A DNA stretch of 64,000 bases, taken from the NCBI GenBank assembly GCA_016237705.1, contig CP066204.1, positions 434,001-498,000 on the forward strand. Reading direction: 5' to 3'. The stretch is from Aerococcaceae bacterium zg-252. GTDB lineage: Bacteria > Bacillota > Bacilli > Lactobacillales > Aerococcaceae. Shown here one piece after another: positions 1 through 64,000 of the stretch; within the stretch, counting starts at the first letter, position 1; each line of letters starts with the position of its first letter. A program made the translations under genes and the position numbers. Under the pieces are notes generated by a model, which worked only from the letters and a program-made list of their open reading frames with translations, did not search any database and was not told the DNA's origin.

Positions 1-676
1 CATATTTAGTACCACTCGGCATTCCGTATTCACGCATACGATTTTCACGATGTAAATTTGCTACTTTATCAAATGTTGTCAGTCCAACGATTTTATTAGC
101 ATCAATTTCAAATAAGATATTAGGCACTTGATTTTCAGGTATCAAAGGTAAATTTGCGACTTTATAGCCGAGATTGCCTAAGTACATACTGAGTGGTGTT
201 TTGCTTGTGCGTGATATACCTAAAAGTACAATATCTGCTTCGATAAAGCCTTTTGGATCTTTACCGTCATCATACATCATACAAAATTCCATTGCTTTAA
301 CACGATTGAAGTATTCTTCTGATAAATCGTGTTGTGCTCCGATTTTATGAGTAGGTTCTAAGCCAGTTCGTCTTGCGATTTCTTCAGTCACCGGCTGGAT
401 TAAATTATAAAGGAAAATTTGATGTTCTCGACAAAATTCTTCGCTTAAATTTGAGAGTTCAGCATTAGCTAAAGTCAATAGCACCATACCATTGTTTGAT
501 TTTGCATCTTCTAGTACAGGTATTAAAGCATCTTTATTTGAAATAAATACAAATTTATGTAATACTGTATTTGCTGTGGGGAATTGCGCAAGTGCTGCTT
601 TGGCAAATTTTGTTGTAGTTTCACCAATCGAATCAGAAATAAGATAAATGTGAAGGGTAGTATCGATTGTCATCAT
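1..676 (-). CDS. PPDK/PEP synthase regulatory protein (partial, C-terminus cut by window edge)
   Basis: This is a DUF299-type bifunctional kinase/phosphorylase (the B. subtilis YqfL family), which switches pyruvate phosphate dikinase or PEP synthase on and off by threonine phosphorylation. The visible 225 residues start MMTIDTTLHIYLISDSIGET, the typical N-terminus of the family. They also contain the P-loop-like motif GISRTSKTPLS about 160-170 residues in, which binds the nucleotide. The start is one of two adjacent ATGs (676 or 673) behind AAGGAG. The reading frame is open to base 1, so the C-terminal part lies outside the window. It is divergent from the zur gene. The target dikinase is not in the window, so which of the two enzymes is controlled cannot be told. 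Confidence 0.9.
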   Translation of the reverse strand, partial: MMTIDTTLHIYLISDSIGETTTKFAKAALAQFPTANTVLHKFVFISNKDALIPVLEDAKSNNGMVLLTLANAELSNLSEEFCREHQIFLYNLIQPVTEEIARRTGLEPTHKIGAQHDLSEEYFNRVKAMEFCMMYDDGKDPKGFIEADIVLLGISRTSKTPLSMYLGNLGYKVANLPLIPENQVPNILFEIDANKIVGLTTFDKVANLHRENRMREYGMPSGTKY

Positions 677-735
677 AAAGCACTCCTTTTTGATTGATTT
701 CTTTTACTATACCATATAATGAAGGAGGATTGTAT

Positions 736-1215
736 ATGGAACATGAACATCACCACGCTCATTGTAGCCATCATTCAACAGAAAAACAAACACCAGCTGA
801 AGTAGTGGAGCAGTGCTTAAAAATATTGAAGAATGCGGGATTCAAGATGACCAAAAAACGTGAGGAAATTTTGATGTACTTTGCAGAGTCAGATCGGTAC
901 ATGAGTGCACAAGATATTCATCGCATGATGGCAGAAAAGTACCCTACCATGAGTTATAACACTACCTATCGCAATATTTATGATTTTGTAGAAAATGGAT
1001 TGCTTGAAGGAACAGAATATAATCATGAACAAATGTTTCGTATAAGTTGTGGCGAACAAAGTCATCACCACCATCACTTCATTTGTACTAGGTGTGGCAT
1101 TACGATTCCGTTAGATGCTTGTCCAATGGAACAAGTAACGACAGATTTATCAAAGGTCAAAATTGAATCACATCGTTTTGAAGTGTTTGGTAAATGTGAG
1201 AATTGTCAAATGTAA
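736..1215 (+). CDS. zur: Zur-type zinc uptake regulator (Fur family)
   Basis: A 159-residue Fur-family repressor. The N-terminus is His-rich (MEHEHHHAHCSHH). It is followed by a winged-helix DNA-binding domain (about residues 25-100, with TKKREEIL and SYNTTYRNIYDFVENGLLE) and a dimerisation/metal domain with HHHHHF, CTRC, CPM and a C-terminal CENC pair that form the structural zinc site. The SDRY, YNTTYRN, HHHHHFIC..CG and CPM pattern matches Zur of Bacillus better than PerR or Fur. It probably represses zinc uptake genes elsewhere on the chromosome when zinc is replete. The ATG at 736 is chosen because GAAGGAGG lies 7 bases upstream; an in-frame earlier start at 694 has no ribosome binding site. 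The long His/Cys-rich leader may add metal-binding capacity. Confidence 0.88.
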   Translation: MEHEHHHAHCSHHSTEKQTPAEVVEQCLKILKNAGFKMTKKREEILMYFAESDRYMSAQDIHRMMAEKYPTMSYNTTYRNIYDFVENGLLEGTEYNHEQMFRISCGEQSHHHHHFICTRCGITIPLDACPMEQVTTDLSKVKIESHRFEVFGKCENCQM

Positions 1216-1270
1216 TTTTTGTGGGAATGCTTACGGGTATTAAAAGTATTTAGGTAAACAGTCATACTAA

Positions 1271-1295
1271 GCCACTTCATAGGGAGTGGTTTTTT
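1271..1295 (+). terminator. Rho-independent terminator after zur
   Basis: The hairpin pairs CCACT with AGTGG around a short loop, followed directly by six T. It lies about 55 bases after the zur stop codon. Confidence 0.8.
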
Positions 1296-1360
1296 ATTTC
1301 GAAATATCGGTATTTTGTCAGTCAAAGTCGTTGGAAAAGCTAGAGTTCTGTCAGTTGTTT

Positions 1361-1369
1361 TGATATAAT
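1361..1369 (+). promoter_or_regulatory. Possible extended -10 promoter for the DivIVA-like gene
   Basis: TGATATAAT is an extended -10 (TGnTATAAT) in the gap after the zur terminator, about 130 bases before the next start codon. No convincing -35 was seen. Confidence 0.45.
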
Positions 1370-1500
1370 TAAAAGTAAAATAGTAGCAATATGAATAATA
1401 TTCTAGTGAGTGATTCGATTGTAAGGAAAAGGCTAATTTATCAAATGGCGAGTAATGTTAATGTGTAGATTAAGTATGGGAAAATAAGGAGGTAGCACCA

Positions 1501-2130
1501 ATGGGGAGTGCAGAACAATTAAGAAAAACATTGTTTTTTGGTTATTCACGAGCTTCTGTGGAGGAGAAAATTCAGCAGATGCATCGAGAACAAAAAATGT
1601 TGAAAGATACGGTCAAAAATCAAGAAGAAACAATCAATGATTTAAAAGAACGTTTAGCACGTTTTGAAAGTAAAGAATTGTTGATTTCAGAAGTAATTGT
1701 TGAAGCAAAAGATTTAGCAAAAAATGTGATTAAAGATGCACATGCTGAGGCGTCAGACATTCGAAGTTCAACGGAAGAAGTAGTAACGAATCGTCTTTCT
1801 AATTTTGAATTATCCATGGCAGAGCTAGAAGCTATTAAACGAGAAATCGTACTCCAAGAAAGTTACTTAAAAGGGGAGTTGAAATCCGTTTTACAAAAGC
1901 ACATGGACTTCTTGGAAACAATTGATTTATCTACTTTTGGAAAAATTAAAGAAGAACTTGATAGAAGTATGGATTTGGCAAAAACTGTCAAAGAAGAAAT
2001 TCAACAAACCGAAACGGAAAAGCAAGAAAATAATAATCGCAAAATTATTGACCTTATTCCCAAGAGTAAAGTAGTTGAAGTAGAAGTGGACGAGATTCCC
2101 ACTTATAATTTTGAGCAATTGAGGTTTTAA
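1501..2130 (+). CDS. DivIVA-like coiled-coil protein
   Basis: A 209-residue, highly charged protein. The N-terminal FFGYSRASVEEKI resembles the short DivIVA/GpsB-type membrane-targeting segment. A long predicted coiled coil (about residues 20-185, rich in E, K, Q and L) and a short non-coiled tail (EIPTYNFEQLRF) follow. There is no signal peptide or membrane segment. By family resemblance it is a cell-pole or division-site scaffold, but its specific role is not shown by the sequence. The start is fixed by AAGGAGG about 8 bases upstream. The next gene follows after an R-element copy and may be co-transcribed. A generic coiled-coil protein is the alternative. Confidence 0.6.
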   Translation: MGSAEQLRKTLFFGYSRASVEEKIQQMHREQKMLKDTVKNQEETINDLKERLARFESKELLISEVIVEAKDLAKNVIKDAHAEASDIRSSTEEVVTNRLSNFELSMAELEAIKREIVLQESYLKGELKSVLQKHMDFLETIDLSTFGKIKEELDRSMDLAKTVKEEIQQTETEKQENNNRKIIDLIPKSKVVEVEVDEIPTYNFEQLRF

Positions 2131-2131
2131 G

Positions 2132-2204
2132 TAGTGTGTATAGAGCGCCAGTGAGCGAAATGAATTAGTAAAAGAAGTCATTTCAGTTAATGGGAGCTAG
2201 AATA
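2132..2204 (+). repeat. R-element copy 1 (shortened)
   Basis: This copy starts TAGTGTG and ends GCTAGAATA, as other copies do. The second helix is intact: GAAATGA (2157-2163) pairs with TCATTTC (2178-2184). The inner helices are replaced by a short loop. The element runs straight into the AAGGAGG of the next gene. Arms and ends match copy 5 (20601-20715). Confidence 0.75.
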
Positions 2205-2217
2205 AGGAGGGACGTTA

Positions 2218-2643
2218 ATGGATTCTATTAATAAGGCATTTAATGAATTGTTGCTTGAACGGTCATTTCCACTGAAACAAGAGAATATAACTGGTGGAAT
2301 TATGTATAAAGGACAAATGGATTTTGGTACAAAGACGGTTCCTTTTGCCATTTCTTTGATATCCGAACAAGATCAAGGGATTGCCCAACTTGCCTTTTAT
2401 TCTATCGCACAGTGTATATCCGAAGACCAACGAATAAAATGGCTTCATTTTATCAATGAATGGAACGACATATATGGTACTGGTTATTATCTATGTTTAG
2501 GTCGAGATAATCAAGTTTATATGCGTTATGTTTTATCCGTGTCGGAGCAGTCGGTAGAACAGATTTTTCGAGGGGTTATTTTAGGAAGCACTCTTGTTAA
2601 GCAGGTTGTCACTGAGATTGAGATACAATTTAGTGAGAATTAA
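2218..2643 (+). CDS. YbjN-like domain protein
   Basis: A 141-residue soluble protein with alternating strands and helices and the feel of the YbjN / type III secretion chaperone-like fold (for example LHFINEWNDIYGTGYYLCLGR in the middle and a C-terminal helix). Such proteins are thought to act as small chaperones or regulatory binding proteins, but no biochemical function can be read from the sequence. There is no signal peptide or membrane segment. The ATG follows AAGGAGGG by about 7 bases. It lies after the DivIVA-like gene with an R-element between them, so the two may form one transcription unit. The assignment to the fold rests on overall pattern, not on a catalytic motif. Confidence 0.55.
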   Translation: MDSINKAFNELLLERSFPLKQENITGGIMYKGQMDFGTKTVPFAISLISEQDQGIAQLAFYSIAQCISEDQRIKWLHFINEWNDIYGTGYYLCLGRDNQVYMRYVLSVSEQSVEQIFRGVILGSTLVKQVVTEIEIQFSEN

Positions 2644-2688
2644 ACGGTTTAAAAATGAAAAAAGTGAGAAAAATTTTTTCAATAAGAG

Positions 2689-2716
2689 TTGTAAAGTTTA
2701 CAAGATTTGCTATAAT
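2689..2716 (+). promoter_or_regulatory. rpsU promoter
   Basis: TTGTAA (2689-2694) and TATAAT (2711-2716) are spaced by 16 bases. A TG one base before the -10 makes an extended -10. It lies about 70 bases before the rpsU start. Confidence 0.8.
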
Positions 2717-2784
2717 AAAACAAGGACTGATTTAGATGAATATCTAATAGAAGGTTACTAACAAGTTGGAGGGAGGGGAATCAT

Positions 2785-2958
2785 ATGTCAAAAACAGTAG
2801 TTCGTGATAACGAATCATTGGATGACGCTCTTCGTCGCTTCAAACGTAACGTTTCTAAAACAGGTACTTTAAGAGAAGCTCGTAAACGCGAGTTTTACGA
2901 GAAACCATCTGTAAAACGTAAGAAAAAATCAGAAGCAGCTCGTAAGCGTAAGTTCTAG
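2785..2958 (+). CDS. rpsU: 30S ribosomal protein S21
   Basis: A 57-residue protein beginning [19 protein letters not shown], with a very basic C-terminal half ([14 protein letters not shown]). This is the full length and sequence pattern of bacterial S21, a small-subunit protein near the anti-Shine-Dalgarno region of 16S rRNA that helps translation initiation. GGAGGGAGGGG lies just upstream of the ATG. It has its own strong promoter and terminator, so it is probably monocistronic. The identification is secure. Confidence 0.97.
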
Positions 2959-3010
2959 AAAACGTATTGAGCGATAAGCCAAGACAAATTAAAGTTTTAA
3001 ACTTTGCAAA

Positions 3011-3047
3011 AAAACCATTATCCTTTGTTGGATAGTGGTTTTTTTGT
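3011..3047 (+). terminator. Rho-independent terminator after rpsU
   Basis: AACCATTATCC pairs with GGATAGTGGTT (one G-U pair), followed by seven T, about 50 bases after the rpsU stop. Confidence 0.85.
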
Positions 3048-4704
<1,657 letters not shown>

Positions 4705-4705
<1 letters not shown>

Positions 4706-5682
4706 TGGCTCAATTAACGATGATCCAAGCGATTACTCAAGCAATCGCAACAGAATTACGTAATGACAACCGTACATTAGTTTTCGGTGAAGACGTTGGT
4801 AAAAACGGTGGGGTATTCCGTGCAACAGAAGGTTTGCAAGATGAATTCGGTGAAGAACGTGTATTCAACACTCCTTTAGCAGAATCAGGTATCGGTGGTT
4901 TAGCTGTTGGTTTAGCATTAACAGGTTACCGTCCAATTCCAGAAATTCAATTCTTAGGTTTCGTATTTGAAGTAATGGACTCTGTAGTAGCACAAGCTGC
5001 TCGTTACCGTTACCGTATGGGTGGAACACGTAATATGCCAATTACATTCCGTGCACCTTTCGGTGGTGGGGTACATACACCAGAATTACATGCTGATAAC
5101 TTAGAAGGTTTATTAGCACAATCACCTGGTATTAAAGTAGTTATTCCTTCAGGGCCATACGATGCGAAAGGTTTATTAATTTCTGCAATTCGTGATAATG
5201 ACCCAGTATTCTTCTTAGAACATATGAAATTATACCGTTCATTCCGTGAAGAAGTCCCTGAAAAAGAATATACTATTCCTTTAGGAAAAGCTAATGTTGT
5301 TAAAGAAGGTACAGACGTATCAGTAATCACTTATGGTGCAATGGTTCGTGAAGCGATTAAAGCAGCTGAAACATTAGAAAAAGAAGGTATTTCAGTAGAA
5401 ATCGTTGACTTACGTACAGTTCAACCATTAGATATTGAAACAATCTTAGCAACAGTTAAGAAAACAAATCGTGTAGTAGTTGTTCAAGAAGCACAACGTC
5501 AATCAGGTGTTGGTGCACGTGTTATGGCTGAAATTTCTGAACGTGCTATCTTAGACTTAGAAGCACCAATCGGATTTGTTGCAGCTCCTGATACAATCTT
5601 CCCATTTGGTCAAGCTGAAAAAGATTGGTTACCAAATGCGACAGATATTGAAGCTCAAGTACGTGAAACTTACGCATTCTAA
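4705..5682 (+). CDS. pdhB: Pyruvate dehydrogenase E1 component, beta subunit
   Basis: A 325-residue transketolase-like subunit of the E1 heterotetramer. Seen in sequence are the N-terminal [18 protein letters not shown], the ThDP-contacting [17 protein letters not shown] and the C-terminal [21 protein letters not shown]. The length is standard. Translation is probably coupled to pdhA, since the two overlap by one base and AAGGAG sits inside the end of pdhA. A 232-base gap with a hairpin and an R-element follows, which could set the E1-to-E2 ratio. Confidence 0.97.
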
Positions 5683-5698
5683 TTTAGTAATATAATAT

Positions 5699-5757
5699 TT
5701 GACTTGGGTAGTGGTGGCAACTTTATTAATAGGGGTGTCATGACTGCCCTAGGTCAA
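5699..5757 (+). promoter_or_regulatory. Hairpin between pdhB and pdhC
   Basis: TTGAC (5699-5703) pairs with GTCAA (5753-5757), and GGGTAGT with ACTGCCC just inside. The loop is about 30 bases. There is no T-run, so it is not a standard terminator. It may be a processing or stability site within the operon transcript. Confidence 0.5.
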
Positions 5758-5803
5758 GTAGAATGTTTGTGTAAATAAAGAAAAGCAAATAAAAAATGAT
5801 ATA

Positions 5804-5900
5804 CATAGTGTGAGCGAGGGTTTCGGGTTTGAATCACTGGAGAAAAACTTTCCAAGTATTTTGTGAAGTGAATGTCAAGCCAACCTAAACAAACTAGAAA
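5804..5900 (+). repeat. R-element copy 2, between pdhB and pdhC
   Basis: This copy begins CATAGTGTGAGCGAGG and carries GAATCACTGGAG and GTGAAGTG. GGTTTGA (5826-5832) pairs with TCAAGCC (5875-5881) with one G-U pair, where other copies have GGCTTGA. It ends ACTAGAAA, directly before the AAGGAG of pdhC. The inner GTGCG-type hairpin is missing. Confidence 0.85.
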
Positions 5901-5914
5901 AGGAGATATAAATC

Positions 5915-7528
5915 ATGGCATTTTTATTTAAATTACCTGAGCTTGGCGAAGGAATTGTAGAAGGCGAAGTAGCATCATGGCCAGTAAAAGAGGGCGATGA
6001 GATTAAAGAAGACGATGTCTTAGTTGAAATTCAAAATGATAAATCAGTTGAATCAATTCCATCACCAGTTTCTGGGAAAATCTTAAAAATTCATGTTCCA
6101 GAGGGAACAGTAGCAGTTGTAGGTGATGTTTTAGTTGAAATTGATGCACCAGGACACGAGTCAGCATCAGAAGCAGCTGCACCAGCCGCAGCTCCTGCAC
6201 CAGTTGCAACTGAATCTGCACCAGCAGCGGCAGCAGGTGTTTTCCAATTCAAATTACCTGAATTAGGTGAAGGAATTGTAGAAGGTGAAGTAGCATCATG
6301 GCCAGTAAAAGAGGGCGATGAAATTAAAGAAGACGATGTTTTAGTTGAAATTCAAAATGATAAATCAGTTGAATCAATTCCGTCACCAGTTTCTGGTAAA
6401 ATTACTAAAATTGTGGTTCCAGAAGGAACAGTAGCAGTTGTAGGTGATGTATTGGTTGAAATCGCAGTAGAGGGACATGTTGCGGCTCCAGCAGCATCAA
6501 CACCAGCAGCTCCAGTAGCGGCACCGACAGCAGCACCAGTTGCAAGCAAACCAGTTGAAGCAGCTGATCCAAATCGTCGTGTATTAGCAATGCCATCTGT
6601 TCGTAAATTAGCACGTGATAAAGGTATTGATATTTCATTAGTGGTAGGTACAGGTTCAAATGGTCGTGTAACAAAAGCTGATATTGAAAACTTCAATGGT
6701 TCAGCACCAGTTGAAGCAGCAGCATCTGCTCCAGCTCAAGCGGCAGCACCAGTAGCGACACCAGCAGCACCAGTTGCTAAAGCAAGTGCAGCACCGGCAG
6801 CACCATACAAATCAGCAGCTCCTGAAGCTGAAGTTCGTGAACCAATGAGTGGTATGCGTAAAGCAATTGCAAAAGCAATGGTTAACTCTAAACATACTGC
6901 ACCTCACGTAACACACTTTGATGAAGTTGAAGTATCCGCTTTATGGGATCACCGTAAGAAATTTAAAGATATTGCAGCAGGACGCAATACTAAATTAACA
7001 TTCTTACCATATGCAGTAAAAGCATTAGTTGCGACATTGAAGAAATTCCCAATCTTAAATGCGTCAATTGACGATGCTACAAGCGAAATCGTATTTAAAA
7101 ACTACTTCCATATCGGTATCGCAACTGATACAGACCGTGGTTTATATGTACCAGTAATTCGTGATGCTAATACTAAATCAATGTTTGATATTGCAGATGA
7201 AATTACTGAATTAGCTGAAAAAGCACATGCTGGTAAATTAGCAGCTAACGAAATGGGTAATGCATCAACAACAATCTCAAATATCGGTTCAGCTGGTGGT
7301 AAATGGTTTACACCAATTATCAATCACCCAGAAGTAGCTATTTTAGGATTTGGTTCAATTGTTCAACAACCAATTGTTAACGAAGAAGGCGAGTTAGCTG
7401 TAGGTCGTGTTATTAAATTATCATTGAGTTATGATCACCGTATTGTTGACGGCGCTACTGCTCAAAAAGCGATGAATGAATTCAAACGTTTATTGGCAAA
7501 CCCAGAATTATTATTAATGGAAGGTTAA
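5915..7528 (+). CDS. pdhC: Pyruvate dehydrogenase E2, dihydrolipoyl acetyltransferase with two lipoyl domains
   Basis: A 537-residue core of the complex that transfers acetyl groups to CoA. The order is lipoyl domain 1 (residues 1-80, lipoyl Lys43 in QNDKSVE), an Ala/Pro linker, lipoyl domain 2 (109-188, Lys150), a second linker, the peripheral subunit-binding domain (about 223-260, [17 protein letters not shown]) and the catalytic domain (about 305-537) with DHRIVDG around His508. The two lipoyl domains are nearly identical in protein and DNA, offset by 321 bases, so they arose by recent duplication or gene conversion. AAGGAG precedes the ATG. Many relatives have only one lipoyl domain. Confidence 0.97.
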
Positions 7529-7538
7529 GGTGTAGAAT

Positions 7539-8945
7539 ATGGTAGTTGGAGATTTTGCAATTGAACTAGATACAGTCGTAATCGGTTCAGGACCTGGAGG
7601 ATACGTTGCAGCGATTCGTGCAGCACAATTAGGTCAAAAAGTATCAATCATCGAAAAAGAATATATCGGTGGAACATGTTTAAACGTTGGATGTATTCCA
7701 TCTAAAGCGTTAATTAGTGCAGGTCATACCTATCATAACGCTAAACATGGTGACCATTTTGGTGTTCATGCTAAAGATATTACAGTTGATTTCAAACGTA
7801 CTCAAGAGTGGAAAGACAAAGAAGTTGTTGGTAAATTAACTGGCGGTATCCGTATGTTATTGAAAAAAAATAAAGTGGAAATCATTGAAGGAGAAGCATT
7901 CTTCGTAGATGACCATACATTACGTGTTGTGACAGAAGATTCTGCTCAAACATATTCATTTAACAATGCGATTGTTGCAACAGGTAGCCGTCCAATCGAA
8001 ATCAAAGGATTCAAATATAGCGAACGTGTGATTGATTCAACAGGTGCGTTAGCATTAAAAGAAATTCCAAAAGAAATGGTTGTAATCGGTGGTGGATACA
8101 TCGGTAGTGAGTTGGCAGGTGCTTTTGCTAACTTCGGTACTAAGATTACAATTTTAGAAGGTTCTAACCAAATTATCCCAACATTCGAAAAAGATATGGT
8201 GGCATTGGTTGAAGCTGACTTCAAGAAAAAAGGTGTTGACATTGTAACAAATGCAATGGCATTAAATTCAGAAGTAGTTGGCGACCGTGTGAAAGTAACT
8301 TATGAAGTAGGTGGTAGTCAACATACTATCGAAGCGGATTACTGTTTAGTAACAGTAGGACGTCGTCCAAATACTGATAACTGTGGTTTAGAAGTTGCAG
8401 GTGTAGTAGTTGGTGAACGCGGATTAATCAATGTTGACAAACAAGGTCGTACAAATAAAGATAATATCTTTGCAATTGGGGATGCTGTTCCAGGAGCTGC
8501 ATTAGCGCATAAAGCAAGCTATGAAGCGAAAGTTGCTGCAGAAGCAATCAGTGGTAAACCAAGTACAATTGATTATGTTGCTATGCCAGCAGTATGTTTT
8601 ACTGACCCTGAATTAGCCTCAGTTGGTTACACAGTTGAACAAGCTAAAGAAGCTGGTTTAGATGTTAAAGCGTCTAAATTCCCATTAGGTGGAAATGGTC
8701 GTGCATTATCATTAAATGCTACAAACGGCTTTGTACGTTTAGTAACTACAAAAGAAGATAATGTTATTGTTGGAGCACAAGTTGCTGGTGCGAACGCATC
8801 TGACTTAATCGCTGAATTAACATTAGCTGTTGAAGGTGGATTAAATGCTGAAGACATCGCCTTAACAATTCACTCTCATCCATCATTAGCTGAAACAGTA
8901 ATGGATGCAGCTGAATTAGCATTAGGACACCCAATTCATATTTAA
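7539..8945 (+). CDS. pdhD: Dihydrolipoamide dehydrogenase (E3)
   Basis: A 468-residue FAD flavoprotein that reoxidises dihydrolipoyl groups of E2 with NAD. It has the N-terminal FAD motif [12 protein letters not shown], the redox disulphide [13 protein letters not shown], the NAD motif [12 protein letters not shown], and a C-terminal [14 protein letters not shown] holding the catalytic His-Glu pair. The start [16 protein letters not shown] matches the usual Bacillus start, although the ribosome binding site (AAGGTG) is weak. It lies only 10 bases after pdhC, so translational coupling is likely. It may also serve other 2-oxoacid dehydrogenases if present. Confidence 0.97.
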
Positions 8946-8950
8946 TAATA

Positions 8951-9053
8951 TAGTGTGACAATGAGCGTTTTGAAATGAATCACTGGAGCAGAGAACGCAG
9001 AAGTGCGTAAGCACTTCAAGAGCTATGCGAAGTGGACGTCACTTTAGCTCATG
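8951..9053 (+). repeat. R-element copy 3, after pdhD
   Basis: This copy starts TAGTGTGACA and contains GAAATGAATCACTGGAG and GAAGTGGACGTCA. The outer helix pairs ATGAGC (8961-8966) with GCTCAT (9047-9052). The next, GAAATGA with TCACTTT, has one mismatch and one G-U. The apical hairpin pairs AAGTGC with GCACTT. The usual GAACCAGAATA end is missing. It lies between the pdhD stop and the operon terminator. Confidence 0.85.
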
Positions 9054-9063
9054 AAATCAAAAT

Positions 9064-9098
9064 CAAAGTTGATAGGGGAAACTCTGTCAACTTTTTTT
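9064..9098 (+). terminator. Terminator of the pdh operon
   Basis: AAAGTTGATAGGG pairs with CTCTGTCAACTTT around GAAA, with G-U pairs, followed by a T-run. It directly follows R-element copy 3. Confidence 0.85.
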
Positions 9099-9273
9099 GT
9101 GGGAAAAGGTAGTTTTCAATAAAAGAAGTCATATTTGGTAGTAGCATTTATACGCTGAAATAGGCTATAATAAGAACATGTGAATTCTACAAAAGATATT
9201 TCTTAACATGAAGTGAGCATTTGAAAAGATTTAGTTTTGCTTACAAAAAAATTGAGAAAAGGAGACCATAGTA

Positions 9274-9852
9274 TTGGCACAATTCTTTTTTAAATATGGC
9301 GCAATGAATAGTGGCAAATCACTTGAAATTATTAAAGTAGCGCACAACTATGAGGAACAAAATAAACCAGTTGAAATCTTTACGAGTGCATTGGATAATC
9401 GTACTTCTGTGGGAACGGTAGCAAGTCGAACTGGTTATCAGCGGCAAGCGATTCCGATTACTGATGATATGGATTTATTTGAAACTATTAAAGCGATGGG
9501 ACGTCGTTACTGTATTTTAATTGATGAGGCACAGTTTTTAAAAAAAGCACAAATTTTACAGTTGGCACGTGTTGTAGATGAATTAAATATTCCTGTCATG
9601 GCTTTTGGTTTAAAAAATGATTTCACGAATGAGCTGTTTGAAGGTTCTAAATATTTATTATTATATGCAGATAAGATTGAAGAAATTAAAACAATTTGTT
9701 GGTTTTGTGATAAAAAGGCGAGTATGAATATGCGTATGGTGGACGGCAAACCGGTTTATGAAGGTGAACAAATCCAAATTGGTGGTAATGAGTCTTATTT
9801 ACCAGTATGTCGTAGATGTTATCATAATCCGAATAGAATCGATAATCATTGA
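9274..9852 (+). CDS. tdk: Thymidine kinase
   Basis: A 192-residue type II thymidine kinase of the pyrimidine salvage pathway. It shows the P-loop GAMNSGKS (residues 9-16), the Walker B-like LIDEAQFL, and a zinc-binding lid formed by CWFC and CRRC near the C-terminus. The start is TTG at 9274, supported by AAAAGGAG 8-10 bases upstream; translation from it gives the normal MAQFFFKYG start. prfA follows after 12 bases. TATAAT at 9166-9171 could be the -10 of the operon promoter but has no clear -35. Confidence 0.96.
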
Positions 9853-9864
9853 GAGGAGACTATC

Positions 9865-10944
9865 ATGTTTGAACAATTAGATACATTAATCTTTCGTTTT
9901 GAAGAGGTACACGAATTATTAAGTGACCCTGCAGTCATTGCAGATACGAAACGTTTACGTGACTTAACGATTGAAGAGAGTGATTTAAGACCGAAAGTAG
10001 AGAAAATTCGCCGTTATAAGCAAGTGGAACAAGAAATTGTTGATACTGAAGAAATGCTTGGAGAAGGTTTAGATGCTGAAATGGCTGAAATGGCAAAACT
10101 TGAATTGTCTGAGTTGAAATCTGAAAAAGAATCTCTACAAGAAGCGATTCGTGTCATGATGTTGCCAGAAGACCCAAATGACGGCAAAAATATTATTATG
10201 GAAATTCGTGGTGCAGCAGGTGGTGATGAGGCACAGTTATTTGCTGGTGACTTATTAAATATGTATACTCGTTATGCCGATAGTCAAGGCTGGAAAGTGG
10301 AAGTCCTAGATGCGAACATAACAGGTATTGGTGGTTATAAAGAAGTATCGTTAATGATTACTGGTCATAAAGTGTATAGTAAGTTAAAATTTGAAAATGG
10401 TTCGCATCGTGTGCAACGTGTACCGGAAACTGAATCACAAGGTCGTGTTCATACTTCAACTGCAACGGTCGTAGTAATGCCTGAAGCAGAAGAAATTGAA
10501 TTTGAATTAAATGACAATGATATTCGTGTGGATATTTACCATGCATCAGGTGCCGGTGGTCAGCACGTTAACAAGACAGCGTCTGCAGTTCGTTTAACGC
10601 ATATTCCGACGAATACAGTGGTTGCAATGCAAGATGAGCGTTCGCAATTAAAAAACCGTGAAAAAGCGATGAAAGTATTGCGTGCTCGTGTTTATGATAA
10701 AATTCAATCCGAAGCACAAGCAGAATTTGATTCGGCACGTAAGTTAGCTGTGGGAACAGGGGACCGTTCAGAACGTATTCGTACCTATAATTTCCCTCAA
10801 AATCGTGTGACGGATCATCGTATTGGTTTAACAATTCAACAATTAGATGTTATTTTAAGTGGTAAATTAGATGAAATTATTGACGGTTTAGTCATGTTTG
10901 ATCAAACACAAAAATTGGAGGAGCTCAATGCGCCTAAACTCTAA
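9865..10944 (+). CDS. prfA: Peptide chain release factor 1
   Basis: A 359-residue class I release factor recognising UAA and UAG. It shows the GGQ motif at residues 231-233 ([14 protein letters not shown]), which triggers peptidyl-tRNA hydrolysis, and the RF1-type codon-reading segment [14 protein letters not shown] (the PxT tripeptide at 187-189). The Gln of GGQ is the substrate of the methyltransferase encoded by the next gene, prmC, which overlaps its 3' end by 17 bases. The start follows GAGAGGAG. Confidence 0.98.
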
Positions 10945-11794
10945 AATGTCACTGGCTGAAGCTTTTAAACAGGCTTCAGTTTTTTTACAAGAGCAAGGAA
11001 TTGAGAATGCGTCAGTACGAGATTATTGGTGCCAAGTTTTTGACCTGCAGCTAACAGATGTTGTACTTCGTTTGCAACAGAAGATTACAGAGGAGGAAGC
11101 ACAACGCTTTTGGCATGTATTAACACGTTTAGCACAACATGAACCAATTCAATATATTACACAAAAAGCTTATATAGGCGATGATGTGTTTAAGGTGACG
11201 TCAGATACATTAATTCCACGTGAAGATACTTATGGTTTGGTTGAAATGGGTAGCCAGTATTTGTCCTTGTACCCACAAGCTCAAGTGTTGGATATTGGTA
11301 CTGGAACGGGGTATATTGCTATTTTATTAGCGAAAAATGCACCGGCAGCAACGGTGACGGCAGTGGATATATCAGCAGCAGCACTTGAAGTGGCAAAAGT
11401 AAATGCACAATTACATCAAGTAACGGTGGAATTTGTACAGAGCGATTTGTGTCAGCAATTGCCGAACGATAAGCGTTATGATTTAATTGTGTCTAATCCA
11501 CCGTATATTGCTGAAGACGAGTTGAGTTTAATGGACGAATCGGTTAAACGTTTTGAACCAAAATTAGCCTTGTTTGCTGAAGATGAGGGGCTAGCGATTT
11601 ATAAGCGATTGGCTGCAACATTGCCGAACTATTTATCAAGTAAGGGACAAATCTTGCTTGAGATTGGCTTTAGACAAGGCTTAATGGTACAAGAAATATT
11701 TCAAGTAGCATTTCCACAGGCAATGATTACCATTCATCAAGACTTGAATGGATTGGATCGTTATGTCAAAGTAAGTTTAAGAGAGAAAGAATGA
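10928..11794 (+). CDS. prmC: Release factor glutamine methyltransferase
   Basis: A 288-residue SAM-dependent methyltransferase that methylates the GGQ glutamine of RF1/RF2. It has the SAM motif [12 protein letters not shown] (about 121-132) and the substrate-binding NPPY (190-193). The start is the ATG at 10928, because GGAGGAG lies 5-6 bases before it; a longer in-frame start at 10898 inside prfA has no ribosome binding site. The overlap with prfA suggests coupled translation of enzyme and substrate. Confidence 0.96.
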
Positions 11795-11798
11795 TGAA

Positions 11799-12827
11799 AT
11801 GGAAACACAAGTATTTTTATCCGAACAAATCACTCAAGCAGCAGAGCAATTGCGTTTGGGACAAATTATCTCATTTCCAACAGAAACGGTCTTTGGTCTA
11901 GGGGCGATTGCAACAGATGAACAGGCTGTCAGTCAAGTCTTTGCAGTGAAAGGGCGACCGAAAGATAATCCTTTAATTGTCCATGTTTCGAGCATTGAAC
12001 AGGTGCATTCCTATGTTGAATCTATTTCTCCGATAGCCCAACGATTAATGGATGCTTTTTGGCCTGGGCCGTTAACGATTGTTTTCCCACAGAAAAAAGG
12101 TGTATTAGCACCGAGCGTTACCCCTGGAAAAGATACAGTTGCGATTCGTATGCCAAATCAAGCCGAAACATTGCGTTTAATTGAGGCAACAGGCATTCCA
12201 TTAGTAGGGCCGAGTGCTAATAAGTCTGGGAAACCAAGTCCAACGGCAGTGGAACATGTGTTACATGATTTTAATGGTGAGATTGCTGGTGTTTTAGCTC
12301 CAAAAGAAACTTTATTAGCAGTTGGCGTGGAGTCTACAGTAGTTATGCCACAAGGAGAGCATGTTTATATTTTAAGACCGGGTGCGATTACCTTGCCGAT
12401 GATTGCAGCATTAGGCATTTCAGTCAGCGAAAAAAGTGCAACTGAACAATTAGCTGACCCAAAATTGATTTCGCCAGGAGTTAAGTATACACATTATAGT
12501 CCGGTGCAACCGGTTGAAGTATTGGTTACGGACGAAGTGACACATTTTATAGAGCATATTCAACATGAGCAGCGAACGATTGGGGTTTTAGCACAAGCCG
12601 AAATTTTGGAACAAATTCAAGAAATTCTGTCTGTTAAGGCTGTCTATTCTTATGGCAGACAAGGTGATTTACAAAGTGCTACGCAGCAATTATATGCAGG
12701 ATTGCGTGCGTTAGAATCAACCGATTGTGAAGTGATTATCGCACAAGGATTTGCCGATACGCCGGATAGTCACGCTTTGATGAATCGATTATCAAAAGCA
12801 GCCGATAAACTTTATCAATATGAATAA
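11799..12827 (+). CDS. sua5: L-threonylcarbamoyladenylate synthase (Sua5/YwlC type)
   Basis: A 342-residue enzyme that makes threonylcarbamoyl-AMP from threonine, bicarbonate and ATP, the first step of the tRNA t6A37 modification. The N-terminal YrdC-like domain (about residues 1-210) carries ISFPTETVFGLGA, KGRPKDNPLIVH and GPSANKSGKPSPT. The C-terminal Sua5 domain (about 220-342) is present, so this is the long form and not the short TsaC. It starts 4 bases after the prmC stop. The ribosome binding site is weak (GAGAGAAAG), so translation is probably coupled to prmC. Confidence 0.95.
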   Translation: METQVFLSEQITQAAEQLRLGQIISFPTETVFGLGAIATDEQAVSQVFAVKGRPKDNPLIVHVSSIEQVHSYVESISPIAQRLMDAFWPGPLTIVFPQKKGVLAPSVTPGKDTVAIRMPNQAETLRLIEATGIPLVGPSANKSGKPSPTAVEHVLHDFNGEIAGVLAPKETLLAVGVESTVVMPQGEHVYILRPGAITLPMIAALGISVSEKSATEQLADPKLISPGVKYTHYSPVQPVEVLVTDEVTHFIEHIQHEQRTIGVLAQAEILEQIQEILSVKAVYSYGRQGDLQSATQQLYAGLRALESTDCEVIIAQGFADTPDSHALMNRLSKAADKLYQYE

Positions 12828-12861
12828 TTAATGAATATAGAGAACAAAGAATTGAATAGAT

Positions 12862-12943
12862 ATGGTGAGAGCAAGGTTGCTCTGACTTGAATCACTGGAG
12901 AAAACTGACAACGTGCGTGAAACGCACAAAGAACGTTTTTGAT
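12862..12943 (+). repeat. R-element copy 4 (3' end lost), before glyA
   Basis: GACTTGAATCACTGGAGAAAAC and the apical hairpin GTGCGT/ACGCAC are present. The copy stops after GTTTTTGA, so the right arm TCAAGTC and the GAACCAGAATA end are lost. The glyA ribosome binding site follows within 20 bases. Confidence 0.75.
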
Positions 12944-12966
12944 AAAATAAGTGGAGGTTTTAGAAG

Positions 12967-14184
12967 ATGATAAAAGATACAGCGATTTTTAATTTAATTG
13001 AAAAAGAAACACAACGTCAGCAACAGGGGATTGAGTTAATTGCGTCAGAAAATTTTGTATCGCCACAAGTGTTACAGGCACAAGGAAGTATTTTAACGAA
13101 TAAATATGCTGAGGGCTATCCAAATCGCCGTTATTATGGTGGGTGCGAGTGGATTGATGAAATTGAGCAACTGGCAATTGACCGAGCTAAAGAATTATTT
13201 GGTGCTGAATTTGCAAATGTGCAGCCACACTCTGGTTCATCAGCGAATATGGCAGTGTATCGTGCCTTTTTGACGCCAGGGGATAGAGTTTTAGGAATGG
13301 ATTTATCGCAAGGAGGACATTTAACGCATGGTTCGCCAGTTAATTTTAGTGGACAATCGTATGAAATGTATAGCTATGGTGTAGATGAGCAAGGATATAT
13401 TGATTATGACGAAGTAGAGCGGATTGCAGAAGAGTGCCAGCCGAAAATGATGATTGCGGGAGCGAGTGCGTATTCACGAATCATTGATTTCAAACGCATG
13501 AGTGAAATTGCAGCAAAAGTGGGAGCAGTATTTTTTGTAGATATGGCACATATCGCAGGATTAGTTGCTACTGGTTTGCACCCTAATCCAGTTCCTTATG
13601 CAGATGTTGTGACAACGACGACACATAAGACATTACGTGGTCCACGTGGTGGGTTGATTTTAGCTAAAAAAGAACATGCGAAAAAAATTAATAGTGCTGT
13701 CTTTCCTGGTATTCAAGGCGGCCCATTAGAACACGTGATTGCAGCTAAAGCAGTTGCTTTTGGTGAGGCATTAGAACCGGAATTTAAAGAGTATGCAGCA
13801 CAAATCATTAAAAATACGCAAGCAATGGCGAGTGTTTTTGAAGCAAGTGAATTGCATGTTGTTTCAGGTGGAACGGATAATCATCTTTTCTTATTAGATG
13901 TTACACCATTAGGTATTACAGGTAAATGGGCACAAGAACGCTTAGACAAGGTAGGAATTACGGTCAATAAAAATTCAATTCCTAACGATACACAATCATT
14001 TGTGCAAACAAGTGGTATTCGAATTGGTGCAGCTGCGATTACGACTCGTGGAGCTAAGGAAGAAGATGCGATTCAAATTGCTGAATTTATTTTAGCAGCC
14101 CTTAAGGCACCGGAAGAAGAATTAACGGAATTGCATGAAAAAGTAATGGCTTTTGTGCAAGAATGGCCGATGTTTGCTTGGTAG
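12967..14184 (+). CDS. glyA: Serine hydroxymethyltransferase
   Basis: A 405-residue PLP enzyme that interconverts serine and glycine with tetrahydrofolate and supplies one-carbon units. It shows [18 protein letters not shown], the substrate-binding HSGSSAN, and the PLP lysine in [14 protein letters not shown] (Lys221). Its length is normal. GTGGAGG lies about 9 bases before the ATG. In many Firmicutes upp comes next; here the two are separated by an insertion of about 5.7 kb. Confidence 0.98.
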
Positions 14185-14196
14185 AATAATTTGATT

Positions 14197-14224
14197 AAGG
14201 CGATAGCAATATCGTCTTTTTTTG
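14197..14224 (+). terminator. Terminator after glyA
   Basis: AGGCGATA pairs with TATCGTCT around a four-base loop, followed by seven T. Confidence 0.85.
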
Positions 14225-14371
14225 TTGTGACTTTAGTCGGTCACGCACCGTAAGGTGAGTGACAAATAAACCACCCGCTATGCGGGTGCGCAACGACGGT
14301 TATACCAAAAAACTCCAAACGCGATACAATAGTGGTGTTCAAGCCAACTGTAAAGTGAAAGGAGAAAACGC

Positions 14372-14827
14372 ATGGCACATAGTTTATCGCACACAAAGTG
14401 GATGTGTAAATACCACATTGTGTTTACCCCAAAGTATAGACGAAAAATCATCTATAATCAATGTCGCAGTAGTTTAGGAGAAATATTTCGACGATTATGT
14501 AGTTATAAAGGAGTCGAAATTATAGAAGGACATCTGATGCCGGACCATGTACATATGTTGGTCAGTATTCCACCAAGAATAAGCGTATCGAGTTTTATGG
14601 GATATTTAAAAGGTAAGAGTGCGTTAATGATGTTTGATAAACACGCAAATTTGAAATATAAATTTGGGAATCGACATTTTTGGGCAGAAGGATATTATGT
14701 GAGTACGGTGGGATTAAACGAAGCCACGATAAAGAAATATATTCAAGAGCAAGAGAAACATGATATAGCCTTGGATAAATTGAGTGTGAAGGAATATGAA
14801 AATCCCTTTAGGGATAGTGGTAAGTAA
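14372..14827 (+). CDS. tnpA: IS200-family transposase TnpA
   Basis: A 151-residue HUH single-strand transposase. It shows the two metal-binding histidines in MPDHVHML (His59 and His61) and the single catalytic tyrosine in IKKYIQEQE (Tyr123). Length and motif order are those of IS200 TnpA, with no TnpB partner. The ATG at 14372 has AAAGGAG 8-10 bases upstream. Peel-and-paste transposition of single-stranded DNA is the family mechanism. Confidence 0.95.
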   Translation: MAHSLSHTKWMCKYHIVFTPKYRRKIIYNQCRSSLGEIFRRLCSYKGVEIIEGHLMPDHVHMLVSIPPRISVSSFMGYLKGKSALMMFDKHANLKYKFGNRHFWAEGYYVSTVGLNEATIKKYIQEQEKHDIALDKLSVKEYENPFRDSGK

Positions 14828-14888
14828 TACAAACGCCTCTTTGAGAGGCGAGTGACGGGTCAAGAGCAATAAGGCTTGAACAAAGTGA

Positions 14889-14924
14889 AAGCCAGCGTCT
14901 TTAGGCGCTGGCTGGCTTTTTGGG
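14889..14924 (+). terminator. Strong hairpin with T-run inside the IS200 3' region
   Basis: AGCCAGCGTC pairs with GGCGCTGGCT (one G-U), followed by GGCTTTTT. A smaller hairpin, CGCCTC/GAGGCG, lies just after the tnpA stop (about 14833-14850). Confidence 0.75.
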
Positions 14925-14990
14925 CTTATAGCCCCTGTTCAAACCACCCGTTAGACGGGTGGTTATGATTGCAATAAAATATAGCCACAT

Positions 14991-15020
14991 ATGACAAATG
15001 TCATCTTTATAAAATGACAT
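14991..15020 (+). promoter_or_regulatory. Inverted repeat before the ABC/two-component operon, likely response-regulator site
   Basis: ATGACA-AA-TGTCAT (14991-15004) is a perfect dyad, and a further half site ATGACAT lies at 15014-15020. Dyads of this kind are typical for NarL/LuxR-type regulators, and one is encoded at the end of the operon. Autoregulation is an inference. The site lies directly after the IS200 end. Confidence 0.5.
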
Positions 15021-15104
15021 TGCTTACTAATACTGTCAGCCAATAGGTAGTATATTTTATCTATCAAAACAAAAGGTAGCTGAACCAGAATAGGAGTGAA
15101 CAAC

Positions 15105-15977
15105 ATGATTGAAGTCAATAAATTATACAAAACAATCAGAGGGCAAGATATTTTAAAAGATATTTCCTTTACAATTAATAAAGGAGATTGTGTGGCTTTG
15201 ATTGGGCCAAATGGGGCTGGAAAAACAACTCTGATGTCATGTATGATAGGCGATAAATTTATTTCAAAAGGACGATTAATGATTGAAGGTGTTGCAGCAA
15301 TGGACTCAACATTAAAAACCAAAGTAGCGATTTTGCCACAAGAGAACGTAGCACCAGAAAACTTAACAGTAGCTGAATTGATAGCTTTTTTCCAAAAAAT
15401 TCATCGCAATGCTCTATCAACAGAAGAAATTGATGCACTATTAGGTTTTTCAGCCGAACAAAAAAATCAACTCACTGAAAAATTATCGGGTGGGCAAAGA
15501 CGCTTAATGTCATTTGTTTTAATACTAATTGGTAAGCCGAGTATTTTATTTTTAGATGAGCCAACAGCAGGTATGGACACTTCGATACGACAACGATTTT
15601 GGGAAATTATTAACCAATTAAAAACGATAGGAACGACTATTGTCTATTCTTCTCATTACATAGAAGAAGTGGAGCATACAGCAGATAGAATCTTAGTGCT
15701 ACATAAAGGAGAACTGTTACGTGACACGACACCTTATAAAATGCGTTCTGAAGAACGAGAAAAACAGTTTAATATACCGATTGCCTATCAAGAAAGTATT
15801 CAAACACTCGATATGATTTATGATATAAAAATATCGCATGATATAGTAACATTTATGACAAAAGAACCACAAATAGTTTTTGACTATTTACAAAAAGCAG
15901 GGTGTCCGATTGATGATATGGAAATGTTAAACAAAACCTTGTTAAATACATTATTTGATAATACGAGTAAAGAGTAA
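15105..15977 (+). CDS. ABC transporter ATP-binding protein
   Basis: A 290-residue ATPase of an ABC-2 type exporter. Walker A is GPNGAGKTT (34-42), the signature is LSGGQRR, Walker B is ILFLDEPTAGMD, and the switch His lies in YSSHYIEEVE. The C-terminal third resembles the regulatory extension of drug or lantibiotic exporters. The ATG at 15105 is preferred over a GTG at 15096, because that GTG lies inside the AGGAG ribosome binding site. It is followed by a permease, a sensor kinase and a response regulator, resembling the B. subtilis YvfR-YvfS-YvfT-YvfU (Lnr) arrangement. Substrate unknown; defence against a membrane-active compound is a reasonable guess. Confidence 0.85.
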   Translation: MIEVNKLYKTIRGQDILKDISFTINKGDCVALIGPNGAGKTTLMSCMIGDKFISKGRLMIEGVAAMDSTLKTKVAILPQENVAPENLTVAELIAFFQKIHRNALSTEEIDALLGFSAEQKNQLTEKLSGGQRRLMSFVLILIGKPSILFLDEPTAGMDTSIRQRFWEIINQLKTIGTTIVYSSHYIEEVEHTADRILVLHKGELLRDTTPYKMRSEEREKQFNIPIAYQESIQTLDMIYDIKISHDIVTFMTKEPQIVFDYLQKAGCPIDDMEMLNKTLLNTLFDNTSKE

Positions 15978-15995
15978 GTTGTAGGAGGGGAAATT

Positions 15996-16724
15996 ATGCG
16001 AGCCTTATTAAAAATGGAATTTATTTTAACAAAACGCAGTCTGTTTACGTTCATTATGGGAATTGGCATGCCAGTTTTATTTTTCTTATTATTTTCATCA
16101 ATGTTTGATACAAGTTATGGTGATACGAGAATTTTGACACGCAATTATTTGATAACGATGACTGCATTTAGTATGAGTAGTTTTGCACTATTCAGTTTTC
16201 CAGCTTTGCTTGAAACTGATAAGAAGAATAATTGGCTGATTCAAATACAGCATTCTCCCATTTCGTTATCACAATATTATACTGTAAAAGTGATACGTGT
16301 ATTTGTGTCATTTATCATTTCGATTATTATCAATTTTATCGTCGGATTTTTGATTCGAAATGTGACAATGAGTACATCACAGTGGCTTGTCAGTGCTTTA
16401 TTATTGCTAGTTGGAAGTTCTGCTTACTTAGCAATTGGTTTATTATTAACACTGTTTAACAATACACAAACCATGTCCGTATTTGCTAATATTTTATATT
16501 TTGTTTTAGCGATTTTTGGTGGCTCTTGGATGCCATATGAAGTATTACCCAAATGGATGCAACAAGTAGCTCACTTTACGCCGAGTTATCATGCGAATCA
16601 ATTAGTATTGGGTTATCTAAAAAACAATAAAGTAAATAGCTTAACTTTACTGATTGTCCTGGCTTATGCGATAATAGTAGGAGGAATAGCACTTATTTTG
16701 AGCAAAAAACAGGAGGTGAGATAA
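15996..16724 (+). CDS. ABC-2 type transporter permease
   Basis: A 242-residue membrane protein with about six predicted transmembrane segments, for example FTFIMGIGMPVLFFLLFSSM at the N-terminus. It carries the ABC-2 family feature FGGSWMPYEVLPKWMQQVAHFTPSYHANQ before the last helices. It pairs with the preceding ATPase. AGGAGGGG lies upstream of its ATG. Its stop overlaps the kinase gene start by one base, so the four genes are probably one operon. Confidence 0.85.
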   Translation: MRALLKMEFILTKRSLFTFIMGIGMPVLFFLLFSSMFDTSYGDTRILTRNYLITMTAFSMSSFALFSFPALLETDKKNNWLIQIQHSPISLSQYYTVKVIRVFVSFIISIIINFIVGFLIRNVTMSTSQWLVSALLLLVGSSAYLAIGLLLTLFNNTQTMSVFANILYFVLAIFGGSWMPYEVLPKWMQQVAHFTPSYHANQLVLGYLKNNKVNSLTLLIVLAYAIIVGGIALILSKKQEVR

Positions 16725-17818
16725 TGTCGATTTTCAAAAAAATACACCCTATGTATTTTGGCTCACTTATTTATCTTATTTTTCCAATTTATTATGTTTT
16801 GTCAGGAGAGTATCCTTTGTGGACTTTACCGTTAACCATTCTGTTTGCGATTGCGTATTTATCGCTCACATTAGTCAAAAAAGAGTGGGTTAAAATAGTA
16901 TTATTTCTCTATCTATGTGTGTATATCGTGCTATTAACCTTATATGGAAGTATCATGGCAACATTATTTATTTACTATGTTACAAATATATTGACATGGC
17001 ATTTTCAAGAAGATACGATAACGAGCAAACGCTATATTATTTTTTATATTACTTATGCTATATTGCTTTATTTTATCTCTCAAGTAAACGACATTGAAAC
17101 CATTGTCTTTCTGTCAATTTTACATGTGGTAGCCATTGGCATGATGTATGTGATGAGAAAAAATTTACAGGAGGAACGATTAAAGCGTGTTCTCCAAGAG
17201 AAAAATGAGTCGATTAATTTGCTATTAGCTGAAAATGAACGAAATCGTATTGGGCAAGATTTACACGATACATTGGGGCATGTATTTGCGATGTTAAGTA
17301 TCAAAAGTGAATTGGCAGTAGCACTCATGGAAAATAAAGAGTATGACAAAGCTAGAAAAGAAATCGAAGAATTGAGAGCTGTCACGACTACATCTATGAA
17401 AGAAGTTAGGCAGATTGTTCAATCGTTGAAACGTCATACGGTGGCAGAAGAATTGCAGATTTTACATAATATGTTTACAATGGCACAAGTAACTTTAGCA
17501 GTGACAAATCGTGATTTAACCAGGTCATTATCAGAGTCAGTACAATCCGTTGTTACGATGATATTAAGGGAATGTGGCAATAACTTACTTAAACATAGTC
17601 AAGCAACACATTGTCATATTGGATTTGAGCAAAAAAACAACCAAATGATAATAACCGTAGAAGATAATGGAGTTGGATTTGAAACAGTAACAGGAGAAGA
17701 ATTGCATTCGATTCGAGAACGCTTGACTACAATCAAAGGACATTTAGACATTACCATATTGAAAAATCCAACTCAAATTACAATGTGGATACCATTAAGT
17801 ACGAATGATAGGGTCTGA
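16724..17818 (+). CDS. Membrane sensor histidine kinase (HisKA_3, DesK/NarX-like)
   Basis: A 364-residue kinase with about five to six N-terminal transmembrane segments (residues 10-145) and no large extracellular domain. The phosphoacceptor His181 is in GQDLHDTLGHVFAM, which is the HisKA_3 type. The HATPase part has ECGNNLLKHSQATH and VEDNGVGF. With few extracellular residues it may sense the membrane or the cognate transporter. It works with the next gene's response regulator, 38 bases downstream. Confidence 0.9.
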   Translation: MSIFKKIHPMYFGSLIYLIFPIYYVLSGEYPLWTLPLTILFAIAYLSLTLVKKEWVKIVLFLYLCVYIVLLTLYGSIMATLFIYYVTNILTWHFQEDTITSKRYIIFYITYAILLYFISQVNDIETIVFLSILHVVAIGMMYVMRKNLQEERLKRVLQEKNESINLLLAENERNRIGQDLHDTLGHVFAMLSIKSELAVALMENKEYDKARKEIEELRAVTTTSMKEVRQIVQSLKRHTVAEELQILHNMFTMAQVTLAVTNRDLTRSLSESVQSVVTMILRECGNNLLKHSQATHCHIGFEQKNNQMIITVEDNGVGFETVTGEELHSIRERLTTIKGHLDITILKNPTQITMWIPLSTNDRV

Positions 17819-17856
17819 CCTACAAGTTAAACTGAACGAGTAAAGGAGAGTGTGGT

Positions 17857-18456
17857 ATGAATATATTAGTTGCAGAAGACCAAGTGATGTTACTAGATGC
17901 GATGTGTCAACTACTATCCATGCAAGCGATTGTTCACCAAGTTCATCAAGTATCTAATGGTAAATTGGCAATAGAATGCTTAGAAAAAGAACAGATTGAT
18001 GTCGCCATATTAGATATTGAAATGCCACACATGACAGGCTTAGATGTTTTAGAATGGATACGTCAACAACAGTTGAGTACGAAAGTGATTATTGTGACGA
18101 CTTTTAAACGACCTGGGTATTTTCAAAGAGCTGTCAGTGCAGGTGTTGATGCCTTTGTATTAAAAGAACGGAGTATTTCAGAGTTAATGTCAACGATTCA
18201 AAATGTTTTGCAAGGACAAAAAGAGTATTCGCCGGAACTTATGGAAATGATATTCACGAAAGAAAATCCATTGACAGAACAAGAAAGGCTATTGTTAAAA
18301 CAAGTAGCGTTAGGCTTATCGAATAAAGATATTGCACAAAAAATGTTTTTATCAAATGGAACTGTGCGAAATTATATGTCAACGATTTTATTAAAATTAG
18401 AGGCAACGAATCGTACTGAGGCAGTAAAAATCGCTGAAAAAAATGGTTGGATTTGA
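17857..18456 (+). CDS. LuxR/NarL-family response regulator
   Basis: A 199-residue regulator. The receiver domain (1-120) has acidic residues AEDQ near the N-terminus, phosphoacceptor Asp53 in [12 protein letters not shown], and a conserved Lys in VLKERS. The C-terminal LuxR-type helix-turn-helix (about 138-195) has [20 protein letters not shown]. It probably controls the adjacent exporter operon through the ATGACA/TGTCAT dyad upstream. Ribosome binding site AAAGGAGAG. Confidence 0.92.
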
Positions 18457-18465
18457 AAATTAGGT

Positions 18466-18489
18466 AGGCAGCAGCAGTGCTGTCTTTTT
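18466..18489 (+). terminator. Terminator after the response regulator gene
   Basis: AGGCAGCA pairs with TGCTGTCT (one G-U) around GCAG, followed by TTTT. Confidence 0.8.
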
Positions 18490-18601
18490 GTGTGTCAGCA
18501 TTGTAAGATAATGTCTATTGCAAGTTTCTATACAGCTTGGGGTGATTTAAGGTATAATTCACTTTGAATACTTAAAAAGAATTTTTGAAAGAGGTATCGA
18601 T

Positions 18602-19780
18602 ATGAGAGAAGCAGTCATCGTATCGGCAGTGCGAACTGCCATAGGTTCATTTGGTGGTTCGTTAAGGGATGTTTCGGCTGTCGATTTAGGCGTAACCGTC
18701 GTGAAAGGTGCAATTGAACGGGCTGGGCTTAAACCTGAGCAAGTAGATGAAGTAATTATGGGAAATGTATTAAGTGGTGGTCTAGGTCAAAATATTGCAC
18801 GTCAAATCAGTGTGAAATCAGGTATACCGATTGCGACACCAGCCTATACGATTAATAAGGTATGTGGTTCTGGCTTAAAATCCATTCAATTAGCGATTCA
18901 ATCTGTTTTATTAGGCGATGCTGACATCATTGTCGCAGGTGGTACTGAAAATATGAGTCAAGCCCCTTATGTGTTACATAATCAACGTTGGGGTGCTCGT
19001 ATGGGGGACGCTAAAGTCGTTGATACGCTATTAAGTGACGGATTGGTGGATGCATTTGATGAGCAGCATATGGGAATTACAGCTGAAAATGTTGCAGCCA
19101 AATATGGTATTACACGTGAACAACAAGAATTATTTGCGATAGAATCGCAACGCAAAGCAATAGCTGCCGTCAAATCTGGTCGCTTTATTAATGAAATTGT
19201 ACCTGTTGAAATTCCACAACGTAAAGGCGAAGCGATTATGTTTGATATTGACGAGTATCCACGTGAAAATGTGACATTAGAGAGCTTGAGTAAATTGCGT
19301 CCTGCCTTTCAACAAGGTGGAACGGTTACAGCCGGCACATCTTCAGGTATCAATGACGGCGCTGCTGCCGTTGTGGTTACGACTCGTGAAAAAGCGGAGA
19401 CATTAGGATTAACTGTATTAGCAACAGTAAAATCGTATGCAAGTGCGGGATTAGAACCAGAGTATATGGGGTGTGGGCCGATTTATGCGACACAAAAAGC
19501 ATTGGCTAAAGCAGGTCTGAGTATTTCTGACTTAGATTTAGTCGAATCAAATGAAGCTTTTGCTGCGCAAGCCTGTGCAGTCACTAAAGAATTAGGCTTT
19601 AAATCTGAAATTGTGAATGTGAATGGTGGTGCGATTGCACTAGGGCATCCAATTGGAGCGTCTGGGGCTCGGATTCTAGTCACGTTATTGCATGAAATGC
19701 AAAAACGTGATGCCAAATATGGTTTAGCGACATTATGTATCGGTGGTGGCATGGGTACGGCTCTTATTGTAGAAAGATAA
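18602..19780 (+). CDS. Acetyl-CoA C-acetyltransferase (thiolase)
   Basis: A 392-residue biosynthetic-type thiolase that condenses two acetyl-CoA to acetoacetyl-CoA. It shows the acylated Cys88 in [10 protein letters not shown], the catalytic His in [18 protein letters not shown], and the second Cys in [15 protein letters not shown]. In lactic bacteria this is the entry step of the mevalonate pathway to isoprenoids, but no other mevalonate gene is in the window. GAAAGAGG lies upstream of the ATG. A -10 (TATAAT, 18553-18558) suggests its own promoter. Confidence 0.94.
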
Positions 19781-19956
19781 GATACTGAAATTAGTCGTAA
19801 ATTAATAAATTAGTAAAATGATATATCGAAATTATACTTTACGAGCTAATAAAAAAGTTGTATGATAGGGAACAGAAAATAGTAGGTGTAGTGCAAATAA
19901 AAGTGCGAGGTTGCTTTTATTTGATAGGCAAAAGAGCAGAAAAAGGAGTGCAAATT

Positions 19957-20595
19957 ATGGCAAAATTTACAGTAGTAGAACATCCACTTATTCAACACAA
20001 ATTGACGATTATTCGTGATAAGAATACGTCAACCAAAGCATTTCGTGAAGTAACTAATGAGATTGCGATGTTAATGGCATATGAAATTACACGTGATTTA
20101 CCATTGGAAGATGTTGTCATTGAAACTCCTTTGGTTACTACCACGCAAAAACAAATCGCTGGTAAAAAATTAGCGATTATTCCAATTTTACGTGCTGGTT
20201 TAGGAATGGTTGACGGCATTGTTAATTTAATTCCAGCTGCTCGTATTGGACATATTGGTTTGTATCGTGACCATGATACGCTTGAAGCAGTTGAATATTT
20301 TGCTAAATTCCCACAAGATATTAGTGAACGTCGTTTATTTGTAGTTGACCCGATGTTAGCAACAGGTGGTTCAGCGATTGCAGCCCTTGATTTATTGACG
20401 AAAAAATATAATGTTTCCCCTGAAAATATTGTTTTTGTGTGTTTAGTTGCTGCGCCAGAGGGTGTTAAAGCTATACAAGAAGCACATCCTGATGTTGATG
20501 TATACACAGCAGCATTAGACGAACGTTTAAATGACAAAGGCTATATCTTACCAGGATTAGGAGATGCCGGCGACCGAATCTTCGGAACGAAGTAA
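19957..20595 (+). CDS. upp: Uracil phosphoribosyltransferase
   Basis: A 212-residue enzyme converting uracil and PRPP to UMP. It shows the PRPP-binding [18 protein letters not shown] and a C-terminal uracil-binding [17 protein letters not shown]. The ATG at 19957 is chosen because AAAAAGGAG lies 7 bases upstream and [16 protein letters not shown] is the family N-terminus; a longer frame from 19858 has no support. Its usual upstream neighbour glyA is 5.8 kb away here. Confidence 0.97.
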
Positions 20596-20600
20596 TATAA

Positions 20601-20715
20601 TAGTGCGACAACATGCGCTTTGAAATGAATCACTGGAGAAAGCCGCCGGAATGCGTGTAACGCATATAGGTGGCTTTTGAAGTGGATGTCATTTCAGCAT
20701 GTTGGAGCCGGAATA
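20601..20715 (+). repeat. R-element copy 5 (best-folded copy), after upp
   Basis: Five nested helices can be traced. CAACATGC (20609-20616) pairs with GCATGTTG (20697-20704), and GAAATGA (20622-20628) with TCATTTC (20689-20695). CACT (20631-20634) pairs with AGTG (20681-20684). AAAGCCGCC (20639-20647) pairs with GGTGGCTTT (20669-20677, one G-U), and ATGCGT (20651-20656) with ACGCAT (20660-20665) around GTA. It ends GCCGGAATA. A second partial start (GGTGTGAGCGAGG, about 20720-20732) follows. Confidence 0.92.
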
Positions 20716-20756
20716 ACAAGGTGTGAGCGAGGTATTCTGTCTCAAAATACAATAGC

Positions 20757-20787
20757 AAAAGCTGGGTGTTGTTAGCCCAGCTTTTTT
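20757..20787 (+). terminator. Terminator after upp
   Basis: AAAAGCTGGG pairs with CCCAGCTTTT, a perfect stem with a nine-base loop and more T after it. Confidence 0.92.
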
Positions 20788-20934
20788 GAGACCAACAACT
20801 TTTCTAGTGGATTGGTGTTACAACAACTTCTAGTGAGGGACACAAATTCCCCACCAGAAGTTATAGTACTATAGATTATTCAAAAATAAACTCCTAAGTG
20901 GATATCTATCGAATTTTCAGCAGGAGGTTACTAT

Positions 20935-21093
20935 ATGTATCCTTTTGAAGATAATAAATTGTTGATTGCTCATTTATCAAATTTTAAATCGCGGACTAGC
21001 AACAAAGGCTATATTTTAAGTTGTTTTCTATTTGGTTTTGTATCAAAATCGGTATCTTTTTCACTTCTCATACAACACAGGAAAATTCTTTAG
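20935..21093 (+). CDS. Possible small protein, 52 residues, unknown
   Basis: ATG at 20935 is preceded by CAGGAGG at ideal spacing. The product has a hydrophilic N-terminal half (MYPFEDNKLLIAHLSNFKSR) and a hydrophobic stretch (ILSCFLFGFVSKSVSFSLL) that could be one membrane segment. The stop codon lies inside the left arm of the long hairpin at 21080-21123. I recognise no family. It may be a true small membrane peptide or a truncated fragment of an older gene; the downstream frames look like noise. Confidence 0.35.
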   Translation: MYPFEDNKLLIAHLSNFKSRTSNKGYILSCFLFGFVSKSVSFSLLIQHRKIL

Positions 21094-21123
21094 AGAAACA
21101 TCCTGTTCTCTAAAGAATTTTCC
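21080..21123. repeat. 18-bp perfect hairpin
   Basis: GGAAAATTCTTTAGAGAA (21080-21097) and its exact complement (21106-21123) flank the eight-base loop ACATCCTG. No T-run follows on either strand, so this is not a standard terminator. It contains the stop codon of the small frame. Confidence 0.85.
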
Positions 21124-21414
21124 CCAAACATCCCCTCTAGTATCAACCTTTTTCTATCGACCGGTTTCCACACAATGTACTTTTCTTCAAATAACGATAG
21201 CTATTGAATTAGCCTTTATTTACAGAACTTCATCTACTTCGTGGATACGTCCTTTGATATAAATACCCTATACTCCACACGAGCGAATAACAGAGGTCAA
21301 TACTTATAGAACGAAATTAAGCTTTAGGATATACTGTGGAGCTAATTATTATCATAAAAGTAGGTTAACAAGTTACAAATCTATTTATTCGAAAAAAATA
21401 AAAATCAGAATTTA

Positions 21415-22038
21415 TCATCTATGCAAATTCTGATTAGTTTCTAGAAAACTATTACTATGTGCTACTGATATCTTCTTCATTGTTGAAAGCATCGATTTTC
21501 CTATTTCCGACGACACAAGTCTTAACATCAAAAGCGGATTATTCTCAATCTCTTGACTTCCCAGAGTAGTTACAATACCTGAAAAAATAAAATCAATTTG
21601 CAATTTCTCCTCTGTTGTCATACGCTCTTCATCAATAGAAAAAGAATCCAACCATATCTCCTTTAAATAGTCATTGACCAATTGTTTCAGGTATGTTGAC
21701 TCACTTCTAGCACACAACATGACACGCCTCGAATTTGGTAAAATAGACATATCAATATCTGAAATTTTTTCTTCACTTTGACACTTTAAGACAGTTAAAA
21801 TTGACGAAATCATCATTCTCGAGGCATCGTTACTTGTATTATTCTTAAAAGCTTGATAAGCCAAATCATCAATATCTCTATAATGATAATAAAAAGAATT
21901 ACGATTAACCCCAGAATCTTGAACAATTCTAAGAACAGTAATATCCGTATATTTTTCCGTCTCTAAAAGTTTCCAAAAAGCATTTTCTATTTTTACTACA
22001 GCCCTATTTGTAAAATCAGTTTTCCTTGGACGCGCCAT
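21415..22038 (-). CDS. TetR-family transcriptional regulator
   Basis: A 207-residue regulator. The N-terminal helix-turn-helix shows TDITVLRIVQDSGVNRNSFYYHYRDIDDL (about residues 33-60), typical of TetR. The C-terminal ligand domain is not like any I can name. It is transcribed divergently from the HXXEE membrane protein gene, which it probably controls. TAGGAGGC precedes its ATG. The gene ends close to the hairpin-rich gap. Confidence 0.88.
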   Translation of the reverse strand: MARPRKTDFTNRAVVKIENAFWKLLETEKYTDITVLRIVQDSGVNRNSFYYHYRDIDDLAYQAFKNNTSNDASRMMISSILTVLKCQSEEKISDIDMSILPNSRRVMLCARSESTYLKQLVNDYLKEIWLDSFSIDEERMTTEEKLQIDFIFSGIVTTLGSQEIENNPLLMLRLVSSEIGKSMLSTMKKISVAHSNSFLETNQNLHR

Positions 22039-22101
22039 ATTGCCTCCTATAATTAGACACTTTACACTCTATTGTCGGTTTTATTTTACACCGTGTCATA
22101 T

Positions 22102-22118
22102 TATAATTCAATTATAAT
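22102..22118. promoter_or_regulatory. Dyad between tetR-like and HXXEE genes
   Basis: ATTATAAT-TCA-ATTATAAT gives two TATAAT-like boxes in an inverted arrangement, about 25 bases upstream of the HXXEE start. Nearby, GACAC (about 22055) and GTGTC (about 22093) form a wider dyad. One of these could be the TetR operator. The 7-3-7 spacing does not fit a PerR box. Confidence 0.4.
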
Positions 22119-22140
22119 AAGTAATTGAGAGGTGCTTTCT

Positions 22141-22773
22141 ATGAAAAAAATGATAAATAATTGGTATAACATTTCTGTATATCTCGCTGGTCTAATTGCT
22201 CTGCTTACAATCTTTTTACCAGTAACTGAGGTGCAAAAATGTCTTTTGGCTTCCATTTGTATTTTGTTTCTACATTTTTTTGAAGAATTTGGTTATCCAG
22301 GAGGATTTCCACTACTCGGAGTAAAACTACTCCTCGGTACCAATGAGATGGATAAAACCAAGTGGGACTGTAACAATCTCAGTAGTATGTTCGGAAACTG
22401 GACATTCTTAATTTTAGTTTATGTACTCCCACTGTTACTACCTAATGTGCGTTTTCTAACATTATCAGCCATGTTGTTTCTTTTAATGGAAGTCATTATG
22501 CATTCAATATTTAATTTAAGGTTAAAAAGCATTTACAATGCTGGACTAATTACCGCAATTTTAGGACTAGGTCCTATTGGTGTATACTATTTCATCAATG
22601 TATTTGATAGTAAAATGTATAACTTGTATGATTATGCCCTTGCTGTACTTTGGCTTATTATCGTATTTTTATTCTGTTTTCGCTCTAAAATTTATTGGGG
22701 ACTTGGCAAGAAAGACGGATATGTACTTACTGATCAAACTGCATTTGGTGTAACAAATTTAACAAAAAACTAA
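22141..22773 (+). CDS. HXXEE domain membrane protein
   Basis: A 210-residue integral membrane protein with about five to six hydrophobic segments. Near the N-terminus it has LHFFEEFGYPGGFP, matching the HXXEE motif (His-x-x-Glu-Glu) that names the family. The conserved charged residues inside a membrane segment suggest metal binding or catalysis, but the family function is not established. The ATG at 22141 is chosen because GAGAGG lies 8 bases upstream; an earlier GTG overlaps that site. It is divergent from a TetR gene, an arrangement often seen for inducible membrane functions. Confidence 0.8.
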   Translation: MKKMINNWYNISVYLAGLIALLTIFLPVTEVQKCLLASICILFLHFFEEFGYPGGFPLLGVKLLLGTNEMDKTKWDCNNLSSMFGNWTFLILVYVLPLLLPNVRFLTLSAMLFLLMEVIMHSIFNLRLKSIYNAGLITAILGLGPIGVYYFINVFDSKMYNLYDYALAVLWLIIVFLFCFRSKIYWGLGKKDGYVLTDQTAFGVTNLTKN

Positions 22774-22788
22774 TCTGAAATATATAAA

Positions 22789-22824
22789 AAGTCTTGCCAG
22801 ATTTGCTCTGACAAGGTTTTTTAT
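22789..22824. terminator. Bidirectional terminator between HXXEE gene and ansA
   Basis: TCTTGCCAG pairs imperfectly with CTGACAAGG, flanked by an A-run on the left and a T-run on the right. It can serve both convergent genes. Confidence 0.75.
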
Positions 22825-22843
22825 ATTCATTTTGTCGTAATCA

Positions 22844-23806
22844 TTAAAATTGTGTAAATAGGTTAGGGAGTTCGGATAATGGTTGCTCAGCATTAAGCGT
22901 GACAATTAATTTAATGCGTGCCTTGACACCACTTAAACCTTGAGTGAACAGAATACCCATTTGTTTTAATTGTTTGCCTCCACCTTTGTAATCATAGACA
23001 TCTTCGGTAATTCCATTAAATGCACGAGAAACCATGACTACTGGAATATTCAGTGCCAGCAATGCTTGTATGCCATCTAATGTATTTGGTGGAACATTTC
23101 CAGCTCCTAATCCTTCGATAACCACACCGTCATAGTGTTTAGCTACTTCAAAGACATCGCTTTCCATGCCAGCATAGGCTTTGATTAAAATAACACGTTT
23201 GTCGGTGCGTTTTAATGAATAGTGTTGCTCACGTGAAAAGGCTTGGAAATACAGCACATTGTTTTTTGATACAATTCCAACCGGTCCAAAGGTAGGTGTT
23301 TGAAAAGTAGCAAGATTAGTTGTGTGCGTTTTGGTGACATAGCGGGCAGCATGAATTTCTTCGTTCATCACGACTACGACACCATGCTTGGCTGTGTTAT
23401 CGTCTAAGGCAACGAATAGGGCACTGCGTAAGTTGGCTAAACCGTCTGAACCAATTTCATTGGCAGAACGCATAGCACCTGTCATCACAACTGGAATCTT
23501 GGTATCTAATACTAAATCTAAAAAATAAGCTGTTTCTTCTAGTGTATCTGTTCCATGTGTAATGATAATGCCATTAAAATGTTCAGCTTGTGATTGAATA
23601 AATTGGCTTAATTCATACATGCGTTCAATCGTCATATGTGGGGAGGGGATATGAAATAAATCAGAAACAGTAATGTGGGCAAATTGCTCGAATAGATGAC
23701 TTTGTTGTGTTAATGGATTTTCATCGCTAGGAGAAACTTTCCCAGTCGTTCTATCTTCGCTCATTGCGATTGTTCCACCAGTGTTAATAATTAATATATG
23801 TTTCAT
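22844..23806 (-). CDS. ansA: L-asparaginase, type I
   Basis: A 320-residue cytoplasmic asparaginase hydrolysing asparagine to aspartate and ammonia. It shows the first active-site Thr in INTGGTIAMS, the second in IITHGTDTLEETAYFLDL, and the Lys region MTGAMRSANEIGSDG. There is no signal peptide, so it is the cytosolic type. AAGAAGGTG precedes the ATG. The aspartokinase gene lies upstream on the same strand with a 70-base gap, so the product aspartate could feed the threonine pathway encoded next to it. Confidence 0.94.
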   Translation of the reverse strand: MKHILIINTGGTIAMSEDRTTGKVSPSDENPLTQQSHLFEQFAHITVSDLFHIPSPHMTIERMYELSQFIQSQAEHFNGIIITHGTDTLEETAYFLDLVLDTKIPVVMTGAMRSANEIGSDGLANLRSALFVALDDNTAKHGVVVVMNEEIHAARYVTKTHTTNLATFQTPTFGPVGIVSKNNVLYFQAFSREQHYSLKRTDKRVILIKAYAGMESDVFEVAKHYDGVVIEGLGAGNVPPNTLDGIQALLALNIPVVMVSRAFNGITEDVYDYKGGGKQLKQMGILFTQGLSGVKARIKLIVTLNAEQPLSELPNLFTQF

Positions 23807-23876
23807 TAGACACCTTCTTTACTAAATATTAAAGTAAAACTAAGCAAGTCGGTTTGAAATGCTTAGTTTTATTGTT

Positions 23877-25223
23877 TTATTCAAAATACGCCCGATACAT
23901 CGCCTGAAGTGCTGATAATTTATCTTTCATGCGAATCGTAAAGAACATACTGATTTCAGATGCTCCTTGGTTAATCATTCGAATACTAATTTTTTCTTTA
24001 GCTAATGCTTCAGTTGTTTTGTTTGCCATACCATGTGCAGCAACCATACCCTCACCAACAACGACCATAATCGCTAAATCATCTTCAACTTGTAAAGTAT
24101 CTGGCTCTAATTTTTCTTGAATATCTTGTAAAATCGAATCTAGTACACCCTCTAAATAAGCTGAACGTACGACAACGGAAATATTATCAATCCCAGTTGG
24201 AATGTGTTCGATTGAAACATTATGGTCTTCAAAAATTTGTAATAAGCGGCGTGTAAATCCGAGCTGACGGTTTAATAGATATTTACGAATTGAAATAGAA
24301 GTAAAACCTTCGTCACAACTAATACCGACTACTGGGAGTTCTTCTTTATATTGACGCTGTGCTACAATTTTAGTTCCTTTAATTTCAGGCTGATTTGTAT
24401 TTCGAACCATTACAGGGATATTTACTTGGAATAAAGGTTCCAATGCTTCGTCGTGGAAAATACCGAAACCAGAGTAAGCTAACTCACGCATTTCACGATA
24501 GGTAATTTCTTTAATCGCATAAGGATTGTCAATAATACCAGGGTGTGCTGCATAAATATAACTTTGGTCAGTAAAGTTTTCATAAATATCTGCTTGGACA
24601 CCACGAGCAACAATTGCTCCTGTAATATCACTACCACCACGTGGGAAAGTCACAATATTTCCCTCAGTAGAGTATCCAAAGAAACCAGGAATAACGAGAA
24701 TCGCATCATTATGACGGAATTGTGCCATTTTTTCGTATGAAGTAGGTAATAATTGTGCATTACCAGGTTCGTCCGTTACCATAATTCCAAAATCTTTTGG
24801 TGAAATATATTGTGCTTTTAAGCCAAGGGACGTTAAGTATTGACTGAATAATTGAGCATTAAAATCTTCACCGCAAGCCTTTAGTGCATCAAGTAAACGA
24901 TTGCTGTCGGAAATGGTTGCGATATAGTGACGTAATGTCTCTTCAAAATGCTGAATAATATCAGCTGAAAGATTTAACTCATCAACCATTGTGGCAAAGC
25001 GTGACAAAATAGTGTCTAAAGTTGGTTGATAATCTTCCTGTACCATCACATGTTGGTGCAATGTAATTAATAAATCCGTTACTTTAATATCGGATTCTTC
25101 GCGTTTTCCAGGTGCTGAAACGACGACAAATCGAATAGCATCGTCCTGTTTAATAATATTGGCTACTTTTGTTAATTGTGTGGCATCACTTAAAGAACTT
25201 CCACCAAATTTTGCTACTTTCAA
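23877..25223 (-). CDS. Aspartokinase
   Basis: A 448-residue monofunctional aspartate kinase, first step of the aspartate-family amino acid pathway. It begins VAKFGGSSLSDA, with catalytic SAPGKR and PRGGSDITGAIVARGV, and ends with two ACT domains (about 300-448; VSIEHIPTGIDNISVVV and ISIRMINQGASEISMFF) for feedback control. It resembles the B. subtilis YclM/ThrD type. The start is TTG at 25223 after GGGTGATG; no ATG is available in frame nearby. It is divergent from hom-thrB, so the whole locus makes homoserine phosphate for threonine. Confidence 0.93.
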   Translation of the reverse strand: MKVAKFGGSSLSDATQLTKVANIIKQDDAIRFVVVSAPGKREESDIKVTDLLITLHQHVMVQEDYQPTLDTILSRFATMVDELNLSADIIQHFEETLRHYIATISDSNRLLDALKACGEDFNAQLFSQYLTSLGLKAQYISPKDFGIMVTDEPGNAQLLPTSYEKMAQFRHNDAILVIPGFFGYSTEGNIVTFPRGGSDITGAIVARGVQADIYENFTDQSYIYAAHPGIIDNPYAIKEITYREMRELAYSGFGIFHDEALEPLFQVNIPVMVRNTNQPEIKGTKIVAQRQYKEELPVVGISCDEGFTSISIRKYLLNRQLGFTRRLLQIFEDHNVSIEHIPTGIDNISVVVRSAYLEGVLDSILQDIQEKLEPDTLQVEDDLAIMVVVGEGMVAAHGMANKTTEALAKEKISIRMINQGASEISMFFTIRMKDKLSALQAMYRAYFE

Positions 25224-25367
25224 TTTATGTCATCACCCTTACAAATAATTTAATCTTTATTACAATATCATACATGAAAAGATGGTAAAATTAAAGTCTT
25301 TGTTGTAAAATGAGAATCGTCTTATTAAATAAATATTGAAAAACTATGGCTGGGAGGCTATAAAATT

Positions 25368-26549
25368 ATGAAAATTGCATTATTAGGACTTGGTACAGTA
25401 GGTGGAGGTGTATTGAAAATACTTCAAAACCAACCGAAAACGTCACATATTGAGATTGAATACATTTTTGCACGTGAAATAAAAGATAAATCACTTAATT
25501 TAAATAATATTAAAGTAACAGATGATATTAATGAAATATTAGAAAGTGATGTTGATTTAGTTGTTGAAGTATTAGGAGGAGTAGAATTTCCTTATGACAT
25601 TCATCGTAAATGTTTAGCTAAAGGAAAGCATGTGGTGACAGCAAATAAAGATTTATTAGCATTACATTTAGATGAATTAGCTGAATTAGGTAACCAACAT
25701 CAAGCACAAATCGGATATGAGGCAAGTTGTGGTGGTGGGATTCCAATTATTCAAGTGTTGGAACATCATTTGACGGCTAATCATATTACTCGTGTAATGG
25801 GGATTTTAAACGGTACGACTAACTATATTTTGACACGTATGACACAAGAAAATTGGTCGTATGAACAAGCATTAGCAACGGCTCAAGAGTTAGGTTATGC
25901 AGAAAAAGACCCAACGAATGATGTGGCTGGGTTTGATACAAGACGTAAAATTGCATTATTATCTCGATTGGCTTATCGCAAATCTGTTGATGTTGAAGAT
26001 ATTTCAGTTAGAGGAATTGATAATGTTGAATTTAAAGATATTGAAATCGCAAAAGCGTTTGGTTACACAATGAAATTAGTTGGTCGCAGTGAATTTGATA
26101 GCGAAAATGTATCAATTTCAGTAGAGCCTTTACTATTGGCAAATTCGCATACATTAGCGCATGTTAATGATGCTAAAAATGCGATTTTTGTTGAAGGTGA
26201 TGCTGTTGGTGAAACAATGTTTTATGGGCCAGGAGCAGGAAGTTTAGAAACAGCTTCAGCCGTTGTAGCGGACATCTTATTTATTGAGCGCTTTGGTTTT
26301 ATGGGAAACTTAATAGCAGACAAAGTGGCTGTTAGTGCACAGGAAAATGCGAAAAAAGCGTATTATTTCCGTGTAAATAATCAATTAGAGCAAGTAAAAA
26401 CTGCCTTGAGTAATCTAGATGTGGCAGTAAGACAGTGGCATGAATCAGCGGAAGTAAGTTTCTTAACACAACCGATTACAGCTGAGCAATTTGAACAAAT
26501 CAAGCTGCAATTAGCAGTTGCTGCTTACTATGGTGCTGAGGGAGAATAA
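25368..26549 (+). CDS. hom: Homoserine dehydrogenase
   Basis: A 393-residue NAD(P)-dependent enzyme making homoserine from aspartate semialdehyde. It shows the dinucleotide motif GLGTVGGGVL and the catalytic segment ILNGTTNYILTRM through YAEKDPTNDVAGFDTRRKIALL. Bacillus Hom is about 430 residues with a C-terminal ACT domain; here only about 65 residues follow the catalytic domain (from AYYFRV), so the ACT domain is short or degenerate. This could weaken feedback control by threonine. GGGAGG precedes the ATG. thrB follows after 2 bases. Confidence 0.94.
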   Translation: MKIALLGLGTVGGGVLKILQNQPKTSHIEIEYIFAREIKDKSLNLNNIKVTDDINEILESDVDLVVEVLGGVEFPYDIHRKCLAKGKHVVTANKDLLALHLDELAELGNQHQAQIGYEASCGGGIPIIQVLEHHLTANHITRVMGILNGTTNYILTRMTQENWSYEQALATAQELGYAEKDPTNDVAGFDTRRKIALLSRLAYRKSVDVEDISVRGIDNVEFKDIEIAKAFGYTMKLVGRSEFDSENVSISVEPLLLANSHTLAHVNDAKNAIFVEGDAVGETMFYGPGAGSLETASAVVADILFIERFGFMGNLIADKVAVSAQENAKKAYYFRVNNQLEQVKTALSNLDVAVRQWHESAEVSFLTQPITAEQFEQIKLQLAVAAYYGAEGE

Positions 26550-26551
26550 TC

Positions 26552-27424
26552 ATGGAGATAACAATTAAAGTTCCTGCTACAAGTGCCAATCTTGGATTAG
26601 GTTTTGATTCAATGGGGATTGCTGTCAATAAATTTTTAGTAGTATCAGCGACACCGGCTGAACAATGGCAGTTTGAATTTGAAACGGATTTTTTAGAAAT
26701 TTTACCGAGAAATGAGCATAATTTAGTGGCACAAACGGCTATTCAAGTAGCAGCAAAGTATCAGCAGACAATGCCACCATTAGCGATTAAGATGAGCAGT
26801 GAAATACCATTGACGCATGGATTAGGTAGTTCTTCAAGTGCGATTGTTGCAGGAATTGAATTAGCAAATTATTTTTGCCAATTGAATTTATCAGAGGAAG
26901 AAAAAATAACAATTGGTAGCGAATTTGAGGGACATCCGGATAATGTTGGCCCATGTATTACTGGTGGGGTATTTATCGGAGCGTATGAACATCAGATACT
27001 AGAATATGAAAAATTATCTATGGAAAATGTGGCGGTAATTATTAGTGTACCACCGTATGAATTAAGCACTGAAGTAGCACGCAAGGTGTTGCCACAGCAA
27101 TACTCCAAACAAGATGCTGTAATGCAAAATGCACTGAACAATGTAATGGTTGCAGCTCTTTTAAAGGGAGACTACAAAAAAATGGGAGCATTGATGATGC
27201 GTGACCGACTGCATGAACCGTATCGTCAACCATTGATTGCAGAATTTGAAATGGTGCGTGAAACGTCGCTATCACAAGGTGCTTACGCATCGGTAATTAG
27301 TGGAGCAGGTCCAACTATTTTAACATTGTGTGAAGTGTCGAAAGTGGCGGAAGTCATCCGACAATTAGAATTGAATGTTCCATCTTGTCATCATGAAAGT
27401 GTTGAAATTTATCATCAAAATTAA
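26552..27424 (+). CDS. thrB: Homoserine kinase
   Basis: A 290-residue GHMP kinase that phosphorylates homoserine. It shows the N-terminal VPATSANLGLGFDSMG, the ATP loop PLTHGLGSSSSAIVAG and a C-terminal SGAGPTILTL. It sits two bases after hom with a ribosome binding site inside the end of hom. Threonine synthase (thrC) is not in the window, so the last step must be encoded elsewhere. Confidence 0.96.
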   Translation: MEITIKVPATSANLGLGFDSMGIAVNKFLVVSATPAEQWQFEFETDFLEILPRNEHNLVAQTAIQVAAKYQQTMPPLAIKMSSEIPLTHGLGSSSSAIVAGIELANYFCQLNLSEEEKITIGSEFEGHPDNVGPCITGGVFIGAYEHQILEYEKLSMENVAVIISVPPYELSTEVARKVLPQQYSKQDAVMQNALNNVMVAALLKGDYKKMGALMMRDRLHEPYRQPLIAEFEMVRETSLSQGAYASVISGAGPTILTLCEVSKVAEVIRQLELNVPSCHHESVEIYHQN

Positions 27425-27427
27425 ACA

Positions 27428-27468
27428 AAAAAGTGTTGCTACAGCGAATTAGTAGCAACACTTTTATT
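27428..27468. terminator. Bidirectional terminator between thrB and the thioesterase gene
   Basis: AAAAGTGTTGCTAC pairs perfectly with GTAGCAACACTTTT, with A- and T-rich flanks on both sides. It serves convergent genes. Confidence 0.92.
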
Positions 27469-27831
27469 TTATGTTTTAATGCGAGCCATAAATTTGTCTT
27501 TATTGATGACGACACGTGTATGGTTGGCGGTCGCAATTTTACCATTTGAATCATGTGCACTTAGTTCAAAGTAATATTGACGTGCTTCGTGTCTAATGTA
27601 ATCAATGATAACAGTAATGGTATCCTGTATGGCACTCGGAGCTAAATGCTGAATAGAAAATTGTGCACCGACAGTCGATTGAGTGTCATCGAGTTGTTCT
27701 TGGCAAGTTAAGTAAGCAGCATTTTCCATATAGGCGATAAGCATAGGGGTGCTCAAAACATCAAGGCCACCAGAACCAATGACAGCAGCTGAATGATGTG
27801 GTTCAACGGTATAAGTATATTGTGTTGGCAT
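27469..27831 (-). CDS. Thioesterase-family hotdog protein (fluoroacetyl-CoA thioesterase-like)
   Basis: A 120-residue single-domain hotdog protein. GSGGLDVLSTPMLIAYMENAA at residues 19-39 and a following long strand region (IQDTITVIIDYIRHE) match the FlK/YbgC-like thioesterase group. Such enzymes hydrolyse acyl-CoA esters; the natural substrate here is unknown and need not be fluorinated. GGAGAAG lies upstream of the ATG on the minus strand. It is convergent with thrB and has no functional partner nearby. Confidence 0.75.
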   Translation of the reverse strand: MPTQYTYTVEPHHSAAVIGSGGLDVLSTPMLIAYMENAAYLTCQEQLDDTQSTVGAQFSIQHLAPSAIQDTITVIIDYIRHEARQYYFELSAHDSNGKIATANHTRVVINKDKFMARIKT

Positions 27832-27934
27832 ATGTATCTTCTCCTTTGATTAATATATTTCGTTAAAACTAGTATACCACGAATTTTATCGAATAATGGA
27901 GAGGATAAATAGATGTTTTCTCAATAATATTTTT

Positions 27935-28795
27935 TTAGCCTAACAATTTTTTCAGACTATCAACAAGTGATGTTTGTGGACGTCCTAGGATTGATTCTAA
28001 ATCTGAGGACTCTGCTTTTAGAAAACCAGCCCCTACAGCTCCTTGAAAACTTGCGACTAGGCTTGCCACTTCACTTGGCATTCCGTCTTTTTCTAATGCA
28101 TTTGCTAATGTTTCTTGAGAATCGGAAACAATGGCAATATTAGTGCCCAATGCTTCATTAACGGCTTCAACAATATCTTGATAGCTGCGATTTTTACCAG
28201 AAAGTTCAACAATTGCTGGTGGATTGTCTGCTAATAAAATATTTGCACCAGCCTCAGCTAAATCATCACGTGATACCCAGCCTGCTACACTATTTTCTGG
28301 AGTTGTATTGATAAATTTCCCTGTCTTTAGACTGTTAGTAATATAGTCTAATTCATTTTCTAAGTACCAATTATTTCGCAAGCTTGTATAAGCAATTCCT
28401 GATTGTGCTAAAGCTTGTTCAGTCGCTCGATGGTCATCTCCTAGTGGGAAATTTGCTGCTATGCTATCTGCTTGTGCTAGCGAAGTATAAGCAATGAATT
28501 TAACATTTGCATCAGTGGCAGCTTGAATAACATTTTTATGTTCTTGTTGACGTGTTGGAGTTGCATCTGTCGAAACTAATAAGACTTTATCAATTCCATG
28601 CATTGCTTCAGCAAGTGCATCGGTTTGATTGAAATCAGCTATGCGAATTGGATAACCTGCCTCGGATAAAGCAGCACCTTTTTCTTTGCTACGTACAAGT
28701 GCAATTATATTCTCTTTAGGTACTGATTTTGAAAGTTCACGAATAACAGCAGAACCATATCCACCAGTAGCGCCAGTTATTAAATAGTTTGTCAT
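27935..28795 (-). CDS. NAD(P)-binding NmrA/QOR2-like oxidoreductase
   Basis: A 286-residue atypical short-chain dehydrogenase. It shows the N-terminal nucleotide-binding motif ITGATGGYGSAVI, YTSLAQADS, and LRNNWYLEN in the middle, typical for the NmrA/QOR2 (quinone reductase 2) group. It is divergent from an Rrf2-family regulator, as in B. subtilis ywnB/ywnA, and a 21-bp palindrome lies between them. A role in quinone or electrophile stress is likely, but the substrate cannot be read from the sequence. GAGGAC precedes the ATG. Confidence 0.82.
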   Translation of the reverse strand: MTNYLITGATGGYGSAVIRELSKSVPKENIIALVRSKEKGAALSEAGYPIRIADFNQTDALAEAMHGIDKVLLVSTDATPTRQQEHKNVIQAATDANVKFIAYTSLAQADSIAANFPLGDDHRATEQALAQSGIAYTSLRNNWYLENELDYITNSLKTGKFINTTPENSVAGWVSRDDLAEAGANILLADNPPAIVELSGKNRSYQDIVEAVNEALGTNIAIVSDSQETLANALEKDGMPSEVASLVASFQGAVGAGFLKAESSDLESILGRPQTSLVDSLKKLLG

Positions 28796-28824
28796 ATTTT
28801 TGTCCTCATTTCATGAATTAATAT

Positions 28825-28869
28825 TTGTAACTTTTAAAGTTACAACAATTTTATTAAATGTGCTATAAT
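28825..28869. promoter_or_regulatory. 21-bp perfect palindrome and promoter between the oxidoreductase and Rrf2 genes
   Basis: The arms TTGTAACTTT and AAAGTTACAA flank a single central T (28825-28845). The right arm overlaps a -35-like TTACAA (28840-28845), and an extended -10 (TGCTATAAT) lies 18 bases on at 28864-28869, reading toward the Rrf2 gene. A repressor bound here would block that promoter and could also control the divergent gene. Confidence 0.8.
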
Positions 28870-28934
28870 ATGTCAAGAGAATAATTTTATTAATAAAAAA
28901 ATAGAGTACGACAAACCAGAAGAGGAGTTTTTTT

Positions 28935-29405
28935 ATGCGTCAACCGGCACAATTAAGTGATGCGATACATATTTTGATTTATATTGCGTTTATTGAAAAT
29001 CCTGATGAGTTAACAAGTGATGTGATTGCAGCGAGTGTTAATACGAATCCTGCACGAGTAAGAAAAATTATGGGACAATTAAAAAAAGCAGGTCTGCTGA
29101 TTTCAACTCGTGGTAAAAGTGAACCTAAATTAGCTAAATTATTAAATGAGATTTCAATTCTTGATGTTTATCAGGCAGTTAATTCTACACAAACATTATT
29201 AGCAATTGATAGTGATGTTTGTGCTCAATGTATTGTGGGAGAAAGTATTCAAGAAATAGTAGAAATTAAGTTTGCAGATATACAGGCAGTAGCACAAAAG
29301 CGAATGGCGAGCATTACTCTAGCAGAAATTATGGATGATTTTATTCAATTATCTTCATCGAGACATCCGAATAATCCGGAACTATATGAACATATGAGAG
29401 GATAG
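28935..29405 (+). CDS. Rrf2-family transcriptional regulator
   Basis: A 156-residue regulator. The N-terminal winged helix shows LSDAIHILIYIAFIENPDELTSDVIAASVNTNPARVRKIMGQLKKAGLL. It has two cysteines (CAQC, about residues 95-98), fewer than the three used by Fe-S members such as IscR, so a thiol or redox switch is more likely than an Fe-S cluster. It is divergent from the QOR2-like gene, its probable target. Ribosome binding site AGAGGAG. Confidence 0.88.
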   Translation: MRQPAQLSDAIHILIYIAFIENPDELTSDVIAASVNTNPARVRKIMGQLKKAGLLISTRGKSEPKLAKLLNEISILDVYQAVNSTQTLLAIDSDVCAQCIVGESIQEIVEIKFADIQAVAQKRMASITLAEIMDDFIQLSSSRHPNNPELYEHMRG

Positions 29406-29447
29406 TTTGAGGTAGTCTGGAAGTAGCGAACAAAAATTAATAGTATC

Positions 29448-29475
29448 TTGACAAATACCACATAAACAATATAAT
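29448..29475 (+). promoter_or_regulatory. Promoter of the serS T-box transcript
   Basis: TTGACA (29448-29453) and TATAAT (29470-29475) are a perfect consensus pair with a 16-base spacer, directly upstream of the T-box leader. Confidence 0.92.
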
Positions 29476-29489
29476 AAATGTAACAGATG

Positions 29490-29720
29490 TGACTAGTACT
29501 TAAAGCGCGAGTTTAGAGACATGGTGGTTGGTGCAAACCATGCAAGTTAATTAAGGAATCCACACATTGAGACGCCTATGAAAACAATTATGATTAAGTA
29601 GTGCCGGTAATCCCGTTAACGATTAACAATGAGTGCAAAGAATTATATGATTCTTTGAAATCGGGTGGTACCGCGAACAGAGCCTTCGTCCCAGATAATG
29701 GGGAGGCTCTGTATTTTTTT
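29490..29720 (+). ncRNA. T-box riboswitch for serS
   Basis: The conserved T-box GGGTGGTACCGCG (29663-29675) precedes a terminator stem CAGAGCCT/AGGCTCTG with a T-run. Stem I has the terminal loop region GGTTGGTGCAAACC. A UCC (Ser) triplet followed by A at 29559-29561 is the probable specifier. Uncharged tRNA-Ser would stabilise the antiterminator and allow serS transcription. Confidence 0.93.
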
Positions 29721-29724
29721 GTAG

Positions 29725-31035
<1,311 letters not shown>

Positions 31036-31066
31036 TTTGTAGGTGTTTTGTAAGCTTACATACATA

Positions 31067-31112
31067 AAAATCCTGTTACATCACATCATTTTGTGAAGTA
31101 ACAGGATTTTGT
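31067..31112 (+). terminator. Terminator after serS
   Basis: AAAATCCTGTTAC pairs perfectly with GTAACAGGATTTT, with an additional inner TCAC/GTGA pairing, followed by a T-rich stretch. Confidence 0.88.
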
Positions 31113-31118
31113 TTATGT

Positions 31119-31151
31119 AAAAAACAGGTTAGGAGAAGTCCCAACCTGTCC
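31119..31151 (-). terminator. Terminator of the tRNA-Leu gene (minus strand)
   Basis: On the minus strand ACAGGTT pairs with AACCTGT, followed by six T. It lies about 17 bases after the tRNA 3' end. Confidence 0.8.
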
Positions 31152-31167
31152 ATAGTTATAATATATA

Positions 31168-31250
31168 TGCGGTGAATGGGACTTGAACCCACACGAGTAT
31201 ACACTCACCACCCCCTCAAGATGGCGCGTCTGCCATTCCGCCACCACCGC
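31168..31250 (-). tRNA. tRNA-Leu (anticodon GAG)
   Basis: The 83-base class II tRNA folds fully on the minus strand. The acceptor GCGGTGG pairs with TCACCGC with one G-U pair. The D-arm is GGCGGAATGGCAGACGC. The anticodon stem CCATC/GGTGG encloses the loop TTGAGGG with anticodon GAG, reading CUU and CUC. There is a long variable arm and a T-arm GTGGG-TTCAAGT-CCCAT. The discriminator is A, and CCA is not encoded. Confidence 0.95.
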
Positions 31251-31412
31251 ATGTGGTGCAAAATTACTATTTAAAAATAGCATGATTTGTTTTAAAAGTC
31301 AATCGGATAATTATTTTGGGCAACTTAGCTAGTTTCTGAAAGGCTTGTTGTTGCTTCATCATGTACCGGTTCCAAAAAATCGAAAAAAATTCAGAAAAAA
31401 TTAAAATAGATA

Positions 31413-31465
31413 TTGCAACCGTTTGCGTTATAGAGTATACTTCTATTTGTAAGCGTTATATACGC
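31413..31465 (+). promoter_or_regulatory. Promoter with LacI-family operator before the sugar importer operon
   Basis: The -35 TTGCAA (31413-31418) and -10 TATACT (31436-31441) are 17 bases apart. TTGCAACCGTTTGCG (31413-31427) overlaps the -35 and matches the cre/MalR-type consensus at 14 of 15 positions. A second site-like TTGTAAGCG (31447-31455) and the dyad GCGT-TATAT-ACGC (31453-31465) lie just downstream. Control by CcpA or a dedicated LacI-type repressor is inferred. Confidence 0.75.
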
Positions 31466-31485
31466 AAGAAAAAGGAGGAAAAGTG

Positions 31486-32778
31486 ATGAAAAAATCATTG
31501 TTCAATAAAATTGGTAAGGCTGTGTTAACATTGAGTGCACTTGGAACCGTTATTGCACCGGTAACAGCACATGCAGCATCAAGTGATGCAAATTCATTTA
31601 CGCTTTATTCAAATAAAAGCGAAACACAAAAAGCATTGACTGAATATGCTGCTGCATGGGGTAAAGAAAATGGTGTCAATGTTAATATTAAAGTATGTTC
31701 TGGTTCTTGTACTTTAGCAGATCAATTAAAAGCAGACTTTACAGCTGGTGACGGCCCAGACGTATTCGTTATCGAAGGTCAAGCTGGTTATGATTTATGG
31801 AAAGATGTTTTACAACCAATTTCTGGTAAATGGGTTGATCAAACAGACTTTGAATTTAAGCAAGGTGATCAAGTGTTTGGTTTCCCTGTATCAGTTGAAG
31901 GTTATGGTTTAGCGTACAATAAAGAATTATTAGAAAAAGCAGGTATTGACCCAGCAAGTTTAAATTCATTTGAAGCAGTGAAAGCAGCGTTTGAAGATTT
32001 AGAAAATCGTAAAGAAGAGTTAGGCTTATCAACAGTTGTAGCGAATGCAACAAAAGAGGGCGAAACTTGGATTATGGGTATCCATGACTTCAATGCATAC
32101 TTAGGTGCTGGTTTAGAAAATGGTGACCGTTCAGTAGTTGAAAAATTTGTTAAAGGTGAAGTAGACGAAGAACGTTTAGCAAAATATGCTGATTGGGTAG
32201 AATTATTATTCCAACATACAGATAAAACAATGTTAACAGTTGGTACTCAAGAAGATATGGATATTGCTTTTGCACAAGGTAAAGCAGCGTTCTTACACCA
32301 AGGTTCTTGGAAAGACCCTAACTTATCAGAATTAGAAGCTAAATTTGAAATGGGATTCATTCCTTATCAAACATTAGGAGCTGATAAAAATGGTGAAGGA
32401 TTATTCATCGGAGCTCCGTCTTACTATGTTGTTAACAAAGATACAGCAGCATTAGAAAATATTACTAAATTCTTTGATGATATGGTAGCAACAGAAGCTG
32501 GTCAAGACTACATGGTTAACAAAGCGAACATGATTTCAGCTTATTCTTCAACTGAAGCAAAACCAAGTACACCATTATCAAGTGCTATTTCACAATGGGT
32601 AGCAGACGGTAAACCAGTTTATTCATTTGATAATCCATACTTCATGCCAGACGGATTTGGTATGTCTAACTTAGGACCTATCTATGGACAATTTGCTCAA
32701 GGAAATATTGATAAAGCACAATTTATGGAATTAATTAAAGCAGAAGTAGCAAAAGTTCCTGAATTATTGGCTCAATAA
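31486..32778 (+). CDS. CUT1-family sugar ABC transporter, extracellular binding protein (no lipobox)
   Basis: A 430-residue periplasmic-type binding protein of the MalE/CUT1 class, followed by two MalFG-type permeases. The N-terminus is a type I signal peptide (MKKSLFNKIGKAV, hydrophobic core to about residue 25, cleavage after AHA at 28-30). There is no lipobox cysteine, which Gram-positive binding proteins usually have. Instead the mature protein carries CSGSC (Cys71, Cys75), which might form a disulphide. The ATG at 31486 follows AAAGGAGG; a GTG three bases earlier is less likely. Likely substrate an oligosaccharide, not identified. It is separated from the permease genes by three R-elements. 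Confidence 0.88.
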   Translation: MKKSLFNKIGKAVLTLSALGTVIAPVTAHAASSDANSFTLYSNKSETQKALTEYAAAWGKENGVNVNIKVCSGSCTLADQLKADFTAGDGPDVFVIEGQAGYDLWKDVLQPISGKWVDQTDFEFKQGDQVFGFPVSVEGYGLAYNKELLEKAGIDPASLNSFEAVKAAFEDLENRKEELGLSTVVANATKEGETWIMGIHDFNAYLGAGLENGDRSVVEKFVKGEVDEERLAKYADWVELLFQHTDKTMLTVGTQEDMDIAFAQGKAAFLHQGSWKDPNLSELEAKFEMGFIPYQTLGADKNGEGLFIGAPSYYVVNKDTAALENITKFFDDMVATEAGQDYMVNKANMISAYSSTEAKPSTPLSSAISQWVADGKPVYSFDNPYFMPDGFGMSNLGPIYGQFAQGNIDKAQFMELIKAEVAKVPELLAQ

Positions 32779-32890
32779 GCGATAAATAATTGTATGTATA
32801 GGGTAGGGGTGGTGTAACTACCGTCCCTCCTATTTTTATAGATTACCGATGGGATTTCGGAATGAGAAATCCCATTTATTTTTGAAAAAA

Positions 32891-33009
32891 CATAGTGTGA
32901 GTGAGGGCGTTCAGCTTCGAACCACTGGAGGAAAATACTGTCGTGTGTGCAACACACAGAAGGATTTTCTGAAGTGGACGTCGAAGCTGCCTGAACGAAC
33001 CAGAAAAAA
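32891..33009 (+). repeat. R-element copy 6a (first of three in tandem)
   Basis: AGCTTCGA (32913-32920) pairs with TCGAAGCT (32981-32988), GAAAAT with ATTTTC, and GTGTGT with ACACAC around GCA. The flanking GTTC and GAAC add an outer pairing. All these arms differ from the neighbouring copies but remain complementary. Confidence 0.92.
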
Positions 33010-33128
33010 CATAGTGTGAGTGAGGCTGTTTTGGCTTGAATCACTGGAGAAAACAGACGGCGTGCGTATAGCGCACAGAGGAGGTTTTTGAAGTGGACGT
33101 CAAGCCAAGCTGAACGAACCAGAAAAAA
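33010..33128 (+). repeat. R-element copy 6b (second of three in tandem)
   Basis: TTGGCTTGA (33031-33039) pairs with TCAAGCCAA (33100-33108), AAAAC with GTTTT, and GTGCG with CGCAC. It is almost identical to the third copy over the whole 119-base unit, pointing to a recent tandem duplication. Confidence 0.92.
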
Positions 33129-33245
33129 CATAGTGTGAGTGAGGCTGTTATGGCTTGAACCACTGGAGAAAACAGACGGCGTGCGCATAGCGCACAGAGG
33201 AGGTTTTTTGAAGTGGACGTCAAGCCAAGCCGAACGAACCAGAAA
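33129..33245 (+). repeat. R-element copy 6c (third of three in tandem)
   Basis: The arms GGCTTGA and TCAAGCC pair, as do GTGCGC and GCGCAC. It ends GAACGAACCAGAAAAG, and the AGAGGTG ribosome binding site of the permease gene starts right after it. Confidence 0.92.
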
Positions 33246-33261
33246 AGAAGAGGTGAAAAAA

Positions 33262-34179
33262 ATGTCACAGCAATCAAGACGTGGAAAGCGTGAACGACGT
33301 AATTTTGTGATTTTAGTATCTCCGGCATTATTTATATTCTCTCTTGTTATTATTGTTCCATTTTTCTTGGGATTATACTATTCCTTTACAAATTGGGGCG
33401 GTATTATCAAACCGGTTACAAAAATGGTGGGATTCGAGAATTATATTCAAGCATTTAAAGATACACGTTTCCAATATTCTTTATTAGTCACTGCTATTTT
33501 TGCGATTATTAACGTACTAGTAGTAAATGCTATTGCATTCGGCTTGGCATTGCTAGTATCAAGCGAATTGAAATTCAAAAATGCTTATCGTGCAGGGTTC
33601 TTTGTGCCTAACTTAATCGGTGGATTGGTACTAGGATATATTTGGCAGTTCGTTTTTAACAATGTTTTTCCAAATTTAGGAAAAGTAATTGGTAGCGAAT
33701 TTTTAGTGAATAATCTATTTTTAGGAAATCCTCGTTTAGCGGTAATGGCATTAGTTATTACGAATACTTGGCAATACGCAGGTTATATTATGATGATTTA
33801 TTTTGCAGCTTTGCAAAATGTACCAAAATCATTAACAGAAGCAGCATCATTGGATGGGGCAAATTGGTGGTTTAGACTTCGTCATATTACAATTCCAATG
33901 ATTATGCCTGCATTTACGGTGTCATTATTCTTAACGATTAATAACTCATTTAAAATGTTCGATGTTAACTTCTCTTTAACAGGTGGTGGACCATCTATGT
34001 TATGGGCAAACCAAGCGATTAAGAGTACCGAGTTTATTACGATGAATATTTATAATACAGCATCGCTTGAAAACCAAATGGCACGTGGACAAGCTAGAGC
34101 GATTATTTTGTTCGTTATTTTAGTGGTAATTAGTATCACGCAAACAACAATTACGAAGAGAAAAGAGGTTGAGATGTAA
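33262..34179 (+). CDS. CUT1 sugar ABC transporter permease 1 (MalF-like)
   Basis: A 305-residue membrane protein with six predicted transmembrane segments and the EAA loop (LTEAASLDGANWWFRLRHITIPMIMP) that contacts the ATPase. The ATG at 33262 is chosen because AGAGGTG lies 8 bases upstream; the longer frame from 33139 would run through the R-element. It forms the channel with the next permease. The operon encodes no ATPase, so a shared MsmK-type ATPase elsewhere is probably used. Confidence 0.93.
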   Translation: MSQQSRRGKRERRNFVILVSPALFIFSLVIIVPFFLGLYYSFTNWGGIIKPVTKMVGFENYIQAFKDTRFQYSLLVTAIFAIINVLVVNAIAFGLALLVSSELKFKNAYRAGFFVPNLIGGLVLGYIWQFVFNNVFPNLGKVIGSEFLVNNLFLGNPRLAVMALVITNTWQYAGYIMMIYFAALQNVPKSLTEAASLDGANWWFRLRHITIPMIMPAFTVSLFLTINNSFKMFDVNFSLTGGGPSMLWANQAIKSTEFITMNIYNTASLENQMARGQARAIILFVILVVISITQTTITKRKEVEM

Positions 34180-35051
34180 TGAGTAAAAAAACAGCAGGCC
34201 GTTGGGCATTAGAGATTTTTGCAGCCTTAACGTTTATTCTTTTCATTAGTCCAATTATCTTAATTATCATTAATGCGGCGAAAACTTCGCCACAAATTTT
34301 ATCGAATCCATTGAATTTACCACAAGAATGGGGCAATCTTTGGAGTAATATTGTTGAAATTTGGAATAATCCAGTAGTTAAGTACCAAGAAAGTTTTATA
34401 TCATCTGTGATTATTACAGTGTTATCATTAACTTTAATTACTTTGATTTCATCATTAGCTGCATGGGGTTTGGTGCGTTATCAGTCAAAATGGTCAAATG
34501 TAATCTTTTTAATTTTTGTTGCGTCAATGGTAATTCCATTCCAAGTTGTCATGTATCCACTTATTTCATGGTTTAAAACAGTGAGTGATCATGTTACGAT
34601 TCCATTTATGGGCTTTAGCTTATTACGTTCATATCAAGGAATTATTTTAGCCTATATTGGCTTCGGTATGGGGCTTTCTATCTTTATGTTCCATGGTTTT
34701 ATTAAAGGTGTGCCATTGGAAATTGAAGAGGCCGCAGAAATTGATGGCTGTAATAAATTTCAAACATTTTTCTATGTCGTTTTACCGATTTTAAAACCAA
34801 TTTACATTACAATTATCATTTTAAATGGTATTTGGATTTGGAATGACTTCTTATTACCATTACTATTATTAGGTAAAGGAAATGCTATTCAAACATTACC
34901 AATCGCCGTATCTAACTTTGCAGGTGCTTTTACAAAAGAATGGGACATGATTTTAAGTTCTGCATTATTTGTTATGTTGCCAATTATTATCATCTTCTTA
35001 ATTGCACAAAAACAAATTTTAAAAGGTATGGTAGACGGTGCAATCAAATAA
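34179..35051 (+). CDS. CUT1 sugar ABC transporter permease 2 (MalG-like)
   Basis: A 290-residue membrane protein with six predicted segments and the EAA motif LEIEEAAEIDGCNKFQTFFYVVLPILKP. Its ATG overlaps the stop of permease 1 by one base, so translation is coupled. It completes the transmembrane heterodimer for the binding protein encoded upstream. Confidence 0.94.
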   Translation: MSKKTAGRWALEIFAALTFILFISPIILIIINAAKTSPQILSNPLNLPQEWGNLWSNIVEIWNNPVVKYQESFISSVIITVLSLTLITLISSLAAWGLVRYQSKWSNVIFLIFVASMVIPFQVVMYPLISWFKTVSDHVTIPFMGFSLLRSYQGIILAYIGFGMGLSIFMFHGFIKGVPLEIEEAAEIDGCNKFQTFFYVVLPILKPIYITIIILNGIWIWNDFLLPLLLLGKGNAIQTLPIAVSNFAGAFTKEWDMILSSALFVMLPIIIIFLIAQKQILKGMVDGAIK

Positions 35052-35067
35052 TCAATAAACAAATTTT

Positions 35068-35093
35068 AGTGGCACTCTCGGGTGTCACTTTCA
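35068..35093 (+). terminator. Weak hairpin after permease 2
   Basis: AGTGGCAC pairs with GTGTCACT around TCTCGG; only TTTC follows. It is probably partial termination or an RNA stability element, since the DUF1349 gene follows in the same direction. Confidence 0.5.
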
Positions 35094-35111
35094 TTATTTA
35101 GGAGGGATTAG

Positions 35112-35726
35112 ATGAGCTTTGATGTAGCAAAATTAAGTTGGAAAAATGAACCAAAAGAATATAGTATTGAGCCAGAAAAAATTTCTATTACAACGGAATC
35201 ACATACGGATTTATGGCAACGAACGTATTATCATTTTAGAAATGATAATGCACCAATATTGCAGTTGCCAACAGAAGAAAAATATTTTACTTTTTTAGTG
35301 AAAGTAGACTTCAATGGGAGCAAACAGCGGTTTGACCAAGCCGGAATTATTGTGTATTTGGATAGTGAGCATTGGATTAAAGCGTCGGTTGAATTTGAAA
35401 ATGAGCAATTTCAACATTTAGGAAGTGTTGTAACAAATCATGGTTATTCAGATTGGGCGACAATGGAAGTTCCAGCGACTGTTAAGGAAATATGGTTCCG
35501 TTTAAGTCGTCGTCAAGATGATTTTAAAATAGAGTATGCAACAGACGGTGAGCATTTTGAACAAATGCGTATTTGTCATTTATTTAATGCACAAGGAGTT
35601 ATTAAGTTTGGAATTTATGCGTGCAGTCCAGAAAATTCAAGTTTTACAGCTCATTTTACAGAGATGATAGTTAGCGACTGTTTATGGCGAGCACATGACG
35701 GACAACAACCTGATACTGAGTATTAG
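35112..35726 (+). CDS. DUF1349 protein (concanavalin-like fold)
   Basis: A 204-residue soluble beta-rich protein. FDQAGIIVYLDSEHWIKASVEFE and WFRLSRRQDDFKIEYATDGEHFEQMR are typical of DUF1349, a jelly-roll/concanavalin-like family often found with sugar utilisation genes. There is no signal peptide, so it acts in the cytoplasm. It may bind or process the sugar brought in by the upstream transporter; there is no clear catalytic motif. AGGAGGG precedes the ATG. Confidence 0.82.
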   Translation: MSFDVAKLSWKNEPKEYSIEPEKISITTESHTDLWQRTYYHFRNDNAPILQLPTEEKYFTFLVKVDFNGSKQRFDQAGIIVYLDSEHWIKASVEFENEQFQHLGSVVTNHGYSDWATMEVPATVKEIWFRLSRRQDDFKIEYATDGEHFEQMRICHLFNAQGVIKFGIYACSPENSSFTAHFTEMIVSDCLWRAHDGQQPDTEY

Positions 35727-35766
35727 TCGGAATAATAAAAAGGTAAATTTTTTTGAATAATCGTGT

Positions 35767-35944
35767 TATAATAGGCGAGTGATAGCTGAAAGTCCCTAGT
35801 GTCAATATGGGAATGATTGGGTATAACTAACTCGAGGCATCACAATAGTCAACCTATGGGTGACTGATTTGAAAAATAAAGTAGATAGGGAATTTTAGTG
35901 AAATGCATCACTGCTTTTCCTAGTGTTAGAATGGAGTTAAGTCG
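35767..35944 (+). promoter_or_regulatory. Extended -10 promoter and structured leader of the mgtC-like gene
   Basis: TGTTATAAT (35764-35772) is an extended -10. The leader of about 170 bases can form several hairpins: GTGAT with ATCAC (outer, about 35781 and 35840), AGTCA/TGACT (about 35848-35864), and TAGGGAA/TTTTCCTA enclosing AGTGA/TCACT (about 35885-35922). It does not look like the M-box or the yybP-ykoY riboswitch. A regulatory RNA is possible but unproven. Confidence 0.5.
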
Positions 35945-36634
35945 TTGCGGGCAAGTATTGATTTACATAGTTTAAATTTTTGGTCGATAAATATTCGTAT
36001 TATATTAGCAGTTTTAATTGGTGGTATTATTGGTGTGGAACGTGCCATGAAAAATCATACGGCAGGATTTCGTACTCATATTTTGGTATGTCTTGGAGCA
36101 ACCTTAGTGATGATGACCAATATCTTTATTCATGAAAAATATGGCGAATCAGACCCGTCACGAATGGCAGCTCAAGTGATTAGTGGTATTGGTTTTTTAG
36201 GTGCGGGCACGATTTTAGTAACGAAATACAATCAAGTTAAAGGTTTAACGACAGCAGCGGGATTATGGACAGCAGCGTGTGTCGGTTTAGCGATTGGGAT
36301 TGGATTTTATGTAGGTGCTTTGGCAACTGCTGTATCGATTATTTTGATTATGACGCTTTTCCAACGTTTAAAGAAAAATATTGAAATGCGTTCGCTAGGA
36401 GTAGACTGTTATATTGTATTTGAACATATGGATAGCTTTAAAGAATTTTTAGTCTATTGTACACATCGTGGTTGGGTTGTAAAGCATGTTGAAAAGGTAG
36501 TGGCGAAACCACATCAAGAGGGGAAACTTGCTTATTCAATGACTGTTGATATGAACGAGAGCAAAGAACATGAATACTTCGTGCGAGATGTAGCAGTTGT
36601 TAATGGAATTATCGAAGTAGAAGAGTATTTTTAA
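35945..36634 (+). CDS. MgtC/SapB family membrane protein
   Basis: A 229-residue protein. The N-terminal MgtC domain (about 1-140) has four or five membrane segments and conserved GGIIGVERAMKNHTAGFRTHILVCLGA and ISGIGFLGAGTI. A C-terminal soluble domain (about 150-229) follows. Family members are linked to magnesium limitation and ATP synthase or phosphate control; the exact role here is not shown. The start is TTG at 35945 with GGAG 9 bases upstream. The next gene follows within 30 bases. Confidence 0.9.
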   Translation: MRASIDLHSLNFWSINIRIILAVLIGGIIGVERAMKNHTAGFRTHILVCLGATLVMMTNIFIHEKYGESDPSRMAAQVISGIGFLGAGTILVTKYNQVKGLTTAAGLWTAACVGLAIGIGFYVGALATAVSIILIMTLFQRLKKNIEMRSLGVDCYIVFEHMDSFKEFLVYCTHRGWVVKHVEKVVAKPHQEGKLAYSMTVDMNESKEHEYFVRDVAVVNGIIEVEEYF

Positions 36635-36661
36635 TCGCTAGCATTGGTAGGAGGGATTATA

Positions 36662-37756
36662 TTGAAAAAATTACTCATATTAGCAATGATTTTATGTATG
36701 GGGTGGCTGAATATTGTCCCTGCCTTAGCTATCGATGTAAATACGGAGTCGACAACGAATTTAGAAACATTAGTTAATGGCTTGAAATCATTGCAGGAAG
36801 TACCAAGTTATCGTGTACAGATGACGATTATGAATCAACGTAGTCACGAAAAAAATGCTATCATTACAATGGATGTCAATCAAGAAACTGGTAATATGCG
36901 GCTAATATTTGATTTTTACAATCGCAAAGCGAATCCGAAAAATCAACACTTTGAATTATATGCTTATCATCATTTCTATGAAGTCTATACAACGGCTTTA
37001 GGTTGGTTGCAATCAATGCAATATTTTAAATTACCTGTGTTCAACCGTGATACGCACGCTATAATGGCACCTTATCGAGAGATGTTTATTCCGATTGACG
37101 ACATCGACGGGCAGACTTTAGTACAGAATTTAAATGATGTTGCCTTACTATTACCCAATTTATCACGCTTATTGGAGGCAGATGAGCGTGATGTATATGA
37201 GTTAAATAATACTTATTTTCTGAATTTACATCGGATTGCTATTCCGGAGTATTTATTTAAAAATAATCTCTACTTGGGAATGCATTACAATGTCGATATG
37301 TCAATGGATGAACAGAGTGCTCAGCTGACTCAACGATTAAAATTGATGCCGATAGAAAGTGGTTTGTCCTATACTATGTCTTTGACCAATCAATTATCTC
37401 CAACTTATTTAGCGACAATTGACGGATTGGACAATAAGCGAGATTTACCGAATTTAGAGCAAGAACAAGTCATTGAAACAGCCGGTGTAACCGATAAATT
37501 AATTGATTTTAAGTTAGTTTACAATCACAATAATCAGATGTATAAATTGACATTAAACGGCATTACTGAAAATGTGGATTTAAATATTTTTAATAATCAA
37601 ACGGCTGATTTTAGAACGTATGAATTTCAAATTGATTATGTATTTAGACCGTTAGAGTGGCAAATGCCAGCACCGAATGAATTAAAGATTCTTTCGCAAG
37701 CAGAATTATCGAAAATAATGAATCAGCTAATTGAGCAGGAGGATGTGAACGAATGA
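36662..37756 (+). CDS. Secreted protein of unknown function (LolA-like pattern possible)
   Basis: A 364-residue protein with a type I signal peptide (MKKLLILAMILCMGWLNIVP, cleavage near ALA-IDV). The mature part is beta-rich, with two roughly similar halves, as in lipoprotein-carrier (LolA/DUF-type) folds. I do not recognise a specific family. The start is a TTG at 36662, six bases after AGGAGGG; the in-frame TTG at 36644 has no site. Its end overlaps the MFS gene start by four bases, so the two are translationally coupled. An exported partner of the MFS transporter is possible. Confidence 0.6.
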   Translation: MKKLLILAMILCMGWLNIVPALAIDVNTESTTNLETLVNGLKSLQEVPSYRVQMTIMNQRSHEKNAIITMDVNQETGNMRLIFDFYNRKANPKNQHFELYAYHHFYEVYTTALGWLQSMQYFKLPVFNRDTHAIMAPYREMFIPIDDIDGQTLVQNLNDVALLLPNLSRLLEADERDVYELNNTYFLNLHRIAIPEYLFKNNLYLGMHYNVDMSMDEQSAQLTQRLKLMPIESGLSYTMSLTNQLSPTYLATIDGLDNKRDLPNLEQEQVIETAGVTDKLIDFKLVYNHNNQMYKLTLNGITENVDLNIFNNQTADFRTYEFQIDYVFRPLEWQMPAPNELKILSQAELSKIMNQLIEQEDVNE

Positions 37757-38937
37757 GAGTGAAAACGTATCGTGACACTGTATTGGCATGTTGTTTTGCC
37801 TATGTGATACAAGCGATGGTGATTAATTATGTTCCTTTGCTTTTCGTGAGATTTCAAGAGGAATTTCAAATTAATATTCTGGCACTTACAGGCTTAGTAA
37901 CCGTCAATTTTTTAGTGCAATTATTAGCTGATGCATTGTCTATTCCGATTATTCGTCTGCTTGGTTATCGTTGGACAGCATTATTAGCCCATTTACTAGC
38001 AGTTTTAGGATTTATCGCAATGGCATTTTTACCTCAAGCGATGTCGCAACCGTATATCGCATTGATGATTGCGACGGTTTTGTATAGTGCAGGTGGCGGA
38101 CTGATTGAAGTTGTAACTAATCCAATCGTGGAAGCTGTCCCAAATGATAATAGCGAAAGAATGATGAGTATTTTACATTCATTTTATAGTTGGGGATTTG
38201 TTGGGGTCACGATTTTGGCGGCATTATATTTCTATGTGATTGGGATTGAAAATTGGCGTTGGTTGACATTACTTTGGTGTATCTTACCATTGTATAATTT
38301 CATTCAGTTTTTGTTTGTGCCATTACCGACAGTAATCGAAGAAGTAGAAGAACCATTGCGATTTTATCAATTATTGACGAAAAAAACTTTTTGGACTTAT
38401 GCTTTAATGATGTTTTCAGCTGGAGCAAGTGAAATGGCATTGAGCCAGTGGCTATCTTTATTTATGGAGGAAACGGTAGGATTAACCAAAGCAGTAGGAG
38501 ATTTAGCAGGACCGTTATCATTTGCTGTAATGATGGGATTGGCACGAACTTATTTTGGTTTTGGAAGTCATCGTCTTTCAATTCGTACTTTTATCAAAAT
38601 TTGTTTGGTTGCCCTAACGCTTGCGATTGTGCTGATGTCGTGGAGTCCGTCTCCATGGCTGAGTTTATTTGCCAGTGCATTATATGGTGGTGCAGTTGGT
38701 ATTTTGTGGCCAGGAACGTATTCATTAGCAACGCAAGGAATGTCACACAATGGACCAATGATGTTTGGATTATTAGCATTAGTAGGTGATTTAGGTTGCA
38801 CGATTGGACCGTTTTTAATCGGACGAGTTGCCAGTTATTTTGCTAATGATTTTCGTATCGGTATTTTAACGAGTTTACTATTTCCACTGATTTTTGCAGT
38901 GATGTTAGGGGCAGCAAGAGTGACGAAAAATAGCTAA
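37753..38937 (+). CDS. MFS transporter
   Basis: A 394-residue transporter with 12 predicted membrane segments and a central cytoplasmic loop (LPTVIEEVEEPLRFYQLLTKK). Only general major-facilitator features are seen; motifs resemble the sugar-porter-like FucP/FHS type (GGLIEVVTNPIVEAVPND). The substrate is unknown. It overlaps the upstream secreted-protein gene by ATGA, with GAGGAG as ribosome binding site. Confidence 0.85.
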   Translation: MRVKTYRDTVLACCFAYVIQAMVINYVPLLFVRFQEEFQINILALTGLVTVNFLVQLLADALSIPIIRLLGYRWTALLAHLLAVLGFIAMAFLPQAMSQPYIALMIATVLYSAGGGLIEVVTNPIVEAVPNDNSERMMSILHSFYSWGFVGVTILAALYFYVIGIENWRWLTLLWCILPLYNFIQFLFVPLPTVIEEVEEPLRFYQLLTKKTFWTYALMMFSAGASEMALSQWLSLFMEETVGLTKAVGDLAGPLSFAVMMGLARTYFGFGSHRLSIRTFIKICLVALTLAIVLMSWSPSPWLSLFASALYGGAVGILWPGTYSLATQGMSHNGPMMFGLLALVGDLGCTIGPFLIGRVASYFANDFRIGILTSLLFPLIFAVMLGAARVTKNS

Positions 38938-38971
38938 AGGTTGAATTTAGCATAGACATTTCAGATTTAAA

Positions 38972-39000
38972 TTGAAACTTTATGTGATACTTGATATAAT
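38972..39000 (+). promoter_or_regulatory. Promoter of the pheST T-box transcript
   Basis: TTGAAA (38972-38977) and TATAAT (38995-39000) have a 17-base spacer, with TGA before the -10. Confidence 0.88.
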
Positions 39001-39004
39001 GAGC

Positions 39005-39251
39005 CCATAAACAATGATGAAAACAGTGACGTGTGCTACTGCAGGGAGATTTAGCGAGACTGAAACTAAATCATATAAGTCGCATGAAACTTTCGCTTTC
39101 GGAGTTAATCTGTTAAGAAATTATTTTAATTTTGAAAAAGATTCCGCTAATCACGGTTAACGATAACGAGTGCAAATAGGAAATTTGTCTACCTATTTGA
39201 ACGAGGGTGGTAACACGGTCATGCGTCCCTTTTGATAGGGGCGTATTTTTT
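39005..39251 (+). ncRNA. T-box riboswitch for pheST
   Basis: The core GGGTGGTAACACGG lies at 39205-39218, followed by the terminator ATGCGTCCC/GGGGCGTAT and a T-run. A UUC (Phe) triplet in CGCTTTCGGAG, around 39097, is a candidate specifier. It responds to uncharged tRNA-Phe. Confidence 0.92.
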
Positions 39252-39298
39252 GTGGAAAATTTTTGCATGAACATCATATATTTTTAGGAGGAGTATTC

Positions 39299-40366
39299 AT
39301 GATAACTATGTTACAAGAAACTTTAGATAAGATAGATTTACTGGTTGCAGAGGCAATTCAAGATTTGCAACAGGTCAATTCGATTAAGCAATTGAATGAT
39401 TTGCGTATTAAATACAGTGGAAAAAAAGGTGCAATTAACGAAATTGCAAAAGTAATGAAAGATTTGAATAATGATGACCGTAAAACATTAGGTCAAAAGA
39501 TGAATGAATTTAAGCAAGAAATTGAAATGCGTTTAGGACACAGTCTGCAAGATATAGAGCATCGTGAATTAACACAACAGTTAGCAGAGGAAACATTAGA
39601 TGTGACCTTACCAGGTCGTCATCAACATTATGGTAGTCGTCATATTATTACGCAAACAATGGAAGAAATCGAAGATTTATTTATCGGTATGGGGTATCAA
39701 GTTATTGAGGGGCCTGAAGTGGAATTAGACCACTATAACTTTGAGATGATGAATTTACCAAAAGGGCATCCAGCACGTGATATGCAAGATACGTTTTATA
39801 TTACAGAAGAAGTGTTAATGCGTACACATACTTCACCAGTTCAAGCACGTACAATGGAACAGCATGATTTTGAAAAAAATGGGCCACTAAAAATGATTAG
39901 TCCTGGTAAAGTATTCCGTCGTGACAGCGATGATGCGACACACTCACATCAATTTCATCAAATTGAAGGCTTAGTAGTTGATAAAAATATAACATTAGCT
40001 GATTTAAAAGGTACACTATTACAATTTGCACAAACTTTATTCGGTAAAGAACGTGAAATTCGCTTACGTCCAAGTTTCTTCCCATTCACTGAACCGTCTG
40101 TAGAGGTAGACGTTTCATGCTTTAAATGTGGTGGTGAAGGCTGTTCTGTCTGCAAAAAAACAGGCTGGATTGAAATTTTAGGTGCTGGAATTGTGCATCC
40201 AAATGTATTAGAAATGGCTGGAATTGACTCAACACAATACTCTGGATTTGCATTTGGCTTAGGACCAGACCGTGTAGCGATGTTAAAATATAATGTTGAT
40301 GATATTCGTCATTTCTATCAAAATGATTTACGCTTCTTAGAGCAGTTCAAAGGAGGGCAAAACTAA
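39299..40366 (+). CDS. pheS: Phenylalanyl-tRNA synthetase alpha subunit
   Basis: A 355-residue catalytic subunit. It has an N-terminal coiled-coil (about 1-90), class II motif 2 around [26 protein letters not shown], and motif 3 [16 protein letters not shown]. An HFCxxCxxxC-like [17 protein letters not shown] segment may bind zinc. The ATG at 39299 follows AGGAGGAG; the longer frame from 39263 has no site. It overlaps pheT by one base. Confidence 0.97.
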
Positions 40367-42786
40367 TGTTTTTATCAAGAGAATGGTTATCAGAATTTGT
40401 TGATTTATCAAATGTATCAGCAGTAGCACTGGCTGATAAAATGTCACGCAGTGGGATTGAAATTGAGGGTGTCGAAAATTATGGTGAAAATCTGACAAAA
40501 TTAGTGGTCGGAGAAGTGATTGAATGTGTTGCTCACCCAAATAGTGACCATTTACATATTACGAAAGTAGATGTAGGTAACGGTACTTTACGTCAAATCG
40601 TGTGTGGTGCACCAAATGTTCATAAGGGTGCGAAAGTGATTACGGCTCTTGAAGGGGCAGTGTTACCGGGTGATTTTAAAATTAAAAAGAGCAAACTACG
40701 TGGTGAAGTATCGGAAGGTATGTTATGTGCATTACAAGAATTAGGCTTTAAAGCGAATGTGGTACCAAAAAAATATGCTGACGGTTTATTCTTATTACCA
40801 CAAGATGCACCAGTAGGAGAGAGTGCTGTTAGATATTTACAACTTGATGACCCAATTTTAGAGTTGTCGATTACACCAAACCGTGCTGATGCTTTATCAA
40901 TGCGTGGTGCTGCTTATGAAGTAGGTGCAGTCATTGACCAACCTGTCAGCTTGAATGATAGTGTGCAAGCAACATTATCAGCGAGTTCTTCATTATTAGA
41001 TGCTGTAACGGTAGAAGTGCCAGAATCTACACATTCACCACGCTACCAATTACGTGTGATTAAAAATGTAACAGTATCTGAAAGTCCAATTTGGTTACAA
41101 ATGCGTTTGATGAAAGCTGGAATTCGTCCTATTAATAATATTGTTGATGTGACTAATTACTGTTTAATGTTATTTGGACAACCGATGCATGCTTTTGATT
41201 TTGATACATTAGTAAGTAAAGCGATTCGTGTTGAGGCTGCCGTTGACGGTGAAGTCTTTGAAACTTTGGACGGTGTGGAACGTACTTTAGCGTCAAGTGA
41301 TTTAGTCATTAAATCAGGAGAAACATCAATTGCATTAGCTGGTGTCATGGGTGGTTTGGCTACGGAAGTGTCAGATAAGACACAAACAGTTCTATTGGAA
41401 ACAGCTGTTTTCGACCGTCAATCAGTTCGTAAAACATCGAATAAATTTAATTTACGTTCAGAATCAAGTCTGCGTTTTGAAAAAGGAATTAATTTGGCGA
41501 CAATTGATGAAGCTGGTGAGTATGCAGCTCATTTAATCGCACAACTTGGACAAGGTGAAGTTGAACAAGGGGTTAAAGAAGTCAATACATTAACGGTTGA
41601 TTCACCAACGATTACACTTGACTATGATGTGATTGAACGTCGTTTAGGAATCCGTATCACGCCAGCAGAGTTGAAAGCTATTTTTGACCGTTTAGGATTT
41701 AACAGTGAGATTGCTGAAGACCGTTTTTCAGTTACGATACCACCACGCCGTTGGGATATTACGATTGAAGCTGATGTCTTAGAAGAAATTGCACGTATTT
41801 ATGGTTATGATAATATTCCAACTAGCTTGCCTACTGTACCGAGTACACCAGGAAAATTAAGCGATAAACAACGTTTTGTACGCCATACTCGTCAAATAGC
41901 AGAAGGCTTAGGTTTAAATCAAACAATTAGTTATGTCTTAACTTCACCAGCAGCTGTTGACTGGATTCGCAGTGAAGAGCCAGTTGTTTCATTGGCATTA
42001 CCGATGAGTGAAGAGCGTTCCGTATTGCGTCAAAGCCTATTCCCAGCATTAGTGGAAATTGCTAAATATAACCATGCACGTCAAAATAGTCCATTAGCCT
42101 TTTATGAAATGGGCAAAGTATATTTTGGTCAAAATGAAAATCAACAACCTAAAGAAGCTGAACGTCTTGCCTTTTTAGTGTCAGGTGTAAATCAGACAAC
42201 TTCATGGTATCAATCAGCTCAAACTTATGATTTCTTCAGCATGAAAGGAATATTGGAAACATATTTTGAAGCGATTCGTGTATCGGATGCGATTCAATAT
42301 CAAGCGACACAACGCTTTGAAGTATTGCACCCAGGTCGTACGGCAGAAGTGTTATTGGACGGTGAGATTATCGGTTACTTTGGACAACTTCACCCAGCTT
42401 TTGCGAAAGCACAAGATTTACCGGAAGCGACTTATTACGCAGAGTTGGATTTTGATGCACTATTGGCTTATAATCGTCCTGCATTGGTACAGTCAGTGAT
42501 TCCGAAATATCCATCTACAACACGAGATTTAGCATTATTAGTACCTAAATCATTGGCACAACAAACATTGGTAAATATCATTCAAGAAAATGGTGGCGAA
42601 TATTTACGTTCAGTAGAATTGTTTGACCGTTTTGTTGATTTGAAAATTGGGGAAGATAATCAATCATTAGCTTATCGCTTAACATTCCAAAATCCAGAAA
42701 AGACATTGACTGAAGAAGATGTCGTGAATGCGATGAATCGTATTACAGCAGCTTTAACAAATGTTGAAGGATTGGAAATCAGATAG
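40366..42786 (+). CDS. pheT: Phenylalanyl-tRNA synthetase beta subunit
   Basis: An 806-residue subunit with an N-terminal tRNA-binding OB domain (VVGEVIECVAHPNSDHLHITKVDVG), the B3/B4 editing module and B5 region (PTITLDYDVIERRLGI), and a C-terminal anticodon-binding ferredoxin-like domain (YPSTTRDLALLVPKSLAQ). The full standard length is present. It overlaps pheS by one base, so translation is coupled and the (alpha-beta)2 enzyme is made in balance. Confidence 0.97.
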   Translation: MFLSREWLSEFVDLSNVSAVALADKMSRSGIEIEGVENYGENLTKLVVGEVIECVAHPNSDHLHITKVDVGNGTLRQIVCGAPNVHKGAKVITALEGAVLPGDFKIKKSKLRGEVSEGMLCALQELGFKANVVPKKYADGLFLLPQDAPVGESAVRYLQLDDPILELSITPNRADALSMRGAAYEVGAVIDQPVSLNDSVQATLSASSSLLDAVTVEVPESTHSPRYQLRVIKNVTVSESPIWLQMRLMKAGIRPINNIVDVTNYCLMLFGQPMHAFDFDTLVSKAIRVEAAVDGEVFETLDGVERTLASSDLVIKSGETSIALAGVMGGLATEVSDKTQTVLLETAVFDRQSVRKTSNKFNLRSESSLRFEKGINLATIDEAGEYAAHLIAQLGQGEVEQGVKEVNTLTVDSPTITLDYDVIERRLGIRITPAELKAIFDRLGFNSEIAEDRFSVTIPPRRWDITIEADVLEEIARIYGYDNIPTSLPTVPSTPGKLSDKQRFVRHTRQIAEGLGLNQTISYVLTSPAAVDWIRSEEPVVSLALPMSEERSVLRQSLFPALVEIAKYNHARQNSPLAFYEMGKVYFGQNENQQPKEAERLAFLVSGVNQTTSWYQSAQTYDFFSMKGILETYFEAIRVSDAIQYQATQRFEVLHPGRTAEVLLDGEIIGYFGQLHPAFAKAQDLPEATYYAELDFDALLAYNRPALVQSVIPKYPSTTRDLALLVPKSLAQQTLVNIIQENGGEYLRSVELFDRFVDLKIGEDNQSLAYRLTFQNPEKTLTEEDVVNAMNRITAALTNVEGLEIR

Positions 42787-42809
42787 ATTTAGAGCGAGTT
42801 TTAGTTAAA

Positions 42810-42848
42810 TAGAATCCAGTGCTATTAAGGCAGTGGGTTCTATTTTTT
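42810..42848 (+). terminator. Terminator after pheT
   Basis: TAGAATCC pairs with GGGTTCTA (one G-U) and GC with GC inside, followed by six T. Confidence 0.8.
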
Positions 42849-42926
42849 GTAGTTTGAGTATGTAGAGAGAGGAAAAATAGTTATTTTATGTAGTGAGGTA
42901 TAGAATAAGTATTAGAATCTTCTATA

Positions 42927-42964
42927 CTTCCACGCTTATTTAATTTATAATATAAGCGTGGAAG
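42927..42964. promoter_or_regulatory. 13-bp inverted repeat over the abiE promoter
   Basis: CTTCCACGCTTAT (42927-42939) and ATAAGCGTGGAAG (42952-42964) are exact inverted repeats. The -10 TATAAT (42946-42951) lies between them. AbiEi antitoxins are known to bind inverted repeats in their own promoter, so this is a very likely autoregulation site. Confidence 0.88.
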
Positions 42965-42975
42965 GTTGTGATAGT

Positions 42976-43569
42976 ATGAAAGAAGTGGATTTGATTTATC
43001 GAATTGCTGAAGAACAGGAGGGAATTATTCAGACATCGGATATTACGAAAAAAGAAATTTCAAAGTTTATGTTGAAAGAATTTGTTGAACGTTATGATTA
43101 TAAACGTGTTTCAAGAGGAATTTATATTTCTCCTGATGTATGGGAAGACCCATTATATTTATTGCAATTGCGTTGTCCGAAAGTTATTTTTTCGCATGAA
43201 ACAGCTTTGTATTTATTAGATATGACAGACCAAGAGCCATTTCAACAAAATGTAACAGTTAAATCAGGATATAATGCGAGCCATTTGAGGAAAGAAAATA
43301 TCAAAGTATTTTCAATTAAAAAGGAATTGTTTGAGTTAGGAATGTTAAAAGTAAAAACACCATTTGGTAACGAAGTAATAAGCTATAATCCGGAGAGAAC
43401 TATTTGCGACATGATTAGAAATCGTTCGACTATGGATAACCGAATTTTACAAGAGGCATTAAAGAAATATATAAAAAGGAAAGACAAGAATTTGCATCGC
43501 TTAATGGAGTATTCTGAAAAATTACGCGTAAAAAAATTTTTAAGCAATTATTTAGAGGTGTTTTTATAA
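42976..43569 (+). CDS. abiEi: AbiEi-type antitoxin (type IV toxin-antitoxin)
   Basis: A 197-residue protein. The N-terminal winged-helix region (about 1-60; IIQTSDITKKEISKFMLKEFVERYDYKRVSRGIYI) binds DNA, and the C-terminal part is the AbiEi antitoxin domain (SHETALYLLDMTDQEP, YNPERTICDMIRNRS). The ATG at 42976 follows GGAAGG; a GTG at 42958 overlaps the repeat and is less likely. It overlaps the toxin gene by one base. Known AbiEi proteins repress the operon and neutralise AbiEii, giving phage abortive infection or plasmid/chromosome stabilisation. Confidence 0.9.
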   Translation: MKEVDLIYRIAEEQEGIIQTSDITKKEISKFMLKEFVERYDYKRVSRGIYISPDVWEDPLYLLQLRCPKVIFSHETALYLLDMTDQEPFQQNVTVKSGYNASHLRKENIKVFSIKKELFELGMLKVKTPFGNEVISYNPERTICDMIRNRSTMDNRILQEALKKYIKRKDKNLHRLMEYSEKLRVKKFLSNYLEVFL

Positions 43570-44429
43570 TGATTAAGACATCAAAACAACTTAAAGATTT
43601 AATAAATAATTTATCCAGAATCATAGATGTTAATCCACAAATATTAATAAGAAAATATATGATGGAACGTTTTTTAGAAAGACTATCAAAATCAGAATAT
43701 CGGTCATATTTTATTCTAAAAGGTGGCATGCTCGTATCTAATTTATTAGGTGATGAAACAAGGTCAACCATGGATATTGATACTACAGTTAAGGGGATAG
43801 ATGTGTCTATGGATAAAATAGGCAAAATAATAAGCGAAATTTGCAGTATGGAGATTGAAGATAAAGTAGATTTTAGGTTAAAAGGTATTTCTGAGATATT
43901 AGATGAAGCGGATTACTCAGGTTTACGCTTTAGTATGGAAGCAAAAATAGATAAGGCAGTAATCCCCTTGAAATTAGACATATCAACAGGAGATATAATA
44001 ACTCCGAAAGAAATAAATTATGCTTATTCCTTAATGTTTGAAAATAGGACGATACCAATTTTTGCATATCCTATTGAAACGATATTAGCTGAAAAATTAG
44101 AAACAATTATTTCGAAAACAATTACGAATACAAGAATGAGAGATTTCTATGACATTCATGTATTAATAAAATACCAAGCAATCAATCGAGAACTATTCAA
44201 AGAAGCGTTATTTAATACAGCAAATCAAAGAGGAACACTAACCTTATTGAGTAATGCAGAAAATATAATTTTGTCATTAGAAGAAGATATGGGAATGAGA
44301 ATAAAGTGGGAGAGGTATAGCAAAAAGTATTCGTATGCTAAAGAGTATGTATGGGAAGATGTGATTGGTTCTGTAAGAAGATTATTTTTTGATGCAGAAT
44401 TAGATATTGAAAATATTGCGTTAGAGTAA
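43569..44429 (+). CDS. abiEii: AbiEii-type nucleotidyltransferase toxin
   Basis: A 286-residue toxin with a nucleotidyltransferase fold. The signature FILKGGMLVSNLLGDETRSTMDID (about residues 39-62) contains the KGG and xDxD residues that bind NTP and metal. Further conserved parts are KLDISTGD and AEKLETIISKTITNTRMRDFYDIHVL. Known AbiEii/MenT enzymes add nucleotides to tRNA acceptor ends. The start overlaps the antitoxin stop by one base. The AT-rich pair between housekeeping genes suggests horizontal transfer. Confidence 0.92.
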   Translation: MIKTSKQLKDLINNLSRIIDVNPQILIRKYMMERFLERLSKSEYRSYFILKGGMLVSNLLGDETRSTMDIDTTVKGIDVSMDKIGKIISEICSMEIEDKVDFRLKGISEILDEADYSGLRFSMEAKIDKAVIPLKLDISTGDIITPKEINYAYSLMFENRTIPIFAYPIETILAEKLETIISKTITNTRMRDFYDIHVLIKYQAINRELFKEALFNTANQRGTLTLLSNAENIILSLEEDMGMRIKWERYSKKYSYAKEYVWEDVIGSVRRLFFDAELDIENIALE

Positions 44430-44557
44430 TTGAATATCATAGTGGTAAAAAGTCTATTCTAAACATGAAAGTAATAGAAAAAAAGTGTAACGAGTAAAAT
44501 GGTTATCAGCACGCCTCTGAGATTATTTCTTGCATATGAAAAATTCTAAACACTTAA

Positions 44558-44585
44558 CTGAAAACGCTTTTAAAACATGATATAC
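44558..44585 (+). promoter_or_regulatory. Possible ilvA promoter with cre-like site
   Basis: TATACT (44580-44585) could be a -10, with CTGAAA (44558-44563) 16 bases before it as a weak -35. CTGAAAACGCTTTTA over the -35 matches a cre at 13 of 15 positions. Catabolite control is a guess. Confidence 0.45.
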
Positions 44586-44634
44586 TAATAATAAAAATAG
44601 GATTGCCTGAATAATCAAAAGGAGTTGTTTTTCC

Positions 44635-45882
44635 ATGTCTAATGATGTATTAGCAGCATTACCATTTCACCGTTTTTCCGACGCACGTCATCAATTAAAA
44701 GAAGTGCTAAATCCTACAAATTTAATTTATAGTGATTTTTTTTCAGAGTTAATTGATGCTGCGATTTATTTAAAGCCAGAAAATTTGCAGAGAACGGGTT
44801 CTTATAAAGTTAGAGGTGCTTACTATAAAATTTTTAACTTATCCAAAGAGCAAAAGAAACGAGGCTTAATTGCAGCGAGTGCAGGGAATCATGCACAAGG
44901 AGTTGCTTTTGCTGCACGTGCTTTAGGTGTAAAGGCAACGATTGTAATGCCAATCAATACACCACTTTTAAAAATCAATAAAACACGAAAATTAGGTGCA
45001 GAAGTTGTATTGAGTGGTGAAGTATTTGATGAAGCAGCTGCAAAAGCATTGGAATTAGCTGAGTTACATGATTATACATATATTCCGCCATTTGATGATT
45101 TAGATGTGATTGTAGGACAAGGAACGATTGCCTTTGAACTTCTTGATGAGCTACCAGAAGTTGATGTTATTTTAGTTCCGATTGGTGGTGGTGGTTTAGC
45201 TAGTGGAGTGGCTCGCCTAGCTAAATTATTAAAGCCGTCAGTAAAAGTAATCGGAGTAGAACCATCTGGAGCAGCCTCTATGAAATTATCGCTTGAAAAG
45301 GGGACAGTTCAAAGTCTGCCAAAAGTTCAAACGATTGCTGACGGTGTTGCAGTGAAAACACCGGGTAAGTTAACGTATGCGGTGGTTTCACAATGTATCG
45401 ATGAAATAATAACAGTAGATGATGTCAATCTTATAGATTCCTTTTTAAGTATGGTAGAGCAGCATAAATTAGTCTGTGAAAATGCAGGCTTGATTACGGT
45501 AGCCGCTTTATTTAAATTAAAGGAACAATTGAAAGGGAAAAATGTTATCAGTATTATTAGTGGGGGGAATATTGATGTACTGACAATTAATAGTTTAGTT
45601 CAGCGTGGCTTATATATGCGTGACCGAGTGTTTACTTTTAGTGCTGATATTAGTGATAAACCAGGGGAATTGGAACATATTACTGGCTTGATTGCGAGAG
45701 AAAAAGGAAATATTATTCGTTTAGAGCATGACCAATTTTCTATTTTGGAACGCTTTAGTGAAGTGAGTGTGACGATAACAATTGAAACCTATGGTTCTGA
45801 GCATAAAGCACAAATCATTCAAGTGCTGAAAGATGAAGGATACCGTATTTCATTAGTGGAGCGTCATTATAAGGAATCTTGA
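44635..45882 (+). CDS. ilvA: Threonine dehydratase (IlvA type)
   Basis: A 415-residue PLP enzyme deaminating threonine to 2-oxobutanoate, usually for isoleucine. It shows the PLP lysine in LQRTGSYKVRGAYYK, SAGNHAQGVAFAA, and phosphate-binding PIGGGGLASGVARL. One C-terminal ACT-like regulatory domain (about 340-415; FTFSADISDKPGELEHITGLI) follows. It is the short Bacillus-like form. No branched-chain genes are nearby. AAAAGGAG precedes the ATG. Confidence 0.94.
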   Translation: MSNDVLAALPFHRFSDARHQLKEVLNPTNLIYSDFFSELIDAAIYLKPENLQRTGSYKVRGAYYKIFNLSKEQKKRGLIAASAGNHAQGVAFAARALGVKATIVMPINTPLLKINKTRKLGAEVVLSGEVFDEAAAKALELAELHDYTYIPPFDDLDVIVGQGTIAFELLDELPEVDVILVPIGGGGLASGVARLAKLLKPSVKVIGVEPSGAASMKLSLEKGTVQSLPKVQTIADGVAVKTPGKLTYAVVSQCIDEIITVDDVNLIDSFLSMVEQHKLVCENAGLITVAALFKLKEQLKGKNVISIISGGNIDVLTINSLVQRGLYMRDRVFTFSADISDKPGELEHITGLIAREKGNIIRLEHDQFSILERFSEVSVTITIETYGSEHKAQIIQVLKDEGYRISLVERHYKES

Positions 45883-45890
45883 TACAATGC

Positions 45891-45930
45891 AAACAAGGAG
45901 AGTGGGTTGAATCTTGCTCTCCTTGTTTTG
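45891..45930. terminator. Bidirectional terminator between ilvA and the P-type ATPase
   Basis: AACAAGGAGAG pairs perfectly with CTCTCCTTGTT, with T-runs on both strands; the genes are convergent. Confidence 0.9.
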
Positions 45931-45938
45931 ATGTAAGT

Positions 45939-47810
45939 TTATAATTTATTGGACTTAAAATTAAGTAGTCGCAAACCATTTAAAATGACTAATATGGTAC
46001 TGCCCTCATGACCGACAACACCAAGTGGTAAATTAATCATTTGTAAAACATTAGCTAAAATTAATAAGACGATAACCGACAATGAAAAGATTAAGTTGAT
46101 ATTGACGATACGGTGCATTTTTTGAGTTAAGGTGAATAAAAAAGGTAAGGTATCTAAATTATCTTTTATCAAAATAATATCAGCCGTTTCAATCGCCACA
46201 TCTGTACCACTACCCATAGCGATACCGATATTGGCTAAAGCTAATGCAGGGGCGTCATTGATTCCGTCTCCTACCATTGCACTAGTTTTACCTTGTTCTT
46301 GCAAACTTTTTAAATAATTCAGTTTATCTGCTGGCAAACAGTTAGCTTTGATTGTTTCAATTCCCACTTGTTCTGCCACATAGCGAGCTGTCTTTTCTTG
46401 GTCGCCAGTTAACATAATGGCTGTGATACCTAATTGTTTCAATTCAGCAATCATTTCACGTGCTTGTGGTTTAATGACATCACTTAATGCAAAGTATCCA
46501 GCAAATTGTTGATTGCACGAAACAAAGATGAGTGTATGTCCTTTTGCTTGTAAGTCGGTAACCTTTTGTTGAATTGTCTCATTTATAGATGAATGCGACA
46601 TTACAAAATCGTATTTTCCAATTTTCCAAATATTCTGTTGCTGCGTCACTTGCAGTCCTTTTCCAGTAATATCTTCGACAAGGACATCGTCAAGAGCGTG
46701 TGTATGTAAATGTTTGAATAAGGCTAAAGCAATAGGGTGGGTTGAGTGTTGCTCTGCACTGACAACAATTTGAGCAAATTGTTCAGCATTAACCCATGGT
46801 TCAATATGAGATGACACTACGCTTGGCTGACCCATAGTTAATGTTCCAGTTTTATCAAAACAAATGCAATCAACTTGTTTCAGAACATCAAAGGTATCGC
46901 TCCCTTTCATCAAAATACCGTTTTTAGCTGCTCGACTTAATGCAGATAAATTGGCAGGACTGGCACTGGCTACGAGTGCACAGGGAGATGCAACGGTTAA
47001 TAATACCATACCGCGATAAAATGCATGCATCCAGCCCCAATTGAGCAGTGTAGCAGTGATGAGAATGAAAAGTGGTACGATGATTAGGACAACTTTTACA
47101 TAAGTATTTTCGATGTAGTTAACGGACTTATCTGTAGCTGATTGTGTGTCTTGTGCCGTTTTAACCATTTCGACTATTCGATTAAAATAGGAATCTGTAT
47201 AAGTTGCTTGGCTTTCCATATAAAAAGGTTCACCACTATTAAGTGTTCCACTTATCAATTTATCATTCATCATCTTGTTGATAGGGAATGATTCACCAGT
47301 AATTGATGCCTCATTAATGAATGCTTGCTCAGACAGTAAGATACCGTCGAGTGGGATAATATCGCCTTTTCGTACATGGATACGGCTACCAACTGCTACG
47401 TTTTCAATCGGAGTTTCGATTATTTTACCATTTTTGTCTACTCGTACAACTTGTGGTGCTAATGATAACAGTGCCTCAATCGTTTGACGGCTTTTTCGCA
47501 TGGTTAAATGTTCGAGCGTGCCAGATAGCGAGAAGATAAAAATTAATAGTGCTCCCTCTAACCAGTATCCAATCAATCCGGCTCCAATAGCAGCGAGAAT
47601 CATTAAAATATCTACTGATAGATGACGTTCTACTAATAGTTCGTAAATTCCGTCATAAGCTGCTTGCCAGCCACCGATTATAAATCCGATGATAAAACAG
47701 ATAGCAGCAAGTTGAGTGTTGCTTTGCTGAAATATCAATCCAATACCAATAAATATTGCACAAAAAAGTGTACAGAGTAATTGAATATTTTGTTTTATCC
47801 ATGTTTTCAT
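45939..47810 (-). CDS. P1B-type metal-exporting ATPase (ZosA/PfeT-like)
   Basis: A 623-residue heavy-metal ATPase without an N-terminal metal-binding domain. About six to eight membrane segments are seen. The metal site is SPCAL (about 275-279) rather than CPC, as in B. subtilis ZosA/PfeT. Also present are TGES, the phosphorylated Asp in DKTGT (319-323), STHPIA and GDGINDAPAL. PfeT exports Fe(II) and is PerR-controlled; the two PerR-type boxes upstream support the same here. The second of two ATGs is chosen because GAGAGGTGAT lies 5 bases before it; the first (47816) touches that site. Confidence 0.88.
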   Translation of the reverse strand: MKTWIKQNIQLLCTLFCAIFIGIGLIFQQSNTQLAAICFIIGFIIGGWQAAYDGIYELLVERHLSVDILMILAAIGAGLIGYWLEGALLIFIFSLSGTLEHLTMRKSRQTIEALLSLAPQVVRVDKNGKIIETPIENVAVGSRIHVRKGDIIPLDGILLSEQAFINEASITGESFPINKMMNDKLISGTLNSGEPFYMESQATYTDSYFNRIVEMVKTAQDTQSATDKSVNYIENTYVKVVLIIVPLFILITATLLNWGWMHAFYRGMVLLTVASPCALVASASPANLSALSRAAKNGILMKGSDTFDVLKQVDCICFDKTGTLTMGQPSVVSSHIEPWVNAEQFAQIVVSAEQHSTHPIALALFKHLHTHALDDVLVEDITGKGLQVTQQQNIWKIGKYDFVMSHSSINETIQQKVTDLQAKGHTLIFVSCNQQFAGYFALSDVIKPQAREMIAELKQLGITAIMLTGDQEKTARYVAEQVGIETIKANCLPADKLNYLKSLQEQGKTSAMVGDGINDAPALALANIGIAMGSGTDVAIETADIILIKDNLDTLPFLFTLTQKMHRIVNINLIFSLSVIVLLILANVLQMINLPLGVVGHEGSTILVILNGLRLLNFKSNKL

Positions 47811-47834
47811 TGTCATATCACCTCTCTTTATTAA

Positions 47835-47879
47835 TTATAACAATTATAAATAAAAAATCAATAATTATAAAGATTATAA
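47835..47879. promoter_or_regulatory. Two PerR-type boxes upstream of the metal ATPase gene
   Basis: TTATAACAATTATAA (47835-47849) and TTATAAAGATTATAA (47865-47879) each match the PerR consensus (TTATAATnATTATAA) at 14 of 15 positions. They lie 25 and 55 bases before the start codon. Peroxide or iron control through PerR (gene not in window) is inferred. Confidence 0.82.
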
Positions 47880-47916
47880 ATAAAAGAGTGCCTCACGCTG
47901 ATTCGTGAAACACTCT
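47880..47916 (-). terminator. Terminator of uppP (minus strand)
   Basis: AGAGTG pairs with CACTCT and CACG with CGTG inside; on the minus strand a T-rich stretch follows. Confidence 0.78.
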
Positions 47917-47927
47917 GAATAGAAAAA

Positions 47928-48773
47928 TTAATGTAATCCTGTAAATAAGAAATACAATATAATAATAGAACCGAGAATAATACGATAGTAACCAAATACT
48001 TTAAAGTCATGACGTTTAATGTAATTCAATAAGAATTTAATGGCGATTAATGACACAATAAAGGCAACTAACATACCGATTCCTAAATAAATCAATTCTG
48101 ATTGAGAAAAGACAAGACCGAATTTGATGAGTTTTTTCAAGCTCGCACCGAACATAATCGGAATACTCATATAAAATGAAAATTCAGTTGCGATAAAACG
48201 AGAAGAGCCAAGTAATAAAGCACCGATAATCGTAGCACCTGAACGAGATGTTCCGGGAATAATGGCTAATGCTTGAAAACAACCAATCATAAAGGCATCT
48301 CGGAATGTTAATTTATGAAATGAGTTGATTTCGTGTGCATGTTTAGATGGTTGACGTGATTCGACCCATAAAAAAGCAAAACCATATAAGATTAACATTG
48401 CTGCTACTACGAGTGGGGTGTTCAAGTATTTATCCATATAGTCATCTAAGATGAAACCAAATAATACGGCAGGAATACTTGCGACTACCACTTTAAACCA
48501 GATAATCCAAGTGTCCGTACGTTCTTGTGGTGATTTTCTTAGAGATAGTGGATTTAATTTGTTAAAGTAAAGGACAACTACGGCAAAGATAGAACCGAGT
48601 TGTACCAACACCATAAATAATTCTTTAAAGGCAGGGCTAGAAGTTAGTGGGAAAAATTCTTCCACTAAAATCATGTGTCCGGTACTACTAATGGGTAGCC
48701 ATTCGGTAATTCCTTGTACGATACTTAAGATAAGAATACGAATAAGTTCTAATAAATCAATCGATTCAAGCAT
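47928..48773 (-). CDS. uppP: Undecaprenyl-diphosphatase (BacA type)
   Basis: A 281-residue membrane enzyme that converts undecaprenyl pyrophosphate to the monophosphate carrier for cell wall synthesis and gives bacitracin resistance. It shows the two signature motifs ITEWLPISSTGHMILVEEF (near residue 22-40) and PGTSRSGATIIGALLLG (about 170-186), with about eight membrane segments. GAGAGG lies upstream of the ATG. Confidence 0.96.
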   Translation of the reverse strand: MLESIDLLELIRILILSIVQGITEWLPISSTGHMILVEEFFPLTSSPAFKELFMVLVQLGSIFAVVVLYFNKLNPLSLRKSPQERTDTWIIWFKVVVASIPAVLFGFILDDYMDKYLNTPLVVAAMLILYGFAFLWVESRQPSKHAHEINSFHKLTFRDAFMIGCFQALAIIPGTSRSGATIIGALLLGSSRFIATEFSFYMSIPIMFGASLKKLIKFGLVFSQSELIYLGIGMLVAFIVSLIAIKFLLNYIKRHDFKVFGYYRIILGSIIILYFLFTGLH

Positions 48774-48924
48774 GAATAGATAGACCTCTCTTTCTTTTAA
48801 TATGGAGTGATACAGTAGCGATAGTTAACTACTGTTAATTCTAACTTTTATCAAGCGGTTTGTGTTGCTAAGTCTCCATTTGGTTTCCATTATACACTTT
48901 TCAAATTGATTTAGCGATATTTTT

Positions 48925-48953
48925 TTACTTATGCGACAAGGTTGTGGTATAAT
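48925..48953 (+). promoter_or_regulatory. Promoter of the EIIA-Glc gene
   Basis: TTACTT (48925-48930) and an extended -10 TGGTATAAT (48945-48953) are spaced by 17 bases, about 95 bases before the start codon. Confidence 0.7.
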
Positions 48954-49047
48954 ACGACTATTGAAATATGAACAGACAACAGAGTGTGATTGAATTTATG
49001 CACTCAATGAAGTTTGTGAGAACGAATGAATAAAGGGGTAAAAAAAT

Positions 49048-49554
49048 ATGTTTGGATTTTTTAAAAAGAAAAAAGAAGAAGCACAACCAGAAGTAAAAGA
49101 AGTTGTATTATACGCACCAGCTGACGGTGAATTAATTAATATTGAAAATGTAAATGATGTTGTGTTCGCACAAAAAATGATGGGTGACGGTTTTGCTGTT
49201 GTGCCAGCAAATGGTACGATTACATCACCAGTTGCAGGTACTATTGTCAATGTATTTCCAACACAACATGCGATTGGTTTCAAAGCTGGAGCATTAGAAG
49301 TATTATTACATATGGGAATTGATACTGTTGCGTTAAATGGTGGGCCATTTGATACAGTTGTATCTGAAAATCAAACAGTAACTGAAACAACAACAGTTTC
49401 TAATGTTGATTTAGCAGCTTTAGAAGCTGAAGGTAAGGACAATGCAATGATTGTTATCTTTACAAATGGTATTGATGTTATTGATTCATTTGAATTAACA
49501 GCATCAGGTACTGTAACAAAAGGTCAAGTTATTGGTAAAATTGTCTTAAAATAA
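49048..49554 (+). CDS. PTS glucose-type EIIA component
   Basis: A 168-residue stand-alone EIIA-Glc domain that accepts phosphate from HPr and passes it to an EIIB. It shows YAPADGELINIENVNDVVFAQKMMGDG, the auxiliary His in FPTQHAIGF, and the phosphorylated His in EVLLHMGIDTVALNG. The N-terminal FGFFKKKKEEAQ is a basic start typical of free IIA proteins. No EIIBC is adjacent. AAAGGGG lies upstream. Confidence 0.93.
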   Translation: MFGFFKKKKEEAQPEVKEVVLYAPADGELINIENVNDVVFAQKMMGDGFAVVPANGTITSPVAGTIVNVFPTQHAIGFKAGALEVLLHMGIDTVALNGGPFDTVVSENQTVTETTTVSNVDLAALEAEGKDNAMIVIFTNGIDVIDSFELTASGTVTKGQVIGKIVLK

Positions 49555-49556
49555 TT

Positions 49557-49599
49557 GGTGTGAGCTAAGGTGAAGTAGTCTGAGCGAGCATGAATAAAA
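49557..49599 (+). repeat. Probable R-element remnant after the EIIA gene
   Basis: GGTGTGAGC, GGTGAAGTAG and GAGCGAGCATGAATAAAA follow in the same order as in the deleted copy at 61152-61212. No helix remains. Confidence 0.4.
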
Positions 49600-49602
49600 T
49601 AA

Positions 49603-49645
49603 GGCACCGAAATTTTCGTTTTTCAAACGGAAGTTTCGGTGTTTT
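49603..49645 (+). terminator. Terminator after the EIIA gene
   Basis: CACCGAAA and TTTCGTTT pair with AAACGGAAG and TTTCGGTG, followed by TTTT. Confidence 0.85.
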
Positions 49646-49825
49646 GCTGTTTTATGGGATTGAAAAAGTATAAAAGTGTGGGCGATAATAAAAAATTGTA
49701 TTGTCTGAACAAATAGGGTAAAATCAATTTTATTGATAGGATAAGAAATTAATAGCGTAAGCAATAAGTTTTGTCTGCTTTGAATAGATGACTATCAATA
49801 TGCATTAATTAGGAGAGTGACTTTT

Positions 49826-50758
49826 TTGAAAAATATTCGCACAGAAGTGGCTAATACATTAGGGTTGAAATATAATCAAGAATCGACAATTATCTATGGT
49901 CAGCAAAATGGTTTTACGGTTGCGTTAAAAATGGGAGAGGGCAAGAAAAATGGTCTGTCTACTTTAATTGTGTCCATTCAAAAAGATGGGCAACCGATAA
50001 CTAAAGCGTTAAGTGAAGAATTAAAGAATTTAACTAAAGAAATTTCTGCTGTAACTTGTGATACATATAAAACGAACATTACAATCAAACAAGGAATGAC
50101 AAAAAATAAAACAAAAGAAAATGTTTTAATTGTATTTCCTTTAGTGATGCAATTTTTACAAAAGCATCAATTTGTAAACTGTTCTGAAATAGATGTAAAT
50201 CAAACAGAAACTTCTGTTTATATCGTTCAAAATGTTATTCAGTTATTGAATCAAGAAGAGTTTAATCAAATTTACTCGGATATTGACCGTCAAAAACAAG
50301 AGCGTGAAAGTAAAAAAGAGAGTCGTTTATTAGGTATTATTGGAGCATTTTTAGGCTCTTTAATTGGTGCGGCAGTGATTATCATTATTGGACAGTTGGG
50401 ATATGTTTCAGTCATTGGTGGGCTAGTTATCGGTTTTGCAACGGTGAAAGGTTATGAATTGTTAGCAAAACGTTTCTCATGGTTCGGAGTTTTTGTGAGT
50501 TTTTTAATGGCACTTATCATGGTATATATTGCTTATAAAATTGATTGGGCAATATCAATTGCACGTCAAGTGGAGGCAAATTTCTTTGATGTCTATCAAA
50601 ATATTCCGGTTTTGCTAGACAATGAATATATTGATGCAACATTCTATGCTACTGAATTAGCAAAATTATTCATGTATTCATTGGTTGGAATTATTACTTC
50701 GATTTATTATACTTTTAGAGAGTATAAGCAGAAATTTGATGTACAAAAATTGGATTAA
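49826..50758 (+). CDS. Membrane protein of unknown function
   Basis: A 310-residue protein. Residues 1-155 are soluble and mixed alpha/beta; a charged linker (RQKQERESKKESRLL) leads into about four membrane segments (LGIIGAFLGSLIGAAVIIII; VIGGLVIGFATVKGYELLA; FGVFVSFLMALIMVYIAYK; LFMYSLVGIITSIYYTF). The start is taken as TTG 49826, with AGGAGAG upstream at good spacing; a GTG at 49817 overlaps that site. I recognise no family. It has its own terminator and stands alone between the EIIA and DUF1846 genes. Confidence 0.7.
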   Translation: MKNIRTEVANTLGLKYNQESTIIYGQQNGFTVALKMGEGKKNGLSTLIVSIQKDGQPITKALSEELKNLTKEISAVTCDTYKTNITIKQGMTKNKTKENVLIVFPLVMQFLQKHQFVNCSEIDVNQTETSVYIVQNVIQLLNQEEFNQIYSDIDRQKQERESKKESRLLGIIGAFLGSLIGAAVIIIIGQLGYVSVIGGLVIGFATVKGYELLAKRFSWFGVFVSFLMALIMVYIAYKIDWAISIARQVEANFFDVYQNIPVLLDNEYIDATFYATELAKLFMYSLVGIITSIYYTFREYKQKFDVQKLD

Positions 50759-50765
50759 AAATAAA

Positions 50766-50803
50766 ACAGAGCGTCATCAGTCGATGTGGCTCTGTTTTTT
50801 TGT
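50766..50803. terminator. Terminator between the membrane protein and DUF1846 genes
   Basis: AACAGAGC pairs with GCTCTGTT, followed by a seven-T run; A-rich on the left, so it could act in both directions. Confidence 0.85.
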
Positions 50804-50852
50804 AGTGTGACGATTAAGTTTTGTGCACTGTATGTATTATTAATAAAATATA

Positions 50853-52337
50853 TTACCCACCATAATACAATTGGTCATTCGCAAACTCTGGGTCGCTGGT
50901 AATCATGATACCTAAATTACGATATGCTTCGTCATCTGCTTTAGTAGCAATGACAGTGCTATGAGCTTGTAGGTGACGTAGCATTGGCAACTGTTTCAGT
51001 GCTGCTGATGCAGACGGATTGGTTACGGCAGACATACTTAAAGCAATTAATACTTCAGTCGTGTTTAATACATGATGTCTACGCTGTAATACCCCAGTAT
51101 TTAGTTGGTCGATTGCTTCTAAAATCATAGGTGCTAACAGATGTAAATCATCGCTAATATGTGCTAAACGTTTAATACTATTTAATACACAAGCAGCTGA
51201 GGCACTCATAATGTCACTATGTTTACCTGTTACAATCGTACCGTCAGGTAGTGCTAAGGCGACAACTGGAACACTATCTTTTAAGGATTTTTCACGAGCA
51301 GCTTGTACGACTGGACGGTCATTAGTTGAAAGTCCCATTTCATCCATAATTAATTTACTGCGTTGAGCTGTTTCAACGGTGACAAGTCCTTTTTTATATT
51401 CAGTTTGAGATGTTAGGTAGCGACGAATAATTTCTTGTTTTGCAGCTTCTTGTACGATATTATCATCAGTAATCGCAAATCCAACACGATTGACCCCCAT
51501 ATCTGTCGGTGAAAAATAAGGGACATCGGTTTGACTAATCTTGGTTAAGATACGACGTAAGAGTGGAAATGCTTCAATATCTCGGTTATAGTTAACCGTT
51601 GTAACTCCATATTTTTCCAAATGGAAAGTATCAATCATATTAACATCTTCTAAATCGGCTGTTGCAGCCTCGTATGCGATGTTAACAGGATGTTTTAGTG
51701 GTAAGTTCCATACTGGGAAAGTCTCGAATTTTGCATAACCAGCTGTGCGTCCTTGTTGAACTTCATGATAAAGCTGACTCAAGCAAGTACCGAGTTTACC
51801 ACTATTTGGGCCAGGGGCTGTCACGACAACTAATGGTTTTGTTGTTGGGATGTATGTATTTTTACCATATCCCTCTTCACTCACAATGGTATCAACGTCC
51901 ATTGGATAACCTTGTGTATTCCCATGCGTAAAGACTTTTAACCCTCTGCGTTCTAATGTTGTTTTTAATTGTTGTGCTGCAGATTGTCCATTGTAACGTG
52001 TAATGACCACACTATTAACTGTCAAATCCCAATGACGTAAATCATCAATCATTCGCAAAACATCTTGGTCGTAAGTAATACCTAAATCACTACGAACTTT
52101 TTTGTTTTCGACATCACCAGCATAAATACAAATAATAATTTCGGCTTGGTCTTTTAAGCGTGCTAATAATTTGATTTTTCCGTCAGGGTCAAAACCAGGT
52201 AAGACACGCATTGCATGGAAGTCACCCATTAATTTACCACCAAACTCTAGGTACAGTTTGTCATATTGTGCCACTCGTTCTTTTATATATTGGCTCTGTT
52301 CATCGAGGTATTTTTCACTATCAAATCCAATTTGCAT
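50853..52337 (-). CDS. DUF1846 family protein
   Basis: A 494-residue soluble protein conserved in Firmicutes. [20 protein letters not shown] is its normal N-terminus. It has nucleotide-binding-like [20 protein letters not shown] and [16 protein letters not shown]. Structures of the family show ATPase-like and Rossmann-type domains, but the function is not known. The ATG at 52337 (AAGGTGG upstream) is preferred over the start of the longer frame at 52367, which lacks a site. Confidence 0.9.
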
Positions 52338-52593
52338 TAAAATCCACCTTTCAACTTCGTTTTTCAATACATGCTATTGTATCAAAAATATTCTAGGAAA
52401 AAAGGACTTTTGATAAAGTTTTTGCGAAAGGAAAAAAGATTCGGAATTTTGATTGAAATATGGTATTATAATGCTGAACCCCCTGAATGAGTTAGAGGAT
52501 ATTGGAGTGTTGTTTAGCTCAATTCATTTATAAATGTGATTGCAACGTATATTATTTTCTGTTAAACTAAGGAAAATCTTATTTTTAATAAAA

Positions 52594-52690
52594 TAGAGTG
52601 TGACAATGAGTGTTCTGAAATGAACCACTGGAGAAACGCACATAGGCGGCTTTTGAAGTGGAGATATTTCAACGAGTTGGAACCAGAATA
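52594..52690 (+). repeat. R-element copy 7 (shortened), in the valS leader region
   Basis: It begins TAGAGTGTGACA and ends GTTGGAACCAGAATA, with GAAATGAACCACTGGAGAAA and TTTTGAAGTGGA. GAAAT (52617-52621) still pairs with ATTTC (52666-52670). The inner arms are partly deleted. The T-box starts within a few bases of its end. A possible -10 (TATAAT, 52467-52472) lies upstream, so the element may be transcribed in the valS leader. Confidence 0.85.
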
Positions 52691-52691
52691 T

Positions 52692-52936
52692 TGATGACGA
52701 TGAAGAGAAGAGTAATTTGCGAATTTGTCAGAGAGAAAACAGTTGGTGAAAGTTTTCAAAGCAAATGAAGGTAGCTTGGAGTTTGGCGTGCCAACGGTTA
52801 TTTAACTTAGTAGTGCGACACGGAGATCCACTTCGATAACAAGGCAATGAGTGAAGTGTTTAAACACTTCAAAATTTAGGTGGTACCACGTTAATTGACG
52901 TCCTATGTAGTAACATACATGGGGCGTTTTATTTTG
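52692..52936 (+). ncRNA. T-box riboswitch for valS
   Basis: The core AGGTGGTACCACG (52878-52890) is followed by a terminator (CGTCCTATGTA with TACATGGGGCG, then TTTTATTTT). The 5' part has the GAAGAGAAGAGTAATTT start of a Stem I. A GTA (Val) triplet in GAAGGTAGC (about 52770) is a candidate specifier. It responds to uncharged tRNA-Val. Confidence 0.9.
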
Positions 52937-52948
52937 TTAGAAAAAGTA

Positions 52949-52966
52949 TAGTGCGAGCGAGCCAAA
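52949..52966 (+). repeat. R-element 5' end remnant before valS
   Basis: TATAGTGCGAGCGAGCC matches the 5' end of the elements only. It lies between the T-box terminator and the valS ribosome binding site. Confidence 0.5.
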
Positions 52967-52981
52967 AATGGAGGTAGAAAA

Positions 52982-55615
52982 ATGAAAAAAGAAATGTCAA
53001 CTAAATATCAACCACAAGAGGTTGAGGCAGGGAAATATCAACAATGGGTAGACTCAGGCGTTTTCAAACCGAGTGAAGACCCAAATGCAGAGCCATATTC
53101 AATTGTTATCCCACCACCAAATGTTACTGGTAAATTGCATCTAGGACATGCTTGGGATGTTACTTTACAAGATATGATTATCCGTCAAAAACGTATGCAA
53201 GGATTTGATACTTTATGGTTGCCAGGTATGGATCATGCCGGTATTGCGACACAAGCAAAAGTTGAAGAAAAATTAGCCAAAGAAGGCATTTCACGTCATG
53301 ATTTAGGTCGTGAAAAATTTGTAGAACAAGTATGGGCATGGAAAGAAGAGTATGCTGCTACGATTCGTGAACAATGGGGTAAAATGGGGGTATCTGTCGA
53401 TTATTCTCGTGAACGTTTTACACTAGATGAGGGTCTGAATAAAGCAGTTAATAAAGTATTTGTTCAATTATATGAAAAAGGCTTAATTTATCGTGGTGAA
53501 TATATTATCAATTGGGATCCAAAAGCACAAACAGCTTTATCGGATATTGAAGTTATCCACAAAGAAATTGAGGGGGCATTTTATCATATTCATTATCCGA
53601 TTGTGGGAAGTGATGAAAAATTAGAAATTGCGACAACACGTCCGGAAACAATGTTAGGTGATACGGCAGTAGTGGTGAACCCTAATGATGAACGTTACAG
53701 CCATTTAATCGGTAAAACGGTAATGTTACCATTAATGAATCGTGAAATTCCAATTATCGCTGATGAATATGTTGATATTGAATTTGGTACAGGTGCGATG
53801 AAAGTGACACCGGCTCACGACCCGAATGACTTTGAGTTAGGAAATCGCCACGACTTGCTACGAATTAATGTCATGAATTTAGACGGTTCGATGAATCACT
53901 TAGCTGGTAAATACGAGGGCTTGGACAGATTTGTTGCACGTAAACAAATTATTAAAGATTTAGAGACATTAGGCTTATTGGTGAAAATTGAATCGCATGC
54001 ACATAGTGTGGGGCATTCTGAACGTAGTGGAGCCGTAGTGGAACCATTATTATCAACTCAATGGTTTGTTAAAATGGCACCATTAGCACAACGTGCTATT
54101 GACAATCAATCAAGTGATGATGCAGTAGAATTTTTCCCACCACGCTTTAACCAAACCTTTATGGGTTGGATGGAAAATGTTCATGATTGGGTTATTTCAC
54201 GTCAATTATGGTGGGGTCATCAAATTCCGGCTTGGTATCATAATCAAACAGGTGAAATTTATGTCGGCGAAGTAGCACCAGCAGATGAAGAAAATTGGAC
54301 ACGTGATAAAGATGTACTCGATACATGGTTCTCAAGTGCATTATGGCCATTTTCAACAATGGGTTGGCCAGAAGATACAAAAGATTTTGAGCGTTACTTC
54401 CCAACTTCTACATTGGTAACTGGATATGACATTATCTTCTTCTGGGTAAGTCGTATGATTTTCCAAAGTTTAGAATTTACTGAACGTCGTCCATTCCAAA
54501 ATGTATTGATACATGGTTTAATTCGTGATGCTCAAGGACGTAAAATGTCGAAATCACTAGGTAATGGGATTGACCCTATGGATGTTATCGACGAATTTGG
54601 TGTAGATGCTTTACGTTGGTTCTTAGCAAATGGTTCTGCTCCAGGACAAGATGTACGTTATAGCGAAGAAAAATTAAGTGCAGCTTGGAACTTTATTAAT
54701 AAAATTTGGAATGCAAGTCGTTTTGCCTTAATGAATGTTGGTGATATGACGATTGAAGATATTCATATCGGTGAAGATTTAACTTTAGCTGACCGTTGGA
54801 TTTTAGCTCGTTTACAAGAAACGATTGCAGATGTGACACGTCTGTTTGATAAATTCGAGTTTGGTGAAGCGGGTCGTACTTTGTACCACTTTATTTGGGA
54901 TGATTTCTGTGATTGGTATATCGAAATGACGAAAGAACAATTACAAGATAAGACGGCAGATAATACGACAACGAAATCAGTATTGGTACATGTATTAGAT
55001 CAATTTTTACGTCTATTACATCCAATTATGCCATTTGTGACAGAAGAAATTTGGCAACAAATTGCTCCTGAAAATGCGTCAATTGTGGTTGCTGATTATC
55101 CAGTGGTGAATGATGCGTATATTGATGCTATTTCAGAACAAGAAATGGAACAAGTAATGGAAGTAATTCGTGTAGTGCGTATGATTCGTAATGAAATGAA
55201 TACTCCATTATCAAAAGCAGTTGATTTATTTGTTAAAGCAAATGATGAAGCAACGGTTGAATTATTAGTGAAAAATCGTCATTATATTGAACGTTTCTGT
55301 AATCCAGCACAATTAGAAATCGCAACGAATCCGTCAGCACCAGAGGAAGTTGTTTCTCAAACAGTTGCCTTTGCACAAATTTTAATGCCACTGGCTGGTT
55401 TGATTAAAGTAGAAGATGAAATTAAACGTTTGGAAGCTCAAGTTGAAAAATTAGAAAACGAAGTGAGTCGTGTTGTGAATAAATTGAGCAATGAAAAATT
55501 CGTAGCGAAAGCACCAGAAGCAGTTGTAGCTCAAGAACGTGCAAAACAAGCAGAATACGAGCAACAGTTAGTAGCTGTCCGTGAACGTATGGTACAATTG
55601 GCAAAATTAGCTTAA
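52982..55615 (+). CDS. valS: Valyl-tRNA synthetase
   Basis: An 877-residue class I synthetase charging tRNA-Val. It shows the HIGH box in [21 protein letters not shown], a CP1 editing domain ([17 protein letters not shown] through [15 protein letters not shown]), the KMSKS box in [14 protein letters not shown], and a C-terminal coiled-coil (about 815-877). The length is standard. Transcription is controlled by the T-box upstream. Confidence 0.98.
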
Positions 55616-55633
55616 CATAGCATGTGAGTGATT

Positions 55634-55661
55634 AAGGGGGGCGTCAATGTCCTCCTTTTTT
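55634..55661 (+). terminator. Terminator after valS
   Basis: AAGGGGG pairs with CCTCCTT, with mismatches, followed by T6. Confidence 0.65.
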
Positions 55662-55684
55662 CAAATAGAAATAGAGGATAAAAC

Positions 55685-56134
55685 ATGAATGAAACAGTAA
55701 AATTATATAATATGTGCATGGTGTGCGATGATAGTCGCATTTTAGTACAAGACCGAAAAAAATCATCGTGGTCAGGTATTGTCTTTCCAGGTGGTAAGGT
55801 AGAGCCGAGAGAATCTTTTGTACGTTCTACTATACGAGAAATAAAGGAAGAAACAGGACTGACAATTTGGAATTTAGAATTATGTGGTGTGAAGCAGTGG
55901 TATGATACTGCAAAGAATATTCGCAATGTGGTTCTGTTATATAAGACAAATCAATTTGAGGGTGAGTTAAAATCATCAGCAGAGGGTGATGTATTTTGGA
56001 TTGAACGAGATACGATTGATAATTATGTAACGGCTGAAAATTTCAAAGAGATGCTCGCTATTTTTGAAGGGAATGAGTGGTCGGAGCATTATTATGATGA
56101 TGCGGACGGTGAATGGGTTAGTCGCTATTATTAA
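55685..56134 (+). CDS. Nudix hydrolase (MutT-like)
   Basis: A 149-residue hydrolase with an exact Nudix box GGKVEPRESFVRSTIREIKEETGL split as Gx5Ex7REUxEExGU (about residues 37-59). The family hydrolyses nucleoside diphosphates linked to another moiety, often oxidised dNTPs. The N-terminal MCMVCDDSRILVQDR resembles the 8-oxo-dGTP diphosphatase group of lactic bacteria. The substrate is not proven. AGAGGAT precedes the ATG. Confidence 0.88.
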   Translation: MNETVKLYNMCMVCDDSRILVQDRKKSSWSGIVFPGGKVEPRESFVRSTIREIKEETGLTIWNLELCGVKQWYDTAKNIRNVVLLYKTNQFEGELKSSAEGDVFWIERDTIDNYVTAENFKEMLAIFEGNEWSEHYYDDADGEWVSRYY

Positions 56135-56147
56135 TGAGGCAGAAAAT

Positions 56148-56193
56148 AAATACCGATAAAAAGCTAGTTATATTAGTTTTATCGGTATTTTTG
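56148..56193 (+). terminator. Terminator after the Nudix gene
   Basis: AAATACCGATAAAA pairs perfectly with TTTTATCGGTATTT, followed by TT. Confidence 0.88.
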
Positions 56194-56443
56194 TGCATTT
56201 TAGCAATAGAACAATATTACACTTTGCGAAAAAACTCCCTATATAGGCATAATAGAATCGTTTTAAAGAACTGAAAACGCTATTTTGTAATGGTTCTTAT
56301 GTTTTTTAAAATACAGAAAATTGTGAAAAGATGTGTTATGATTATCGTGTATTTTCTGAATGAATAGGATGCATTGTAAGCAAGGAATAGTAACAATGTA
56401 ATCCTAATGTGCGTTGAATCAAAAATTGATAAGAGGTTGAAAA
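56194..56443 (+). other. Leader region of the siderophore importer operon
   Basis: No gene is seen. CTGAAAACGCTATTTT near 56272 is cre-like but imperfect. TTATGATTATCG near 56336 only weakly resembles a Fur box. An imperfect hairpin (AGGAT and CATTGT with ACAATG and ATCCT, about 56368-56405) lies in the leader. No firm promoter could be fixed. Confidence 0.4.
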
Positions 56444-57400
56444 ATGAAACCCATTTATTTATGGTTATGCTTACTTATAATGATTGTCACCTCAATATTG
56501 ACAGGGGCCCAACCGCTTGAATGGAATACGAATGGGCAATTAACAGAGCTATCGTGGAAAGTGTTATGGTATTCACGTATTCCACGTACCATTAGCATTG
56601 TGTTAGCGGGAAGTAGTATGAGTGTCGCTGGTATGTTAATGCAAGCTATCTCGCAAAATCGTTTTGCTGCCCCCTCGACGGTGGGGACCATTGAATCAGC
56701 AAAATTTGGGCTATTGATGAGTTTATGGATATTTCCACAAGTGACTCTGCAACAAAAATTAATGAGTTCGTTTATTTTTGCAGTATTGCTGACAGGATTA
56801 TTCTTTTTCGTTTTAGTAAAAATTAAAGTAAAACAAGTTTGGACGATTCCATTATTTGGTATGATTTACGGACAAATCATCGGCTCAATTGCATCTGCTA
56901 TTGCGTATCGGTTTGATTTAGTCCAAAGCATGAGTTCATGGCAGCAAGGAAATTTTTCACTAATTCAAGTAGGGTCGTATGAATGGTTATGGCTGACATT
57001 AATTTTATTATCGCTTATTTGGGTGTTAAGACGTCCATTGACGATTATGCAATTAGGGGAAGTAGCGAGCCTTAATCTAGGTATTGCGTATCAGCGAATG
57101 AAATGGCTTGTCATTGCAGGCGTCTGCTTGATTTGTGCAGTGAATGTAATGATTGTCGGGACTTTACCTTTTATCGGTGTCATTATTCCAAATCTAGTTC
57201 GCATGACTTTTTCTGATTCGATGCAACAATCGTTACCGATAGTGATGTTGTCAGGGAGTTTATTTGTACTTATCTGTGATATTTTAGCCCGCACATTGAT
57301 TGCACCTTATGAATTGCCAGTAAGTCTGCTCATTACCTTTATTGGTGGCATCTTCTTTTTAAGTATGTTGTTTTCAAGGAGAGGGGCGACGAGTGCATGA
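56444..57400 (+). CDS. Iron-siderophore ABC transporter permease 1 (FecCD family, YclN-like)
   Basis: A 318-residue permease with about nine to ten membrane segments. Typical FecCD parts are WYSRIPRTISIVLAGSSMSVAGMLMQAISQNRFAAPSTVG split across residues 42-81 and TLPFIGVIIPNLVRM. The gene order permease-permease-ATPase-binding protein matches yclNOPQ (petrobactin-type catecholate siderophores). Its stop overlaps permease 2 by four bases. AGAGG lies upstream of the ATG. Confidence 0.9.
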   Translation: MKPIYLWLCLLIMIVTSILTGAQPLEWNTNGQLTELSWKVLWYSRIPRTISIVLAGSSMSVAGMLMQAISQNRFAAPSTVGTIESAKFGLLMSLWIFPQVTLQQKLMSSFIFAVLLTGLFFFVLVKIKVKQVWTIPLFGMIYGQIIGSIASAIAYRFDLVQSMSSWQQGNFSLIQVGSYEWLWLTLILLSLIWVLRRPLTIMQLGEVASLNLGIAYQRMKWLVIAGVCLICAVNVMIVGTLPFIGVIIPNLVRMTFSDSMQQSLPIVMLSGSLFVLICDILARTLIAPYELPVSLLITFIGGIFFLSMLFSRRGATSA

Positions 57401-58365
57401 AACATAAATATTTATGGTTGTTAGTACTTTTGTTGGTAGTCGTGATGATGACCTATCTTGGCTGGGATATTTTTATGTTATCGCCTTATATTCAAGTTTC
57501 ACGATTGACGAAATTGTGGGGCTATTTATTAGTGGCGGCACTGGTGATACCGAGTACGATTGTGTTTCAAACGGTTATTCAAAGTCGATACTTATCGCCT
57601 GGAATATTAGGAATTGATGCCGTATATGTTTTGATTCAATCGATTTATTATTTTATCGGTAAGCGATTGTTTGGCGAGCTAACACCAAATTCAATAACAG
57701 GATACTTTTTTCAAATCAGTTGTCTAATGTACTTTTTTGTGTTGACGCTCAAAATGACGAAAATTGATTGGCGTGTACAACAACAAGAAATATTATGGCT
57801 GATGACAGGTATGATTTTGAGTTCGGTTTTACGGCAGTTGAGTACTTTTTTTCAAATATTAATGGATCCTAATGAATATTTAAAGTTGCAGCGACATTTG
57901 TTTCCCACCTTTCAAGGCTTATCTCAATCGCTACTATGGGTAGCAACTGTTGTGGCAGTGATAGGGCTTTGGTATTTTTATCATCAGCGTTTTGTATTAG
58001 ATGTCTATCATTTGGGGCGTGAAACAGCATTATCATTAGGTGTAGATATTAGTCGTAAAACACCACGTTTGTTAAGTATGGTCGTTTTAATGATAGGAAC
58101 AGCTACTGCATTAGTAGGGCCACTATTATTTTTAGGGTTTATGATTGCGAATATTGCGTATATGCTTGCTGATAGTCATCATCATACACAACGAATATTG
58201 ACAGGTATTTTATTGGGAAGTCTTTTTATTGTCGGTGGTCAGTGTTTGGTTGAACGAGTGTTTAATAATCAATATACATTAAACCTTATAGTTGAAGGAG
58301 TCGGAGGAATATTGTTCTTTATTTTATTATGGCGTAAAGCGGGTGAAACATTTGCTAATCACTAA
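57397..58365 (+). CDS. Iron-siderophore ABC transporter permease 2 (FecCD family, YclO-like)
   Basis: A 322-residue permease with about nine membrane segments, including VAALVIPSTIVFQTVIQSRYLSPGILGID split over residues 45-75 and VGPLLFLGFMIANIAYML. It overlaps permease 1 by ATGA and the ATPase gene start by 14 bases, so the operon is tightly coupled. It pairs with permease 1 to form the channel. Confidence 0.9.
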   Translation: MKHKYLWLLVLLLVVVMMTYLGWDIFMLSPYIQVSRLTKLWGYLLVAALVIPSTIVFQTVIQSRYLSPGILGIDAVYVLIQSIYYFIGKRLFGELTPNSITGYFFQISCLMYFFVLTLKMTKIDWRVQQQEILWLMTGMILSSVLRQLSTFFQILMDPNEYLKLQRHLFPTFQGLSQSLLWVATVVAVIGLWYFYHQRFVLDVYHLGRETALSLGVDISRKTPRLLSMVVLMIGTATALVGPLLFLGFMIANIAYMLADSHHHTQRILTGILLGSLFIVGGQCLVERVFNNQYTLNLIVEGVGGILFFILLWRKAGETFANH

Positions 58366-59122
58366 TCTTTCAAAGAAATTTTTCCATGGGAAAAAGACAC
58401 AGACAGTGTTAGATGATATTGAGTTGGAAATTCCTAAAGGGCAGTTAACTGCTATCATTGGACCTAATGGAGCTGGTAAATCGACCTTATTAAATATTAT
58501 GAGCCGATTAGAGTCAGCAGATGCAGGAACGATTACTTTAGACCAACGAGCTTTAACCGATTGGACACGTGATTCTTTTGCAAAACGAGTAACGATTTTA
58601 AGACAATCACAACATTTTGATGTGAAATTGACGGTACGTGAATTTGTGGAATTTGGTAGGTATCCCTACTCAAAAGGACGATTAACTGAGCAAGATCATC
58701 AAAAAGTAGCAGAATGCTTAGCGTATTTGAATTTGGAACAAATGAGTCACCGTTTTATTGATGAATTGTCAGGTGGACAAAGACAGCGAGTATTACTGGC
58801 AATGATTATGGCACAAGATACGGAATTTATATTATTAGATGAGCCGTTGAATAATTTGGATATTAGTCAGACGATTCATTTGATGAATTTATTGAAAAAA
58901 TTAGTTGCCCAATATGATAAACGTATTGTTATGATTGTGCATGATATTAATATTGCAGCTCAATTTGCGGATTATGTTGTTGCGATGAAAGAGGGCAAAA
59001 TTTGTGCACAAGGGGGTGTTAGTCAGATGATGACGCCGGAAATATTAGAGCCACTGTATAATATTAAGGTAGAACGCATCGAACACAATGGATTTCCAAT
59101 TATTAATTTTTATGAAGAATAA
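58352..59122 (+). CDS. Iron-siderophore ABC transporter ATP-binding protein (YclP-like)
   Basis: A 256-residue ATPase. Walker A is GPNGAGKST, the signature LSGGQRQRVLLAMIMAQ, Walker B ILLDEPLNNLD, and the switch His is in MIVHDINIAAQFADY. The start is uncertain: TTG at 58352 has GGGTGA 5 bases upstream and gives the family-like start MLITNLSKKFF; GTG at 58343 is the alternative. The longer frame from 58292 runs deep into permease 2 and is unlikely. Confidence 0.92.
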   Translation: MLITNLSKKFFHGKKTQTVLDDIELEIPKGQLTAIIGPNGAGKSTLLNIMSRLESADAGTITLDQRALTDWTRDSFAKRVTILRQSQHFDVKLTVREFVEFGRYPYSKGRLTEQDHQKVAECLAYLNLEQMSHRFIDELSGGQRQRVLLAMIMAQDTEFILLDEPLNNLDISQTIHLMNLLKKLVAQYDKRIVMIVHDINIAAQFADYVVAMKEGKICAQGGVSQMMTPEILEPLYNIKVERIEHNGFPIINFYEE

Positions 59123-59150
59123 CTAGAAAAAGTAAAGGAGTAAATAGAAA

Positions 59151-60065
59151 ATGAAAAAATTAGTTGTAGTATTATTAATGTTAGTTGCAAGTTTAATGAG
59201 TGGGTATACATCAGTATCAGCACAGTCTGTAACAGTTCAAGATAGTCGTGGTGATGTGACTGTTGAATCAACACCGAAAAAAGTAGTTGTGTTAGGTTAT
59301 GCTGAATATGATACATTGCGTGCATTGGGATTAGAATCACTTGTTGTGGGGGCACCGATGAAGCGAGTTCCTCAATATATTGGTGAAATGCCAGCTGGTA
59401 TCACGGATATTGGGTCGTTAAAAGAACCAAATTTAGAAACGATTGCGGCATTAGCACCTGATTTGATTATTGCGAACGGACGTACAGCCGAATTAGCGTC
59501 AGAATTAGAAAAAATAGCCCCTGTCTTTGTATTATCGCTTGATACAAAGCATTATTGGGATTCATTTACTTCTCAAAATATCGCAATTGCGACATTATTT
59601 GGCAAAGAAAAAGAAGCGAATGCGTATATTGAAGAATTATCTGCTACTATTGAATCAGTAAAAGAAAAAAATGATGCGACGGATGAAAAAACATTAATGT
59701 TAATGTTAAATGAAGGGAATATTTCAGCATTTTCTGCTAATTCTCGTTTTGCATTGGTGTATCAAATTTTAGGTTTTAAACCGGTAGATGCAGAAATCGA
59801 AGATTCACGTCATGGGCAAGAGATGAGTTACGAGGGTATTTTAAGTTTAAATCCAGACCGTATTTTCTACTTAAATCGTACAGCTGCCATTGGTGGTGAT
59901 TCATCTACTAGTGAAGATTTTGAGAAAAATGAATTATTATTACAAACAACAGCTGGTAAAAATGAGGCGATTACGCCATTAACAAGTGATTTATGGTATT
60001 TATCAGGTGGGGGATTAGAATCATTCCGTCTTCAAGTGGAAGAAATAGCAGCGAGTGTTAAATAG
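59151..60065 (+). CDS. Iron-siderophore binding protein (YclQ-like), lipobox cysteine replaced
   Basis: A 304-residue class III binding protein (VVVLGYAEYDTLRALGLESLVVGAP; LEPNLETIAALAPDLIIANGR-type region). The signal sequence reads LVASLMSGYTSVSA: at the place where a lipoprotein would have Cys there is Tyr19, and a type I cleavage site (VSA-QS) follows. TAT to TGT is a single base change. The protein would be released or held by its transporter rather than by lipid. Ribosome binding site AAAGGAG. Confidence 0.9.
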   Translation: MKKLVVVLLMLVASLMSGYTSVSAQSVTVQDSRGDVTVESTPKKVVVLGYAEYDTLRALGLESLVVGAPMKRVPQYIGEMPAGITDIGSLKEPNLETIAALAPDLIIANGRTAELASELEKIAPVFVLSLDTKHYWDSFTSQNIAIATLFGKEKEANAYIEELSATIESVKEKNDATDEKTLMLMLNEGNISAFSANSRFALVYQILGFKPVDAEIEDSRHGQEMSYEGILSLNPDRIFYLNRTAAIGGDSSTSEDFEKNELLLQTTAGKNEAITPLTSDLWYLSGGGLESFRLQVEEIAASVK

Positions 60066-60082
60066 AAGTCTGATATAGTCAA

Positions 60083-60128
60083 AACATTTAGAAATAGGCA
60101 GTACTTTAGGTATGTCGATATTTCTAAA
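60083..60128 (+). terminator. Terminator after the siderophore operon
   Basis: AACATTTAGAAATA pairs perfectly with TATTTCTAAATGTT, followed by T6. Confidence 0.9.
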
Positions 60129-60228
60129 TGTTTTTTTGCATGCGAATAATGGAGTAATAAAAAATATTTATAATTGAATCGAAATATGATAATATATAAG
60201 ATAAATTTATATAAAGGAGGCGACGAAA

Positions 60229-61149
60229 ATGGTAGAGCTGATTGCAACAGTAGAATCCATTTCGCAAGCAGAGGCACTTTTAGAAGTAGGTGTCGATATT
60301 TTATATTTTGGTGAAGATAAATTTGGCTTGAGATTACCTCATTCGTTTACACGAGACGAACAGCAAAAATTAACAGAGTTAGCACATCAATACGGTAAAA
60401 AAGTGAGTATTGCTGTAAATGCGATTTTTCATAATGAGGGTATTCAAGCAGTTCCTGAATATTTAACATTTTTAAAATCAATAGGTGTAGATTCCATTAC
60501 ATTAGGTGACCCTGGTGTAGTAAATTTGATGAAAAATTCGGCATTATCAATCCCATATCGATATGATGCACAAGTGTTGGTGACAAGTAGTCGTTCGATT
60601 AATTTTTGGGCAAAACGTGGAGCTATCGGTGCAGTGGTAGCACGTGAAGTGCCACGTGATGAATTGAAAATTTTAGCAAAAGATTCGATGATTCCAGTAG
60701 AGTTTTTAGTGTATGGTGCAACTTGTATTCATCAATCAAAACGTCCTTTACTACAAAATTATTATAATTTCATTGAAAAACAAGAGGGAGTAACTCGTGA
60801 CCGAGGCTTATTTTTATCAGAGCCACGGAAACCGGAAAGCCACTATTCTATTTATCAAGATGTGAATGGAACACATATTTTTGCGAATAATGATGTTTTA
60901 TTGGCACAACATTTACAAGATTTAACGGATATGGGTGTTGCCCAGTGGAAATTAGAGGGGATTTTTTCACCAGGTGAAAACTTTGTTGAAATTGCACGCT
61001 TATTTGCACAAGCACGTGACTTAATTGAAACAGGTAATTGGTCAGAAGAACACGGTGATGCGTTAGAAGTGCAAATTCGTCAATTGCATCCAGCTAATCG
61101 TGGTGTCGATACAGGGTTCTTCTTGTATGAACCTAATTTTGTTAAGTAA
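60229..61149 (+). CDS. trhP1: Peptidase U32-family protein, TrhP1/YrrN type
   Basis: A 306-residue U32 protein. VDILYFGEDKFGLRLPHSFT near the N-terminus and GATCIHQSKRPLLQNYYNF in the middle are typical for the shorter U32 partner. In B. subtilis YrrN and YrrO (TrhP1/TrhP2) make 5-hydroxyuridine at tRNA position 34 using prephenate. The pair is kept here, with a deleted R-element between the two genes. GGAGGCG lies upstream of the ATG. The old protease name is not supported by a clear protease site. Confidence 0.88.
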   Translation: MVELIATVESISQAEALLEVGVDILYFGEDKFGLRLPHSFTRDEQQKLTELAHQYGKKVSIAVNAIFHNEGIQAVPEYLTFLKSIGVDSITLGDPGVVNLMKNSALSIPYRYDAQVLVTSSRSINFWAKRGAIGAVVAREVPRDELKILAKDSMIPVEFLVYGATCIHQSKRPLLQNYYNFIEKQEGVTRDRGLFLSEPRKPESHYSIYQDVNGTHIFANNDVLLAQHLQDLTDMGVAQWKLEGIFSPGENFVEIARLFAQARDLIETGNWSEEHGDALEVQIRQLHPANRGVDTGFFLYEPNFVK

Positions 61150-61151
61150 AA

Positions 61152-61212
61152 CATAGTGTGAGCGAGGGTGTTTTGTGAAGTGGACGTCAAGCCAACACGA
61201 GCGAACCAGAAT
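61152..61212 (+). repeat. R-element copy 8 (internal deletion), between trhP1 and trhP2
   Basis: It begins CATAGTGTGAGCGAGGGTG and ends GCGAACCAGAATA. The left half from helix 2 to the apical hairpin is missing, so GAAGTGGACGTCAAGCC has no partner. GTGTT and AACAC can still pair. A further partial start (ACATAGAGTGA) follows. Confidence 0.82.
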
Positions 61213-61245
61213 AAAACATAGAGTGAACAAACCAAGGAGTAGAAC

Positions 61246-62487
61246 ATGAGAACAATTACAAAAAAACCGGAAGTATTAGCTCCGGGTGGAACATTAGAAA
61301 AATTAAAAACAGCGATTCATTACGGTGCAGATGCCGTTTTTATTGGAGGACAAGCCTATGGATTGCGTAGCCGAGCAGGAAACTTTGAATTAGAAGAAAT
61401 GATTGAAGCCGTTCGTTTTGCACATAAACGCAATGCGAAAGTATATGTTGCAGCGAATATGGTGACGCATGAGGGCGATGAAAAAGGGGCAGGAGAATTT
61501 TTCCGTACTTTGCGTGATATTGGCATTGATGCTGTTATCGTATCTGATGTCGCTTTGATTGAAATTTGTGCAGAAGAAGCACCAGGTTTACCGATTCATT
61601 TATCGACGCAAGCATCAGCAGCGAATTATGAAAACTTAAAGTTTTGGAAAGATGAGGGCTTAGAGCGTGTAGTATTGGCACGTGAAGTGTCGATGCAAGA
61701 AATTTATGATATGCAAGAACATGTTGATGTAGAAATTGAAGCCTTTATTCATGGTGCAATGTGCATTTCATATTCTGGACGTTGCGTCTTATCTAATCAC
61801 ATGGAAAATCGTGATGCAAACCGTGGTGGTTGCTGTCAGTCGTGTCGTTGGAAATATGGTTTATTCGATATTGCTCTAGGTGGCGAACGCAATATGGTCG
61901 GTGCTGGTGAAGAGGGTATTGAAGAAAAATTCTCAATGAGTGCTGTTGATTTGGCGATGATTCACCATATTCCAGACTTAGTAGAAGCAGGTGTCGATAG
62001 TTTAAAAATTGAAGGACGAATGAAGTCGATTCATTATGTATCAACCGTATCAAATGTCTATCGTGCTGCCGTTGATGCTTATTGTGCTGACCCAGATAAT
62101 TATGAGTTGAAGCAAGAATGGGTCGATGAATTATGGAAAGCAGCGCAACGTGAATTAGCGACAGGATTTTACTATTCAACGCCAAGTGAAAATGAGCAAT
62201 TATTTGGTACACGTCGCAAAATACCACAGTATGCGTTTGTTGGGCAAGTATTGGATTATAATCCTGAAACGCAAATTGCAACGATTCAGCAACGTAATAA
62301 TTTTAAAGTGGGTGATACGATTGAGTTTTATGGTCCAGGTATGCGTCATTTTGAGCAAGAGTTGACAGCGTTATGGGACGAAAAAGATGAAGAAATAGAA
62401 GTTGCCCCACATGCGATGATGATTTGTAAAATTAAAGTGGAGCAACCAGTTGAGCGATTTGATATGATTCGTAAACGTAAAGAATAG
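61246..62487 (+). CDS. trhP2: Peptidase U32-family protein, TrhP2/YrrO type
   Basis: A 413-residue U32 protein. PEVLAPGGTLEKLKTAIHYGADAVFIGG at the N-terminus and HGAMCISYSGRCVLSNHM with GGCCQSC in the middle give the cysteines that bind an iron-sulphur cluster in this family. A C-terminal beta domain (about 325-405) follows. It probably works with TrhP1 in tRNA wobble uridine hydroxylation. AAGGAG precedes the ATG. Confidence 0.92.
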   Translation: MRTITKKPEVLAPGGTLEKLKTAIHYGADAVFIGGQAYGLRSRAGNFELEEMIEAVRFAHKRNAKVYVAANMVTHEGDEKGAGEFFRTLRDIGIDAVIVSDVALIEICAEEAPGLPIHLSTQASAANYENLKFWKDEGLERVVLAREVSMQEIYDMQEHVDVEIEAFIHGAMCISYSGRCVLSNHMENRDANRGGCCQSCRWKYGLFDIALGGERNMVGAGEEGIEEKFSMSAVDLAMIHHIPDLVEAGVDSLKIEGRMKSIHYVSTVSNVYRAAVDAYCADPDNYELKQEWVDELWKAAQRELATGFYYSTPSENEQLFGTRRKIPQYAFVGQVLDYNPETQIATIQQRNNFKVGDTIEFYGPGMRHFEQELTALWDEKDEEIEVAPHAMMICKIKVEQPVERFDMIRKRKE

Positions 62488-62501
62488 TAATTTAGTAAAG
62501 A

Positions 62502-62530
62502 CAACGAACGACTTGTTCGTTGCTTTTTTT
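62502..62530 (+). terminator. Terminator after trhP2
   Basis: CAACGAAC pairs perfectly with GTTCGTTG around a five-base loop, followed by CT7. Confidence 0.9.
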
Positions 62531-62583
62531 GCGTGAAACGCTCACCAATTTTACAAATCTATTAATATTTTTACTGAAAGCGT

Positions 62584-62613
62584 TTGACATTTATATAGGG
62601 GGTTTCATATTAT
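62584..62613 (+). promoter_or_regulatory. Promoter of the small coiled-coil gene
   Basis: TTGACA (62584-62589) and TATTAT (62608-62613) have an 18-base spacer. The -35 overlaps CTGAAAGCGTTTGAC, a cre-like sequence matching at 13 of 15 positions. Confidence 0.65.
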
Positions 62614-62689
62614 AATAAGTAGGTTTCCAAAAAAACATTATGTTTATAAGAGTTACATGGACATAAAAATGAAAGGAGAATACAATTTT

Positions 62690-63079
62690 ATGAGTAATAA
62701 AAAGCGTGAAGAATTGAAACGATTGCAGACATTGAAGGCAAATGCAGAAGCAGAATTAACTTCCTTGCGATTTGAAGCTAATGCAATGAAAAAAGAAATA
62801 GAGTTGAAAGAGACAAATATACGCAGTTTGAACCAACAAATAGAGAAGTTAACGAAAGAAAGCAAAGGTATTACCGTATCCGAGCATGCGATTATTCGAT
62901 ATTTGGAACGTGTATTAGGGATTAATAGTGAAGAGATTGTCGAAAAGATTTTACCTGAGAGAACCAAACAATTGGCAATGGAACTCGGTAATGGTCAATA
63001 TGCGGTAAATGAAGGTGAATTTAAAGTTGTCATTAGAAATGGTGTGGTTGTGTCGGTGCTAACAGATGAACAGAAGTGA
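62690..63079 (+). CDS. Small coiled-coil protein of unknown function
   Basis: A 129-residue protein. The first half (about 1-62) is a Lys/Glu-rich coiled coil; the second half is a small globular domain with SEHAIIRYLERVLGINSEEIVEKIL and a C-terminal beta hairpin (GEFKVVIRNGVVVSVLTDEQ). I do not recognise a named family, although the EHAIIRYLERV type pattern occurs in phage-associated small proteins. The ATG at 62690 with AAAGGAG upstream is preferred to 62657. It is alone between two terminator structures. Confidence 0.7.
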   Translation: MSNKKREELKRLQTLKANAEAELTSLRFEANAMKKEIELKETNIRSLNQQIEKLTKESKGITVSEHAIIRYLERVLGINSEEIVEKILPERTKQLAMELGNGQYAVNEGEFKVVIRNGVVVSVLTDEQK

Positions 63080-63093
63080 GTTGCTAAAACAAT

Positions 63094-63201
63094 GGGACTG
63101 GGCAAAAAGTCAGAAGTTCTAACAAATCGAATGATAAGATTGTTGTTAAATCAGTATCTTTAATTTCATTTGTTAAAATTTATGTATTTTCTGCCAGTCC
63201 C
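63094..63201. repeat. Nested inverted repeat, about 108 bases
   Basis: GGGACTGG (63094-63101) pairs with CCAGTCCC (63194-63201), and the adjacent CA and AAAA with TTTT and TG. Inside, TAACAAAT (63120-63127) pairs with ATTTGTTA (63168-63175). The element lies between convergent genes and can act as a bidirectional terminator. It may be a miniature mobile element. Confidence 0.75.
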
Positions 63202-63206
63202 TTATT

Positions 63207-64000
63207 TTATTGTTTCTTCAAAATTTTCTCTGTATTAGCAAAATGCATTTTAGCAATCGTTGGTAAAATTTGTTGACCGTATTTTTGAACGAGTTGCAGA
63301 CCTATCTTATCAACATTGGCACCAGCTCCAGAAGGTAATGTTAAGTTATATTGTTTGCCAAGTGTTTCTAAGGATTCTAAAAAGGCTGCACGAGCAATAA
63401 TGGATGCACAAGCCACAGCTAAATGATGACTTTCGCCTTTTTGCACAAAATATAGGTCAGTTGTATATGGATTTTGTTCTTTTTTCAAATAATCTAAATA
63501 TTTTTTTTCAGCAACAAATTGATCAATTAAAACTCCTTGTAGTTTTTCCTTTTCGTCTAAGGATAATTTGGCGAGTAATTTTTGCAGCGTAAAATTGTGG
63601 AGTGCCACTTTAATGCCATTTGCATTACGTGTTTGATTCGCTTCATTATATTTAGCAGGTGAACAAACGGTTAAATGATAAGGCACACTGGCTTTAATTT
63701 GCCATGCTAAGTCAAGAATTTGTTTATCTGATAATTGTTTAGAATCTTTTACTCCTAGCTCAGTCATTAAAGCTTGTTTGTCTTGTGGTAAGTACACTGC
63801 ACAAACAGTTAGTGCACCGAAATAACTGCCATTGCCGACTTCATCGCTGCCGATGATTGTCCATTGGCTGAAATTGGTGGGCAATGTAGATAGAGTTGAA
63901 TTATTTTTCTTTTGTCTAGCTGTTGGCGTATTTTGGGTATTATCACGCCATTTTTCTGCTTCTTGTTCGGCACGTTCTCCTTGGAAAAGAACTTTACCAC
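63207..64000 (-). CDS. rnhC: Ribonuclease HIII (partial, 5' end cut by window edge)
   Basis: The visible 264 residues hold part of the N-terminal TBP-like domain (GKVLFQGERAEQEAEKW) and the whole catalytic domain, starting IIGSDEVGNGSYFGALTV with the DEVG active site; LGVKDSKQLSD and HHLAVACASIIARAAFL follow. RNase HIII removes RNA from RNA-DNA hybrids. An apparent start at 63884 is a TTG inside the gene; the frame stays open to 64000. The start codon lies beyond the window. Confidence 0.95.
   Translation of the reverse strand, partial: GKVLFQGERAEQEAEKWRDNTQNTPTARQKKNNSTLSTLPTNFSQWTIIGSDEVGNGSYFGALTVCAVYLPQDKQALMTELGVKDSKQLSDKQILDLAWQIKASVPYHLTVCSPAKYNEANQTRNANGIKVALHNFTLQKLLAKLSLDEKEKLQGVLIDQFVAEKKYLDYLKKEQNPYTTDLYFVQKGESHHLAVACASIIARAAFLESLETLGKQYNLTLPSGAGANVDKIGLQLVQKYGQQILPTIAKMHFANTEKILKKQ

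What the first reader, a model, noticed from the sequence alone, without database searches (positions are those of the whole stretch)
32891..33245. Three tandem R-elements between the sugar-binding protein gene and the permease genes
The first copy has diverged arms while the second and third are almost identical, so the array grew by recent duplication. The place is the same as that of the REP elements of E. coli malE-malF, which protect the upstream mRNA and raise binding-protein level over permease. A similar role is a concrete hypothesis.
Basis: partly seen in the sequence, partly recalled or inferred. Interest (0 to 1): 0.8.

Follow-up and report, generated by a model that had tools for sequence, protein, structure and literature searches.

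The report
Hairpin repeats docked before Shine-Dalgarno sites
The three repeats between the sugar-transport genes are real and belong to a large, apparently undescribed family of folded, seemingly mobile repeats that very often sits directly in front of the ribosome-binding site of the next gene; at this place it looks like a recent insertion, not the device that sets the level of the upstream protein.

Summary
The array is real: three 119-120-nt head-to-tail units at 32889-33246 between a MalE-like gene and its permease genes. Units 2 and 3 are 95.8% alike; unit 1 is closer to copies elsewhere (80.7%) than to unit 2 (75.8%). The family has at least 142 copies (104 clusters) in this 2.1-Mb genome (inferred Aerococcaceae), matches in 36 of 295 genomes of its order (own included), and no Rfam match. 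Its hairpin is backed by strong covariation. In 47 of 104 clusters GGAG lies 0-4 nt beyond the 3' end (29 flush), each with an open frame at Shine-Dalgarno spacing; on the left, 1 of 104. A congener repeats this (19 of 47; left 1). No clear target-site duplication was seen. At malE-malF the array is absent from 3 of 3 congeners and 11 of 11 other loci; the closest congener shows an empty site. Two terminator-like hairpins precede the array, and 9 of 9 relatives examined have a stem-loop in that gap without it. The REP-like role is therefore not supported, though not excluded. Best reading: a mobile, BOX-like hairpin repeat held at SD-proximal sites that leaves the SD open. No mobilising enzyme was found and no RNA data exist.

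The parts
31486..32778 (+). MalE-like sugar-binding protein gene (upstream gene)
   Evidence: ORF list; NCBIfam MalE E 1.5e-11, below curated cut-off
32805..32828 (+). terminator-like hairpin I followed by T run, upstream of the array
   Evidence: folds; equivalent hairpin in congener G002
32848..32876 (+). terminator-like hairpin II followed by T run, upstream of the array
   Evidence: equivalent in G002
32889..33007 (+). repeat unit 1 (119 nt hairpin)
   Evidence: model R1, 130.6 bits
33008..33126 (+). repeat unit 2 (119 nt hairpin)
   Evidence: model R1, 132.9 bits
33127..33246 (+). repeat unit 3 (120 nt hairpin), 95.8% identical to unit 2
   Evidence: model R1, 131.7 bits; identity
33247..33255 (+). 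Shine-Dalgarno region (GAAGAGGTG) of the permease gene, flush with the array; also present in the empty site of G002
33262..34179 (+). MalF-like permease gene
34179..35051 (+). MalG-like permease gene
5802..5901 (+). family member ending at GGAG of the next gene; no element at the site in G002
8947..9064 (+). family member; no element at the site in G002
12859..12979 (+). degenerate family member; no element at the site in G002 (flanks diverged)
20597..20715 (+). family member; site also occupied in G002
52592..52690 (+). family member flush with a T-box leader (52691-52908); no element at the site in G002
61150..61213 (+). internally deleted family member

Best explanation
The array is three copies of a small, apparently mobile non-coding repeat whose single strand folds into one long hairpin with a conserved core (CACTGGAG opposite GAAGTGGACG). 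SHOWN by sequence: high copy number, compensatory base changes within and across bacterial families, empty versus filled sites between congeners, no clear target-site duplication, and strong positioning of the 3' end 0-4 nt before a Shine-Dalgarno sequence that, in the empty sites examined, was already there. INFERRED: copies arrive by an unknown transposition-type route and stay where they leave the SD usable. Transcribed units fold on themselves and keep the SD open, insulating it from upstream structure. At malE-malF the array came in after the split from the closest sequenced congener, behind two terminator-like hairpins, and units 2-3 then duplicated. Its likeliest effect is on the permease mRNA: an SD freed from the neighbouring U tract, perhaps a stabilised 5' side of a processed malFG message. 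Setting binding-protein level is the less likely effect.
For: Copies: at least 142 at E<=0.01, in 104 clusters. Structure: 94.6% of cells paired against 82.8% in shuffles, 98 double-change cells against 30.1; in 17 units across genera 28 of 36 pairs have two-sided changes. SD docking: 47 of 104 clusters have GGAG at offset 0-4 on the right, 47 of 47 with a frame of 60 or more codons (or running off the stretch) at SD spacing; left 1 of 104 (offsets). With variant cores 51 of 52. For the 30 docked clusters with an upstream non-coding gap of at least 40 nt, uniform placing expects 1.2. Congener G002: 19 of 47 right, 1 of 47 left. SD rather than any GGAG: the window has 59 intergenic GGAG outside elements, 30 SD and 29 not by a rough rule, 2 of the 29 having a long frame at SD spacing. 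Empty sites: 5 of 6 comparable window places lack the element in G002. SD openness (prediction): 0.59 with element, 0.45 with flanks joined (35 of 51 higher, p 7e-4), 0.49 with shuffled unit (39 of 51, p 5e-5); at malF 0.56 against 0.35.
Against: No mobilising enzyme was identified. IS200-type transposase genes are in this genome (7 hits) but not found in G028, which carries elements. 24 of 104 clusters end neither at a strict SD with start nor at another unit, and 4 lie antisense to both neighbours. In G167 and G015 the same hairpin follows a gene's stop codon within a longer repeat ending in a terminator, so SD docking is not a trait of the whole superfamily. The left flank equals the unit's own 3' tail slightly more often than by chance (5 nt: 6 against 3.6; 6 nt: 3 against 1.0), so a duplication at some sites is not excluded. 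The accessibility gain is modest and only predicted. No expression data.
Confidence: 0.68

Rival explanations
1. REP-like 3' stabiliser: the array blocks 3'-to-5' decay from the permease side and raises malE mRNA over malFG.
For: Right place, strong sense-strand hairpins, three in a row; REP role at E. coli malE-malF (recalled).
Against: Array absent from 3 of 3 congeners and 9 of 9 other loci whose malE-malF order I saw; two terminator-like hairpins lie between malE and the array, so malE ends need not reach it; the family abuts the downstream SD at many other loci.
Confidence: 0.15
2. 5' stabiliser or cleavage site: the hairpins are cut (for example by RNase III) and then protect the 5' side of malFG mRNA from 5' exonuclease.
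For: Long helices flush 5' of an SD; 5' hairpins stabilise mRNAs in Gram-positives (recalled); Neisserial NEMIS repeats are proposed RNase III targets (PMC2229807, passages seen).
Against: No RNA ends or nuclease data; compatible with, not separate from, the mobile-repeat reading.
Confidence: 0.3
3. The elements are not mobile but a vertically kept leader that genes need.
For: Position at SD, structure conserved with compensatory changes.
Against: Presence differs at 5 of 6 compared window places between congeners; 9 of 47 G002 clusters have CACTGGA[A/G], or near it, as left flank, that is, lie inside another copy; 11 of 11 fetched copies in G167 are near-identical at different places.
Confidence: 0.08
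4. Non-autonomous IS200/IS605-type element moved by the resident Y1 transposase into a short target ending in GGAG.
For: No clear TSD, hairpin, fixed short flank, seven Y1 hits in the genome.
Against: Resident IS200 flanks read by eye do not resemble the repeat; G028 has elements but no Y1 hit; about half of intergenic GGAG in the window are not SDs yet 47 of 47 docked ones are.
Confidence: 0.15

Closest known systems
BOX elements of Streptococcus pneumoniae
   Same: about 100-plus copies in a 2-Mb Gram-positive genome, folded if transcribed, likely parasitic with side effects on co-transcribed genes (PMC3049150, passages seen)
   Different: BOX is modular A-B-C with terminal inverted repeats and target-site duplications and almost absent outside pneumococcus, S. 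mitis and a S. suis relative; this unit is one 119-nt hairpin, no clear TSD, 3' end docked on SDs, found in four (unnamed) families of its order
REP/BIME of E. coli (malE-malF, recalled) and RAYT-linked REPs
   Same: palindromic, intergenic, high copy, place between binding-protein and permease genes
   Different: REPs are 20-40 bp, with GTAG or CGTC tags (PMC3733652, listing abstract and passages); this unit is 119 nt with another core, same-strand arrays only, next to the downstream SD
RUP, ERIC, Correia/NEMIS (bacterial MITE-like repeats)
   Same: short folded non-autonomous repeats, RUP 107 bp and 108 copies (PMC2229807, passages seen)
   Different: those have TIR, TA termini and TSD in its table; no clear TSD here
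SPRITE of S. pneumoniae
   Same: terminator-like repeat near 3' ends of genes; the G167 and G015 relatives also end in terminators behind stop codons
   Different: the units in this genome carry no sense-strand T run (array only) and lie before SDs

Membership tests
REP/BIME | 20-40 bp palindrome with GTAG or CGTC tag | tested here: not met
   unit is 119-120 nt with a different conserved core
REP/BIME | alternating orientation of units in arrays | tested here: not met
   0 opposite-strand neighbouring clusters within 300 nt among 104
BOX | boxA-boxB-boxC modules | not tested
   no BOX model was run
MITE (RUP/ERIC type) | target-site duplication | tested here: not met
   left flank against right flank: 4 nt 1 vs 0.6 expected, 5 nt 0 vs 0.1; against the unit's own tail there is a slight excess (5 nt 6 vs 3.6), and malE-malF has GAAAA on both sides, so single sites stay ambiguous
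MITE (RUP/ERIC type) | ends shared with a resident IS | tested here: inconclusive
   unlike the resident IS200 by eye; other IS families not compared; no orphan end pair enclosing a gene noticed
IS200/IS605-derived element | mobilised by a Y1 transposase | tested here: inconclusive
   Y1 hits in 4 of 5 element-bearing genomes searched, none in G028
any Rfam family | match at gathering score | tested here: not met
   no family matches the array; 7 relative loci: nothing credible
intrinsic terminator | hairpin followed by T run on the sense strand | tested here: not met
   no sense-strand site inside the array; the two near it lie before it. Three antisense sites do lie in the units, one per unit

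The most novel reading that the evidence does not exclude
A mobile hairpin whose integration is guided by the translation signal itself: copies enter immediately 5' of functional Shine-Dalgarno sites (through mRNA, the ribosome or an SD-recognising enzyme), not at GGAG as DNA, giving a transposable insulator of ribosome-binding sites spread through this bacterial order.
Probability: 0.2. Interest if true: 0.9.

Novelty: new variant of a known kind. Interest (0 to 1): 0.62.

Why it matters
A repeat family with strong covariation, mostly 0-1-nt docking on Shine-Dalgarno sites and insertion/no-insertion pairs between congeners gives a testable case of a mobile element tuned to, or guided by, bacterial translation initiation. 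It also warns that a REP-like place in an operon does not imply a REP-like job. The family has no match in Rfam, so annotation that relies on Rfam misses it.

Tried and rejected
Rfam at gathering and permissive thresholds: nothing credible. Similar DNA: none for the array in plasmids, none for malE plus array or a single unit in phages; a G167 unit gave one partial Aerococcus plasmid hit. A core pattern gave no viral contig. Replication-driven orientation: 92 of 104 clusters agree with a presumed ori near 0 and terminus near 1.0 Mb (inferred from the strand switch), but 8 of the 12 exceptions follow the downstream gene, so gene direction explains more. General target-site duplication rejected (with the reservation given under evidence against). 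Autonomous parent: left-end and right-end motif lists (the latter list was cut at its end) read by eye gave no orphan pair enclosing a gene. The element bringing its own SD: rejected where the empty site already has it (malE-malF, 5802, and the G002-only insertion opposite window 9842). Tandem duplication as the sole source of arrays: only 12 of 38 neighbouring pairs are closer to each other than to a unit elsewhere. Promoter in the array: no sigma-70-like match inside it. Literature: searches listed no paper that I recognised as describing this family; the library lacks most subscription papers, and the E. coli malE-malF REP work is recalled, not read. Not used: structure prediction (no protein involved).

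Limits of counts. One search scored 150 of 775 candidates, so 142 is a lower bound. One search scored at most 60 and at most 12 candidates a genome; prevalence counts include the own genome and are lower bounds, and drafts may under-count. Genes come from a crude ORF rule, and neighbour genes were not annotated genome-wide. In one search, 3 of 50 clusters were dropped for short right flanks. The 40 G002 stretches were chosen from high-scoring hits, not at random. A3 holds 17 units picked by me. The offset counts sum to 48 because one cluster has two GGAG; one search counts clusters once (47). Summing one search gives 21 for G002; counted once it is 19. In G002 the 5802 site reads AAACATAAGGAG, which could be a remnant rather than a virgin site.

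Full report
OBSERVATION. The region holds three direct repeats of 119-120 nt, at 32889-33007, 33008-33126 and 33127-33246 by covariance model, between a MalE-like gene and MalF/MalG-like genes. Each folds into one long hairpin, z -3.6 to -5.4. Units 2 and 3 share 95.8%; unit 1 shares 75.8% with unit 2 and up to 80.7% with copies elsewhere. So only part of 'grew by recent duplication' stands. All three units end in AGAAAA where most copies end in AGAATA or GGAATA, which suggests some local homogenisation.

A FAMILY. A left-end motif has 80 sites in the genome with up to two mismatches, against 1 for the reversed control. A covariance model from 23 copies finds at least 142 copies, in 104 clusters: 70 single, 30 double, 4 triple. 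The structure is supported: 94.6% of cells paired (shuffles 82.8), 21 of 34 pairs with changes on both sides (shuffles 12.0), 98 double-change cells (shuffles 30.1), and sliding the partner by one base drops pairing to 40-43%. In 17 units from several genera 28 of 36 pairs have two-sided changes, while the CACU/AGUG helix and its flanking internal loops stay nearly fixed. Matches occur in 15 of 60 genomes and in 36 of 295 genomes of the order, in four families, the own genome counted in both. Rfam has no match.

WHERE IT SITS. Reading each cluster 5' to 3', GGAG lies 0-4 nt beyond the right border in 47 of 104 clusters (29 at 0, 11 at 1), and 47 of 47 have a frame of at least 60 codons, or one running off the stretch, at SD spacing; within 4 nt on the left it occurs in 1 of 104. 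With variant SD cores in the first 8 nt it is 52, of which 51 have such a frame. By the rule, 51 end at an SD with start, 29 at another unit or remnant, 24 at neither. For the 30 docked clusters with an upstream gap of at least 40 nt, uniform placement predicts 1.2; for all 51 it predicts 19.2, because many gaps are short. In the window, 59 intergenic GGAG lie outside elements, 30 at SDs and 29 not by a rough gene rule, of which 2 have a long frame at SD spacing. Docking on any GGAG would therefore not give only SDs; a longer DNA target such as AAGGAG is not excluded. The upstream gene's stop lies within 3 nt of the left border in 35 of 104. The downstream gene is on the element's strand in 94 of 104 (crude ORFs). 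In congener G002, 19 of 47 clusters have GGAG at offsets 0-4 on the right, 17 of them at 0-1, and 1 on the left.

MOBILITY. G002 is the congener with the closest match at this locus (87% at malE and malF). Its malE-malF gap reads ...TTTTTGAAAAGAAGAGGTG..., the window's flanks without the array. Of 7 places with elements in the window, 6 can be compared: 5 lack the element in G002 (5802, 8947, 12859, malE-malF, 52592) and one is occupied in both (20597); 61150 was not covered. G002 has copies the window lacks, among them three units before the gene at window 9865 and five on the opposite strand after malG. In G002, 9 of 47 clusters have CACTGGA[A/G], or close to it, as left flank, that is, they lie inside another copy at the conserved core; one such case was seen among the 104 here (952318). 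No clear target-site duplication was found: left flank equals right flank over 4 nt once (0.6 expected); against the unit's own tail there is a slight excess. In G167, 11 of 11 fetched copies are near-identical, within a longer repeat that ends in a terminator. A co-oriented frame of 100 or more codons ends near the element's start in 9 of 11 G167 and 9 of 9 G015 copies, so the hairpin also exists in a 3'-UTR form in other genera.

THE malE-malF CASE. The array is absent from the three congeners: G002 is empty; in G001 and G003 the gap between aligned gene ends is 255 and 248 nt against 507 in the window, with no model match. The model finds no copy in 11 of 11 further loci. The 9 of those read in detail have a long stem-loop between malE and malF, with a T run of four or more at or behind it in at least L062, L063, L066 and L069. 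The window has two terminator-like hairpins there, at 32805-32828 and 32848-32876. A structure able to favour malE is thus older than, and independent of, the array.

WHAT IT MAY DO. Folding predicts that the unit keeps to itself: SD openness averages 0.59 with the last unit, 0.45 with flanks joined (35 of 51 higher, Wilcoxon p 7e-4) and 0.49 with shuffled units (39 of 51, p 5e-5). At malF it is 0.56 with the array and 0.35 with flanks joined (0.32 in G002); in the fold of the G002 gap the terminator's U tract pairs with the SD. So the predicted effect favours permease translation if anything. This is prediction only; no RNA data were available.

KNOWN KINDS. It works most like BOX: a high-copy folded repeat co-transcribed with host genes (PMC3049150, passages seen). 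It lacks a clear TSD as reported for BOX and RUP (PMC3049150, PMC2229807, passages) and the size and tags of REPs (PMC3733652, listing abstract and passages). I therefore file it as a new variant of small interspersed bacterial repeats, not as a member of any named family. The claim that it is undescribed rests and the literature searches listed under Tried and rejected.

Noticed in passing
window 52592-52690 and 52691-52908: A repeat copy ends exactly where a T-box leader begins; in G002 at least two model hits lie between the T-box and the SD of the same gene (L225 6754-7110), reminiscent of the BOX between pneumococcal trp T-boxes (PMC3049150).
   Followed up: partly
window 14372-14827: IS200-type Y1 transposase gene; four equally scoring copies in the genome, seven hits in all, one with an internal stop.
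   Followed up: partly
L224 7008-7608: In G002 a five-unit array lies on the strand opposite to malG and the next gene, with alternating unit types.
   Followed up: no
L223 7785-8767: In G002 a gene stretch and its three-unit array appear twice in tandem, suggesting recombination between arrays.
   Followed up: no
L257-L267 (G167), L268-L276 (G015): The same hairpin core forms the 5' part of a longer repeat ending in an intrinsic terminator, mostly just behind stop codons, near-identical among the fetched copies of G167.
   Followed up: partly
L298, L309, L277, L313 and others (G002): Copies nested inside other copies right after the conserved CACTGGA of the core.
   Followed up: partly
window 32942-32958, 33061-33077, 33180-33196 (- strand): Each unit holds a terminator-like hairpin plus T run on the antisense strand, so the array could stop antisense transcription.
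   Followed up: no
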